Source: Paracoccaceae bacterium
Lineage (GTDB): Bacteria; Pseudomonadota; Alphaproteobacteria; Rhodobacterales; Rhodobacteraceae
Assembly (NCBI GenBank): GCA_014879735.1
Contig: JACSRN010000045.1
Coordinates: 1-40,721 of the forward strand
Direction of reading: 5' to 3'
DNA length: 40,721 nucleotides
The notes under the pieces: model-generated
Databases searched by the model: none
The model's input: the letters and a program-made list of their open reading frames with translations, nothing else
Told to the model about the DNA's origin: nothing
Position numbers and translations under genes: made by a program
In this document: piece by piece, positions 1 to 40,721 of the stretch
Position numbering within the stretch: the stretch's first letter is position 1
How the letters are laid out: the number at the start of each line of letters is the position of its first letter

Positions 1-63
1 AACGTGACCAATGGTCCCGATGTTCACATGCGGTTTGTTCCGTTCAAACTTTGCCTTCGCCAT
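1..63 (-). CDS. tuf: Elongation factor Tu, N-terminal fragment (runs off the window start)
   Basis: The reverse strand from 63 reads 21 codons starting [19 protein letters not shown], the nearly invariant N-terminus of bacterial EF-Tu, which ends just before the first GTP-binding loop. EF-Tu is the GTPase that delivers aminoacyl-tRNA to the ribosome in the cytoplasm. The gene is cut by the window edge, so the G domain and the rest lie outside. The ATG is the family start. About 107 non-coding bases separate it from the lipoprotein gene upstream on the same strand and should hold its promoter or leader. The window cannot show whether this is the only tuf copy. Confidence 0.95.
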
Positions 64-170
64 CGTGGCCGCCCTTGCTTCTGGGACCCCGAAGGGGCCT
101 CTGTTCACTCGGGCGGCGACTTAATCAGGAAGCGGGGGAAAATCAAGTCTCAGTTGGTCCGCATCGCGGC

Positions 171-866
171 TCAGGGCAGGCTGGGCGCGGCAGGCTCGAC
201 CGTCGCCGGCGGCACGTCCGGGACGGTGGCGGCGGGCGGTGCCGCAGCGGCGGGGGCGGCCGGTTCCGGCGCGGGGGCGGCCGCCATCGCGGCACTGCGC
301 GCAGCCAGCGCCGCCGCCAGCTCGTCCTCGGTCATGCCGAACCATTCGGGATGGTCCAGCAACCAGTCCTGGACCTTCACCGCCGCATTGAAGGCCAGCG
401 CATCCATCTGCTGCTGCTTAGTCCGCGTCAGCCCGGTGCCGATCACCGTCTCGCCCGACAGCGATTCGAAGACCGTGATCTGCTGGCCCTCGGGGTTCAG
501 TTTCTTCTGCGCTGCGTCGTCCCAGATGTTCGCCGTGACGACAAGCACCGATTTTGGCGCGGCAACCACCGGGATGCCGGGCGGGGCCAGCGCATAGGCG
601 TCGACCGAGATGCCGATGTTGTAGAGCTTCGTCCCCTGATACCGCGACTGGCCGAACCGGTCGTCCACCGCCTTGCGGATCGCGGCCTCCCAGTCCTTCG
701 GTTCGGCCGGCCGGCTGATCGGCACCATCTGCACATTGTCGGCAACCGCGATGTTCAATCCCAGCGCAAATTCGCCAAGCGGCATCGGCGGTTCCGCCAG
801 ATCGTTTCTGGCACAGGCCGCAAGCAGGGCAAGCGCAACCAGCGGCGCGGCGAGACGTTGGAACAT
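171..866 (-). CDS. Putative lipoprotein of unknown function with Ala/Pro-rich tail
   Basis: This 231-residue protein begins with a short basic n-region and a hydrophobic core ending in a lipobox, LLAAC, with Cys18 as the predicted lipid-modified residue, so it is probably anchored to a membrane facing the periplasm. Residues about 25-170 form a mixed alpha/beta globular region; residues about 190-231 are almost pure Ala/Pro/Val and probably unstructured. I recall similar lipoproteins as conserved in Rhodobacteraceae (possibly the DUF6778 group), but I am not sure of that name and know no function. A GGGAG ribosome site precedes the ATG. It lies upstream of tuf on the same strand and is divergent from the P450 gene. 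Confidence 0.75.
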   Translation of the reverse strand: MFQRLAAPLVALALLAACARNDLAEPPMPLGEFALGLNIAVADNVQMVPISRPAEPKDWEAAIRKAVDDRFGQSRYQGTKLYNIGISVDAYALAPPGIPVVAAPKSVLVVTANIWDDAAQKKLNPEGQQITVFESLSGETVIGTGLTRTKQQQMDALAFNAAVKVQDWLLDHPEWFGMTEDELAAALAARSAAMAAAPAPEPAAPAAAAPPAATVPDVPPATVEPAAPSLP

Positions 867-941
867 CGGGCAGGCTCCCTACCAGGGCGGACATTGGGCA
901 GCGGCCCACCGATACCCGAGCGCCGGGGCCGCCGCAACGGG

Positions 942-970
942 CTGCGAAACGGCGCCGTCGGGCCTATACT
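942..970 (+). promoter_or_regulatory. Candidate sigma-70-type promoter for the P450 gene
   Basis: CTGCGA (942-947) is followed after exactly 17 bases by TATACT (965-970), close to the housekeeping -35/-10 consensus and unusual in this GC-rich spacer. A start about 7 bases downstream would give a leader of roughly 40 bases before the P450 ATG at 1016. Predicted from sequence only. Confidence 0.45.
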
Positions 971-1015
971 GCCCGCACGACACCGCCGCCTGCCCCGCGC
1001 GAGGAGACACCCGCC

Positions 1016-2389
1016 ATGACCCGGATGCGCCCGCTGCCCACAGCCGCACCGCCCGCCCGGCCCGTTCGCGTCCGGCTGGCGGACCGGCCCCTTGGCATCT
1101 GGGGCAGCCTGCAGGCGGCGCGGCGCAACGTGCTGGAACTGATCCCCGAGATCGCCACCCATGCGCCGATCCTTTCGGGAACCACCGGGCGGCGCTGGCA
1201 CATGGTGATGGACCCCGAGGCCCTGAGGCGGATTCTGCGCGACAATCTGGAGAACTATCCCAAGTCGCTGGTGACGAAATTGATCCTGGCACCCGGGATC
1301 GGCGACAGCCTCTTCGTGGCCGAGGGTGCCGACTGGCACTGGCAACGCCGCACTGCAGCGCCGGTGTTTTCCCATCGCAACGTGGCGGCGCTGGCGCCGG
1401 TGATGACCGCCGCAGCCGAGCGCGCCGCCGCGCGCCTGGTCCCGGGGCAGGCGGCCAATCTCTTCGACGAGATGGTGACGGCAACCTTCGAGGTGATCGC
1501 CGACGTCACGCTATCGGGCGGCGAGGGTTTCGACCGCGACGCGGTCCATCGCGCCATCGAGCAATATATCGGCCAGACGGCGAAGGTCTCGCTGCTCGAC
1601 ATTCTTGGTGCACCGTCCTGGGTGCCGCGGCCGCACCGGCTGGTGACGGGTGCGGCGATGCGGCAGATGAAGGCGGTCGCCGACCGTACGATCCTGGCGC
1701 GCCGTGCCGCCGGCGCCCGGCTGCCACCCGATCTTCTCGACCTGCTGATGGCGGGAGAGGAGCCTGAAACCGGGCGGAAGATGACCACGGCCGAATTGCG
1801 CGACAACCTTCTGACCTTCATCGTGGCCGGGCACGAAACCACGGCCCTGACGCTGTCCTGGGCGCTGTATCTCTGCGCCTTCGATCCGGCGGTGCAGGCC
1901 GGCGCCCGGGCCGAGGCGCAGCGCGTGCTGGGCCACCGCGCCGCCACGGCGTCGGATGTGCCCGCCCTGCCGCTGATCCGTCGCATCGTGGACGAGGCCT
2001 TGCGGCTTTATCCGCCAGCGGCCTTCCTGTCGCGCACCGCGCGCGGCGCCGATGAATTGTGCGGCCGCGAAATCCGCCGTGGCGATACGGTGATCCTGCC
2101 GATCTATGCCCTGCACCGGCACAAGAAACTGTGGGCGGATCCGGACGCCTTCGATCCCGCCCGCTTTGCCGCGGCCCGCGCCGTTCCACGCTTCCAGTAC
2201 CTGCCGTTCGGCGATGGCCCGCGCATCTGCATCGGTGCAAGTTTCGCGCTGCAGGAGGCGGTGATCATCCTCGCCACCCTGCTTGCGCGCTACCGCTTTG
2301 CCGCCGTTCCCGGCCTGCAGCCCGATCCGGTCATGATCCTGACGCTGCGCCCCGGCGGCGGGGTCTGGCTGCAGATCGACGAAGCCTGA
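1016..2389 (+). CDS. Cytochrome P450
   Basis: This 457-residue protein has all the diagnostic P450 elements: a C-helix WxxxR-type segment near 107-112, the I-helix oxygen-activation motif AGHETT (271-276), the K-helix ExxR pair (Glu327, Arg330), and the heme-binding loop FGDGPRICIG with Cys405 as thiolate ligand. There is no N-terminal membrane anchor, so it should be a soluble, class I-type bacterial enzyme needing a ferredoxin and reductase; neither is encoded next to it. The substrate cannot be predicted; fatty acids, terpenoids or xenobiotics are all possible. GAGGAGA lies just before the ATG at 1016. It converges on parC with only 13 bases between the stop codons. Confidence 0.95.
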   Translation: MTRMRPLPTAAPPARPVRVRLADRPLGIWGSLQAARRNVLELIPEIATHAPILSGTTGRRWHMVMDPEALRRILRDNLENYPKSLVTKLILAPGIGDSLFVAEGADWHWQRRTAAPVFSHRNVAALAPVMTAAAERAAARLVPGQAANLFDEMVTATFEVIADVTLSGGEGFDRDAVHRAIEQYIGQTAKVSLLDILGAPSWVPRPHRLVTGAAMRQMKAVADRTILARRAAGARLPPDLLDLLMAGEEPETGRKMTTAELRDNLLTFIVAGHETTALTLSWALYLCAFDPAVQAGARAEAQRVLGHRAATASDVPALPLIRRIVDEALRLYPPAAFLSRTARGADELCGREIRRGDTVILPIYALHRHKKLWADPDAFDPARFAAARAVPRFQYLPFGDGPRICIGASFALQEAVIILATLLARYRFAAVPGLQPDPVMILTLRPGGGVWLQIDEA

Positions 2390-2402
2390 CACCGCCCGCC
2401 GG

Positions 2403-4706
2403 TCAGCCGAACCTGTTGTCGCGCGGAAAGCCGCGGGGCGCCATCTTGCCGGCGCTGGCGCGCGGGCCCTGCCATTCGGTCAGATCGGTTTCGGTCCGTG
2501 TCCGCCCGGCCGGATCCTTCCACGACAGGCCGTCCGCCAGGCGGAAGGCGATCGCATCCGACAGCCCGCCGTCCTTGTAGCGCTGCAGCCGCACGCCCTT
2601 GCCGCGGGCCATCTCTGGCAGTTCTGCCAGCGGAAACACCAGAAGCTTGCGGTTGTCGCCCACGACCGCCACGGCGTCGCCGGCAATCCGGTGGCAAACC
2701 GCGGCCCTGACACCGTCCTTCACCGCCAGCACCTGCTTGCCCGCCCGGGTCTGCGCCACCAGTTCCTCGGCCGACACGACGAAACCATCGCCCGCCGTCG
2801 AGGCAACGAGGTATTTCTCGCCGGCGCGGAACAGGATCATGTCGGTGATGCCGGTGTCGTTCGGCAGGTCGACCATCAGCCGGACCGGCTCTCCCATGCC
2901 GCGGCCACCGGGAAGATTCGCACCCAGAAGCGTGAAGAAGCGACCGTTCTCCGCCACGATCAGGATCTTGTCCGTCGTCTCGGCATGGAAGGCGAAGCGC
3001 GGGCCGTCGCCATCCTTGAACTTCTGCTCCACGGCCAGGTCGACATGACCTTTCATCGCCCGGATCCAGCCCATCTTCGAACAGATCACCGTGATCGGCT
3101 CTCGCTCGATCATCGCCTCCACGGGGACATCCTCTGCCTCGCCCGCCTCGGCCAGGACGCTGCGGCGGGCGCCGAGCGCGGTACCCTTGCCAAAGGTCTT
3201 GCGGATATCCTCAAGTTCGGCGCCGATGCGCTTCCACTGCAGTCGCTCGCTTTCCAGAAGGTCGGCCAGGTCGGCGCGTTCCTTCATCAGCGCGTCGCGT
3301 TCGCTGCGCAGCTCCATCTCCTCCAGCCGCCGCAACGACCGCAGCCGCATGTTGAGGATGGCCTCGGCCTGCACCTCGGTCAGTTCGCCCTCGCCCGGCG
3401 CCGGGCCGCGGTAGTCCTTTTCCGAGGTCGCCCTGGGATGCGGCCGCCCCCAATCCTCGCGCATCAGCGCGGCCTTGGGATCGTCGTCGTAGCGGATGAT
3501 GTCGATCACCCGGTCAAGGTTCAGATAGGCGATGATGAAGCCTTCGAGCACCTCCAGCCGGTGGTCGATCTTCTCGATCCGGTGTTCCGACCGCCGCAGC
3601 AGCACGTCGCGGCGATGGTCGAGGAAGGCGCGCAACACCTCTTTCAGCGAGCAGACCCGGGGAACCCGCCCATCGATCAGCACGTTCATGTTCAGGCTGA
3701 ACCGGCTTTCCAGATCGCTCTGCCGGAACAACAGGCCCATCAGCACCTCGGCATCCACCGTCCGCGCCCGGGGTTCCAGCACGATGCGCAGATCCTCGGC
3801 CGATTCGTCGCGCACATCGGCCAGGATCGGCACCTTCTTCGTCTCGATCAGTTCGGCCAGCTTCTCGATCAGCTTCGACTTCTGCACCTGGAACGGGATC
3901 TCGGTGACGACGATCTGCCACTGGCCGCGGCCGAGATCTTCGATCCCCCATTTCGCCCGCGTACGAAAGCTGCCGCGGCCGGTTGCATAGGCCTCGCGCA
4001 TCGCCTCGCGGCTTTCGACGATCACGCCGCCGGTTGGAAAGTCGGGGCCGGGGATGTGTTCCATCAGCCCCTCGATCGTGATCGCGGGATTGGCCAACAT
4101 CGCCTGGCAGCCGCGGATCAGCTCGTCCAGATTGTGCGGCGGAATATTGGTCGCCATGCCCACGGCAATGCCGCTGGATCCGTTGGCCAGAAGGTTCGGA
4201 TAGGCCGCCGGCATGACCACCGGCTCTTCCAGCGTGCCATCGTAGTTCGGGCGGAAGTCGACCGCATTCTCGGTCAGGCCTTCCATCAGCGCCTCGGCCA
4301 GCGCGGTCAGCCGCGCCTCGGTATAGCGTTCGGCGGCAGGGTTGTCGCCGTCGATATTGCCAAAGTTCCCCTGCCCGCCGACCAGCGGGTAGCGCATGTT
4401 GAAATCCTGCGCGAGCCGCGCCATCGCGTCATAGATCGCCTGGTTGCCGTGCGGGTGATAGTTGCCCATCACGTCGCCGGTAATCTTTGCCGATTTGCGG
4501 AACCCGCCGGTGGGCGACAGCCGCAATTCGCGCATCGCATAGAGGATCCGCCGATGCACCGGCTTCAACCCGTCGCGGGCATCGGGCAGCGCGCGATGCA
4601 TGATCGTCGACAGCGCATAGGTCAGATACCGCTCCCCGATCGCACGGGAAAGCGGTTCGGCCACGGTCAGCCCCTGGCTCTTGGGATCATCGTCTTCGGT
4701 CGCCAT
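2403..4706 (-). CDS. parC: DNA topoisomerase IV subunit A
   Basis: ParC is the DNA-cleaving subunit of topoisomerase IV, which with ParE unlinks daughter chromosomes. The 767 residues show the type IIA breakage-reunion domain: HPHGN at 84-88, and the active-site tyrosine Tyr128 in AAERYTE. A C-terminal beta-pinwheel follows, with repeats such as GWIRAMKGH. The length fits ParC and is too short for GyrA, and the GyrA-box QRRGGKG is absent. At the quinolone-determining region the E. coli Asp79-Ser80 pair reads Asn88-Gln89 here, and Glu84 reads Asp93. parE is not in the window. The ATG at 4706 lacks a strong ribosome site but begins the conserved N-terminus. Confidence 0.96.
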   Translation of the reverse strand: MATEDDDPKSQGLTVAEPLSRAIGERYLTYALSTIMHRALPDARDGLKPVHRRILYAMRELRLSPTGGFRKSAKITGDVMGNYHPHGNQAIYDAMARLAQDFNMRYPLVGGQGNFGNIDGDNPAAERYTEARLTALAEALMEGLTENAVDFRPNYDGTLEEPVVMPAAYPNLLANGSSGIAVGMATNIPPHNLDELIRGCQAMLANPAITIEGLMEHIPGPDFPTGGVIVESREAMREAYATGRGSFRTRAKWGIEDLGRGQWQIVVTEIPFQVQKSKLIEKLAELIETKKVPILADVRDESAEDLRIVLEPRARTVDAEVLMGLLFRQSDLESRFSLNMNVLIDGRVPRVCSLKEVLRAFLDHRRDVLLRRSEHRIEKIDHRLEVLEGFIIAYLNLDRVIDIIRYDDDPKAALMREDWGRPHPRATSEKDYRGPAPGEGELTEVQAEAILNMRLRSLRRLEEMELRSERDALMKERADLADLLESERLQWKRIGAELEDIRKTFGKGTALGARRSVLAEAGEAEDVPVEAMIEREPITVICSKMGWIRAMKGHVDLAVEQKFKDGDGPRFAFHAETTDKILIVAENGRFFTLLGANLPGGRGMGEPVRLMVDLPNDTGITDMILFRAGEKYLVASTAGDGFVVSAEELVAQTRAGKQVLAVKDGVRAAVCHRIAGDAVAVVGDNRKLLVFPLAELPEMARGKGVRLQRYKDGGLSDAIAFRLADGLSWKDPAGRTRTETDLTEWQGPRASAGKMAPRGFPRDNRFG

Positions 4707-4870
4707 GGCTGTCGTGTAGGACGGGCCACGCCCGGGGTCCAGCGACTTTCGCCCCGCAGCCCGCGGAAAAGGGGGAAGAAAACTCCGATTTTTCCCGCAA
4801 CTTTTGCCAGAATCATGTTAACAAAGTCTCAGGTCCGCTGCCCGGCCTGCTGCTAGAATCCGGTGTCCCG

Positions 4871-5440
4871 ATGTTTCGCCTTTCGGTGCTGCTTGCTGCT
4901 GTCATTTTTGTCACCCTGGTGATCGCAGGGGGGGACAGAGGACAGTTGCGCCCCGGCCTTGCCGGTGCCCTGGCCGAGGGCAGGCCGATTGTCGTGCTGG
5001 AACGGCAGATGTCCGAGCCGGTGGCGCTGGCCGCGGCACCGAAGATCGACAAGAACGCCCCGCCCGATCTGCCGCCGGCCAAGGTGGTGAAGACAAGCTT
5101 CACACCGACCGCCGCGATTGCTGCGCCAGAGCGCAAGACGATACCGGCACCGATCTTCACCCTTTCGGCGCTGCCCAGCCTTGGGGCCGATCAGGCCGCA
5201 TTGCCCGAACCCACCGCCGCCGCCGAGCCGGGCGCAGATCAGATCTGGGTGGTGGATGCGACAGCCGTCAATGTCCGGATGGATCCTTCGGCCTCGGCGC
5301 CGGTCGTTGACCAGCTCGCCCGGGGCGAGGCCGTGACGGTCTTCGGCCTGGTCGATTCGGAATGGGTCCAGGTCCGCATCGAAGGCGACGGCATCAGCGG
5401 CTATGTCGCCAGCCGCTTCCTGGCCCCCGCCACCCCCTGA
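4871..5440 (+). CDS. Membrane-anchored or exported SH3-domain (SH3b) protein
   Basis: The 189-residue protein has an N-terminal hydrophobic segment (about residues 4-20), giving a signal peptide or membrane anchor, then a low-complexity Ala/Pro region to about residue 120, then a bacterial SH3 (SH3_3) domain at about 127-187. The domain is marked by VNVRMDPS, a GEAVTVFG turn, EWVQVRI and SGYVASRFL, all typical. SH3b domains usually bind peptidoglycan or peptides in the envelope; the exact role is unknown. It is divergent from parC across 164 bases. The start is the first ATG before the hydrophobic stretch, but its ribosome site is weak, so the start is less certain than the domain. Confidence 0.85.
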   Translation: MFRLSVLLAAVIFVTLVIAGGDRGQLRPGLAGALAEGRPIVVLERQMSEPVALAAAPKIDKNAPPDLPPAKVVKTSFTPTAAIAAPERKTIPAPIFTLSALPSLGADQAALPEPTAAAEPGADQIWVVDATAVNVRMDPSASAPVVDQLARGEAVTVFGLVDSEWVQVRIEGDGISGYVASRFLAPATP

Positions 5441-5464
5441 TGCCGGGCCGCGGGGGTATCTTCG

Positions 5465-5506
5465 TTTGGCGCGCCCTGGTCTTTGTTTGACGCGCCCCGG
5501 TCTTTG
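5465..5506 (+). repeat. Two adjoining 21-base direct repeats
   Basis: Positions 5465-5485 and 5486-5506 are back-to-back 21-base units differing at two positions (G/A at unit position 5, T/C at position 13). Each begins TTTG, contains CGCGCCC and ends GGTCTTTG. They lie in the 101-base spacer between the SH3 gene and the dehydrogenase gene, 36 bases before the latter's start. They may be a duplicated regulator site or simple slippage. Confidence 0.7.
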
Positions 5507-5541
5507 CCCCTAAGCCTGCCTGCAAAAAGGCGGAGCAGGCC

Positions 5542-6369
5542 ATGGACAGATCGATTCTCATCACCGGGTGTTCCTCGGGCATCGGGCTTGACGCCGCGCG
5601 TGGCATGAAGGCACGCGGCTGGCGCGTCTTTGCCACCTGCCGCAAGCCGTCAGATTGCCAGCGCCTGCAGGCCGAAGGGCTGGAAAGCTTCGTTCTCGAC
5701 TATACCGACGAGGACAGCATCGCCGCCGCGGTCGAGACGGTCTCGCAGATGAACGGCGGCAAGCTGGGCGCGCTGTTCAACAATGGTGCCTTCGCCTGCC
5801 CCGGTGCGGTCGAGGATCTGCCCCGCGGCGCGTTGCGGGCGATCTTCGAGACCAATCTCTTCGGCTATCACGACCTGGCCCGCCAGGTGATTCCGATGAT
5901 GCGCCGGGCGGGAACTGGGCGGATCGTCAATTGTTCCTCGGTTCTCGGGCTGGTCGGCCTGAAATGGCGCGGCGCCTATGTGGCCACCAAGTTCGCCATG
6001 GAAGGCCTGACCGACGTGCTGCGGATCGAAATGCGGGGAACCGGGATCGACGTCATCCTGATCGAACCCGGGCCGATCACCAGCCGCATCCGCGAGAATG
6101 CCGTCCCGCATTTCGAAAAATGGATCGATTGGGAAGCCTCGGCCCGGGCCGAGGAATACCGCGGCCTGCTCCATCGGCTGTACCAGGCCAAGAATGCGCC
6201 GGACCGTTTTGAACGACCGGCCTCTGCGGTGACGGCAAAGCTGATCCATGCGCTGGAAAGTCCGCGGCCCCGCGCGCGCTACTACGTCACGACGCCCACC
6301 CATCTGATGGGCCTTGCGCGGCGGTTGCTGCCGGTCCGCGCGCTTGACTGGCTGATCGCCAGGGGATGA
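5542..6369 (+). CDS. Short-chain dehydrogenase/reductase (SDR family)
   Basis: This 275-residue NAD(P)-dependent oxidoreductase is a classical SDR. The cofactor loop TGCSSGIG is at 8-15, NNGA near 80-83, the catalytic Ser in NCSSVLG near 132-133, and the YxxxK pair is Tyr146 and Lys150. The PGPI segment after the active site is typical of the class. The C-terminal 80 residues form the variable substrate lid, so the substrate is not predictable; homologues are often just called SDR oxidoreductase. GGAGCAGG precedes the ATG at 5542. It is followed after 63 bases by the HIG1 gene on the same strand but need not share its function. Confidence 0.93.
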   Translation: MDRSILITGCSSGIGLDAARGMKARGWRVFATCRKPSDCQRLQAEGLESFVLDYTDEDSIAAAVETVSQMNGGKLGALFNNGAFACPGAVEDLPRGALRAIFETNLFGYHDLARQVIPMMRRAGTGRIVNCSSVLGLVGLKWRGAYVATKFAMEGLTDVLRIEMRGTGIDVILIEPGPITSRIRENAVPHFEKWIDWEASARAEEYRGLLHRLYQAKNAPDRFERPASAVTAKLIHALESPRPRARYYVTTPTHLMGLARRLLPVRALDWLIARG

Positions 6370-6432
6370 CTTTGGGGCTTCGCACGGCGGCACAAAGCGC
6401 GTAAGTCTCGAACACTCCGAAGGAGGCGCGCA

Positions 6433-6639
6433 ATGCTGAAAGACCCGATGTTCCTGTTGCCGGCGCTGGCGGCGCTGGTGGTGGCCGGTATCCTGATGTT
6501 CGGCATCGGCAGTTTCGCACGCGGCGGAGAGTTCAATCGCCGCAATGCCAACCGGATCATGCGCTGGCGGCTGGCCGCGCAGTTCGTGGCGGTGGTGGTC
6601 ATCGTCGGCCTGACCTGGCTCCAGTCACGAGGAAACTGA
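6433..6639 (+). CDS. HIG1-domain twin-transmembrane protein
   Basis: The 68-residue protein has two membrane helices (about 7-27 and 46-64) joined by a basic loop with RGGEFNRR and the hallmark NX3RXRX3Q pattern (NANRIMRWRLAAQ region). That pattern defines HIG1 (hypoxia-induced gene 1) proteins. Mitochondrial relatives (Rcf1/HIGD) bind and tune cytochrome c oxidase, and alphaproteobacterial forms are thought to act similarly in the inner membrane. The ribosome site AAGGAGG is strong. Its stop overlaps the ATG of the adenosyltransferase by one base (TGATG), so the two are probably translationally coupled, an arrangement I associate with Rhodobacteraceae. Confidence 0.88.
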   Translation: MLKDPMFLLPALAALVVAGILMFGIGSFARGGEFNRRNANRIMRWRLAAQFVAVVVIVGLTWLQSRGN

Positions 6640-7217
6640 TGGTCGTCCTGTCGAAAATCTACACCCGCACCGGCGATGCGGGTGATACCGCCCTGTCGAA
6701 CGGGACGCGGGTATCCAAGCATTCATCCCGGGTCGAGGCCTATGGCACGGTCGACGAGACCAATGCCACGGTCGGGCTGGCCCGGCTGCACGCCACAGAC
6801 GAGATGGCCGGGGCACTGGCGCGGATCTCGAACGATCTCTTCGACCTCGGGGCCGATCTGGCCACCCCCGACCGCGACCGCGACGCCGAGTTGCCCTATA
6901 CACCGCTGCGCATGGTCGCGCCCCAGGTCGACCGGCTGGAGCGCGAGATCGACGCGATGAACGCCCGGCTCACGCCGTTGCGCAGCTTCATCCTGCCGGG
7001 TGGCAGCGCGCTGGCCGCGCAATTGCACCTGTGCCGCACCGTCTGCCGCCGGGCAGAGCGCGCGGCCGTGGCGCTGGCCGCGGCCGAGGATGTGAACCCG
7101 GATGCCATCCGCTATCTGAACCGGCTGTCCGACTGGTTCTTCGTCGCCGGCCGTATCGCCAACGACGACGGACGCGCAGATGTGCTTTGGGTGCCCGGGC
7201 TGACCCGCGACGCCTGA
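6639..7217 (+). CDS. Cob(I)alamin adenosyltransferase, PduO type
   Basis: The enzyme transfers the adenosyl group of ATP to cob(I)alamin, making coenzyme B12 for mutases such as methylmalonyl-CoA and ethylmalonyl-CoA mutase. The 192-residue length and the motifs are typical of PduO/MMAB: the ATP-binding TRTGDAGDT at 9-17, EAYGTVDETNA near 33-43, and the helical block RTVCRRAERA and YLNRLSDWFF near the C-terminus. It starts inside the stop of the HIG1 gene. The same block continues with etfBA after 143 bases. The reaction class is certain; which mutase it serves is inferred. Confidence 0.95.
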   Translation: MVVLSKIYTRTGDAGDTALSNGTRVSKHSSRVEAYGTVDETNATVGLARLHATDEMAGALARISNDLFDLGADLATPDRDRDAELPYTPLRMVAPQVDRLEREIDAMNARLTPLRSFILPGGSALAAQLHLCRTVCRRAERAAVALAAAEDVNPDAIRYLNRLSDWFFVAGRIANDDGRADVLWVPGLTRDA

Positions 7218-7321
7218 TCGGAATGATGCATCAGAAACGCGGCGTCCCGACAGAAGAAACTGTCGCATTTCCTCTGTTGAATTGCGTTTTGCTGCGGTAA
7301 CAGCGGTTCGGGAGCTTGTTG

Positions 7322-7340
7322 GGGCGCGTCCGGCGCGCCC
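7322..7340 (+). promoter_or_regulatory. Stem-loop in the etfB leader
   Basis: GGGCGCG (7322-7328) and CGCGCCC (7334-7340) can pair as a 7-base stem with a 5-base loop, ending 8 bases before the GGAG ribosome site of etfB. There is no T-run, so it is not an intrinsic terminator. It might stabilise the mRNA or affect translation. Upstream, GACAG/CTGTC arms near 7250-7265 form a second short inverted repeat. No function is shown. Confidence 0.3.
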
Positions 7341-7360
7341 GGAATGATGGAGATTGCCGC

Positions 7361-8122
7361 ATGAAGGTCCTGGTGCCTGTGAAGCGCGTGATTGACTACA
7401 ACGTGAAGGTTCGCGTGAAGGCGGACGGCACGGGTGTCGATCTTGCGAACGTGAAGATGTCGATGAACCCGTTTGACGAAATCGCCGTGGAAGAGGCGAT
7501 CCGGCTGAAGGAAAAGGGCGTGGCGACCGAGGTCGTCGTCGTTTCGATCGGTGTCAAGCAGGCGCAGGAGACGCTGCGCAATGCGCTGGCGATGGGCGCC
7601 GACCGGGCGATCCTGATCGAGGCCGCCTCGGACGTGCACACCGACGTCGAGCCTCTGGCCGTGGCCAAGCTGCTGGCGGCTGTGGTCCGGGAAGAGGAGC
7701 CGGGCCTTGTGCTGACCGGCAAGCAGGCCATCGACAACGACATGAACGCGACGGGCCAGATGCTGGCGGCGCTGCTGGGCTGGGCCCAGGCGACTTTTGC
7801 CAGCGAACTGGTGATCGAGGGCGACCAGGCCCGCGTCACGCGCGAGATCGATGGCGGCCTGCAGACGATCTCGGTCAAGTTGCCGGCTGTCGTCACGGTC
7901 GACCTGCGGCTGAACGAGCCGCGCTACGCCAGCCTGCCGAACATCATGAAAGCCAAGGCCAAACCCCTGGCGACCAAGACGCCCGCCGATTATGGCGTGG
8001 ACGTGACGCCGCGGCTGACGGTGGTGAAGACGGTGGAACCCGCGGGCCGCAAGGCCGGGGTCAGGGTCGGTTCGGTCGACGAGCTGATTGCGAAGCTGAA
8101 AGATGAAGCGGGGGTAATCTGA
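7361..8122 (+). CDS. etfB: Electron transfer flavoprotein beta subunit
   Basis: ETF is a soluble FAD/AMP heterodimer that takes electrons from acyl-CoA and related dehydrogenases and passes them to ETF:ubiquinone oxidoreductase. This 253-residue protein starts [17 protein letters not shown] and contains [14 protein letters not shown] and the AMP-binding [14 protein letters not shown], all characteristic of EtfB. The start at 7361 is chosen over an upstream in-frame ATG because of the conserved N-terminus and the GGAG ribosome site. Its stop overlaps the etfA start by one base, coupling the two subunits. Confidence 0.97.
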
Positions 8123-9033
8123 TGACCGTTCTCCTGATTGCCGATGTGAACGGGGGCCAGCTTGCGACCGATTCGGTTGCGAAAGCGTTGACGGCGGTGA
8201 AACCGCTGGGCGAGGTCCATGTGCTGGTTGCAGGTCCCGCCTCGGCGGCGGCCGAGGCCGCGACGCTGGACGGCGTGGCCCGGGTGCTGCATGCCGAGGA
8301 TGCCGGCCACGGCCTGGCCGAGGGGCTGGCCGATCTGGTGGTATCGCTGGCCGGCGACTACAGCCATATCGCCGCCGCTGCCACCGCCTATTCCAAGAAC
8401 GTGTTGCCCCGCGTGGCCGCGCTGCTGGATGCGATGGTGATCACCGACGTGACCGCCGTGATCGATGCCGACACATTCGAGCGGCCGATCTATGCCGGCA
8501 ACGCCATCCAGACCGTGAAGTCGGCGGATGCCAAGAAGGTCTTCACCGTGCGCACCGCGGCCTTTGCCGCGGCCGGCACCGGCGGCGCGGCCCCGATCGA
8601 TTCGGTGGGCACTCGCACCTCGGATCTGTCGTCCTGGGTCGAGGACAAGGTCGCGGCTTCGGGCCGGCCGGAACTCACCTCGGCCAAGATCGTGGTCTCG
8701 GGCGGGCGCGGCGTCGGCTCCAAGGACAGCTTTGCCATCATCGAGGCGCTGGCCGACAAGCTGGGCGCCGCCGTCGGCGCCTCGCGGGCCGCGGTCGACA
8801 GCGGCTATGCCCCCAACGACTGGCAGGTCGGCCAGACCGGCAAGGTCGTGGCACCGCAGCTCTATGTCGCCTGCGGCATCTCGGGCGCCATCCAGCACCT
8901 CGCCGGGATGAAGGACAGCAAGGTCATCGTCGCCATCAACAAGGACGAAGAAGCGCCGATCTTCCAGGTTGCGGATTACGGCCTGGTCGGAGACCTCTTC
9001 ACCGTCGTCCCGGAACTGACCGAAAAGCTCTGA
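8122..9033 (+). CDS. etfA: Electron transfer flavoprotein alpha subunit
   Basis: This is the FAD-carrying partner of EtfB. The 303-residue protein has the N-terminal alpha/beta domain and the C-terminal FAD domain with [10 protein letters not shown], the QVGQTGKVV loop, [12 protein letters not shown] and the closing [17 protein letters not shown] signature. The length is normal. It begins in the TGATG overlap with etfB and is followed by a strong intrinsic terminator. With the nearby 3-hydroxybutyryl-CoA dehydrogenase it suggests a role in fatty-acid, polyhydroxybutyrate or ethylmalonyl-CoA metabolism; glutaryl-CoA dehydrogenase in lysine breakdown would also use it. Confidence 0.97.
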
Positions 9034-9056
9034 TCCGGTCCACGGGCCGGATCGAG

Positions 9057-9082
9057 GGGCGCCCCGCCGGGGCGCCCTTTTT
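9057..9082 (+). terminator. Intrinsic terminator after etfBA
   Basis: GGGCGCCCC (9057-9065) pairs perfectly with GGGGCGCCC (9069-9077) around a 3-base loop and is followed at once by five T (9078-9082). It begins 23 bases after the etfA stop and ends 14 bases before the stop of the convergent gene. Confidence 0.9.
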
Positions 9083-9096
9083 CATAGCGGCCGCCG

Positions 9097-9921
9097 TCAC
9101 ATCAACCGCTCCAGCACCGGCACCAGCGCATCGGCCATCTCGCGGTGAACCGCGCCGGCCGGATGTCGCCGCGCCACTGCGGCATCGACCGCGGCAAAGC
9201 GCATGGCCCGCACCCCCTCGGCCCGGGCTTCGGCACTGGCGACATGCTCGACGTAATCGCTGACCTCGGGGCGCAGCGCCGCAACCATGTTGCGATCGAC
9301 CAGTTCGGGCGCAAGCAGAGGCCCGGCCTGCCCCGGCGGCGGCGGCGGATGATCCGATGTCCACAGCAGCACCCGCTGCGCCGGCATCCGGTCCAGCAAC
9401 GCCCGCATCCTGGCCAGCCAGACCTGGCGTAGCTCGGCCGCAACAAGGGAGAACCGTTCCTCTCCCTGGGCCAGAAGGCTGCGGATCAGATGGCCGGTGA
9501 AGTTGATCTCGGTAAAATCCACGTCAGGATAGAGGTTGTGCAGTGCCGCCGCCGCCGCAATGAACCTGTCGTTCCGGCGGGGATGCACGCTGTAGAATCG
9601 GTTCGACAGGTTGACCGCGCCCATCACCTGCACCACCACCGCCCGCGCGCCGCGCACCACCTCAAGCGCGCCGGGATCGCCCAGGTAGGCGTCTGGCCCG
9701 GCGTTCAGGCAGGCCATGTTGGCAACCTCGATGCCAAGGCGTTCCTCGACCAGGGCCGGGAACGGCGTGGGGACGAAGCGGCCATAGGCTGCGCTGCTGC
9801 CCAGAACCGCGATATATTCACCCGAAAGCGCCCGCTTGGGCCCGCGGAACGTCAGCCGCGAGCCGCCATAGCGACAGGGGAAATAGTCCAGCGCCCCCGC
9901 GCCGTTTGCATGGAAGGCCAT
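9097..9921 (-). CDS. DUF6473-like protein of unknown function
   Basis: The protein, 274 residues from the ATG at 9921, opens with [19 protein letters not shown], a block I associate with the DUF6473 family common in Rhodobacteraceae. It continues with a strand-turn resembling an SGNH/Rossmann-like core ([14 protein letters not shown]), which may place Ser in a nucleophile-like turn. No signal peptide is seen, so it is probably cytoplasmic. The function is unknown; a possible sulfotransferase- or esterase-like role is only speculation. An upstream in-frame ATG (9966) is less likely because the conserved block starts later. It converges on etfA and is divergent from the 3-hydroxybutyryl-CoA dehydrogenase gene. 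Confidence 0.75.
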
Positions 9922-10092
9922 CACACCACCCGATTTTTCAACACCCATCGTGCAGGGTGGCGACAATATGTTGCCAAAGGCCTAAACCACGGCAAGTCAC
10001 TAAGGTTCTATGCATTTCGCCGCACCGCCGCATGGCCTTGCCCTGCCGGATGCGGAGCCGTAAGGTTCGCTGGTCGGACCAGAGGGACAGCA

Positions 10093-10968
10093 ATGGACAT
10101 CACGAGCGTGGGGATCGTCGGCGCGGGGCAGATGGGCAACGGCATCGCGCATGTCTTTGCCCTGGCCGGGTATGACGTGCTGCTGAACGACATCAGCGAG
10201 GATTCGCTGACCAAGGCACTGATCACGATCGAGAAGAACCTCGACCGCCAGGTCGGGCGGGGCAAGATCTCTGCCGAGGACCGGGCGGGGGCACTGGCGC
10301 GCGTGCGCACGACGCTGAAACTGTCCGACATCGGCGCGACCGATCTGGTGATCGAGGCCGCAACCGAACGCGAGCCGGTGAAGCAGGCGATCTTCGACGA
10401 TCTGATGCCGCATCTGAAGCCGACGACGATCCTGACCTCCAATACCTCGTCGATCTCCATCACCCGGCTGGCCAGCCGCACCGACCGGCCCGAGAAGTTC
10501 ATGGGGCTGCATTTCATGAACCCCGTGCCGGTGATGCAGCTGGTCGAACTGATCCGCGGCATCGCCACCGACCAGGACACCTGGGAAACCATGCATGCCG
10601 TGGTCAGGCGACTGGGCAAGACCGCTGCCAGCGCCGAGGATTTCCCGGCCTTCATCGTGAACCGCATCCTGATCCCGATGATCAACGAGGCGGTCTATAC
10701 GCTGTACGAAGGCGTCGGCAACGTGAAGAGCATCGACGAATCCATGAAACTGGGCGCCAATCACCCGATGGGACCGCTGGAACTTGCGGATTTCATCGGG
10801 CTGGACACCTGCCTTGCGATCATGAACGTGCTTTACGACGGATTGGCCGATACCAAGTACCGGCCCTGCCCACTCTTGACCAAATATGTCGAGGCCGGCT
10901 GGCTGGGCCGCAAGACCCAGCGCGGCTTTTACGACTATCGCGGCGAGGTGCCGGTGCCAACGCGCTGA
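10093..10968 (+). CDS. hbdA: 3-hydroxybutyryl-CoA dehydrogenase
   Basis: The enzyme interconverts (S)-3-hydroxybutyryl-CoA and acetoacetyl-CoA with NAD(P)(H). The 291-residue protein has the Rossmann loop GAGQMGNGIA at 10-19, the NTSSISITRLA segment, the catalytic His in GLHFMNPVPVM, the acidic partner after NRILIPM, and the C-terminal GWLGRKTQRGFYDY signature. It is the stand-alone (HBD/PaaH) form without a hydratase domain. The ATG at 10093 follows GAGGGACA; the open frame extends far upstream but lacks family sequence there. It may serve butyrate, PHB, ethylmalonyl-CoA or lysine-derived crotonyl-CoA routes. Confidence 0.95.
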   Translation: MDITSVGIVGAGQMGNGIAHVFALAGYDVLLNDISEDSLTKALITIEKNLDRQVGRGKISAEDRAGALARVRTTLKLSDIGATDLVIEAATEREPVKQAIFDDLMPHLKPTTILTSNTSSISITRLASRTDRPEKFMGLHFMNPVPVMQLVELIRGIATDQDTWETMHAVVRRLGKTAASAEDFPAFIVNRILIPMINEAVYTLYEGVGNVKSIDESMKLGANHPMGPLELADFIGLDTCLAIMNVLYDGLADTKYRPCPLLTKYVEAGWLGRKTQRGFYDYRGEVPVPTR

Positions 10969-10987
10969 GCGCGAGACAGCGGCAGCT

Positions 10988-11004
10988 CCCCGGCGCTGCC
11001 GGGG
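10988..11004. terminator. Possible bidirectional terminator hairpin
   Basis: CCCCGGC (10988-10994) and GCCGGGG (10998-11004) form a perfect 7-base stem with a 3-base loop between two convergent genes. The flanking T content is low on both sides (ATCATCTCT on plus), so intrinsic termination is uncertain. Confidence 0.4.
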
Positions 11005-11049
11005 ATCATCTCTGAGCCCCGCACCGGCGGCAAAGGCAAGGCGTCGCGC

Positions 11050-11958
11050 CTAGCGGCCGAGTGCCAGCGTATGCTCGCGCAGCCAGGCGAGGAAGCCGCG
11101 CGGATTCCCCTCCCAGTTTTTCAACTCGCTGGCCGGGATCGGCTGGCCGATGAAGGGGCGCTGCGGTTTGAACAGCGCGCGCTTGATTTCATAGAGCAGA
11201 AGGCCCTGGCGCAGCGTATCTCCCAGATGGTTGGCAATCTGGAAGGCGCGGCTGTTCTGGCCGGTGAAATGCACCGGCAGGATCGTCGCCCCTGACGAGC
11301 GCACGATCTTATGGGTGAACACGTTCCATTCGGCCTCGACCGCGGGCCCCCACCAATCCTCCGACATGGCGACCTTGCCGGCGGGAAACAGGATGATCAC
11401 CCCACCCGCCTTCAGATGCGCCATGGTCTCGTTCCGCATCTGCAGGCCGAGTTCGCGAGAATTTTCCTCGTGCGGGAATGGCACCGGAATCATGAATTCC
11501 TCGACCTCGGGGATTCCGGTCAGCAGCGAGCGGGTAAGGATCTTGAAATCGGACCGCACGCGGTTGACCATCTCGGCCAGGATCATGCCGTCGACAAGGC
11601 CATGCGGGTGGTTCGCCACGACAACCAGCGCGCCGGTCTCGGGGATACGCGCGATCTCTTCCGGCGGCGTGTCGATGTGGATGCCCATGTGGCTGATCGC
11701 CTTGGGCCAGAACGGCGCACCGACCGGCGCACCCGAACGTTCGAATGACCGGATCAGCCGCAGCAGCTGCACCTTGGCCGTCAGCCATTCGATCAGCCGA
11801 ATCGTGCCGGCCTTCACCGGGTTGCGGAAGGTTCCGGCATAGGACAGCCGCCGCATGTCATAGGGCCGCTCGGCCTTCTCGGGCGCGGCCTGGGCCTCGG
11901 CGGCGGTCGGGCTCTGTTCGTTCACGTAGCGGCGGTCCTTACGGTCCGGTTCACTCAC
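11050..11958 (-). CDS. Lysophospholipid acyltransferase-family protein (PlsC/hemolysin-like)
   Basis: The 302-residue protein carries the acyltransferase motifs of the PlsC superfamily: NHPHGLVDG at 116-124, in which His117 or His119 and Asp123 form a variant of the usual HX4D pair, and IILFPAGKVA near 184-193, equivalent to the FPEG motif. It should acylate a lysolipid at the inner membrane; the acceptor (lysophosphatidate, an amino-lipid precursor or another) is not determined. The assigned start is a GTG at 11958, 12 bases after the HPr stop; its ribosome site is weak, and the first 35 residues look disordered, so a start further in is possible. It is the last gene of the chvI-led operon, which hints at membrane-lipid adjustment as an output. 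Confidence 0.87.
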   Translation of the reverse strand: MSEPDRKDRRYVNEQSPTAAEAQAAPEKAERPYDMRRLSYAGTFRNPVKAGTIRLIEWLTAKVQLLRLIRSFERSGAPVGAPFWPKAISHMGIHIDTPPEEIARIPETGALVVVANHPHGLVDGMILAEMVNRVRSDFKILTRSLLTGIPEVEEFMIPVPFPHEENSRELGLQMRNETMAHLKAGGVIILFPAGKVAMSEDWWGPAVEAEWNVFTHKIVRSSGATILPVHFTGQNSRAFQIANHLGDTLRQGLLLYEIKRALFKPQRPFIGQPIPASELKNWEGNPRGFLAWLREHTLALGR

Positions 11959-11970
11959 CGGGATCGACGT

Positions 11971-12240
11971 TCAATAATCCTCTCCGAAGCGCGCGGCAAC
12001 AAGGGCCTCCAGCGCATCGGCAAGTTTGTCCGCCTCGTTCCCCGAGGTCACGACCTCGATCGTCGTCCCGCGCGAGGCTGCCAGCATCAGAAGGCCCATG
12101 ATGCTGTCGCCCGAAACCTCCATCCCGTCCTTGGTCACGGCGGCGCGGGCATCATGCGCCTCGACGACCTCCACGAACCTTGCGCTGGCCCGGGCATGGA
12201 GACCCTTTTCGTTCACGATGCGGAACGTGCGTTTCACCAT
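11971..12240 (-). CDS. ptsH: HPr phosphocarrier protein
   Basis: HPr relays phosphate within the phosphotransferase system. The 89-residue protein has GLHARAS with the phosphorylated His15, and Ser46 in VSGDSIMGL, exactly at the regulatory position used by HPr kinase, whose gene lies in the same operon. The start at 12240 matches the family N-terminus; the upstream extension of the frame lies in the intergenic gap and the EIIA gene. Enzyme I is not in this window, and with only a mannose-type EIIA beside it the system is probably regulatory rather than a sugar importer. Confidence 0.96.
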   Translation of the reverse strand: MVKRTFRIVNEKGLHARASARFVEVVEAHDARAAVTKDGMEVSGDSIMGLLMLAASRGTTIEVVTSGNEADKLADALEALVAARFGEDY

Positions 12241-12250
12241 CGCCGACCCC

Positions 12251-12646
12251 CTAAGCCCCGCCACCAAGGTCGAGACTGTTGATATATTTGCGGCCGGCGT
12301 CCAGCGCAGCGGCAACCGCCTCGCCGACCGGCAGGTCGCGCGACTTGGCCAGCTTGATCAGCATCGGCAGGTTTGCCCCATACAGGATGCGGCGACCGTT
12401 CGCGGTGCAGGCCGGCAAGGAAAGATTCGAGGGGCTGCCCCCGAACATGTCCGTCACCACGACAACGCCACCGCCGGTATCGACATCGGCCGCGGCGGCA
12501 ATGATCTCTGCCTGCTTCTGGGCGCGGTCATGCTCATCCTCGATGGCGATGGCGCGCATCCCGTCCTGCTTGCCCACGACATGTTCGACGGCCGAGAGAT
12601 ATTCTCGCGCCAGCCCTCCATGAGCGACGATGACAATCCCGATCAA
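12251..12646 (-). CDS. PTS EIIA component, mannose/sorbose type
   Basis: The 131-residue protein matches the EIIA-Man fold: it opens with [12 protein letters not shown], where His9 is the phosphorylation site, and has the [11 protein letters not shown] loop typical of the family. No IIB, IIC or IID genes are nearby, so it is likely a phosphate-relay regulator, as in other alphaproteobacteria. The start codon is TTG at 12646, overlapping the rapZ stop as TTGA; AAGGTG lies about 8 bases before it. No ATG fits, because the conserved N-terminus begins exactly there. Confidence 0.93.
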
Positions 12647-13560
12647 GCGCCAGACACCTTGCCTGTCGAGCCGGCCGCCCCCGCAGCCACGCCCTTGCGT
12701 TCCAGTTCCCGATGACGTTTTGACACCGGCCAGCCAGCCTGCGCAAGGGCACTACCCATCATTTCGGCAAGCGCGACCGAGCGGTGTTGCCCGCCGGTAC
12801 AACCGAAGCCGATGGAGAGATGGGCCTTGCCCTCATCAAGATGGGCCGGAAGAAGAAGTAGAAGAAGGTCTTGCAACTTCTGGAAGAATTCGGCGAACCG
12901 CGGGTCGGCGCGAATATGTTCTGCGACCGCGGGGTCGCGCCCGTCCAGCGCACGCAACGCCGTATTCCAGTGCGGATTCGCAAGGAACCGGCAGTCGAAG
13001 ATCATGTCGACACCGCGCGGCACGCCACGCTTGTAGCTGAAGGACTGAACCGATACGGCAAGCCTGCCCGCCGTGTCGCGGTCGAACCAGCGAATGATCT
13101 CGGCCTTCAGGTCATGGGGCGAAAGCTCGGTCGTGTCGATCAGATGGTCGGCGCGGACCCGGATCGGCGCCAGCAGGTCAAGCTCACGCTCGATCCCCTC
13201 GGCCGGGCTTTCGACCGGAGCCAGCGGATGGCGGCGGCGGGTTTCGGAAAACCGCCGGATCAACTCGGTCGGGCCGCAGTCGAGATACAGCACCTCCAGC
13301 GCGACGCGGGGATCACGGGTAAGTAGATCGATCAGTTCGATCAGCGCCGTCGCATTGAAGTCGCGGTTGCGCACGTCGAGCCCGAGTGCGATCGGCCGGT
13401 CGAGCGGCGGACCATCGAGAAGACGCGGCACCAGCGACAGCGGGATGTTGTCGATGCCTTCGTAGCCCAGATCCTCCAGCACGCGGATCGCCGTCGTTCG
13501 CCCGGCACCCGAGGGGCCGGTGATCAGGATCAGGTGATGTTCGAGCCCGGGGTCGATCAT
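12643..13560 (-). CDS. rapZ: RapZ-family nucleotide-binding protein
   Basis: The 305-residue protein has an N-terminal P-loop domain ([10 protein letters not shown] at 15-24) and the C-terminal RapZ domain ([29 protein letters not shown], basic tail [11 protein letters not shown]). In E. coli RapZ binds small RNAs and steers glmS mRNA decay and cell-wall precursor synthesis; in alphaproteobacteria the RNA partner is not established. The usual Walker A lysine is Arg21 here. The start at 13560 gives the conserved N-terminus; the longer open frame upstream is a shadow of hprK. It sits 14 bases after hprK and overlaps EIIA by four bases. Confidence 0.94.
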
Positions 13561-13574
13561 GGAGCCATCCTGCC

Positions 13575-14030
13575 TCACGCCTGCCGACCATCGGCAAGCC
13601 AGAGAAGCAACGACTCGGGAAGATGGGGATTTCGCGGTCGCAGCACAAGCGGAAGCGTACATCCCAGAAGCGTGATTTGCCGATGGGGCGGCAGCCGGTC
13701 GGGTTCTTCGCGGGCCAGATCGACCACAAGGGCCAGCGGAACCCGGTCGAGCGGATCGGCCCGCAGCAGACCGACGCCGCGCGCCTCGATCAGGCCACGG
13801 ATGGCGGCGGGGGCGCTGGCAAGCAGTCGACCGCCCGATTCGGCGCAAAGCTCGGTTCGGTCGTCGGCAACGAGGCGGGCGCCCAGCGCGATCATTCGCA
13901 GCGCAAGGCCGGACTTGCCCGATCCCGAAGGCCCGGTCATCAGGACGGCCCGGCCGCAATGGGCTACGCAGGAGGCATGCAGCACCAGAACCCCCGGGCG
14001 CGCGGGATCGGGATCTGGTGCAGCGGTCAC
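13575..14030 (-). CDS. hprK: HPr kinase/phosphorylase, short alphaproteobacterial form
   Basis: HprK phosphorylates and dephosphorylates HPr on Ser46. At 151 residues this is the short form found in alphaproteobacteria, which keeps the kinase domain but lacks the N-terminal domain of Firmicutes HprK. The Walker A GPSGSGKS is at 33-40 and the LVADDRTEL segment follows. The start is GTG at 14030, overlapping the chvG stop as GTGA. It shares an operon with its substrate HPr and with ChvGI, an arrangement that suggests HPr phosphorylation reports metabolic state to, or is set by, the envelope-sensing pathway. Confidence 0.94.
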
Positions 14031-15727
14031 ACCGGCAAGCCCACCACGAAGCGGGCGCCGAGGGGTTCCGAATTCAGGTCGGCCGCGGTGGGGCGGATGT
14101 TTTCAGCCCAGATCACGCCGCCATGCGCCTCGACGATCTGTTTCGAGATCGAAAGCCCGAGGCCGGAGTTGTTGCCGAAATGGGTGGGCGGACGGTCGGA
14201 ATAGAACCGCTTGAACACCTTGGTCAGCGCCTGTTCGGGGATGCCCGGGCCGGTATCCTCGACCACCACCAGCACGCGGTTGTCGCGCCGCCGGGCCCAG
14301 ACGCGCACGGCATCGCCGTCCTCGCAGAAGGAAATCGCGTTGGTGATCAGGTTCACGAAGACCTGCGCCAGCCGCGCCTCCAACCCGCGGATCATGATCG
14401 GCTCTGCCGGCAGATCGGTGATGAAGTCGACGCCCTTCTCTGCGGTCTGCTTGCCAAGATACTGGCCAAGGTTGGAAAGGGTCTTGATAAGGTTGAACTC
14501 TTCTTCCTGTTCCTTGACCAGTTCACTGTCCAGCCGCGAGGCATTGGAGATGTCGCTGACCAGCCGGTCCAGACGACGGACATCGTGCTCGATCACGTCA
14601 AGCAGCTTCTCGCGGTGTTCTTCCTTCTTCACCATGCGCAGCGAACCCACCGCCGACCGCAGCGAGGCGAGCGGGTTCTTGATCTCATGCGCGACATCGG
14701 CGGCGAATTGTTCATTGGCATCGATCCGGTCATAGAGTGCTGCAACCATGCCGCGCATGGCCACGGAAAGGCGGCCGATCTCGTCGGGCCGGGCGGCCAG
14801 ATCGGGAATGCGGACGCGGCCGGCCGAAATGCCGCCATGGTCGCGGTCGCGCCCGACCTCGGCCGCGACGGCCAGATCGGACAGCGGATTGGCGATGGTG
14901 GAGGCAAGCACCAGCGACAGGCCGATCGAGACCACCAGCGCCACCACGAACATCTGCAGGATCTGCTCGCGTTCGTGGCGGACGAGGCGGTCGATCTCGC
15001 CCTCGGCGGTGGTCAGCGCAACCACGCCGGCGACCTGCCCGCCGGCAAGGATCGGGGTTGCCACGGAAAAGAGCGTGCCACCGGCCGGGTCGTGCCCGGT
15101 CCTGGCCGCGGTCTGGCCATCGACCGCCAGCGGGATGACCGCCTGTACAAGATCGTTGCGGTCGACGCCGGATGGTGCGCCATTGCCCGCCGTCAGAACC
15201 AGCGAGACCCCGTCCCAGACGGCGTTGAGAAAATCGGTGATGAAGGTCGATCTGTCGGAGGACGCCAGCGGCGAAGCCTCCTCCGGCGTGCCGACATGCG
15301 TTGCCAGCACCCGGCCCGAGAGGTCATAGACCGAAACCTCGACCCCCGCGCCAAGGCTGATGGCCGACAGGATCGCCGCATGGTCCGTCGCCGCCAGCGA
15401 TCCGGCGGCGGTTTCCTGCAGTTCGAACAGGTTGGCCACCAGTTCGGCTTCTCGTACCAGCGCGGCCTCGCGCTGCAGAACCATGCTGTCGCGAAACGGA
15501 TTGAGAAAGAGGACGCCGCCCACCAGGATGATCAGCGCCATCAGGTTGAAGATGACGATCTTGCGCGCCAGTGGACTGCGGTTCAGACCGATCAGCCCCC
15601 GCCGCCCCCGGGCCTCGCGCCCCTGGCCGGCCGTGCCGTCGGGCGAGACCCAGTCCTCGCCCAAGAGCACCTCGCCGGCCTTGCGCGGACGTGGATCATC
15701 CATGGCGATGCGGGGAAGCGCGGTCAT
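14027..15727 (-). CDS. chvG: Sensor histidine kinase ChvG (ExoS/BvrS family)
   Basis: The 566-residue inner-membrane kinase has a long cytoplasmic N-terminal tail (1-56), TM1 (about 57-75), a periplasmic sensing region (about 80-255), TM2 (about 256-278), a HAMP segment, a HisKA domain with phospho-His347 in VAHEIKNPL, and an ATPase domain with [16 protein letters not shown] and [11 protein letters not shown]. ChvG senses acidity or envelope disturbance in rhizobia, Agrobacterium and Brucella (BvrS). The ATG at 15727 overlaps the chvI stop (ATGA). An ATG eight codons further in is possible. Confidence 0.96.
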
Positions 15728-16425
15728 TCTTCGTTGTAGCGATAACCGATTCCGTAAAGCGTCTCGATCGCCGAGAAATCGTCATCCACCGTCCGCATCT
15801 TCTTGCGCAGCCGCTTGATATGGCTGTCGATGGTGCGGTCGTCGACATAAACGTTGTCGTCATAGGCGACGTCCATCAGCTGGTCGCGGGATTTGACGAT
15901 CCCCGGTCGCTGCGCCAACGCCTGCAGCAGCAGGAATTCGGTCACGGTCAGCGTGACATCCCTGCCCTTCCAGGAGACGGCATGGCGCAACGGATCCATC
16001 CGCAGGTGCCCGCGCTCGATGATCTTGTTTTCTTCCGTCACCGGCACGTCGCCCGCGGCCACCGCATCCTGCCTGCGCAGCAGCGCGCGGATGCGTTCGA
16101 CCAGCAGCCGCTGGCTGAACGGCTTCTTGACATAGTCGTCCGCGCCCATGCGCAGGCCGAGCACCTCGTCGATCTCGTCATCCTTCGACGTCAGGAAGAT
16201 GATCGGCATGGCGGTCTTCTGTCGCAGACGCTGCAGCAGATCCATCCCGTCCATCCGGGGCATCTTGATGTCCAGCACCGCCATGTCGGGCAAGCGCCGG
16301 TTGAAGGCATCGAGGGCCGACTGGCCATCGTTATAGGTTTCGACTTCGAAGCCCTCGGCTTCGAGCGTCATCGAGACGGACGTCAGGATGTTCCTGTCGT
16401 CGTCCACAAGGGCGATCCGCGACAT
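15724..16425 (-). CDS. chvI: Response regulator ChvI (OmpR family)
   Basis: The 233-residue regulator has a receiver domain with the acidic pocket VDDD (7-10) and the phosphorylated Asp52 in [11 protein letters not shown], and a C-terminal OmpR-type winged helix ([19 protein letters not shown]). It is the partner of ChvG and controls envelope, exopolysaccharide and acid-response genes in related bacteria. The start at 16425 fits the family; a longer frame upstream is not conserved. As first gene of the operon it is transcribed away from pckA, a linkage also known from Rhizobiales. Confidence 0.96.
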
Positions 16426-16797
16426 GTGCTGTGTTATCCTGCTCTGGTTATGTTTTTCTGTTATTCTCCGCAAATAGGGCGCCAGAAGCAACATAAAAGC
16501 GAATCACCTGGGCCTCCCTGCCTCTATGCGAACACGATATTTGCAAACCAATGGCTAATTTGCCTCAGTTTGCCTTACTCCGTGACCCGGCCGCAACTGG
16601 TTGCGCTAACGCCGGATTGGTTGCGCTAACCGTTGAAATCGCGCCTGTTCGGTTGCGCAAGCGGCGTGATATATCCGTTACGCAGGGCGCCCGCGCATTT
16701 CGCGGCCCGCCTTCGGCCCCTTTGGCCCGGGGTCGTCCAGGAAACCCACGCCGCGGCGCGATGGCCCGCGGAGAGACGGAGCTTGCAGGACATGACA
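16426..16797. promoter_or_regulatory. Divergent chvI/pckA control region
   Basis: This 372-base gap holds no convincing gene. The half near chvI is AT-richer than its surroundings. On the minus strand TTGCGG, 17 bases, then TAACCA (roughly 16474 down to 16446) is a weak candidate promoter for the chvI operon. The middle holds the repeated TGGTTGCGCTAAC elements listed separately. The part next to pckA (16680-16790) is GC-rich, perhaps a long pckA leader; GATATA at 16668-16673 is a possible -10 with a poor -35. Confidence 0.5.
16598..16660 (+). repeat. Two exact 13-base repeats plus a related TTGCGCAA palindrome; candidate operators
   Basis: TGGTTGCGCTAAC occurs at 16598-16610 and again, identically, at 16618-16630, exactly 20 bases apart, close to two helical turns. 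A third element at 16651-16660, GGTTGCGCAA, contains the perfect palindrome TTGCGCAA. The GGTT...AACC arms of the second copy and the central CG resemble sites read by dimeric regulators of the LacI type. pckA in rhizobia is controlled by a LacI-family protein (PckR), so a similar regulator, or ChvI itself, could bind here. The repeats are seen; the binding is inferred. Confidence 0.6.
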
Positions 16798-18393
16798 ATG
16801 AACGGACGTGTGAATCCGAAACGCACCCTTGAAGATCAGGGCATCACCGGCGTCGCCGCCGTCCATTACAACTATCTCGAACCTGCACTTGTCGATGCCG
16901 CGATCGCCCGCGGCGAGGGCCAAATCGGCAAGGGTGGCGCCTTTCTCTGCACGACCGGCCAGTTCACCGGCCGGTCGCCAAAGGACAAGCACGTCGTCCG
17001 CACCCCGTCGGTCGAAAACACGATCTGGTGGGAAAACAATGCCGCCATGTCGCCAGAGAGCTGGGCGCAGCTGAAGGCCGACATGCTGGAGCATGTGAAG
17101 GGCCGCGAGCTTTTCGTCGAAGACCTCTATGCCGGCGCCGACCCCACGCACCGCGTCGACGTGCGGATGGTGACGGAACTGGCCTGGCACGGACTTTTCA
17201 TCCGGCATCTGCTGCGCCGCCCCGCGCGCGAGGAACTGGACACCTTCCTGCCGGAATGGACGATCCTGAACGTACCCTCATTCAAGGCCGACCCGAAACG
17301 GCACGGCAGCCGCAGCGACACGGTGATCGCGCTGAACTTCGACGAGAAGATGGTGCTGATCGGCAACACCGCCTATGCCGGCGAAAACAAGAAATCGGTC
17401 TTCACCATCCTGAACTACCTTCTGCCCGAAAAGGGCGTGATGGCGATGCATTGTTCGGCCAACCACGCGATCGGCAATCCCGACGATACTGCCGTCTTCT
17501 TCGGCCTGTCGGGCACCGGCAAGACCACGCTGTCCGCCGACCCGTCCCGCACGCTGATCGGGGATGACGAACATGGCTGGTCGGACAAGGGCACCTTCAA
17601 CTTCGAAGGCGGCTGCTATGCCAAGACCATCAATCTCTCGCCCGAGGCGGAGCCCGAGATCTACGGCACCACGACGCGCTTTGCGACGGTGATCGAGAAT
17701 ATGGTCTGGAACCCCGAGACCTTCGATCTCGATTTCGCCGACAACAGCCTGACCGATAACATGCGCTGCGCCTATCCGCTGGAATATATCTCCAACGCAT
17801 CAGCCACCGGCCTGGGCGGGTTGCCGAAAAACGTGGTTCTGCTGACCTGCGATGCCTATGGCGTACTGCCGCCGATCGCGCGGCTGACCCCGGCGCAGGC
17901 GATGTATCACTTCCTGTCGGGCTTCACCTCGAAGACCCCCGGGACCGAGCGTGGCGTGGTCGAACCGATCCCCACCTTCTCAACCTGCTTCGGCGCACCC
18001 TTCATGCCGCGCCGGCCCGAGGTCTATGGCAAGCTGCTGCAGCAGAAGATCGCCGAGACCGGCGCTTCGTGCTGGCTGGTGAACACCGGCTGGACCGGCG
18101 GCAAGTACGGCACCGGCAAGCGGATGCCGATCCGCGCCACCCGCGCGCTGCTTTCGGCGGCGCTGAACGGCTCGCTGGCGAAAACCACATTCCGCAAGGA
18201 TCCGAACTTCGGCTTCGAAGTGCCGGTCTCGGTTCCCGGCGTGGAGGATGCCCTCCTGAATCCGCGCGAAACCTGGGCAGACAAGGCCGCCTATGATGCG
18301 CAGGCCAAGGCGCTGGTCGAGATGTTCTCGAAGAACTTCGCGCAATACGTCGCCTATATCGACGACGACGTGAAGGCCGCGGCCATCGGCTGA
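16798..18393 (+). CDS. pckA: Phosphoenolpyruvate carboxykinase (ATP)
   Basis: This first committed enzyme of gluconeogenesis turns oxaloacetate and ATP into phosphoenolpyruvate, CO2 and ADP. The 531-residue protein has FTGRSPKDK (substrate loop), MHCSANHA, the kinase loop [14 protein letters not shown], the metal-binding IGDDEHGW, and the C-terminal [14 protein letters not shown] segment, so it is the ATP-dependent type. Two ATGs are close: 16792 and 16798. I chose 16798 because the AGGA ending at 16790 is then 7 bases away; 16792 adds only two residues. It is divergent from chvI and has its own strong terminator. Confidence 0.97.
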
Positions 18394-18423
18394 ACGGCGG
18401 CAATGACCGGCAATGACATCGAG

Positions 18424-18454
18424 GCGCGCGAACCATCCGGTTCGCGCGCTTTTT
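18424..18454 (+). terminator. Intrinsic terminator of pckA
   Basis: GCGCGCGAACC (18424-18434) pairs fully with GGTTCGCGCGC (18439-18449) around a 4-base loop, then TTTTT (18450-18454). The 11-base perfect stem makes this one of the clearest terminators in the window. It ends just before the stop of the convergent yqaA-like gene. Confidence 0.92.
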
Positions 18455-18455
18455 G

Positions 18456-18911
18456 TCACATTGCCGGACCTGCCGAGGCCTGGCCCCAACCGAAGACCCC
18501 CCAGGCGGCCAGCGCCAGCACGGAGTAACGCACCGTCTTGGCCAGCGCGACCAGCGGCAGGAACAGCATAAAGGGCAGGCGCATCAATCCCGACAGCGCC
18601 ACGATCAGATCGCCGCCGGGCGCCCAGCTCAGAAGCAGGGTCCAGGCCCCCCAACGCGAAAACCACGCCTGCGCCCGGGCCAGCCGTTCGGGCGACACCG
18701 GGAAAAGCCGCGACGACACAAGCGCATCGGCGCCCCGGCCAAGGACATAGGTCACGCAGGCGCCCAGCGTGTTGCCAACAGAGGCGGCAAGCACCAGCCA
18801 GATCGTCTGGCCGCCTGCGGCCAGAAAGCCCAGGAATACCGGCTCGGATTGCATCGGAACCGGCGTTGCGGCCACGAATGCCGCGAGAAATGTCGCAGCA
18901 AGGCCGATCAT
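18456..18911 (-). CDS. YqaA/DedA-like (VTT/SNARE-associated domain) membrane protein
   Basis: The 151-residue integral membrane protein resembles E. coli YqaA: an N-terminal FLAAFVAATPVPMQSEP re-entrant-like segment, GNTLGACVTYVLGR after the second helix, a LLLSWAPGGDLIVALSG loop, and a C-terminal KTVRYSVLALA helix. YqaA belongs to the wider DedA/VTT superfamily; some members move lipid carriers such as undecaprenyl phosphate across the membrane, but the YqaA substrate is not known. Four to five hydrophobic segments are visible. It faces the pckA terminator and has no obvious partner gene. Confidence 0.85.
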   Translation of the reverse strand: MIGLAATFLAAFVAATPVPMQSEPVFLGFLAAGGQTIWLVLAASVGNTLGACVTYVLGRGADALVSSRLFPVSPERLARAQAWFSRWGAWTLLLSWAPGGDLIVALSGLMRLPFMLFLPLVALAKTVRYSVLALAAWGVFGWGQASAGPAM

Positions 18912-18993
18912 GCCGCTGTGGCCGCATGAAAGCGGCCGGATGACCTGTCCGGGTCGCGGACCGGTGGCAGGCCCGGCCCCGGACAGGCTGTCG

Positions 18994-19572
18994 TCACTTC
19001 GACTCGACCGTGGCCAGGTCGTCGCTCTGGATCGGCCGCGGCTCGCGCGGCGGACGGCCGATCACTTCACGCAGCTCGTCCAGCTCGATGAAGTTGTCGG
19101 CCTGGCGGCGCAGTTCGTCGGCGATCATCGGCGGCTGGCTGCGGATGGTCGAGACCACCGACACGCGCACGCCTTGTCGCTGCAGGCTTTCGACCAGCGG
19201 CTTGAAATCGCCGTCACCCGAAAACAGCACCATATGATCCAGCCGCGGCGCCAGTTCCATGGCATCGACCGTCAGCTCGATGTCCATGTTGCCCTTCACC
19301 TTCCGCCGTCCCTGGCTGTCGGTGTATTCCTTGGCCGGCTTCGTGCGCATGGTGAAGCCATTGTAGTGCAGCCAGTCGACCAGCGGGCGGATGGGCGAGT
19401 ATTCCTCGTTTTCCAGCAGCGCCGTGTAGTAGAATGCCCGCAACAGCTTGCCGCGCCGCATGAACTCCATCCGCAAGAGCTTGTAGTCGATGTCGAAGCC
19501 CAATGCCTTCGCAGCGGCATAAAGATTCGATCCATCGATGAACAGCGCAAGCCGTTCGTCCTTGTAAAACAT
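18994..19572 (-). CDS. NYN-domain protein, LabA/DUF88 family
   Basis: The 192-residue protein is a PIN-like NYN domain. It shows ALFIDGSNLYAAAK near the start, GNMDIELTVDAM in the middle and VLFSGDGDFKPLVE towards the C-terminus; the conserved Asp residues in these three blocks form the metal-binding nuclease-type site. Members are thought to act on RNA, but the substrate of the LabA group is not established. The start at 19572 has GAGGGGAA upstream; a longer frame to 19614 is less likely. It is divergent from folK, a neighbourhood I associate with Rhodobacterales. Confidence 0.9.
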   Translation of the reverse strand: MFYKDERLALFIDGSNLYAAAKALGFDIDYKLLRMEFMRRGKLLRAFYYTALLENEEYSPIRPLVDWLHYNGFTMRTKPAKEYTDSQGRRKVKGNMDIELTVDAMELAPRLDHMVLFSGDGDFKPLVESLQRQGVRVSVVSTIRSQPPMIADELRRQADNFIELDELREVIGRPPREPRPIQSDDLATVESK

Positions 19573-19626
19573 CTGTGTTCCCCTCGAAAGTGTGCTCCTC
19601 GAAAGCATCGCCACAATTCACGCAAG

Positions 19627-19639
19627 ACTAGGCGCTAGT
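19627..19639. promoter_or_regulatory. Palindrome between the NYN gene and folK
   Basis: ACTAG (19627-19631) and CTAGT (19635-19639) are perfect inverted arms around GCG, centred about 60 bases from the NYN start and 77 from folK. Wider arms TTCAC (19617-19621) and GTGAA (19638-19642) enclose it. CTAG is rare in most bacterial DNA, so two copies in 13 bases stand out. It could be an operator for one or both genes. Confidence 0.35.
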
Positions 19640-19709
19640 GAAGAAATCCATCATAGGAACAGGCCGTCGATAATGGCGGAGCCCGGAGTCGACAAGAAGA
19701 CTATATGGC

Positions 19710-20300
19710 ATGAGTTACCATAATCCCAACATCCCCGGATCATTTCTTCTTGCACTGGGCGCGAACCTGCCGTTCGGAGCGATGCTTCCGAATCAGACCT
19801 TGCAGGCCGCGCTCGATGTGCTGGAGCGCGAGGAAGCGTTCAGAATCAAATCGGTTAGCCGTTTCTGGCGGACACCGGCCTTCCCTGCGGGGGCCGGGCC
19901 GGACTTCGTGAATGCGGCCGCCCTGGTCAGCGTTCCACAACCAGTTGACGTAGCGTCAATTCTTGCCGCGCTGCACCGGGTCGAGGCCCGCTTCGGACGC
20001 GAGAGGCGGCAGCGCTGGGGCGGACGGACGCTGGATCTCGATCTGCTCGCAGCCGGTGATTCGGTCCTGCCGGATTCCGCCACCCAGGACCGTTGGCGCG
20101 CGCTGCCCCCCGACCGGCAGGCGGTCGAGGTGCCGGACCGGCCGATCCTGCCCCACCCCCGGCTTGCCGATCGCGCCTTCGTTCTGGTACCCTTGGCCGA
20201 AGTGGCGCCCGGCTGGCGCCATCCCCGCACCGGGTTGACGGTGCACGAGATGCTGGAAGCGCTGCCCGCCCGGGATCGCGATGCGGTGATCCCGCTCTGA
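19710..20300 (+). CDS. folK: 2-amino-4-hydroxy-6-hydroxymethyldihydropteridine pyrophosphokinase
   Basis: HPPK moves pyrophosphate from ATP to 6-hydroxymethyl-7,8-dihydropterin in folate synthesis. The 196-residue protein has LALGANLP near 16-23, FWRTPAFPAGAGPDFVNAA, RRQRWGGRTLDLDLL carrying the metal-binding DLD, and LPHPRLADRAFVLVPL. It is longer than E. coli HPPK (159) through an insert after the DLDLL block. It is stand-alone, with no FolB or FolP domain attached. The ribosome site is weak. The folate gene folC is also cut off at the far end of this window, but they are not linked. Confidence 0.95.
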   Translation: MSYHNPNIPGSFLLALGANLPFGAMLPNQTLQAALDVLEREEAFRIKSVSRFWRTPAFPAGAGPDFVNAAALVSVPQPVDVASILAALHRVEARFGRERRQRWGGRTLDLDLLAAGDSVLPDSATQDRWRALPPDRQAVEVPDRPILPHPRLADRAFVLVPLAEVAPGWRHPRTGLTVHEMLEALPARDRDAVIPL

Positions 20301-20317
20301 TGTGCCGGATTTCCGCC

Positions 20318-20346
20318 TTGTCAAGCGGGAACATCCGGCTTAGATA
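20318..20346 (+). promoter_or_regulatory. Candidate promoter for rpoZ-rsh, overlapping a stem-loop
   Basis: TTGTCA (20318-20323) and TAGATA (20341-20346) are spaced by exactly 17 bases, a good sigma-70 match, and the start of rpoZ is 55 bases downstream. The same stretch can fold: GCCGGAT (20304-20310) pairs with ATCCGGC (20333-20339), and TTCCGC with GCGGGAA inside it. That hairpin lies just after folK and could also end folK transcription, though no T-run follows. Confidence 0.55.
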
Positions 20347-20400
20347 GCGGACTTCCGTGAGCTTATCTCGTAGAGCTTACCCCATAGGTGGAGTGCCCCC

Positions 20401-20754
20401 ATGGCCCGCGTGACGGTCGAAGACTGCGTTGACAAGGTTCCGAACCGCTTCGAATTGGTGATGCTGGCAGCACACCGCGCCCGCGAGATCGCGGCGGGAT
20501 CGCCCGTGACGATCGAGCGCGACAACGACAAGAACCCCGTCGTCGCCCTGCGCGAGATTGCGGACGAGACCCAGGTCGCCGGTGTCCTGCGCGAGCGGAT
20601 GATCGAAAGCTACCAGACCCAGATCGAGGTCGACGAGCCGGAGGAAGACCAGATGGCGCTTCTGATGGCCGGCGAGATCGACCGGCCGGTGCAGGACGAC
20701 ATGTCGGAAGAAAAACTGTTGCGGGCACTGATGGAAGCGCAGGGCGAGCACTGA
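20401..20754 (+). CDS. rpoZ: RNA polymerase omega subunit
   Basis: Omega helps assemble RNA polymerase by clamping beta-prime and forms part of one ppGpp site in proteobacteria. The 117-residue protein starts [20 protein letters not shown] and has [11 protein letters not shown] and [10 protein letters not shown], the omega signature. The acidic C-terminal extension (about 65-117) is longer than in E. coli (91 residues) and typical of alphaproteobacteria. It lies 21 bases before rsh, the classical rpoZ-spoT/rsh pairing. Confidence 0.97.
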
Positions 20755-20775
20755 GGCCCCTGCCCTGCGAGCGGT

Positions 20776-22899
20776 ATGGCGATGATCGACGTTGAAGACC
20801 TCATCGCCCTCGTCCGCAACTACAACCCGCGGTGCAATGCCGATCTGATCCGCCGGGCCTATGCCTACGGGATGAAGATGCATGACGGCCAGACCCGCAA
20901 GTCGGGCGAGCCCTATTTCACGCATCCCGTTGCCGTGGCCGCGATCCTGACCGAGATGCGGCTGGACGATGCCACGATCGTTACCGCGCTGCTGCATGAT
21001 ACGATCGAGGACACCCGGTCGACCTATGCCGACATCGCCCGGGAGTTCAGCCCCGAAGTGGCCGAACTGGTCGATGGGGTCACGAAACTGACCAACCTGC
21101 AGCTGTCCAGCACCCAGAATCAGCAGGCCGAAAACTTCCGCAAGCTGTTCATGGCCATGTCGCGCGACCTGCGGGTGATCCTGGTCAAGCTGGCAGACCG
21201 TCTGCACAACATGCGGACGATCAAGTCGATGAACCCCGACAAGCAGGGTCAGAAAGCGCGCGAGACGATGGAGATCTATGCGCCGCTGGCCGGGCGCATG
21301 GGCATGCAGTGGATGCGCGAGGAGCTGGAAGATCTGGCCTTCCGCGTCCTGAACCCCGAGGCGCGCAACTCGATCATCCGCCGTTTCATCACGCTGCAAC
21401 GCGAAACCGGCGATGTCGTCCACAAGATCACCGCCGACATCCGCAGCGAACTCGACCGGGCAGGCATCGACGCCGACGTCTATGGCCGCGCGAAAAAGCC
21501 CTATTCGGTCTGGCGCAAGATGCAGGAAAAGGATCTCGCCTTCTCCAGCCTGTCCGACATCTACGGCTTCCGCGTCATCTGCGCCTCAGTGGCCGACTGC
21601 TACCGCATCCTGGGCGTGATCCACCAGCGCTGGCGCGCGGTTCCCGGGCGGTTCAAGGACTACATCAGCCAGCCCAAGAACAACGGCTACCGCTCGATCC
21701 ACACCACCGTCTCCGGTCGCGACGGCAAACGCGTCGAGGTGCAGATCCGCACCCGCGAGATGCACGAGGTGGCCGAATCGGGCGTTGCCGCGCATTGGTC
21801 CTATCGCGAGGGCGTGCGCGGCCGGAACCCCTTTGCCATCGATCCTGCAAGGTGGATCGCGCAGTTGACCGAGCGTCTGGACGAAACCGACCACGACGAG
21901 TTTCTCGAAAATGTCAAACTCGAGATGTATTCCGATCAGGTCTTCTGCTTCACGCCCAAGGGGGACGTGGTACAGTTGCCGAGAGGAGCGACGCCGCTGG
22001 ATTTCGCCTATGCCATCCACACCCGCATCGGGAATTCGACGGTTTCCGCCAAGATCGACGGAATCCGCGTACCATTGTGGACCCGGCTGAGGAACGGCCA
22101 GTCGGTCGAGATCATCACCGCCGAAGGCCAGCGTCCGCAGGCCAGCTGGATCGAGTTGGTGACGACCGGCCGTGCCAAGGCCGCGATCCGCCGGTCGCTG
22201 CGCGAGGAAGACCGCGGGCGCTTCGTCAAGCTGGGGCAGGAACTGGCGCGGGCCGCCTTCGACCATGCCGGCAAGAAGGCCACCGACAAGGCGCTGCGCA
22301 CCGCGGCCAAGATGCTGGGCTGCGCCGACGAACAGGATCTGCTGGCCCGGCTGGGCAGCGCCGAGATTGCCGCGCGCAAGGTGGTCGAGACGCTGTATCC
22401 CGAACTCTTCCTCGGCACACCCGAGGAGGTGGACGAGAGGTTGCCCGTCCTCGGCCTGGCCGACGACCGGCTTTTCCGCCGCGCGCCCTGCTGCCAGCCG
22501 CTACCGGGCGAGCGGATCGTGGGCATTACCTATCGCGGCAAGGGCGTGGTGGCCCATGCCATCGATTGCCCCGCTCTGGCCGAGTTCGAAAGCCAGACCG
22601 ACCGCTGGGTCGACCTGAAGTGGAAGGCAGGCCGGCATGCGCCGGTCAACACCGTCTCGCTGGAAATGACGATCTCGAACGATGCCGGCGTGCTCGGGCG
22701 GATTTGCACGTTGATCGGCGAGCAGAAGGCCAATATCTCGGACCTGCGGTTCATCGACCGGAAGCCGGATTTCTTCCGGCTGATCGTCGAAACCGATCTT
22801 CGCGATGTCGAACATCTTCACATGTTGATGACGGCGCTTGAAGCCGACACCGACGTGGCGCAGATCGGCAGATACCGCGACTTGACACGCAAGCCCTAG
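20776..22899 (+). CDS. rsh: Bifunctional (p)ppGpp synthetase/hydrolase
   Basis: Rsh makes and destroys the alarmone (p)ppGpp. The 707-residue protein has an HD hydrolase domain with intact metal residues (His50, His74-Asp75, Asp141 in KLADRLHNMRT), and a synthetase domain with SDIYGFRVI (Asp261), NNGYRSIHTTV and EVQIRTREMH (Glu321, Gln323). A TGS domain (about 388-450), a CC/zinc-finger-like segment with PCCQPLPGE, and a C-terminal ACT domain (about 635-707) follow. Both active sites look complete, so it should be bifunctional, the usual single long enzyme of alphaproteobacteria. The start could also be the ATG two codons on; the ribosome site is weak for both. Confidence 0.96.
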   Translation: MAMIDVEDLIALVRNYNPRCNADLIRRAYAYGMKMHDGQTRKSGEPYFTHPVAVAAILTEMRLDDATIVTALLHDTIEDTRSTYADIAREFSPEVAELVDGVTKLTNLQLSSTQNQQAENFRKLFMAMSRDLRVILVKLADRLHNMRTIKSMNPDKQGQKARETMEIYAPLAGRMGMQWMREELEDLAFRVLNPEARNSIIRRFITLQRETGDVVHKITADIRSELDRAGIDADVYGRAKKPYSVWRKMQEKDLAFSSLSDIYGFRVICASVADCYRILGVIHQRWRAVPGRFKDYISQPKNNGYRSIHTTVSGRDGKRVEVQIRTREMHEVAESGVAAHWSYREGVRGRNPFAIDPARWIAQLTERLDETDHDEFLENVKLEMYSDQVFCFTPKGDVVQLPRGATPLDFAYAIHTRIGNSTVSAKIDGIRVPLWTRLRNGQSVEIITAEGQRPQASWIELVTTGRAKAAIRRSLREEDRGRFVKLGQELARAAFDHAGKKATDKALRTAAKMLGCADEQDLLARLGSAEIAARKVVETLYPELFLGTPEEVDERLPVLGLADDRLFRRAPCCQPLPGERIVGITYRGKGVVAHAIDCPALAEFESQTDRWVDLKWKAGRHAPVNTVSLEMTISNDAGVLGRICTLIGEQKANISDLRFIDRKPDFFRLIVETDLRDVEHLHMLMTALEADTDVAQIGRYRDLTRKP

Positions 22900-22938
22900 G
22901 CGGGCCAGTGCCGCCGGGCAAGCTGGGGAAGGACGATC

Positions 22939-23655
22939 TTGGTCTTCAAGCGCAGAGAACCGCTCAGATGGGGCCCGTGGCTGCGCGAGCAGATTTATCC
23001 GCGCGCAGGCCTCAAGCGTTCGACACGCTATATCCTGCACCGGATGAAGCGGCTGCCCGACCAGCCCCATCGCGTGGCGCGCGGCGTCTTTGCGGGTTCC
23101 CTCATCGGTTTCCTGCCGCTGCCGGGGCTGCAGTTCGTCGGCGCCTGGATCGCGGCGCGGCTGGTGCAGGGCAACCTGCTTGCCGCGCTACTGGCAACGT
23201 TCAACACCAACCCGATCACGACGCCCTTCTTCGCGGTTCTGGCGATGACGCTGGGCCACTGGATGCTGGGCATCGACAAGCCGCTGAACGCCGAATACAT
23301 CGGCCGTGCCTTCGTCGATGCCGGCCATGACCTGTGGTACAATTTCATGGCGCTGTTCGGCCCCGAGCATACGCGCTGGGACGGGCTGATCAATTTCTGG
23401 CACGAGATCTACCTGCCCTATTTCATCGGCGCGCTGGGTCCGGGGATCATCCTGTCAGCCATCGGCTACTACATCACCATCCCGCTGGTCACGGCCTATC
23501 AGAAGGCGCGCGCCGCCAAGGCCAAGGAGCGGGCGGAACGCCGGGGCAAGCTGCGGGCCATGGTGCAGGGTGCTGCCGGCCGGGTGAAGTCGCGGCGCGA
23601 CAGCGGCACGGAAATCGTCGCCGGCACTGATGACGACAGCCCGCGTTCGCCCTAA
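22939..23655 (+). CDS. DUF2062-domain membrane protein
   Basis: The 238-residue protein has the DUF2062 block: RLPDQPHRVARGVFAGSLIG followed by hydrophobic stretches (about 52-75, 88-110 and 160-185) and NTNPITTPFFA, the family hallmark. The C-terminal 40 residues are highly charged. Function is unknown; some relatives are fused to glycosyltransferases, which hints at envelope work. The start is a TTG at 22939 with AAGGA about 7 bases before it, and it gives the expected N-terminus (VFKRRE). It lies 39 bases after rsh and 45 before pdxJ, so it is probably in the same transcript. Confidence 0.85.
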   Translation: MVFKRREPLRWGPWLREQIYPRAGLKRSTRYILHRMKRLPDQPHRVARGVFAGSLIGFLPLPGLQFVGAWIAARLVQGNLLAALLATFNTNPITTPFFAVLAMTLGHWMLGIDKPLNAEYIGRAFVDAGHDLWYNFMALFGPEHTRWDGLINFWHEIYLPYFIGALGPGIILSAIGYYITIPLVTAYQKARAAKAKERAERRGKLRAMVQGAAGRVKSRRDSGTEIVAGTDDDSPRSP

Positions 23656-23700
23656 TGTCGGCGAACCCGGCACCTTCCGGGCGCGGAACAGGAGAGGCAG

Positions 23701-24453
23701 ATGACGTATAGGGGCAAGCTGCGGCTGGGGGTCAATATCGACCATGTGGCAACGGTGCGGAATGCCCGTGGTTCGGCCTGGCCCGATCCGTTGCGCGCCG
23801 CCATCCTGGCCGAGGCTTCGGGCGCCGACGGGATCACTGCACATCTGCGGGAAGACCGCCGCCACATCCGCGATGCCGACATGGAGGCGCTGCGGGCCGG
23901 CATCGGCATCCCGCTGAACTTCGAATGCGCGGCAACCGAGGAAATGCAATCCATCGTGCTGCGCCTGCTGCCGCATGCCTGCTGCCTGGTTCCCGAACGG
24001 CGCGAGGAGCGCACGACCGAGGGCGGGCTTGACGTCGCGGGCGATGAGGCCCGGCTCCGGGCTTTCGTTGCGCCGCTGCGCGAGGCGGGCATCCGCGTGT
24101 CGATGTTCATCGGCCACGACCCGCGCCAGATCGAGGCCTCGGCCCGGATCGGCGCGGCGGTGGTCGAACTGCATACGGGCCATTACTCCGATCTGCATGC
24201 CGAAGGGCAGCAGGGCGAGGCCGAAGCCGAACTCACCGCGCTGGCACGGGGCGCGGCGCGGGCCGCGGCCCTGGGGCTGGAGGTGCATGCAGGCCATGGG
24301 CTGACCTATGAGAATGTCGAACCCGTCGCGGCGATTCCCGAGCTCATGGAGCTGAACATCGGCCATTTCCTGATCGGCGAGGCCATTTTCCGCGGCCTTG
24401 GTCCTGCCATCGAGGAAATGCGCCGGCGCATGGATGTGGCGCGCGGGTCATAA
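23701..24453 (+). CDS. pdxJ: Pyridoxine 5'-phosphate synthase
   Basis: PdxJ closes the pyridoxine ring from 1-deoxyxylulose 5-phosphate and 3-amino-2-oxopropyl phosphate in the DXP-dependent vitamin B6 route. The 250-residue TIM-barrel has [23 protein letters not shown] with catalytic His48, NFECA with Glu75, and AGHGLTYEN with His199, matching E. coli His45, Glu72 and His193. GGAGAGGCAG lies just before the ATG. Length is normal. In related genomes pdxJ leads directly into acpS-lepB-rnc-era; here an HdeD-like gene stands between. Confidence 0.97.
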
Positions 24454-24502
24454 CCGTCGCGGTTCGGGCAGCATCCGACATCGTCGCATCACAAAATGCC
24501 TG

Positions 24503-24525
24503 TTGACGGCTTCACGGCGCCGTGA
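24503..24525 (+). promoter_or_regulatory. TTGACG with a 14-base perfect palindrome before the hdeD-like gene
   Basis: TTGACG (24503-24508) looks like a -35 box. Four bases on, TCACGGCGCCGTGA (24512-24525) is a perfect palindrome that falls inside the expected spacer. The -10 candidate (TCGACT, 24526-24531) is poor. A repressor or activator dimer binding between the promoter elements would fit. It lies about 42 bases before the hdeD-like start. Confidence 0.45.
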
Positions 24526-24566
24526 TCGACTTCAGCGGCAAATTGCGGCACCCATGGAGCACCCGA

Positions 24567-25088
24567 ATGCGCAACAAGACACTTCTCGTCATTCTGGGGG
24601 TGATCTCGATCATCGCCGGGTTCTTTGCGATCCTGAATCCGCTGGCCGGATCGATCGCGGCGACGCTGATCGCCGGCTGGGCCTTTCTGATCATCGGTGT
24701 CATCGAGATCGTCGCTGTCTTCCAGGAAACCACCTGGGGCAGCCGTATCTGGGCGCTGATCCTTGGCCTTCTCGGCATCCTCGCCGGTATCAGCCTGCTG
24801 GCCGACCCGCTGGGCGGCGTGGTCAGCCTGACCTATGTCCTGGCGATCCTCTTCCTCGTCTCCGGCGTGTTCAAGCTGATCGCCGGTTTCGGCCTGCCCT
24901 CGGGCAACGGCAAATGGCTGGTCATCCTGTCGGGCGCGCTTTCGCTGCTGCTGGGCATCCTGATCCTGTCGTACTTCTCTACCGCAGCAGTGGCGACGCT
25001 GGGCATCCTGCTGGGTGTCCAGCTGATCTCGGATGGTGCCTCGATGCTCGGCCTGGCCTATGCCGAGCGGCAGAGCGCCAAGATGTGA
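24567..25088 (+). CDS. HdeD-family (DUF308) membrane protein
   Basis: The 173-residue protein is almost wholly hydrophobic, with about six transmembrane helices and the internal repeat pattern of HdeD/DUF308 proteins ([33 protein letters not shown]). In E. coli HdeD supports acid resistance at high cell density; the mechanism is unknown. The ATG at 24567 has GGAG 7 bases upstream and is preferred over an in-frame ATG at 24522, which would add a non-hydrophobic tail. It appears inserted between pdxJ and acpS with its own palindrome-bearing upstream region, suggesting independent control. Confidence 0.87.
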
Positions 25089-25095
25089 TAGCTGG

Positions 25096-25115
25096 GGGCC
25101 GCGTCCGCGCGGCCC
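25096..25115 (+). other. GC-rich stem-loop between the hdeD-like gene and acpS
   Basis: GGGCCGCG (25096-25103) pairs perfectly with CGCGGCCC (25108-25115) around TCCG. No T-run follows, so it is a weak terminator candidate at best; it may only protect mRNA ends or be a Rho-independent pause site. Confidence 0.35.
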
Positions 25116-25137
25116 TCACCTGCCGGGGAGCGCGATC

Positions 25138-25548
25138 ATGATCCTCGGCATCGGCACCGACCTCGCCAATATCGAGCGAATCGAAGCCACCCTCGCCCGC
25201 TTTGGCGACCGTTTCCGCAACCGGATCTTTACCCCCGCCGAACAGCGCCGGGCCGAAGCCCGCCAGCAGGTTGCCGCCACCTATGCCAAGCGCTGGGCGG
25301 CCAAGGAGGCCTGCTCCAAGGCGTTGGGCACCGGGCTGCGCATGGGCATCGCCTGGAAGGACATGGCTGTCACCAATCTGCGTTCGGGCCAACCGGTGAT
25401 GACCGTCACCGGCTGGGCGGCCCAACGCCTGGCCAGCATGACGCCCGCCGGCCACGAGGCCGTGATCCATGTCACGCTGACCGACGATCACCCCTGGGCG
25501 CAGGCCTTCGTGGTGATCGAGGCCCGTCCGCTGAGCGGGCCGCCCTGA
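25138..25548 (+). CDS. acpS: Holo-[acyl-carrier-protein] synthase
   Basis: AcpS attaches 4'-phosphopantetheine from CoA to acyl carrier protein. The 136-residue protein has the two family motifs: [13 protein letters not shown], with metal ligand Asp8, and [15 protein letters not shown], with Glu57. The start at 25138 gives the conserved MILGIGTD; a longer frame runs back into the previous gene. GGGGAG lies about 8 bases upstream. Next downstream is lepB after 80 bases. Confidence 0.96.
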
Positions 25549-25628
25549 CCCTTGGCGGCCGCGGCGGCTTGACACGGGGCTGCCCCGCGCGCAATGAGCG
25601 GCCCGCGGAACCCCCAAGGAAACGAACC

Positions 25629-26432
25629 ATGGCGACGACGAAAAGCCAGAGCGGCTTTGTTGAGACGGTCAAGACCATCTTCTGGGCGCTGGTGATCGCG
25701 GGGATATTCCGCACGGTCTTCTTTCAGCCGTTCTGGATTCCGTCGGGCTCGATGAAGGACACGCTGCTGATCGGCGACTTTCTCTTCGTCAACAAGATGG
25801 CCTACGGCTATTCCAGCTATTCCTGCGAGGTTCCCGGGCTGAAGATCAGTCTTTGCCCCTTCATCGAGGAGCGCTGGCTGGGTTCGGAACCCGAACGCGG
25901 CGATGTCGTCGTCTTCCGCCACCCGGTGACGGGCGAGGATTACATCAAGCGACTGATCGGGTTGCCGGGCGATACGGTCCAGGTGAAGAACGGCGTCGTC
26001 TGGATCAATGGCAAGGAAGTGCCGCAGGAACCGGCCGGCACCTTCGAGGAGGTGATGGAGCCGCAGGGTCCGATGCGCAACCGTCCGCGCTGCGCCAACG
26101 GCGCCGTGGGCGACGGCGCGATCTGCCAGAAGGACCGCTTCATCGAAACGCTGCCCAATGGCGTGAAGCATGACGTCCTGAACATCGACGCCCGCAGCTT
26201 TGCCGACAATACCGATGTCTTCGCCGTTCCGCCGGGCCATTACTTCTTCATGGGCGACAACCGCGACAACAGCCAGGACAGCCGGTTTGCCCAGGCCATG
26301 GGCGGGGTGGGCATGGTGCCGGCCGCGAATCTGATCGGCCGCGCCGACCGCATCATCTTCTCGTCGGCCGGCGCGCGGCTGTGGTATTTCTGGACCTGGC
26401 GCAGCGACCGATTCTACAAGGCGATCCGGTGA
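25629..26432 (+). CDS. lepB: Signal peptidase I
   Basis: LepB removes signal peptides from exported proteins at the outer face of the inner membrane. The 267-residue protein has one N-terminal helix (about 13-32), then WIPSGSM with catalytic Ser41, [12 protein letters not shown] with the general-base Lys107, and the [12 protein letters not shown] box. An insert with several cysteines follows the first box, as in other alphaproteobacterial forms. AAGGAAA precedes the ATG. Its TGA overlaps the GTG start of rnc as GTGA. Confidence 0.97.
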
Positions 26433-27118
26433 GGTTGTCGGCCGATCTCAAGGCGTTCCAGACCCGTGTCGGGTATGACTTCCGGCGGGCCGATCTGCTG
26501 GTCCGCGCCGTTACCCATGCCTCGATCGGTTCGGCCTCGCGCCCCGACAATCAGCGGCTGGAGTTTCTGGGCGACCGGGTCCTTGGCCTCGTGATGGCAG
26601 AGGCGCTTCTGGCGGCCGATCCCGCCGCCTCTGAGGGGGTGCTGGCGCCACGGTTCAACGCATTGGTCCGCAAGGAAATGTGCGCCGAAGTTGCCCGCGA
26701 CATCGACCTTGGCGCCGTGCTGAAACTCGGCCGGTCCGAGATGCTGTCGGGTGGGCGGCGCAAGGAAGCGCTTCTGGGCGACGCGATGGAGGCGGTGATT
26801 GCCGCCATCTATCTGGACGGCGGGTTCGAGGCAGCCAGGCGCGCGATTCTCGGGCTTTGGGGCGCGCGGATCGGTGCGGTGGAACCCGATGCCCGCGATG
26901 CGAAAACTGCGCTGCAGGAATGGGCGCAGGCCCGCGGCATGCCGCCGCCCACCTATAGTGAAACCGCGCGTTCGGGGCCTGACCACCAGCCGCTGTTCAC
27001 AGTGGAAGTTGCGCTGGAAAACGGCGAGCATGAGGCGGCGAAGGCAGGGTCGAAACGGGTAGCGGAACAGGCGGCAGCGCGGGCGCTGCTGATGCGGCTG
27101 GAGGCGGGCGATGAGTGA
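26429..27118 (+). CDS. rnc: Ribonuclease III
   Basis: RNase III cuts double-stranded RNA in rRNA and mRNA processing. The 229-residue protein has the catalytic signature [12 protein letters not shown] (Glu45, Asp49), the second acidic pair Asp118 and Glu121 in [16 protein letters not shown], and a C-terminal dsRNA-binding domain (about 155-225). The position equal to E. coli Glu38 is Gln42; that residue is outside the core metal cluster. The start is a GTG within the lepB stop, giving [10 protein letters not shown]; the longer frame upstream is inside lepB. It overlaps era by 8 bases. Confidence 0.96.
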
Positions 27119-28025
27119 GACACGCGCGGGCTTCGTTGCCCTGATCGGCGAACCCAATGCGGGCAAGTCGACGCTGCTGAACCGGATGGTGGGGGCCAAG
27201 GTCTCCATTGTCACGCACAAGGTGCAGACGACGCGCGCGCGCATTCGCGGCGTCTGCATGGAAGGGCAGACCCAGATCGTCTTTGTTGACACGCCCGGCC
27301 TTTTCCGGCCCCGCCGGCGGCTTGACCGTGCCATGGTCAAGGCGGCCTGGGGCGGGGCGGCCGATGCCGACATCGTGGTCCTGCTGATCGAAGCGCATCG
27401 CGGCCTGACCGAGGGCGTGGAGGCGATCCTTGCCCGAATCGGGAACGAATTGCCGCGGGACCGGCCGGTGGCGCTTGCCATCAACAAGATCGACCGGGTG
27501 AAGGCCGAGGTCCTGCTGGGTCTGGCGCAGGAGATGAACGGCGCCTTTCCCTTTGCCAAGACCTTCATGATCTCGGCCGAACGCGGGTATGGCGTGGCCG
27601 ATCTGCGCGAATGGCTGGCCGAAAACCTGCCCGAAGGTCCCTGGTTCTATCCCGAGGACCAGCTTGCCGACCTGCCGCTGCGCATGATCGCCGCCGAGAT
27701 GACGCGGGAAAAGCTGACCCTGCGGCTGCACGAGGAACTGCCCTACCAACTGACGGTCGAAACCGAGAAATGGGAAGATCGGGCCGACGGCTCGACCCGG
27801 ATCGACCAGATCGTCTATGTCGCGCGCGACGGCCACAAGGGCATCGTCCTTGGCCAGAAGGGCGAGACGATCAAGGCCATCGGCCAGGCCGCAAGGGCCG
27901 AGATCGCGACCTTCCTCGACCGGCCCGTGCATCTGTTCCTGACCGTGAAGGTGCGGCCGAACTGGCTGGAAGAGGCCGAGCGCTATTCGGAAATGGGCCT
28001 CGATTTCAAGGACGGCGACGCCTGA
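27111..28025 (+). CDS. era: GTPase Era
   Basis: Era is a GTPase that binds the 3' end of 16S rRNA and helps mature the small ribosomal subunit. The 304-residue protein has GEPNAGKST (14-22) as P-loop, VDTPG, and NKIDRV, then a KH domain (about 200-290) with the RNA-contacting [11 protein letters not shown] loop. Length and order are normal. Overlap with rnc indicates coupled expression of two rRNA-maturation factors. Its 3' end overlaps the end of a convergent small membrane-protein gene by 20 bases. Confidence 0.97.
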
Positions 28026-28227
28026 GCGGCGGCGAGGGCGGTGACGGTGGCGATGGGTTCGCCAGGACAGAGCCTGCAGTCCACAGGATGCCGGCCAGCG
28101 CAATCAGCGTGACCGCGCCCTTCAGCACCGGATCCTTGCCATTGCCATCGGGGTCGAGCCGCAGCGCCAGCAGGCCGGCTGCAGCCGCCAGCAGCGTGAT
28201 CCGCGCACCTCGTGACGGAAGGGCCAT
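28006..28227 (-). CDS. Small putative membrane protein
   Basis: The 73-residue product has two hydrophobic segments (about residues 8-20 and 36-55) separated by a short charged loop (RLDPDGNGKDP) and ends with a repetitive Ser-Pro-Pro and Arg-rich tail. I do not recognise a family. AAAGGA lies 5 bases before the ATG at 28227, which supports a real gene; an in-frame ATG at 28233 is inside that ribosome site and less likely. Its stop is within the last codons of era on the opposite strand. Function is unknown, and a spurious frame remains possible. Confidence 0.5.
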   Translation of the reverse strand: MALPSRGARITLLAAAAGLLALRLDPDGNGKDPVLKGAVTLIALAGILWTAGSVLANPSPPSPPSPPLRRRRP

Positions 28228-28305
28228 GGCCATCCTTTCTATGGGCGGACAACGCCCTGGATGTGAAGATATGGGGCCTCGCGGGGCAGCGGGGAAGATC
28301 CTGCC

Positions 28306-29130
28306 TCAGCGGCCACGGGTAAAGCCCGGGCCGCCCGGCCGCCGCCGCACCGCCAGCGAGACGGCAGCATAGATCGGAAACCCGACCGGGTGGCGCAGCG
28401 CCAGCGCCGCAAGGCCGCCCGGGGTCAGCCGGGCCTTGCCCTCGCGCGACAGGATACCGGGGAAACGGTCTTCCAGTTCCTTCACCCCGGCATCCTGCCG
28501 GCGGCGCACCTTCACCAGCGCGGCAAAGCCCTCGACCATCGGCCAGTCGTAGCGGGCCGGTACCTGCACCCGCTCGCCCGGCACGAACTGTAACCGCACG
28601 AAAGTGTCGTCCGAGATCAGCCGCGGAAAGCTGCCCCAGCGGGCGCGACCCGCGGCATTCACCGCATATAGCCCGTAGCCCGGCGCCACGGCGCGGTTGA
28701 AGGGCAGGTCCTGCCAGAACCGCGCATAGGCCCGCGTCACCCAGGACCGCGCCCGCGGGATCGCCGGCGTGGCCCCGGCATAGGTCGGCGCCGGGCGCGA
28801 CAGCGCGGCAGCGATCTGGGCCAGCACATCGGGCGTCACCACGCAATCGGCGTCGAGATAGGCGCGGCAGGTTCCCGAAGCCGCCAGGTCGCCGGCATCC
28901 AGCGCGCCGGGCTTCGACCCCTCGGCCAGATCCAGCACCGTGACCCGCCAGCCATCCGGCACCGGCACGGCCCGCGCCACATCGGCCGTTTGGTCGCGGC
29001 ATCCGTTCGCCACCACGATCACCTCGGCCCCCCCCGGCACGGGCCGGCTGGCCAGCACGGCCGAAAGGCAGCGGCCGATCCAGCCCTCTTCGTTCGATGC
29101 CGGGATGATGACGCTCAGCACCCGTGGCAT
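28306..29130 (-). CDS. Family 2 glycosyltransferase
   Basis: The 274-residue GT-A enzyme has SVIIPASNEEGWIGRCL near 6-22, VVANGCRDQT, the metal-binding DAD (93-95) in YLDADCVVTP, and DDTF near 174-177 as second acidic site. It lacks the QxxRW processive motif and has no more than one hydrophobic stretch (about 235-255), so it should transfer single sugars from a nucleotide donor, perhaps at the membrane. Donor and acceptor are unknown. Its start overlaps the end of the SGNH-glycosidase-like gene by 16 bases, so both are translated from one mRNA. It is probably part of a surface-polysaccharide pathway. Confidence 0.9.
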   Translation of the reverse strand: MPRVLSVIIPASNEEGWIGRCLSAVLASRPVPGGAEVIVVANGCRDQTADVARAVPVPDGWRVTVLDLAEGSKPGALDAGDLAASGTCRAYLDADCVVTPDVLAQIAAALSRPAPTYAGATPAIPRARSWVTRAYARFWQDLPFNRAVAPGYGLYAVNAAGRARWGSFPRLISDDTFVRLQFVPGERVQVPARYDWPMVEGFAALVKVRRRQDAGVKELEDRFPGILSREGKARLTPGGLAALALRHPVGFPIYAAVSLAVRRRPGGPGFTRGR

Positions 29131-31694
29131 CCGGTGGCCAGCGCCCGCCAGCGCGGGTTTTCATCGGCCAGATGGCGCAGCGCGCCCCAACTGCCCCATT
29201 TGCCTGGCGCATAGACATCGACAAAGGCATTGAACGGCGCATCCGTCGCCCCGGCCCAGCCTTCCAGCATCTCGGCATAAAGTGCGCCCATGCCGGATGT
29301 ATAGTTCAGATGAGTGAAGAAGGCGGTCAGGGTGGGGTCGTCGACCACCGCGCCCATGCCGACGACATGGCTGCCACCTTCGTACATGGCAAGCTTCAGC
29401 CCGTACCCTGCCGCGACTGCCTGATGATAGGGCATGATGTCGGTCAGAAACGACCGGACGGTATCTTCCGGCCGGCCGGTGGTGCTGCCATCGCGCAATT
29501 CGGCCAATGCGCGCGCATCGGCCAGATCGTAGCGGTGCGCCGCGACATAGGCGGCGGCCTCGTCGCCCGCCAGATGCGCCGCCCCCGCCTTGGCTGCCGC
29601 CTCGCTTTCCGCCAGCCAGCCTTTTACCACCGGCACCTTTTCATCGGATCCCAGCAATGCCGCAAAATAGCCCGTCACGGCATAGGCATCGAAGGACTGC
29701 ACCGGCGGCGACTTGCCTTCTGCCACCACGCGCGGAGCGTTGAGGATCTGATCCTCGACCCCCTTGTTGCCGGTCTGGGTCGCCACCACGCGCACCAGCC
29801 GGTCGCGCCCCAGGACCTCGGTCCAGATCGCCATGACCTCGGCCGCGCGCATCCCGTAGAACTGCAACCAGGAATATTGCTGGTTCCACCGCGCCATGGC
29901 CTGTTCCTCGGCCCATTGCGCCTGACCGAACTGCCAGTTCCAAACCTCATTGGAATATTCCAGCCAGACTCGCAGCCGGGGGTCCAGACCCTGCGCGACC
30001 ACGCCCGCCATCTCGCGCACCAGCGCGTCGTCGGCTCCGTGCGGGATGTTGATCCAGGGCTCGGCCTGCAGGCGATTGGCCAGCGCGACGATGATCTCCA
30101 CCGGCACACCGTGTCGCGCCCAGGAATAATCGTCGGGGCGCGGCCGGTCGGCAGCCGTGGACAGCGGGGAATTGTTGGTGGCCAGCCAGTCCATGAAGCG
30201 CAGGCCCCGCACGCCCTCGATCCGGGCCAGCCAGTCGGGGTTGAAGATCTCGCCCGCGACCAGCGCCGCCTCGCGCTCTTCGCGCAGGATGCGGATGTGG
30301 CGCAGCGGATCGGCCTCGTCGGTCTCGGTCAGCGTCAGTTCCACGCCGCCCAGGCCTGGCGCAAAGTCGAAGCTGGCGCGACCCGGCCCCTGCACCACAT
30401 TCGTGGCCCGCCCGCCGATCTGCAATTCCCCCTTGCCGTCATGGAGCAGCAGGTAGCGACCGGCCACGCCGCCGGTATCGGCAGGCAGGTCGGTCAGGAC
30501 CAGCGTGGCAATGCCGGTGATCTGATCGGGAATCCGGATGGGCCAACCCGCGGCATCAAGCGCACCGGCCGCGCGCAACTCGCTCTCCTCCCAACCGCCC
30601 CATTGCCCGGGCAGATGGCCGACCCAGGGTCGCGCCGTTTTCATCACATCGAGGAAAGGCTGCTGCACCGACCAGTCGTTCACGCCGGCCAGCCCCAGCG
30701 AAAGCCGGGGATTGGTGATCCTGGTGAAGATCGCGGCATCTGCGGCGGCAGGATCGGCGCCGGCCGCGGCCGCGGGTTCAGATGCGGGGCCGGTGGTCGC
30801 ATCCGGCGGTGGGGCCGCCGGATCCGCATCCGCCGGCGCGGACTCCGGTGGCGCCGGCTCGACCGCGGGCGCCAGCTCGACCGCCGGTGCGGGCGCAGGC
30901 TCTACCGTGGGTGCAGGCTCGACCGCGGGCGCCGCTGGCGCCGCAATCGGCGGTGGGGTTGCGGCGAATGCCGACACCGCCTCCCAGGCAACCTGCTGCA
31001 ACACCCTTGCCTGCGCCTCGGTGATCACAGAGGCGCGGTTTGGCCAGATCCGGAGCAGTCTTGCCGGCAACCCTTCGGGCGAGCGGCCGGTCAGCGCGGC
31101 CAGTTGCACCATCGCCAGGAAATACTGGCCCTTGCCATTGGGGTGAATCCCGTCGTCGAACAACTGGCCAAGACTGTCGATGCCGGGCAGCCCGCCCGCC
31201 TCGATCCGCTCGGACAGCAGCGCGAAGGCCTGACCGGCCGGAATGATCGCCGCCGCCTCACCGGCTGCCTTGCGCCACAGCGGCAGATCCGCCGCAATCG
31301 CAGCCCGCCATCCGGCCGCATCGGCGCCGGCGATCTCGGGCCAGGTCTCGTAGAGCCAGACCTTCGCATCGGGGCTCGCCGCATGGGCGGCATCGGCCCA
31401 GCGGATGACAAGTTCGGCGCTGCCCGCATCCCTCACCTGATCGGCAATCGGTTGCGCCTCTGTCAGGATCAGCGCCCCGACATCCCCTGCCGCCAGTGCC
31501 GCCCGCGCGTCGAGGCCCGCCTCGGCGGAATGGTCCCAGTTCCAGGCCAGCGACGCACCCACAATCACCTGCGCCTCGACCGTGGCTGTCGCCTCCATCG
31601 CGGCAAGCCCGGATTCGACCATGCGCGGCAGATCCGACCCCACGAGGGAATGGCCGACGAACACCACCTTGGCCAGTAGCGAGAACAGCGACAT
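29115..31694 (-). CDS. SGNH-like domain fused by a Pro/Ala linker to a glycosidase-like (cellulose-binding-annotated) domain
   Basis: The 859-residue protein has three parts. Residues 1-245 form an SGNH-hydrolase-like domain: GHSLVG with candidate nucleophile Ser16, VWLYETW near 112-118, and DGIHPN with the Asp181/His184 pair. Residues about 246-325 are a Pro/Ala/Glu linker with VEPAP repeats. Residues about 326-859 match a bacterial family often labelled cellulose-binding protein; EYSNEVWNWQFGQA carries Glu583 in an NE pair like clan GH-A acid/base residues, and Glu772 in MYEGG is a possible nucleophile. Cleavage of, or binding to, a beta-glucan-like polymer is inferred, not shown. No signal peptide is visible, because the SGNH block begins at residue 11. 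The ATG at 31694 lies two bases after the upstream gene's stop. Confidence 0.85.
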   Translation of the reverse strand: MSLFSLLAKVVFVGHSLVGSDLPRMVESGLAAMEATATVEAQVIVGASLAWNWDHSAEAGLDARAALAAGDVGALILTEAQPIADQVRDAGSAELVIRWADAAHAASPDAKVWLYETWPEIAGADAAGWRAAIAADLPLWRKAAGEAAAIIPAGQAFALLSERIEAGGLPGIDSLGQLFDDGIHPNGKGQYFLAMVQLAALTGRSPEGLPARLLRIWPNRASVITEAQARVLQQVAWEAVSAFAATPPPIAAPAAPAVEPAPTVEPAPAPAVELAPAVEPAPPESAPADADPAAPPPDATTGPASEPAAAAGADPAAADAAIFTRITNPRLSLGLAGVNDWSVQQPFLDVMKTARPWVGHLPGQWGGWEESELRAAGALDAAGWPIRIPDQITGIATLVLTDLPADTGGVAGRYLLLHDGKGELQIGGRATNVVQGPGRASFDFAPGLGGVELTLTETDEADPLRHIRILREEREAALVAGEIFNPDWLARIEGVRGLRFMDWLATNNSPLSTAADRPRPDDYSWARHGVPVEIIVALANRLQAEPWINIPHGADDALVREMAGVVAQGLDPRLRVWLEYSNEVWNWQFGQAQWAEEQAMARWNQQYSWLQFYGMRAAEVMAIWTEVLGRDRLVRVVATQTGNKGVEDQILNAPRVVAEGKSPPVQSFDAYAVTGYFAALLGSDEKVPVVKGWLAESEAAAKAGAAHLAGDEAAAYVAAHRYDLADARALAELRDGSTTGRPEDTVRSFLTDIMPYHQAVAAGYGLKLAMYEGGSHVVGMGAVVDDPTLTAFFTHLNYTSGMGALYAEMLEGWAGATDAPFNAFVDVYAPGKWGSWGALRHLADENPRWRALATGCHGC
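30846..30929 (-). repeat. VEPAP-type coding repeat in the linker of the fusion protein
   Basis: The linker encodes near-repeats of Ala-Val-Glu-Pro-Ala-Pro about four times (residues about 256-283), and the DNA shows matching near-identical units of about 18-30 bases. Such tracts change length readily by slippage and form extended, flexible spacers between domains of secreted enzymes. Confidence 0.7.
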
Positions 31695-31696
31695 GA

Positions 31697-32617
31697 TCAC
31701 TCCGCCTGCGAAACGCCCGTCGCAGGATAGGACGTGACCACGCGCCAGACCACCTCTTGCAGCGCGCGCGCCATATCGGGGGCCACAGCCGTGGCCGCCG
31801 TGCCATCCGCCTTTCGCAGGGCCACGGGCAGGCCGACCGGCGAACGGCCGTAGATCACCGCGTAATGGGTGTTCGCCATCAGCCAGGCGCCGAGATCGTT
31901 GAAATGGATCTCGTCGGCAAAAAGCGCATCCGTGCCGGCAAGGCCGGGAATTTCGCCGGCAGCGGCCGCCCGCTCGACCGCCGCCATGACCTGTCCGCCG
32001 GGAATGACATGGATCACCCCCACGCCGGGCCGCGCCATGGCCCGGCGCAGCAGCGCGCCCTCCCACAGCGCGGGCAGATCGGCATCGAGCCGGGCCAGCC
32101 AGCCTGCCGGATCGTCGCGTCGGTGCCAGGTCTCGTAGAGATAGATCCGCACGGCAGGGTTCGCCTGGCGCGCGGTCTTCGCCCAGTAGGCCAGCGCCTC
32201 GGCCGAGCCGTGATAGCGGATGGCATCCTTCAGCTCGACCATCTCCGTCAGCACCACGACAGGATAGTCGCCGCTGGCCAGCGCCTCATCGACCGGGCGG
32301 AAGGCCGGGCTGCGGTTCTCCTCCGCCATGCCGCGCACCTCTCCTGTCTGGTGCTCGCGCAGCGACACCCCCCAGCCAAGCTGGCTTGCATGGTCGTGCC
32401 CGGCCAGTTGCGCCAGCATCGCCGGCATGTCGCGGCCAACCAGCGAATGACCGAGGTGATAGACCGCCACGGGCCCCGCCAGCGGTGGCAAGGGCTGCCC
32501 ATAGGCTGCAGCGAAGGCCGCCTCGTCCAGCCGGCCCGGCCGGCACAGGACAAACATCCCGGCAGCAAGCAGCGCCGCCACGGCAAGCCCCGATCCGATC
32601 CATCTTGCCCTGCGCAC
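31697..32617 (-). CDS. Membrane-anchored SGNH-like protein, paralogue of the downstream fusion's first domain
   Basis: The 306-residue protein has an N-terminal hydrophobic anchor (about 8-25) and then an SGNH-like domain facing the periplasm: GHSLVGRDMP with candidate nucleophile Ser58, VVLTEMVEL, IYLYETWHRR near 158-166, and DEIHFNDLG with Asp235/His238. The same blocks in the same order occur in the fusion protein encoded next. Esterase or O-acetyltransferase action on a polysaccharide is plausible for this fold, as for AlgX/AlgJ-type enzymes, but unproven. The start is a GTG at 32617 with GGGAGGA upstream. It is the first gene of the locus and is divergent from the LYS1-like gene. Confidence 0.8.
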   Translation of the reverse strand: MRRARWIGSGLAVAALLAAGMFVLCRPGRLDEAAFAAAYGQPLPPLAGPVAVYHLGHSLVGRDMPAMLAQLAGHDHASQLGWGVSLREHQTGEVRGMAEENRSPAFRPVDEALASGDYPVVVLTEMVELKDAIRYHGSAEALAYWAKTARQANPAVRIYLYETWHRRDDPAGWLARLDADLPALWEGALLRRAMARPGVGVIHVIPGGQVMAAVERAAAAGEIPGLAGTDALFADEIHFNDLGAWLMANTHYAVIYGRSPVGLPVALRKADGTAATAVAPDMARALQEVVWRVVTSYPATGVSQAE

Positions 32618-32719
32618 CGCATCCTCCCTTCACCCTGCCGACACATCTGTTATCTAGGCCCGGGCATTTCCAGACGCCGCCTGCGAAGCACACTGTTTCC
32701 GCGGGCGCAAGGAGGCGGA

Positions 32720-33775
32720 ATGACGGTGCATCTCTGGGTCCGGGCCGAGCAACGTCCGAATGAAGAGCGGGTCGGGTTGATGCCCGAAGGCGTGGCGGCG
32801 CTGAAGGCGGCAGGACTTCGCGTCTCGGTCGAGGAAAGCTCGGTTCGCGCGATTGCGATCGACGGCTACCGCGCCGCCGGCGCCGAAATCGTTCCCGAGA
32901 ACGCCTGGCCCTCGGCGCCGGCCGATGCCATCATCTTCGGCCTGAAGGAACTGCCCGAGGACGGCACGCCGCTGCCGCACCGCCACATCATGTTCGGCCA
33001 TGCCTACAAGGGCCAGCCGGCCGGGCGGGTGCTGCTGCAGCGCTTCAGGGCGGGCGGCGGCACGCTCTACGATCTGGAATATCTGGTCGATCCCGCGGGG
33101 CGCCGGGTCGCGGCCTTCGGCTACTGGGCCGGCTATGCCGGCGCGGCGGTCAGCCTGAAATGCTGGGCCGCGCAACAAAGGGGCGGCATCGCCGGCCCGG
33201 TCGCGAAGGTGCCGTCGCGCGAGGCCCTGCTTGCAGCGCTGGAGGCCGATTGCGCCGGGCTTTCGCCGCCCCGCGCGCTGATCATCGGCGCCAAGGGGCG
33301 TGTCGGCACCGGGGCCGCCGACCTCTGCGCTGCGATGGGCGTCGAGGCGACGCTGTGGGACATGGCCGAAACTGCCTCTGGCGGACCCTTCCCCGAGGTT
33401 CTCCAGCACGAGATCTTTCTCAACTGCATTCTCGCCCGGCCGGGCTGCCCGGTCTTCGTGCCGGCCACGGCGCCAGACGACCCCGCGCGTCGGCTGACGG
33501 TGATCGGCGACATCGCCTGCGATCCGACCTCGGATTTTTCGCCCGTCAAGGTCTATGACCGCTCGACGGACTGGGATGCCCCCGCACTGCGCGTGGCAGA
33601 GCGCCCGCCGCTCGACGTGACGGCGATCGACAACCTGCCCGCGCTGATGCCGGTCGAAAGCTCGCAGGATTATGCGGCACAGCTTTTGCCGACGCTGCTG
33701 CAGCTGACCGATCTCGACTCGGGGGTCTGGGCAAGGGCAAAGGCCGATTTCGACCGGCACAGCGCCGGCCTCTGA
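32720..33775 (+). CDS. Saccharopine dehydrogenase (NAD+, L-lysine-forming), LYS1-like
   Basis: The 351-residue protein matches fungal LYS1: VRAEQRPNEERVGLMPEG at the start, MFGHAYKGQ near 92-100, FGYWAGYAG, and a Rossmann segment ALIIGAKGRVGTGAAD. It interconverts saccharopine with lysine plus 2-oxoglutarate using NAD(H). Since bacteria of this group normally make lysine through diaminopimelate, the direction here is probably lysine to saccharopine, the first step of breakdown. AAGGAGGCGGA gives a strong ribosome site for the ATG at 32720; the very long upstream open frame is antisense to the SGNH gene. It is followed after 79 bases by the LYS9-like gene. Confidence 0.92.
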   Translation: MTVHLWVRAEQRPNEERVGLMPEGVAALKAAGLRVSVEESSVRAIAIDGYRAAGAEIVPENAWPSAPADAIIFGLKELPEDGTPLPHRHIMFGHAYKGQPAGRVLLQRFRAGGGTLYDLEYLVDPAGRRVAAFGYWAGYAGAAVSLKCWAAQQRGGIAGPVAKVPSREALLAALEADCAGLSPPRALIIGAKGRVGTGAADLCAAMGVEATLWDMAETASGGPFPEVLQHEIFLNCILARPGCPVFVPATAPDDPARRLTVIGDIACDPTSDFSPVKVYDRSTDWDAPALRVAERPPLDVTAIDNLPALMPVESSQDYAAQLLPTLLQLTDLDSGVWARAKADFDRHSAGL

Positions 33776-33854
33776 CGCGAATTCCCCGGACGGGATTTGC
33801 ACGATTTTGCTTGGAATGCCTGCCGCCCGCCGGCAGCTGGAAGGGAGAGACGCA

Positions 33855-35006
33855 ATGACGATCCACTGGTGCGGAACTGGCCTGTCCTCGGGCCCCGGCC
33901 TTCGCCGCCTGATCGAGACGGGCCTGCCCGTCGTGGTGTGGAACCGCACCGTCGCCCATGCCCGCGACATGGTGGGCGACCTGACCCGCGACATCCGCCC
34001 CTATGCGCTCGACGCGCTGACGGCTGCGCTGCAGCCGGGTGACATCGCCATTTCCATGCTGCCCGCCGATCAGCATGTGGCCATCGCCAGGGCTTGCCTG
34101 GCCCGCGGCGCCAATTTCGTCTCGTCTAGCTACATCGCCCCCGAGATGCGCGCGCTGGACGGCGACTTCCGCGCGGCAGGCCTTGTCAGCCAGAACGAGA
34201 TCGGCCTCGATCCCGGAATCGACCATCTGATGGCGCATGATCTGGTGACGCGCTATCGAAACAGCCGGGTCTACAGCCCCGGGAATGCGCTGAGCTTCAC
34301 CTCCTACTGCGGCGGTATTCCGAAACATCCCAACGATTTCCGCTACAAGTTCAGCTGGGCCCCCGCCGGTGTGCTGAAAGCCCTGCGCTCGCCCTCGCGC
34401 AGCGTCAGGGATTTCGCCGAACTGCGCGTCGCGCGGCCCTGGGATGCGATCACCGCCTATGACGCCCCCCTGCCCCGGCCCGAAAGCTTTGAGGTCTATC
34501 CCAACCGCGATTCCTATCCGTTCATCGCGGATTACCGCTTCGATCCCGCCTGGAAGGTGAAGGAATTCGTCCGCGGCACCATCCGGCTGAATGGCTGGAC
34601 CGAGGCCTGGACCCCGATCTTCCGCACCGTCGAGGCGCTGGAAGGTGCCCCTGCGGCCGAGATCGATGCGAAGCTGACCGCCATGGCAAACGACCTGCTG
34701 AAGACCAATGCCTATGCCCCCGGCGAGCCTGACCGCGTGGTGCTTTTCGTCTCGCTCAAGGCGGAACGCGACGGGCGGGCGATCTTCCACGAAACCTGGG
34801 CGATGGATGCCTGGGGCGACGCGCGCAGTTCGGCCATGGCACGGCTGGTCTCGACCCCGGTGTCCTGGGCGGTCGAGGCGGTCGCCGCGGGCGAGATCCC
34901 GCCGGGCGTCCATTCCGCACCGCATGACCCGACCCTTGTTGCCCGCTGGCTGGGCGAGGTGGCGCGGCTGGCGCAATATCTCGAACGGGTCGATCACCTC
35001 GTCTGA
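33855..35006 (+). CDS. Saccharopine dehydrogenase (glutamate-forming), LYS9-like
   Basis: The 383-residue protein has an N-terminal nucleotide-binding segment (HWCGTGLSSGPG at 4-15), FVSSSYIAPEM near 92-102, NEIGLDPGIDHLMAH around 113-127, SYCGGIPKH, and a long C-terminal catalytic domain, as in saccharopine reductase/LYS9. It would split saccharopine to glutamate and 2-aminoadipate semialdehyde. With the LYS1-like gene it forms a two-step route from lysine, here on two separate proteins rather than the fused LKR/SDH of animals and plants. An aminoadipate-semialdehyde dehydrogenase is not in the window. AAGGGAGAG precedes the ATG at 33855. Confidence 0.88.
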   Translation: MTIHWCGTGLSSGPGLRRLIETGLPVVVWNRTVAHARDMVGDLTRDIRPYALDALTAALQPGDIAISMLPADQHVAIARACLARGANFVSSSYIAPEMRALDGDFRAAGLVSQNEIGLDPGIDHLMAHDLVTRYRNSRVYSPGNALSFTSYCGGIPKHPNDFRYKFSWAPAGVLKALRSPSRSVRDFAELRVARPWDAITAYDAPLPRPESFEVYPNRDSYPFIADYRFDPAWKVKEFVRGTIRLNGWTEAWTPIFRTVEALEGAPAAEIDAKLTAMANDLLKTNAYAPGEPDRVVLFVSLKAERDGRAIFHETWAMDAWGDARSSAMARLVSTPVSWAVEAVAAGEIPPGVHSAPHDPTLVARWLGEVARLAQYLERVDHLV

Positions 35007-35013
35007 GCGGTTG

Positions 35014-35030
35014 CGGGGGGCCGCCCCCCG
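35014..35030 (+). terminator. Possible terminator hairpin after the saccharopine genes
   Basis: CGGGGGG (35014-35020) pairs with CCCCCCG (35024-35030) around a 3-base loop, 7 bases after the LYS9-like stop. No T-run follows, so any termination would depend on Rho or be partial, and the transporter gene could still be read through. Confidence 0.35.
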
Positions 35031-35076
35031 GGCCTTCCCCCTCCCCCGCGCAAGCAAGACAGGCGACAGACAAAAC

Positions 35077-35970
35077 ATGGCCACCCCGCAGAACACCCGG
35101 CTCGGCATCCTGCTGATGATCGCGACCTGTGCCATCTTCGCAGCGCAGGACGGGATTACCCGGCATCTTGGGGCGGCGGTGAACGTCTACATGGTGGTGA
35201 TGATCCGCTTCTGGTTCTTCGCCGCCTTCGTCGTTGCGGTTTCGCTGCGGACGCCGGGCGGGCTGTCGCGCGCCGCGCGCACGGCCCATCCGGTGCTGCA
35301 ACTGATCCGCGGCCTCCTGCTCATCGCCGAAGTCTGCCTGATGGTGATCGCCTTCGTGCGTCTCGGCCTGATCGAGACCCATGCGGTCTTCATCTGCTAT
35401 CCGCTGCTGGTTGCGGCGCTGTCGGGCCCGATCCTTGGCGAACAGGTGGGCTGGCGGCGCTGGCTGGCGGTTCTGGTCGGCTTCATCGGCGTGATCATCA
35501 TCCTGGACCCCGGTGGCGGCGTCTTCAGCGCCTCGGCGCTGATCCCGTTCGGATCGGCACTGATGTTTGCGATCTACGGCCTGCTGACGCGCTATGTCGC
35601 CCGCGACGATACCCCCGAAACCAGTTTCTTCTGGACGGGGATCGTCGGTGCCGTGGCGATCACGCCGCTGGGTCTGCTGCACTGGGTGCCGATGTCGGCC
35701 GGCGACTGGGGATTCATGGCCGTGCTTTGCCTGACCTCGGTCTTCGGCCACTGGCTGCTGATCCGCGCCTATGACCTGGCCGAGGCCTCGGCCATCCAGC
35801 CCTTCGCCTATCTGCAGCTGCCCTTCGTCTCGATCCTGGGCCTGCTGTTCTTCGGCGAAACGCTGAAGATCAATGTGGTGATCGGCGCGACCATCGTTGC
35901 GGCGGCCGGACTGTTCACCCTGTGGCGCCAGCGGCTGCGCGAACGGCAGGCGCAGGACACCGCTGCCTGA
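35077..35970 (+). CDS. EamA-family (DMT superfamily) transporter
   Basis: The 297-residue inner-membrane protein has about ten transmembrane helices in two EamA repeats (about 9-137 and 150-285). Features include the first-helix ATCAIFAAQDGITR, ALSGPILGEQVGWRRWLAVLVGFIGV ending the first repeat, and FLxFGE-like LFFGETLKINVVIGA ending the second. DMT proteins usually export amino acids, purines or other small metabolites; the substrate here is not known. Its place 70 bases after the lysine genes could mean a link to amino-acid movement, but that is a guess. The ribosome site is weak (AGGCGA). Confidence 0.92.
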   Translation: MATPQNTRLGILLMIATCAIFAAQDGITRHLGAAVNVYMVVMIRFWFFAAFVVAVSLRTPGGLSRAARTAHPVLQLIRGLLLIAEVCLMVIAFVRLGLIETHAVFICYPLLVAALSGPILGEQVGWRRWLAVLVGFIGVIIILDPGGGVFSASALIPFGSALMFAIYGLLTRYVARDDTPETSFFWTGIVGAVAITPLGLLHWVPMSAGDWGFMAVLCLTSVFGHWLLIRAYDLAEASAIQPFAYLQLPFVSILGLLFFGETLKINVVIGATIVAAAGLFTLWRQRLRERQAQDTAA

Positions 35971-36088
35971 CGCCGGCGCCACCGCCCCCGGGGGGACGGG
36001 ACGCGGAATCCACCGCCACCCGTCGCGGCGCGGTTGCCCCCTTGCCGCAGCGGGCGTAAAACCCGCCTGCCGCCAGAGAGGAACTGCC

Positions 36089-37612
36089 ATGTCCAGACCG
36101 AAGCCTGTCGTCCTTTGCATCCTTGACGGCTGGGGGATCGGCCCGGATCCCAAGGTCTCGGCCCCGGCGCAGGCAAATGTGCCGACATTCAACCGGCTCT
36201 GGGCCACCTGCCCGCATTCGACCCTGACGACCTACGGCCCCGACGCCGGCCTGCCCAGTGGCCAGATGGGCAATTCCGAGGTCGGCCACACCAACATCGG
36301 CGCGGGCCGCGTGGTGGCAATGGATCTCGGCCAGATCGACCTTGCCATCGAAGACGGCAGCTTTGCCACCAATCCGGCGTTGCGCGCCTTCATCGCGGCG
36401 CTTCAGGGCTCTGGCGGGACCGCGCATCTGGCCGGACTTGTCTCGCCGGGCGGGGTGCATGCGCATCAGGCCCACATGATCGAGGCGGCACGGGTGATCG
36501 CCGCCGAAGGCGTGCCCGTCGCGATCCATGCCATCACCGACGGGCGCGACGTGCCGCCGAAATCGGCCATCGACCAGATTGCCGAGGCCGAATCCGCCCT
36601 GCCGCGCGGGGTGCGCGTCGCAACCGTGACCGGGCGCTACTTTGCCATGGACCGCGACAACCGCTGGGAGCGGGTGGCGCTGGCCTATCGCGCGCTGGTC
36701 TTTGCGGAGGGGCAGGCCCATGCCGCCAGCGCGCAGGCCGCGATCGCCGCAGCCTATGCCGAGGACAAGACCGACGAATTCCTGCCCGCCACGATCATCG
36801 GCGACTACCGCGGCATGACGGATGGCGATGGCCTGTTCTTCCTCAACTTCCGAGCCGACCGCGCGCGGGAACTGCTTGCGACCATCGGCGATCCGGCTTT
36901 CGACGCCTTCGATCCGGGCCGGCGCCCGAAACTGGCCGCCCTTCTGGGCATGGTGGATTATTCCGAGGCGCATAATGCCTACATGACCACGATGTTTCCC
37001 AAGCAGAACATCGTGAACACGCTGGGCGAATGGGTGGCCGGGCAGGGGCTGACGCAGTTCCGGCTGGCAGAGACCGAAAAATATCCGCATGTCACCTTCT
37101 TTCTGAACGGCGGGCGCGAACGGCCCTTCGAAGGCGAAGACCGCGCCATGCCGAAATCGCCCAAGGTCGCGACCTACGATCTTCAGCCGGAAATGAGCGC
37201 GCCCGAGGTCTCCGACAGGTTCGTCGAGGCCATCGCGAAGGGCTATGACCTGATCGTGGTGAACTATGCCAACCCCGATATGGTGGGCCATACCGGCAGC
37301 CTGCCCGCGGCGATCCGGGCGGTGGAGGCGGTGGATGCCGGCCTGACCCGTGCCGTGGCCGCGCTGGAAGAGGCGGGCGGCGCCATGGTGATCTGCGCCG
37401 ACCATGGCAATTGCGACGTGATGGTTGATCCGGCGACCGGGGGGCCGCATACCGCCCATACGCTGAGCCCGGTGCCGGTGATTCTGGTGGGCGGCCCGGC
37501 GGGCGCGCGGCTGCGCGACGGCGGGCGGCTGGCCGATCTGGCGCCCACGCTCCTGCAATTGATGGGCCTGCCGCAACCACCGGAAATGACCGGGAAAAGC
37601 CTGATCATATGA
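36089..37612 (+). CDS. gpmI: 2,3-bisphosphoglycerate-independent phosphoglycerate mutase
   Basis: GpmI interconverts 3- and 2-phosphoglycerate in glycolysis and gluconeogenesis using two Mn ions. The 507-residue protein has LCILDGWGIG with metal ligand Asp13, GNSEVGHTNIGAG with the phosphorylated Ser63, RDVPPKSAI, NYANPDMVGHTG and ADHGNCDVM. The length is standard. The ATG at 36089 follows AGAGAGGAA; upstream in-frame sequence belongs to the transporter. Its stop overlaps the EnvC-like start (ATGA). It feeds the same pathway as pckA. Confidence 0.97.
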   Translation: MSRPKPVVLCILDGWGIGPDPKVSAPAQANVPTFNRLWATCPHSTLTTYGPDAGLPSGQMGNSEVGHTNIGAGRVVAMDLGQIDLAIEDGSFATNPALRAFIAALQGSGGTAHLAGLVSPGGVHAHQAHMIEAARVIAAEGVPVAIHAITDGRDVPPKSAIDQIAEAESALPRGVRVATVTGRYFAMDRDNRWERVALAYRALVFAEGQAHAASAQAAIAAAYAEDKTDEFLPATIIGDYRGMTDGDGLFFLNFRADRARELLATIGDPAFDAFDPGRRPKLAALLGMVDYSEAHNAYMTTMFPKQNIVNTLGEWVAGQGLTQFRLAETEKYPHVTFFLNGGRERPFEGEDRAMPKSPKVATYDLQPEMSAPEVSDRFVEAIAKGYDLIVVNYANPDMVGHTGSLPAAIRAVEAVDAGLTRAVAALEEAGGAMVICADHGNCDVMVDPATGGPHTAHTLSPVPVILVGGPAGARLRDGGRLADLAPTLLQLMGLPQPPEMTGKSLII

Positions 37613-38730
37613 TCCGCGCCGCCGCCCTTGCCCTTGCCCTGCTGGCAGTCCCCCTTTGCCTGCGGGCCGACGAGGACACTCCGGCTGCGCAGGCCGCAGC
37701 GCGCGCGTCGGACGATCTGCGCAGCGCCGTGGCCGCGCTGCAGGAGGCAACCGCCGCGCGCGACCGCGTGACTGCCCTGACCCTGACGATCCGCGCCTAT
37801 GAAGAGGGTCTTGCCGCCCTGCGCGAAGCGCTGCGCCAGGCCGAACTGCGCGAGGCCACGCTGAAGCTGCGGTTCAATGCCAAGCGCGAGCAGGTCAGCC
37901 AGCTTCTGGCGGTTCTGGCCCGCATGGAACAGACGCCCGGGCCGCTTCTTCTGCTGCATCCCGGCGGGCCGCTCGGTTCGGCGCGGTCGGGCATGATGCT
38001 GGCCGAGGTGACGCCCGCCCTGCAGGCGCAGGCCATGGAGCTGAAGGCGGAACTGCAGGAACTGGCCGATCTGCGCGCCCTGCAGGCCGCCGCGGGCGAG
38101 ACCTTGTCCTTTGGCCTGAAGACCGCCCAGCAGGCAAGGACGGCGCTGTCGCAGGCGATCTCGGACCGGACGGAACTTCCCCGGCGATTTACCGAGGATC
38201 CGCAGACGCTGCGGGACCTTCTGGAAAATGCCGACACGCTGGAAAGCTTTGCCGCCGGCCTGGCCCTGACCTCGGCCGAGGGCGGTGCAGCCCCGTCCTT
38301 CGTCAGTTCGATGGGCCGGCTGCCGCTGCCCGTCATCGGCACGCTGATCCGGCGCCCCGACGAGGCCGATGCCGCCGGCGTCCGTCGCCCCGGCATGACG
38401 CTGGCCACCCGTCCGCGGGCGCTGGTCACGGCGCCCTGGCCCGCAACAATCCGCTACCTCGGCCCGCTTCTCGACTACGGAAATGTGATCGTCCTCGAAC
38501 CCGGAGACGGGTATCTGATGGTTCTCGCTGGCCTGGACACGGTTTATGGCGAGGTGGGAGAGGTCGTTGCCACCGGCGCGCCCCTTGGTCTGATGGGGGG
38601 CGCCGATCCGGCAGACCCCGCGGGGGCTGGCGCGCAGGGCACGGAAACGCTTTACTTGGAACTGAGACTGGGCGCCGCCCCGGTGGACCCGACCGAATGG
38701 TTCGCCACAACTGCCTCGAGTGGAGATTGA
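37609..38730 (+). CDS. EnvC-like murein hydrolase activator with degenerate LytM domain
   Basis: The 373-residue exported protein has a signal peptide (about 1-20), two long coiled-coil helices (about 25-110 and 135-190), and a C-terminal LytM/M23 domain (about 260-365). The domain keeps the fold (GNVIVLEPGDGYLMVLAGLDTV, VVATGAPLGLMGG, ETLYLELRLGA) but lacks the zinc ligands; the usual HLHFE reads LYLEL. Such proteins do not cut peptidoglycan but activate amidases at the division site, in E. coli under FtsEX control. The assignment to EnvC rather than another M23 relative rests on the coiled-coil plan and on the link to gpmI and ctpA. Confidence 0.88.
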   Translation: MIRAAALALALLAVPLCLRADEDTPAAQAAARASDDLRSAVAALQEATAARDRVTALTLTIRAYEEGLAALREALRQAELREATLKLRFNAKREQVSQLLAVLARMEQTPGPLLLLHPGGPLGSARSGMMLAEVTPALQAQAMELKAELQELADLRALQAAAGETLSFGLKTAQQARTALSQAISDRTELPRRFTEDPQTLRDLLENADTLESFAAGLALTSAEGGAAPSFVSSMGRLPLPVIGTLIRRPDEADAAGVRRPGMTLATRPRALVTAPWPATIRYLGPLLDYGNVIVLEPGDGYLMVLAGLDTVYGEVGEVVATGAPLGLMGGADPADPAGAGAQGTETLYLELRLGAAPVDPTEWFATTASSGD

Positions 38731-38736
38731 CGCCGG

Positions 38737-40083
38737 ATGAACAAACTTGCCCTGGCCGCCGCAGGCGGTGTCCTTGCCGGAGTGGTGCTGACCAGCCAGG
38801 TCGGACCGCTGATCGCCGAAGAGGCGGGCAAGGACAGTTCGGTCTACGAACAGCTCGACCTGTTCGGCAACATCTTCGAGCGGATCCGCGGTCAGTATGT
38901 CGAGCCCGTCGACACCGAAAAGCTGATCGAGGCTGCCATCAACGGCATGCTCACCTCGCTCGACCCGCATTCCTCCTACCTGTCCGCCAAGGACTTTGAG
39001 GACATGCAGGTCCAGACCAAGGGTGAATTCGGCGGCCTCGGCATCGAGGTGACGCAGGAAGAGGGCTTCATCAAGGTCATCGCGCCGATGGACGGCACGC
39101 CGGCACAGAAGGCCGGCGTCCTGGCCGGCGACTACATCACCCATGTGAACGGGGAATCCGTTCTGGGCCTGACGCTTGACGGCGCCGTCGACATGATGCG
39201 CGGCCCGGTCGGTTCGGAAATCGTCATCACCGTCGTGCGTCAGGGCACGCCCGATCCGTTCGATGTCTCGATCATCCGCGACAAGATCAAGCTCAAGGCC
39301 GTGACCGGCCGCGTCGTCGGCGATGTCGTGGTGCTGCGCATCGCCTCGTTCGACGAGCAGACCACCCCGGGCATGCGCGAGGCACTGGACAAGGGAATCG
39401 CAGAGCTGGGTGGCAAGGACAAGCTGCAGGGCGTGGTGGTCGACCTGAGAAACAACCCCGGCGGCCTGCTGAACGAGGCGATCTCCGTCACCGACGCCTT
39501 CCTCGATTCGGGGGAGATCGTCTCGACCCGCGGCCGCAACCCCGATGATGGCGAGCGGTTCAACGCAACGCCCGGCGACATGATCGACGGCAAGCCCATC
39601 GTCGTGCTGATCGACGGCGGGTCGGCCTCGGCCTCGGAAATCGTGACCGGCGCGCTGCAGGATCATCATCGTGCGATCGTGGTCGGGACGAAAAGCTTCG
39701 GCAAGGGTTCGGTCCAGTCGCTGATCCCGCTGAAGGGCGATGGCGCGATGCGCCTGACCACCGCGCGCTATTACACGCCGTCCGGCCGCTCGATCCAGGC
39801 GCTGGGAATCTCGCCCGACATCGTGGTGCAGCAGCCCGCAAAGTCGCCCGCCGGAACCGCCGAGACGGAAGAGGATACCGCCGCGCGCCGGATGCGCAGC
39901 GAGGCCGATCTGCGCGGCGCAATCACCAACGATTCGATGACCGAGGACGAGAAGAAGCAGTATCTCGAAGAACAGCAGGCCGCTGAAGACGCGGCCAAGC
40001 TGCGCGACGACGATTATCAGCTGGCCTATGCCATCGACATCCTGAAGGGCCTGAACACCTTCGTTCAGGACGATCAGAACTAG
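38737..40083 (+). CDS. ctpA: Carboxy-terminal processing protease (S41)
   Basis: The 448-residue periplasmic protease has a signal peptide or anchor (about 1-25), a PDZ domain (about 92-172, GLGIEV and [13 protein letters not shown]), and an S41 catalytic core with the Ser/Lys dyad: Ser298 in GGSASASE and Lys323 in SFGKGSVQ, spaced 25 residues as in the plant D1 protease. A charged C-terminal tail (about 370-448) follows. CtpA trims or degrades envelope proteins, including peptidoglycan enzymes in some bacteria, so pairing with EnvC is consistent with wall remodelling. Six bases separate it from the EnvC-like stop. Confidence 0.97.
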
Positions 40084-40094
40084 GAGGCCGGGCC

Positions 40095-40592
40095 ATGGCC
40101 GGTGGCATCGCCGTGACGGCAGAGGATCTGCCCTATCGCCCCTGCGTGGGGGTGATGCTGATCAACCCCGCCGGGCTGATCTTCACCGGCAACCGCAAGG
40201 ACAGCGCCACCGCCGCCTGGCAGATGCCGCAGGGCGGGATCGACGAGGGCGAGAAACCCCGCCACGCCGCGCTGCGCGAATTGTGGGAAGAAACCGGCGT
40301 GACCGAAGATCTGGTGGAGTTCATCGCCAAGTCGGAAGGCTGGGTGACTTATGACCTGCCGCCGGAGCTTCTGGGCCGGGTCTGGGGCGGCAAGTATCGC
40401 GGGCAGAAGCAGAAATGGTTTCTGTTCCGCTACCTCGGCCGTGACGATCAGGTGAATATCGAAACCGACCACCCGGAATTCGACCGCTGGCAATGGACCC
40501 AGGCCGATGCGATGGTGGCCTCCATCGTGCCGTTCAAGCGCGATGTCTATGAACAGGTGGTGGCGCAGTTCCGCCCCCACCTCGCGCCCTGA
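40095..40592 (+). CDS. rppH: RNA pyrophosphohydrolase (Nudix)
   Basis: RppH removes pyrophosphate from the 5' end of mRNA, which starts decay by RNase E-type enzymes; it can also act on dinucleoside polyphosphates. The 165-residue protein has a perfect Nudix box from Gly47 to Val69, with REL at 61-63 and EE at 65-66, and the family segments WQMPQGGID and [13 protein letters not shown]. The ribosome site AGGAGG overlaps the TAG stop of ctpA, and 11 bases separate the genes, so the two are coupled. Confidence 0.96.
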
Positions 40593-40641
40593 AACCGACC
40601 TTGCCCCAAGGGCCTCCGGCGAGGGTGAGTGCCGCAGGCAT

Positions 40642-40660
40642 GAGGGGGCAAGGCCCCCTC
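40642..40660. terminator. Convergent terminator hairpin between rppH and folC
   Basis: GAGGGGGC (40642-40649) pairs perfectly with GCCCCCTC (40653-40660) around AAG. On the plus strand four T occur five bases later (40666-40669), so it may stop rppH transcription; no T-run follows on minus. Its edge overlaps the folC stop codon. Confidence 0.5.
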
Positions 40661-40721
40661 AGCCGTTTTCCCGCAGGATCGACCCGGCCAGATAGAGCGA
40701 GCCGCAGATCAGCACCCGCGC
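40659..40721 (-). CDS. folC: Dihydrofolate/folylpolyglutamate synthase, C-terminal fragment (runs off the window end)
   Basis: Reverse-strand codons from 40721 read RVLICGSLYLAGSILREN before a TGA at 40661-40659. The CGSLYLAG block is the usual C-terminal signature of FolC, which adds glutamates to folates. Only 20 residues are inside the window; the catalytic domain is outside. Confidence 0.85.
   Translation of the reverse strand, partial: ARVLICGSLYLAGSILRENG

Follow-up and report, generated by a model that had tools for sequence, protein, structure and literature searches.

What might a bacterium do with an esterase-like protein, a second such protein fused to a putative glycosidase, and a glycosyltransferase, all encoded side by side? 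The question is raised by three minus-strand genes in a stretch of 40,721 nucleotides from a Paracoccaceae bacterium (contig JACSRN010000045.1 of assembly GCA_014879735.1; the whole stretch is referred to here as the window). Members of the Rhodobacterales often colonise surfaces in the sea, and to our knowledge little is known about the polysaccharides of their matrix. An earlier note, made from the sequence of the window, had read the three genes as a possible pathway for making and decorating or trimming one surface glycan. It named two outcomes that would speak against this reading, rare co-occurrence of the genes elsewhere and a C-terminal half of the fusion without a glycosidase-like barrel; neither was observed.

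The gene arrangement and motifs given in that note were all recovered. All features described here lie on the minus strand. SGNH1 (31697..32617) starts with GTG and encodes an SGNH-fold esterase-like protein of 306 residues with a hydrophobic N-terminus (19-residue hydropathy mean of 2.23 at residue 7); the membrane anchor proposed earlier is in keeping with this stretch, which may be a signal or an anchor. A gap of 2 bases separates its stop codon from the start of the fusion gene (29115..31694), which encodes 859 residues from the ATG at 31694, a start preceded by GGAG; the longer mechanical open reading frame of 983 residues begins upstream, within SGNH1. The fusion lacks a recognisable signal peptide. 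It is composed of an SGNH2 domain (30957..31667, residues 10-246), an Ala/Pro/Glu-rich linker read from the translation (30735..30956, about residues 247-320) and a C-terminal barrel domain (29118..30734). Each SGNH domain carries the motif GHSLVG and a DxxH, and the barrel carries SNEVWNW. The fusion gene overlaps by 16 bases with the gene of a GT2 glycosyltransferase (28306..29130, 274 residues), which holds the DxD-type motif DAD (in LDADC) and is the only part of the cassette with a confident Pfam family (PF00535, E 1.9e-17, 64.2 bits against a cut-off of 23.3). In the window no tRNA was found, and the cassette stands by itself, with an era-like gene on one side and AlaDh- and saccharopine-dehydrogenase-like genes on the other. 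A mobile cassette was considered and dismissed: relatives occur in 25 plasmid records, but the copy in the window has these genes as its neighbours.

Within the genus the barrel was present in 12 of 13 genomes, own genome included, and the relatives in the 11 others were 54-70% identical. Screening of named genomes gave 301 confirmed stretches, the best 80 of which were analysed; by record title nearly all of these 80 belong to the Rhodobacterales. Two records titled Nocardioides marinus (L092) and Exiguobacterium profundum (L109) contain Rhodobacterales-like cassettes and are probably mislabelled assemblies. The order SGNH1, SGNH2-barrel, GT2 was kept in 60 of the best 80 loci. A separate SGNH1 was missing from nine (among them L080, cut by a contig end), and in another nine the barrel had no adjoining SGNH2, a class in which L069 is interrupted by stops and L089 has an ambiguous N-terminus; the remaining two touch contig ends, as L072, L080 and L085 all do. 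The interrupted SGNH2 and barrel frames of L069 (L069:5140-7383) are apparently decaying or misassembled. With gene starts chosen by a simple rule, an overlap of exactly 16 bases between barrel and GT2 genes was found in 16 of 63 measurable loci. The conservation over 80 loci and the intact residues described below rule out chance reading frames or a decayed fusion. In wider samples, 49 of 121 genomes of the order and 8 of 299 genomes of the phylum encoded the barrel, five of the latter eight belonging to the family of the window.

The co-occurrence of the three genes, which the earlier note had named as a check, was also visible at the level of whole genomes. Among the 121 genomes of the order, the GT2 was present in 45 of 49 with the barrel vs 8 of 72 without it (Fisher 3e-20), and the SGNH protein in 28 of 49 vs 7 of 72 (Fisher 2.5e-8), the latter counted with one SGNH row for most genomes and most fused SGNH2 rows left out; these tests ignore kinship among the genomes. 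In 38 of the 49 barrel genomes the barrel and GT2 genes shared a strand and lay within 3 kb of each other, and at the 3 kb distance the barrel was near both GT2 and SGNH in 20 genomes. The exceptions comprised eight genomes with GT2 and no barrel, four with the barrel and no GT2, 21 with the barrel and no SGNH at E 1e-15, and seven with SGNH and no barrel.

A still wider association links the cassette to genes for exopolysaccharide (EPS) synthesis. In roseobacters it adjoins Wzx-type exopolysaccharide genes and a nonribosomal peptide synthetase (NRPS). A survey of flanking genes in 82 loci, made with a simple gene caller that misplaced some starts and restricted to families present in at least 4 loci, recovered GT4 glycosyltransferases in 34, MOP-type flippases in 28, Wzz-like proteins in 26, NRPS-like reading frames in 23 (excluding one false member, L034), phosphopantetheinyl transferases (PPTase) in 15 and sugar-phosphate transferases in 10. 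The genome of the window has its other EPS genes on a separate contig (C19; L156:1-20000 and L157:184-4716). There a sugar-phosphate transferase (Bac_transf, E 2.7e-59), a flippase homologue (438 bits) and a Wzz-type gene (E 2.6e-10) lie together, as in Wzx/Wzy-type clusters, along with a GT4; the Wzy_C match of 20.3 bits falls below the cut-off of 31.7, so the Wzy part of the cluster is weak. The same contig encodes a polyketide synthase (PKS) of 2183 residues with the domain order KS-AT-DH-KR-ACP-TE and an NRPS of 1511 residues with formyltransferase, adenylation, luciferase-like monooxygenase and carrier domains.

In the genus, the 12 of 13 genomes that have the barrel also have flippase and GT4, and the remaining one lacks all three. 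Across the order, a flippase scoring at least 400 bits, a cut picked after the scores were seen, was found in 41 of 49 barrel genomes vs 1 of 72 others; at a looser E of 1e-60 the counts were 43 of 49 vs 14 of 72. The GT4 at E 1e-60 was less specific than the flippase (48 of 49 vs 20 of 72), and the queries for both proteins were taken from cassette-linked loci; like the tests above, these comparisons take no account of kinship. The flippase gene lay within 10 kb of the barrel in 34 of the 41 genomes and further off in seven, the genome of the window among them. These genes thus tend to be kept in one genome even where they have ceased to be neighbours. A second context was seen in five loci (L125, L134, L135, L136 and L137), where barrel, this type of GT2, flippase and PKS share one stretch; the flippase and PKS of L125 were the ones run through Pfam. 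The associations of the barrel with GT2 and with the flippase rule out three unrelated neighbouring genes.

The proposal of one surface glycan is thus well supported by the EPS-cluster context. The three genes do not look like a pathway in themselves, as had been suggested, and resemble accessories of a larger Wzx-type cluster. On balance we consider it probable that the cassette is an accessory or maturation part of a Wzx-type EPS pathway which deacylates and trims that polysaccharide. A glycosidase and an esterase are also a common pairing in catabolism, and the set could serve the breakdown of a foreign polysaccharide. Two recurring neighbours would suit such a function: a heparinase II/III-like gene, found in 26 of 82 loci beside a purH-like gene (e.g. 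L033:653-2377), and one resembling MFS sugar transporters, found in 9 of 82. We regard a catabolic set as very improbable: of the 49 barrel genomes, 38 have the GT2 within 3 kb of the barrel and 34 have the flippase within 10 kb, and the heparinase-like gene is absent from the tested neighbours in the window. Given its recurrence beside the purH-like gene, it may simply belong to the site as a constant neighbour. Neither the heparinase-like nor the MFS sugar-transporter-like gene is assigned to the EPS system here.

By sequence the SGNH parts matched Pfam only at E 0.03 (GDSL_2, DUF4886), below the cut-offs; with E values up to 1 allowed, the fusion had the sub-cut-off GDSL_2 as its sole match. 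The AlphaFold model of SGNH1 (pLDDT 92.2) matched the DUF4886 structure 4i8i at E 2.5e-7 and also resembled GDSL proteins, rhamnogalacturonan acetylesterase, CE3 and CE2. After dropping of pieces shorter than 200 residues or containing X, the Ser of block I was present in 68/69 SGNH1 and 65/66 SGNH2 sequences, the Asp of the block V DxxH in 69/69 and 65/66, and its His in 69/69 and 66/66. The block III motif of SGNH hydrolases is GxND. After the strand where its Asn is expected, the cassette proteins have a T-E pair, the Glu of which is found in all 135 sequences of both sets. The cassette SGNH proteins share the fold, the Ser and the DxxH with DUF4886 and carbohydrate esterase proteins (4i8i, rhamnogalacturonan acetylesterase, CE2, CE3), but stay below Pfam cut-offs and carry Glu at the expected place of the block III Asn.

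SGNH2 is 37% identical to SGNH1 over fusion residues 10-246. In a quick tree, with a midpoint root for drawing, SGNH1 and SGNH2 fell on the two sides of one branch (SH-aLRT 99), and the SGNH domains of two RTX-bearing relatives grouped on the SGNH2 side. This topology suggests that the pair and the fusion arose by one old duplication and fusion, and the split on one branch rules out a fresh SGNH duplication in each genome.

We infer removal of acyl groups by SGNH1 and SGNH2. SGNH proteins of some EPS systems, such as those like AlgX and AlgJ, are acyltransferases, and the cassette proteins might likewise add acyl groups while the barrel binds or transglycosylates the chain. The block III Asn not seen in the cassette proteins would accord with such a function, as would an MBOAT protein encoded close to L126, a distant barrel, and an AT3-SGNH protein close to another, L143. 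The subset of recurring neighbour families that was run through Pfam contained no MBOAT or AT3; moreover, the closest folds are DUF4886 and acetylesterases, and both glycosidase Glu residues of the barrel are invariant. Acyl addition with a binding or transglycosylating barrel therefore appears rather improbable to us.

The C-terminal half of the fusion matched no Pfam or NCBIfam family, and a sequence search against solved chains of the PDB gave no significant match. A known Pfam glycosidase was accordingly discarded as its identity, and as judged by Pfam, NCBIfam and solved-chain comparison the barrel matches no named glycoside hydrolase (GH) family. The earlier note had proposed a structure prediction for the 859-residue protein. 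The AlphaFold model of the C-terminal half, built on a 12-sequence genus alignment (pLDDT 83.3, pTM 0.84), is a glycosidase-type (beta/alpha)8 barrel. Between its first and second strands lies a beta-rich insert that spans roughly residues 75-152 of this half. The top Foldseek match in the PDB was the GH51 arabinofuranosidase 2c8n (E 1.5e-4, TM 0.37-0.40), the only one below 0.001, followed by galactanases, xylanases and mannanases. The first 15 matches belong to GH51, GH53, GH10 or GH26, all of clan GH-A, and rank 16 was Old Yellow Enzyme, an unrelated barrel enzyme. Because of the weak scores and this unrelated match, the clan assignment rests on the fold together with the placement of residues.

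In enzymes of clan GH-A the acid/base is a Glu that follows an Asn where strand 4 ends, and the nucleophile is a Glu on strand 7. With strands numbered by reading their order in the model, the barrel has Glu583 (codon 29946..29948; NE of SNEVWNW), the proposed acid/base, just past strand 4, and Glu772 (codon 29379..29381; YEGG), the proposed nucleophile, on strand 7. In A1 numbering, N263-E264 directly follows the strand 257-261 and E453 lies on the strand 448-456. Both residues were invariant in 81 of 81 cassette barrels and likewise in every one of the 32 rows of a broader alignment, in which Rhizobiales and a cyanobacterium were represented. The barrel hence models as clan GH-A-like, with both Glu where expected. 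A further feature common to many barrel relatives is the terminal Cys pair, in the window the C-terminal GCHGC (29118..29132). Of 80 barrels, 54 have such a pair (GCxxC or similar) at their end; the 26 without it include records of Sulfitobacter, Tropicibacter, Ruegeria, Phaeobacter and Leisingera.

Where the fusion acts was approached through its relatives. Sec- or Tat-like starts were recognised by eye in seven of the nine loci with barrels lacking an adjoining SGNH2, and such starts were also present in the barrels of L143 (Shinella) and L171. Some relatives carry RTX repeats or DUF4214 (the RTX matches of L134 and L137 are below cut-off), among them the SGNH-barrel-RTX protein of L122, which has DUF4214 as well. 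Together these starts and domains make many members of the family look exported. The fusions of the cassette look like the puzzle among these apparently exported relatives: those with a visible N-terminus start at the first SGNH strand, and no signal peptide was seen by eye.

The fusion may accordingly remain in the cytoplasm beside the GT2, for quality control or recycling of lipid-linked or mis-made units, with SGNH1 alone in the periplasm. Besides the missing signal peptide, the GT2 is cytoplasmic by family and its gene overlaps or nearly touches that of the fusion. Against this location stand the Sec- and Tat-like starts of the relatives, the RTX and DUF4214 parts of L122, which point to type I secretion, and the acidic, Ala/Pro-rich linker and pI of 4.71, which fit an exported protein. 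We consider a cytoplasmic fusion unlikely, with a small but real chance of being correct.

Several distant barrels merit a separate description. On a Paracoccus marcusii plasmid typed as mobilizable (L139:3474-10379), a protein of 2302 residues joins SGNH, GH16, 14 RTX stretches and the barrel. The barrel stretch of a Roseobacter denitrificans plasmid (L141) holds glycosyltransferase and nucleotide-sugar genes, with the exosortase XrtD about 15 kb away. The distant barrels L126, L127, L128, L130, L131, L133 and L141 lie in EPS-type gene stretches, L126 and L141 being RTX-bearing; the exosortase was identified by Pfam in L130 and by annotation in L141, the other EPS-type genes by eye. In Shinella (L143:11845-14899), the gene of a barrel with a Tat-like start lies shortly before a Poly_export (Wza-type) gene, and the AT3-SGNH protein is encoded nearby.

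For an accessory part in EPS maturation, the following sequence of steps can be proposed. In the cytoplasm the GT2 would extend the lipid-linked repeat unit by one sugar. The flippase, whose gene lies elsewhere in the genome of the window, would turn the unit over, and proteins of the Wzy/Wzz type would join the units into a polymer. O-acyl groups, most likely O-acetyl, would be stripped by SGNH2 and by SGNH1, the latter at the periplasmic face. The barrel, as a putative retaining endo-glycosidase with Glu583 as acid/base and Glu772 as nucleophile, may cut the deacylated chain and in this way set its length or clear mis-exported polymer.

The PKS and NRPS genes of the cluster allow an extension of this scheme. 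The EPS might carry acyl or aminoacyl groups supplied by the PKS and NRPS (with the PPTase); SGNH1 and SGNH2 would act on these groups, and the barrel would cut only where the chain had been processed. We consider this extension doubtful; if true, a polyketide- or peptide-decorated exopolysaccharide would be spread through the Rhodobacterales. Excerpts of a study on Paracoccus treat NRPS/PKS clusters and, in those parts, leave exopolysaccharide unmentioned (PMC8273931). The PKS and NRPS link in any case prompts the question which groups are attached to the polymer. The barrel itself represents a glycosidase-like family without a Pfam model, linked to one EPS flippase type and often fused to an esterase-like domain. 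The cassette offers a test case for cells that trim their own matrix, and the barrel a possible biofilm-dissolving enzyme.

In the open-licence literature no publication on the cassette or the cluster was found, in line with the earlier view of an architecture without a characterised counterpart; that view does not extend to the kind of architecture, for which PgaB and PelA are precedents. Both resemble the fusion in joining an esterase or deacetylase domain to a glycoside hydrolase within an EPS system. They have CE4 domains, whereas the cassette fusion has SGNH and Pfam found no CE4 in it, which makes it a non-member that may work alike. PgaB is a GH153 enzyme, whereas the cassette barrel has a Glu pair of the clan GH-A type. 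The PgaB and PelA systems are synthase-type and that of the cassette flippase-type. PgaB of the PNAG system is described as having deacetylase and glycoside hydrolase in one chain (PMC5933820), and PelA of the Pel system as a deacetylase joined to a hydrolase (PMC10269871; PMC9894940). PgaB is periplasmic, in contrast to the cassette fusion with its lack of a recognisable signal peptide.

Other EPS-tied hydrolases provide further parallels. PslG of Pseudomonas, a GH39 member of clan GH-A, is likewise tied to an EPS; it is not known to have an SGNH partner, and the cassette barrel has no significant sequence match to solved chains. ExoK and ExsH of Sinorhizobium, both GH16 enzymes, differ in export, one being of the signal-peptide type and the other type I secreted. 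Both export styles also occur in the barrel family, but Pfam found no GH16 in the cassette fusion, and GH16 was seen only in the Paracoccus relative. ExoK and ExsH are described as succinoglycan depolymerases that are tied to one EPS and control its chain length (as cited in PMC5099689), and the cassette would resemble them in its mode of action. The capsule cluster rcc01081-01086 of Rhodobacter capsulatus is likewise a rhodobacterial surface polysaccharide locus (PMC10218006).
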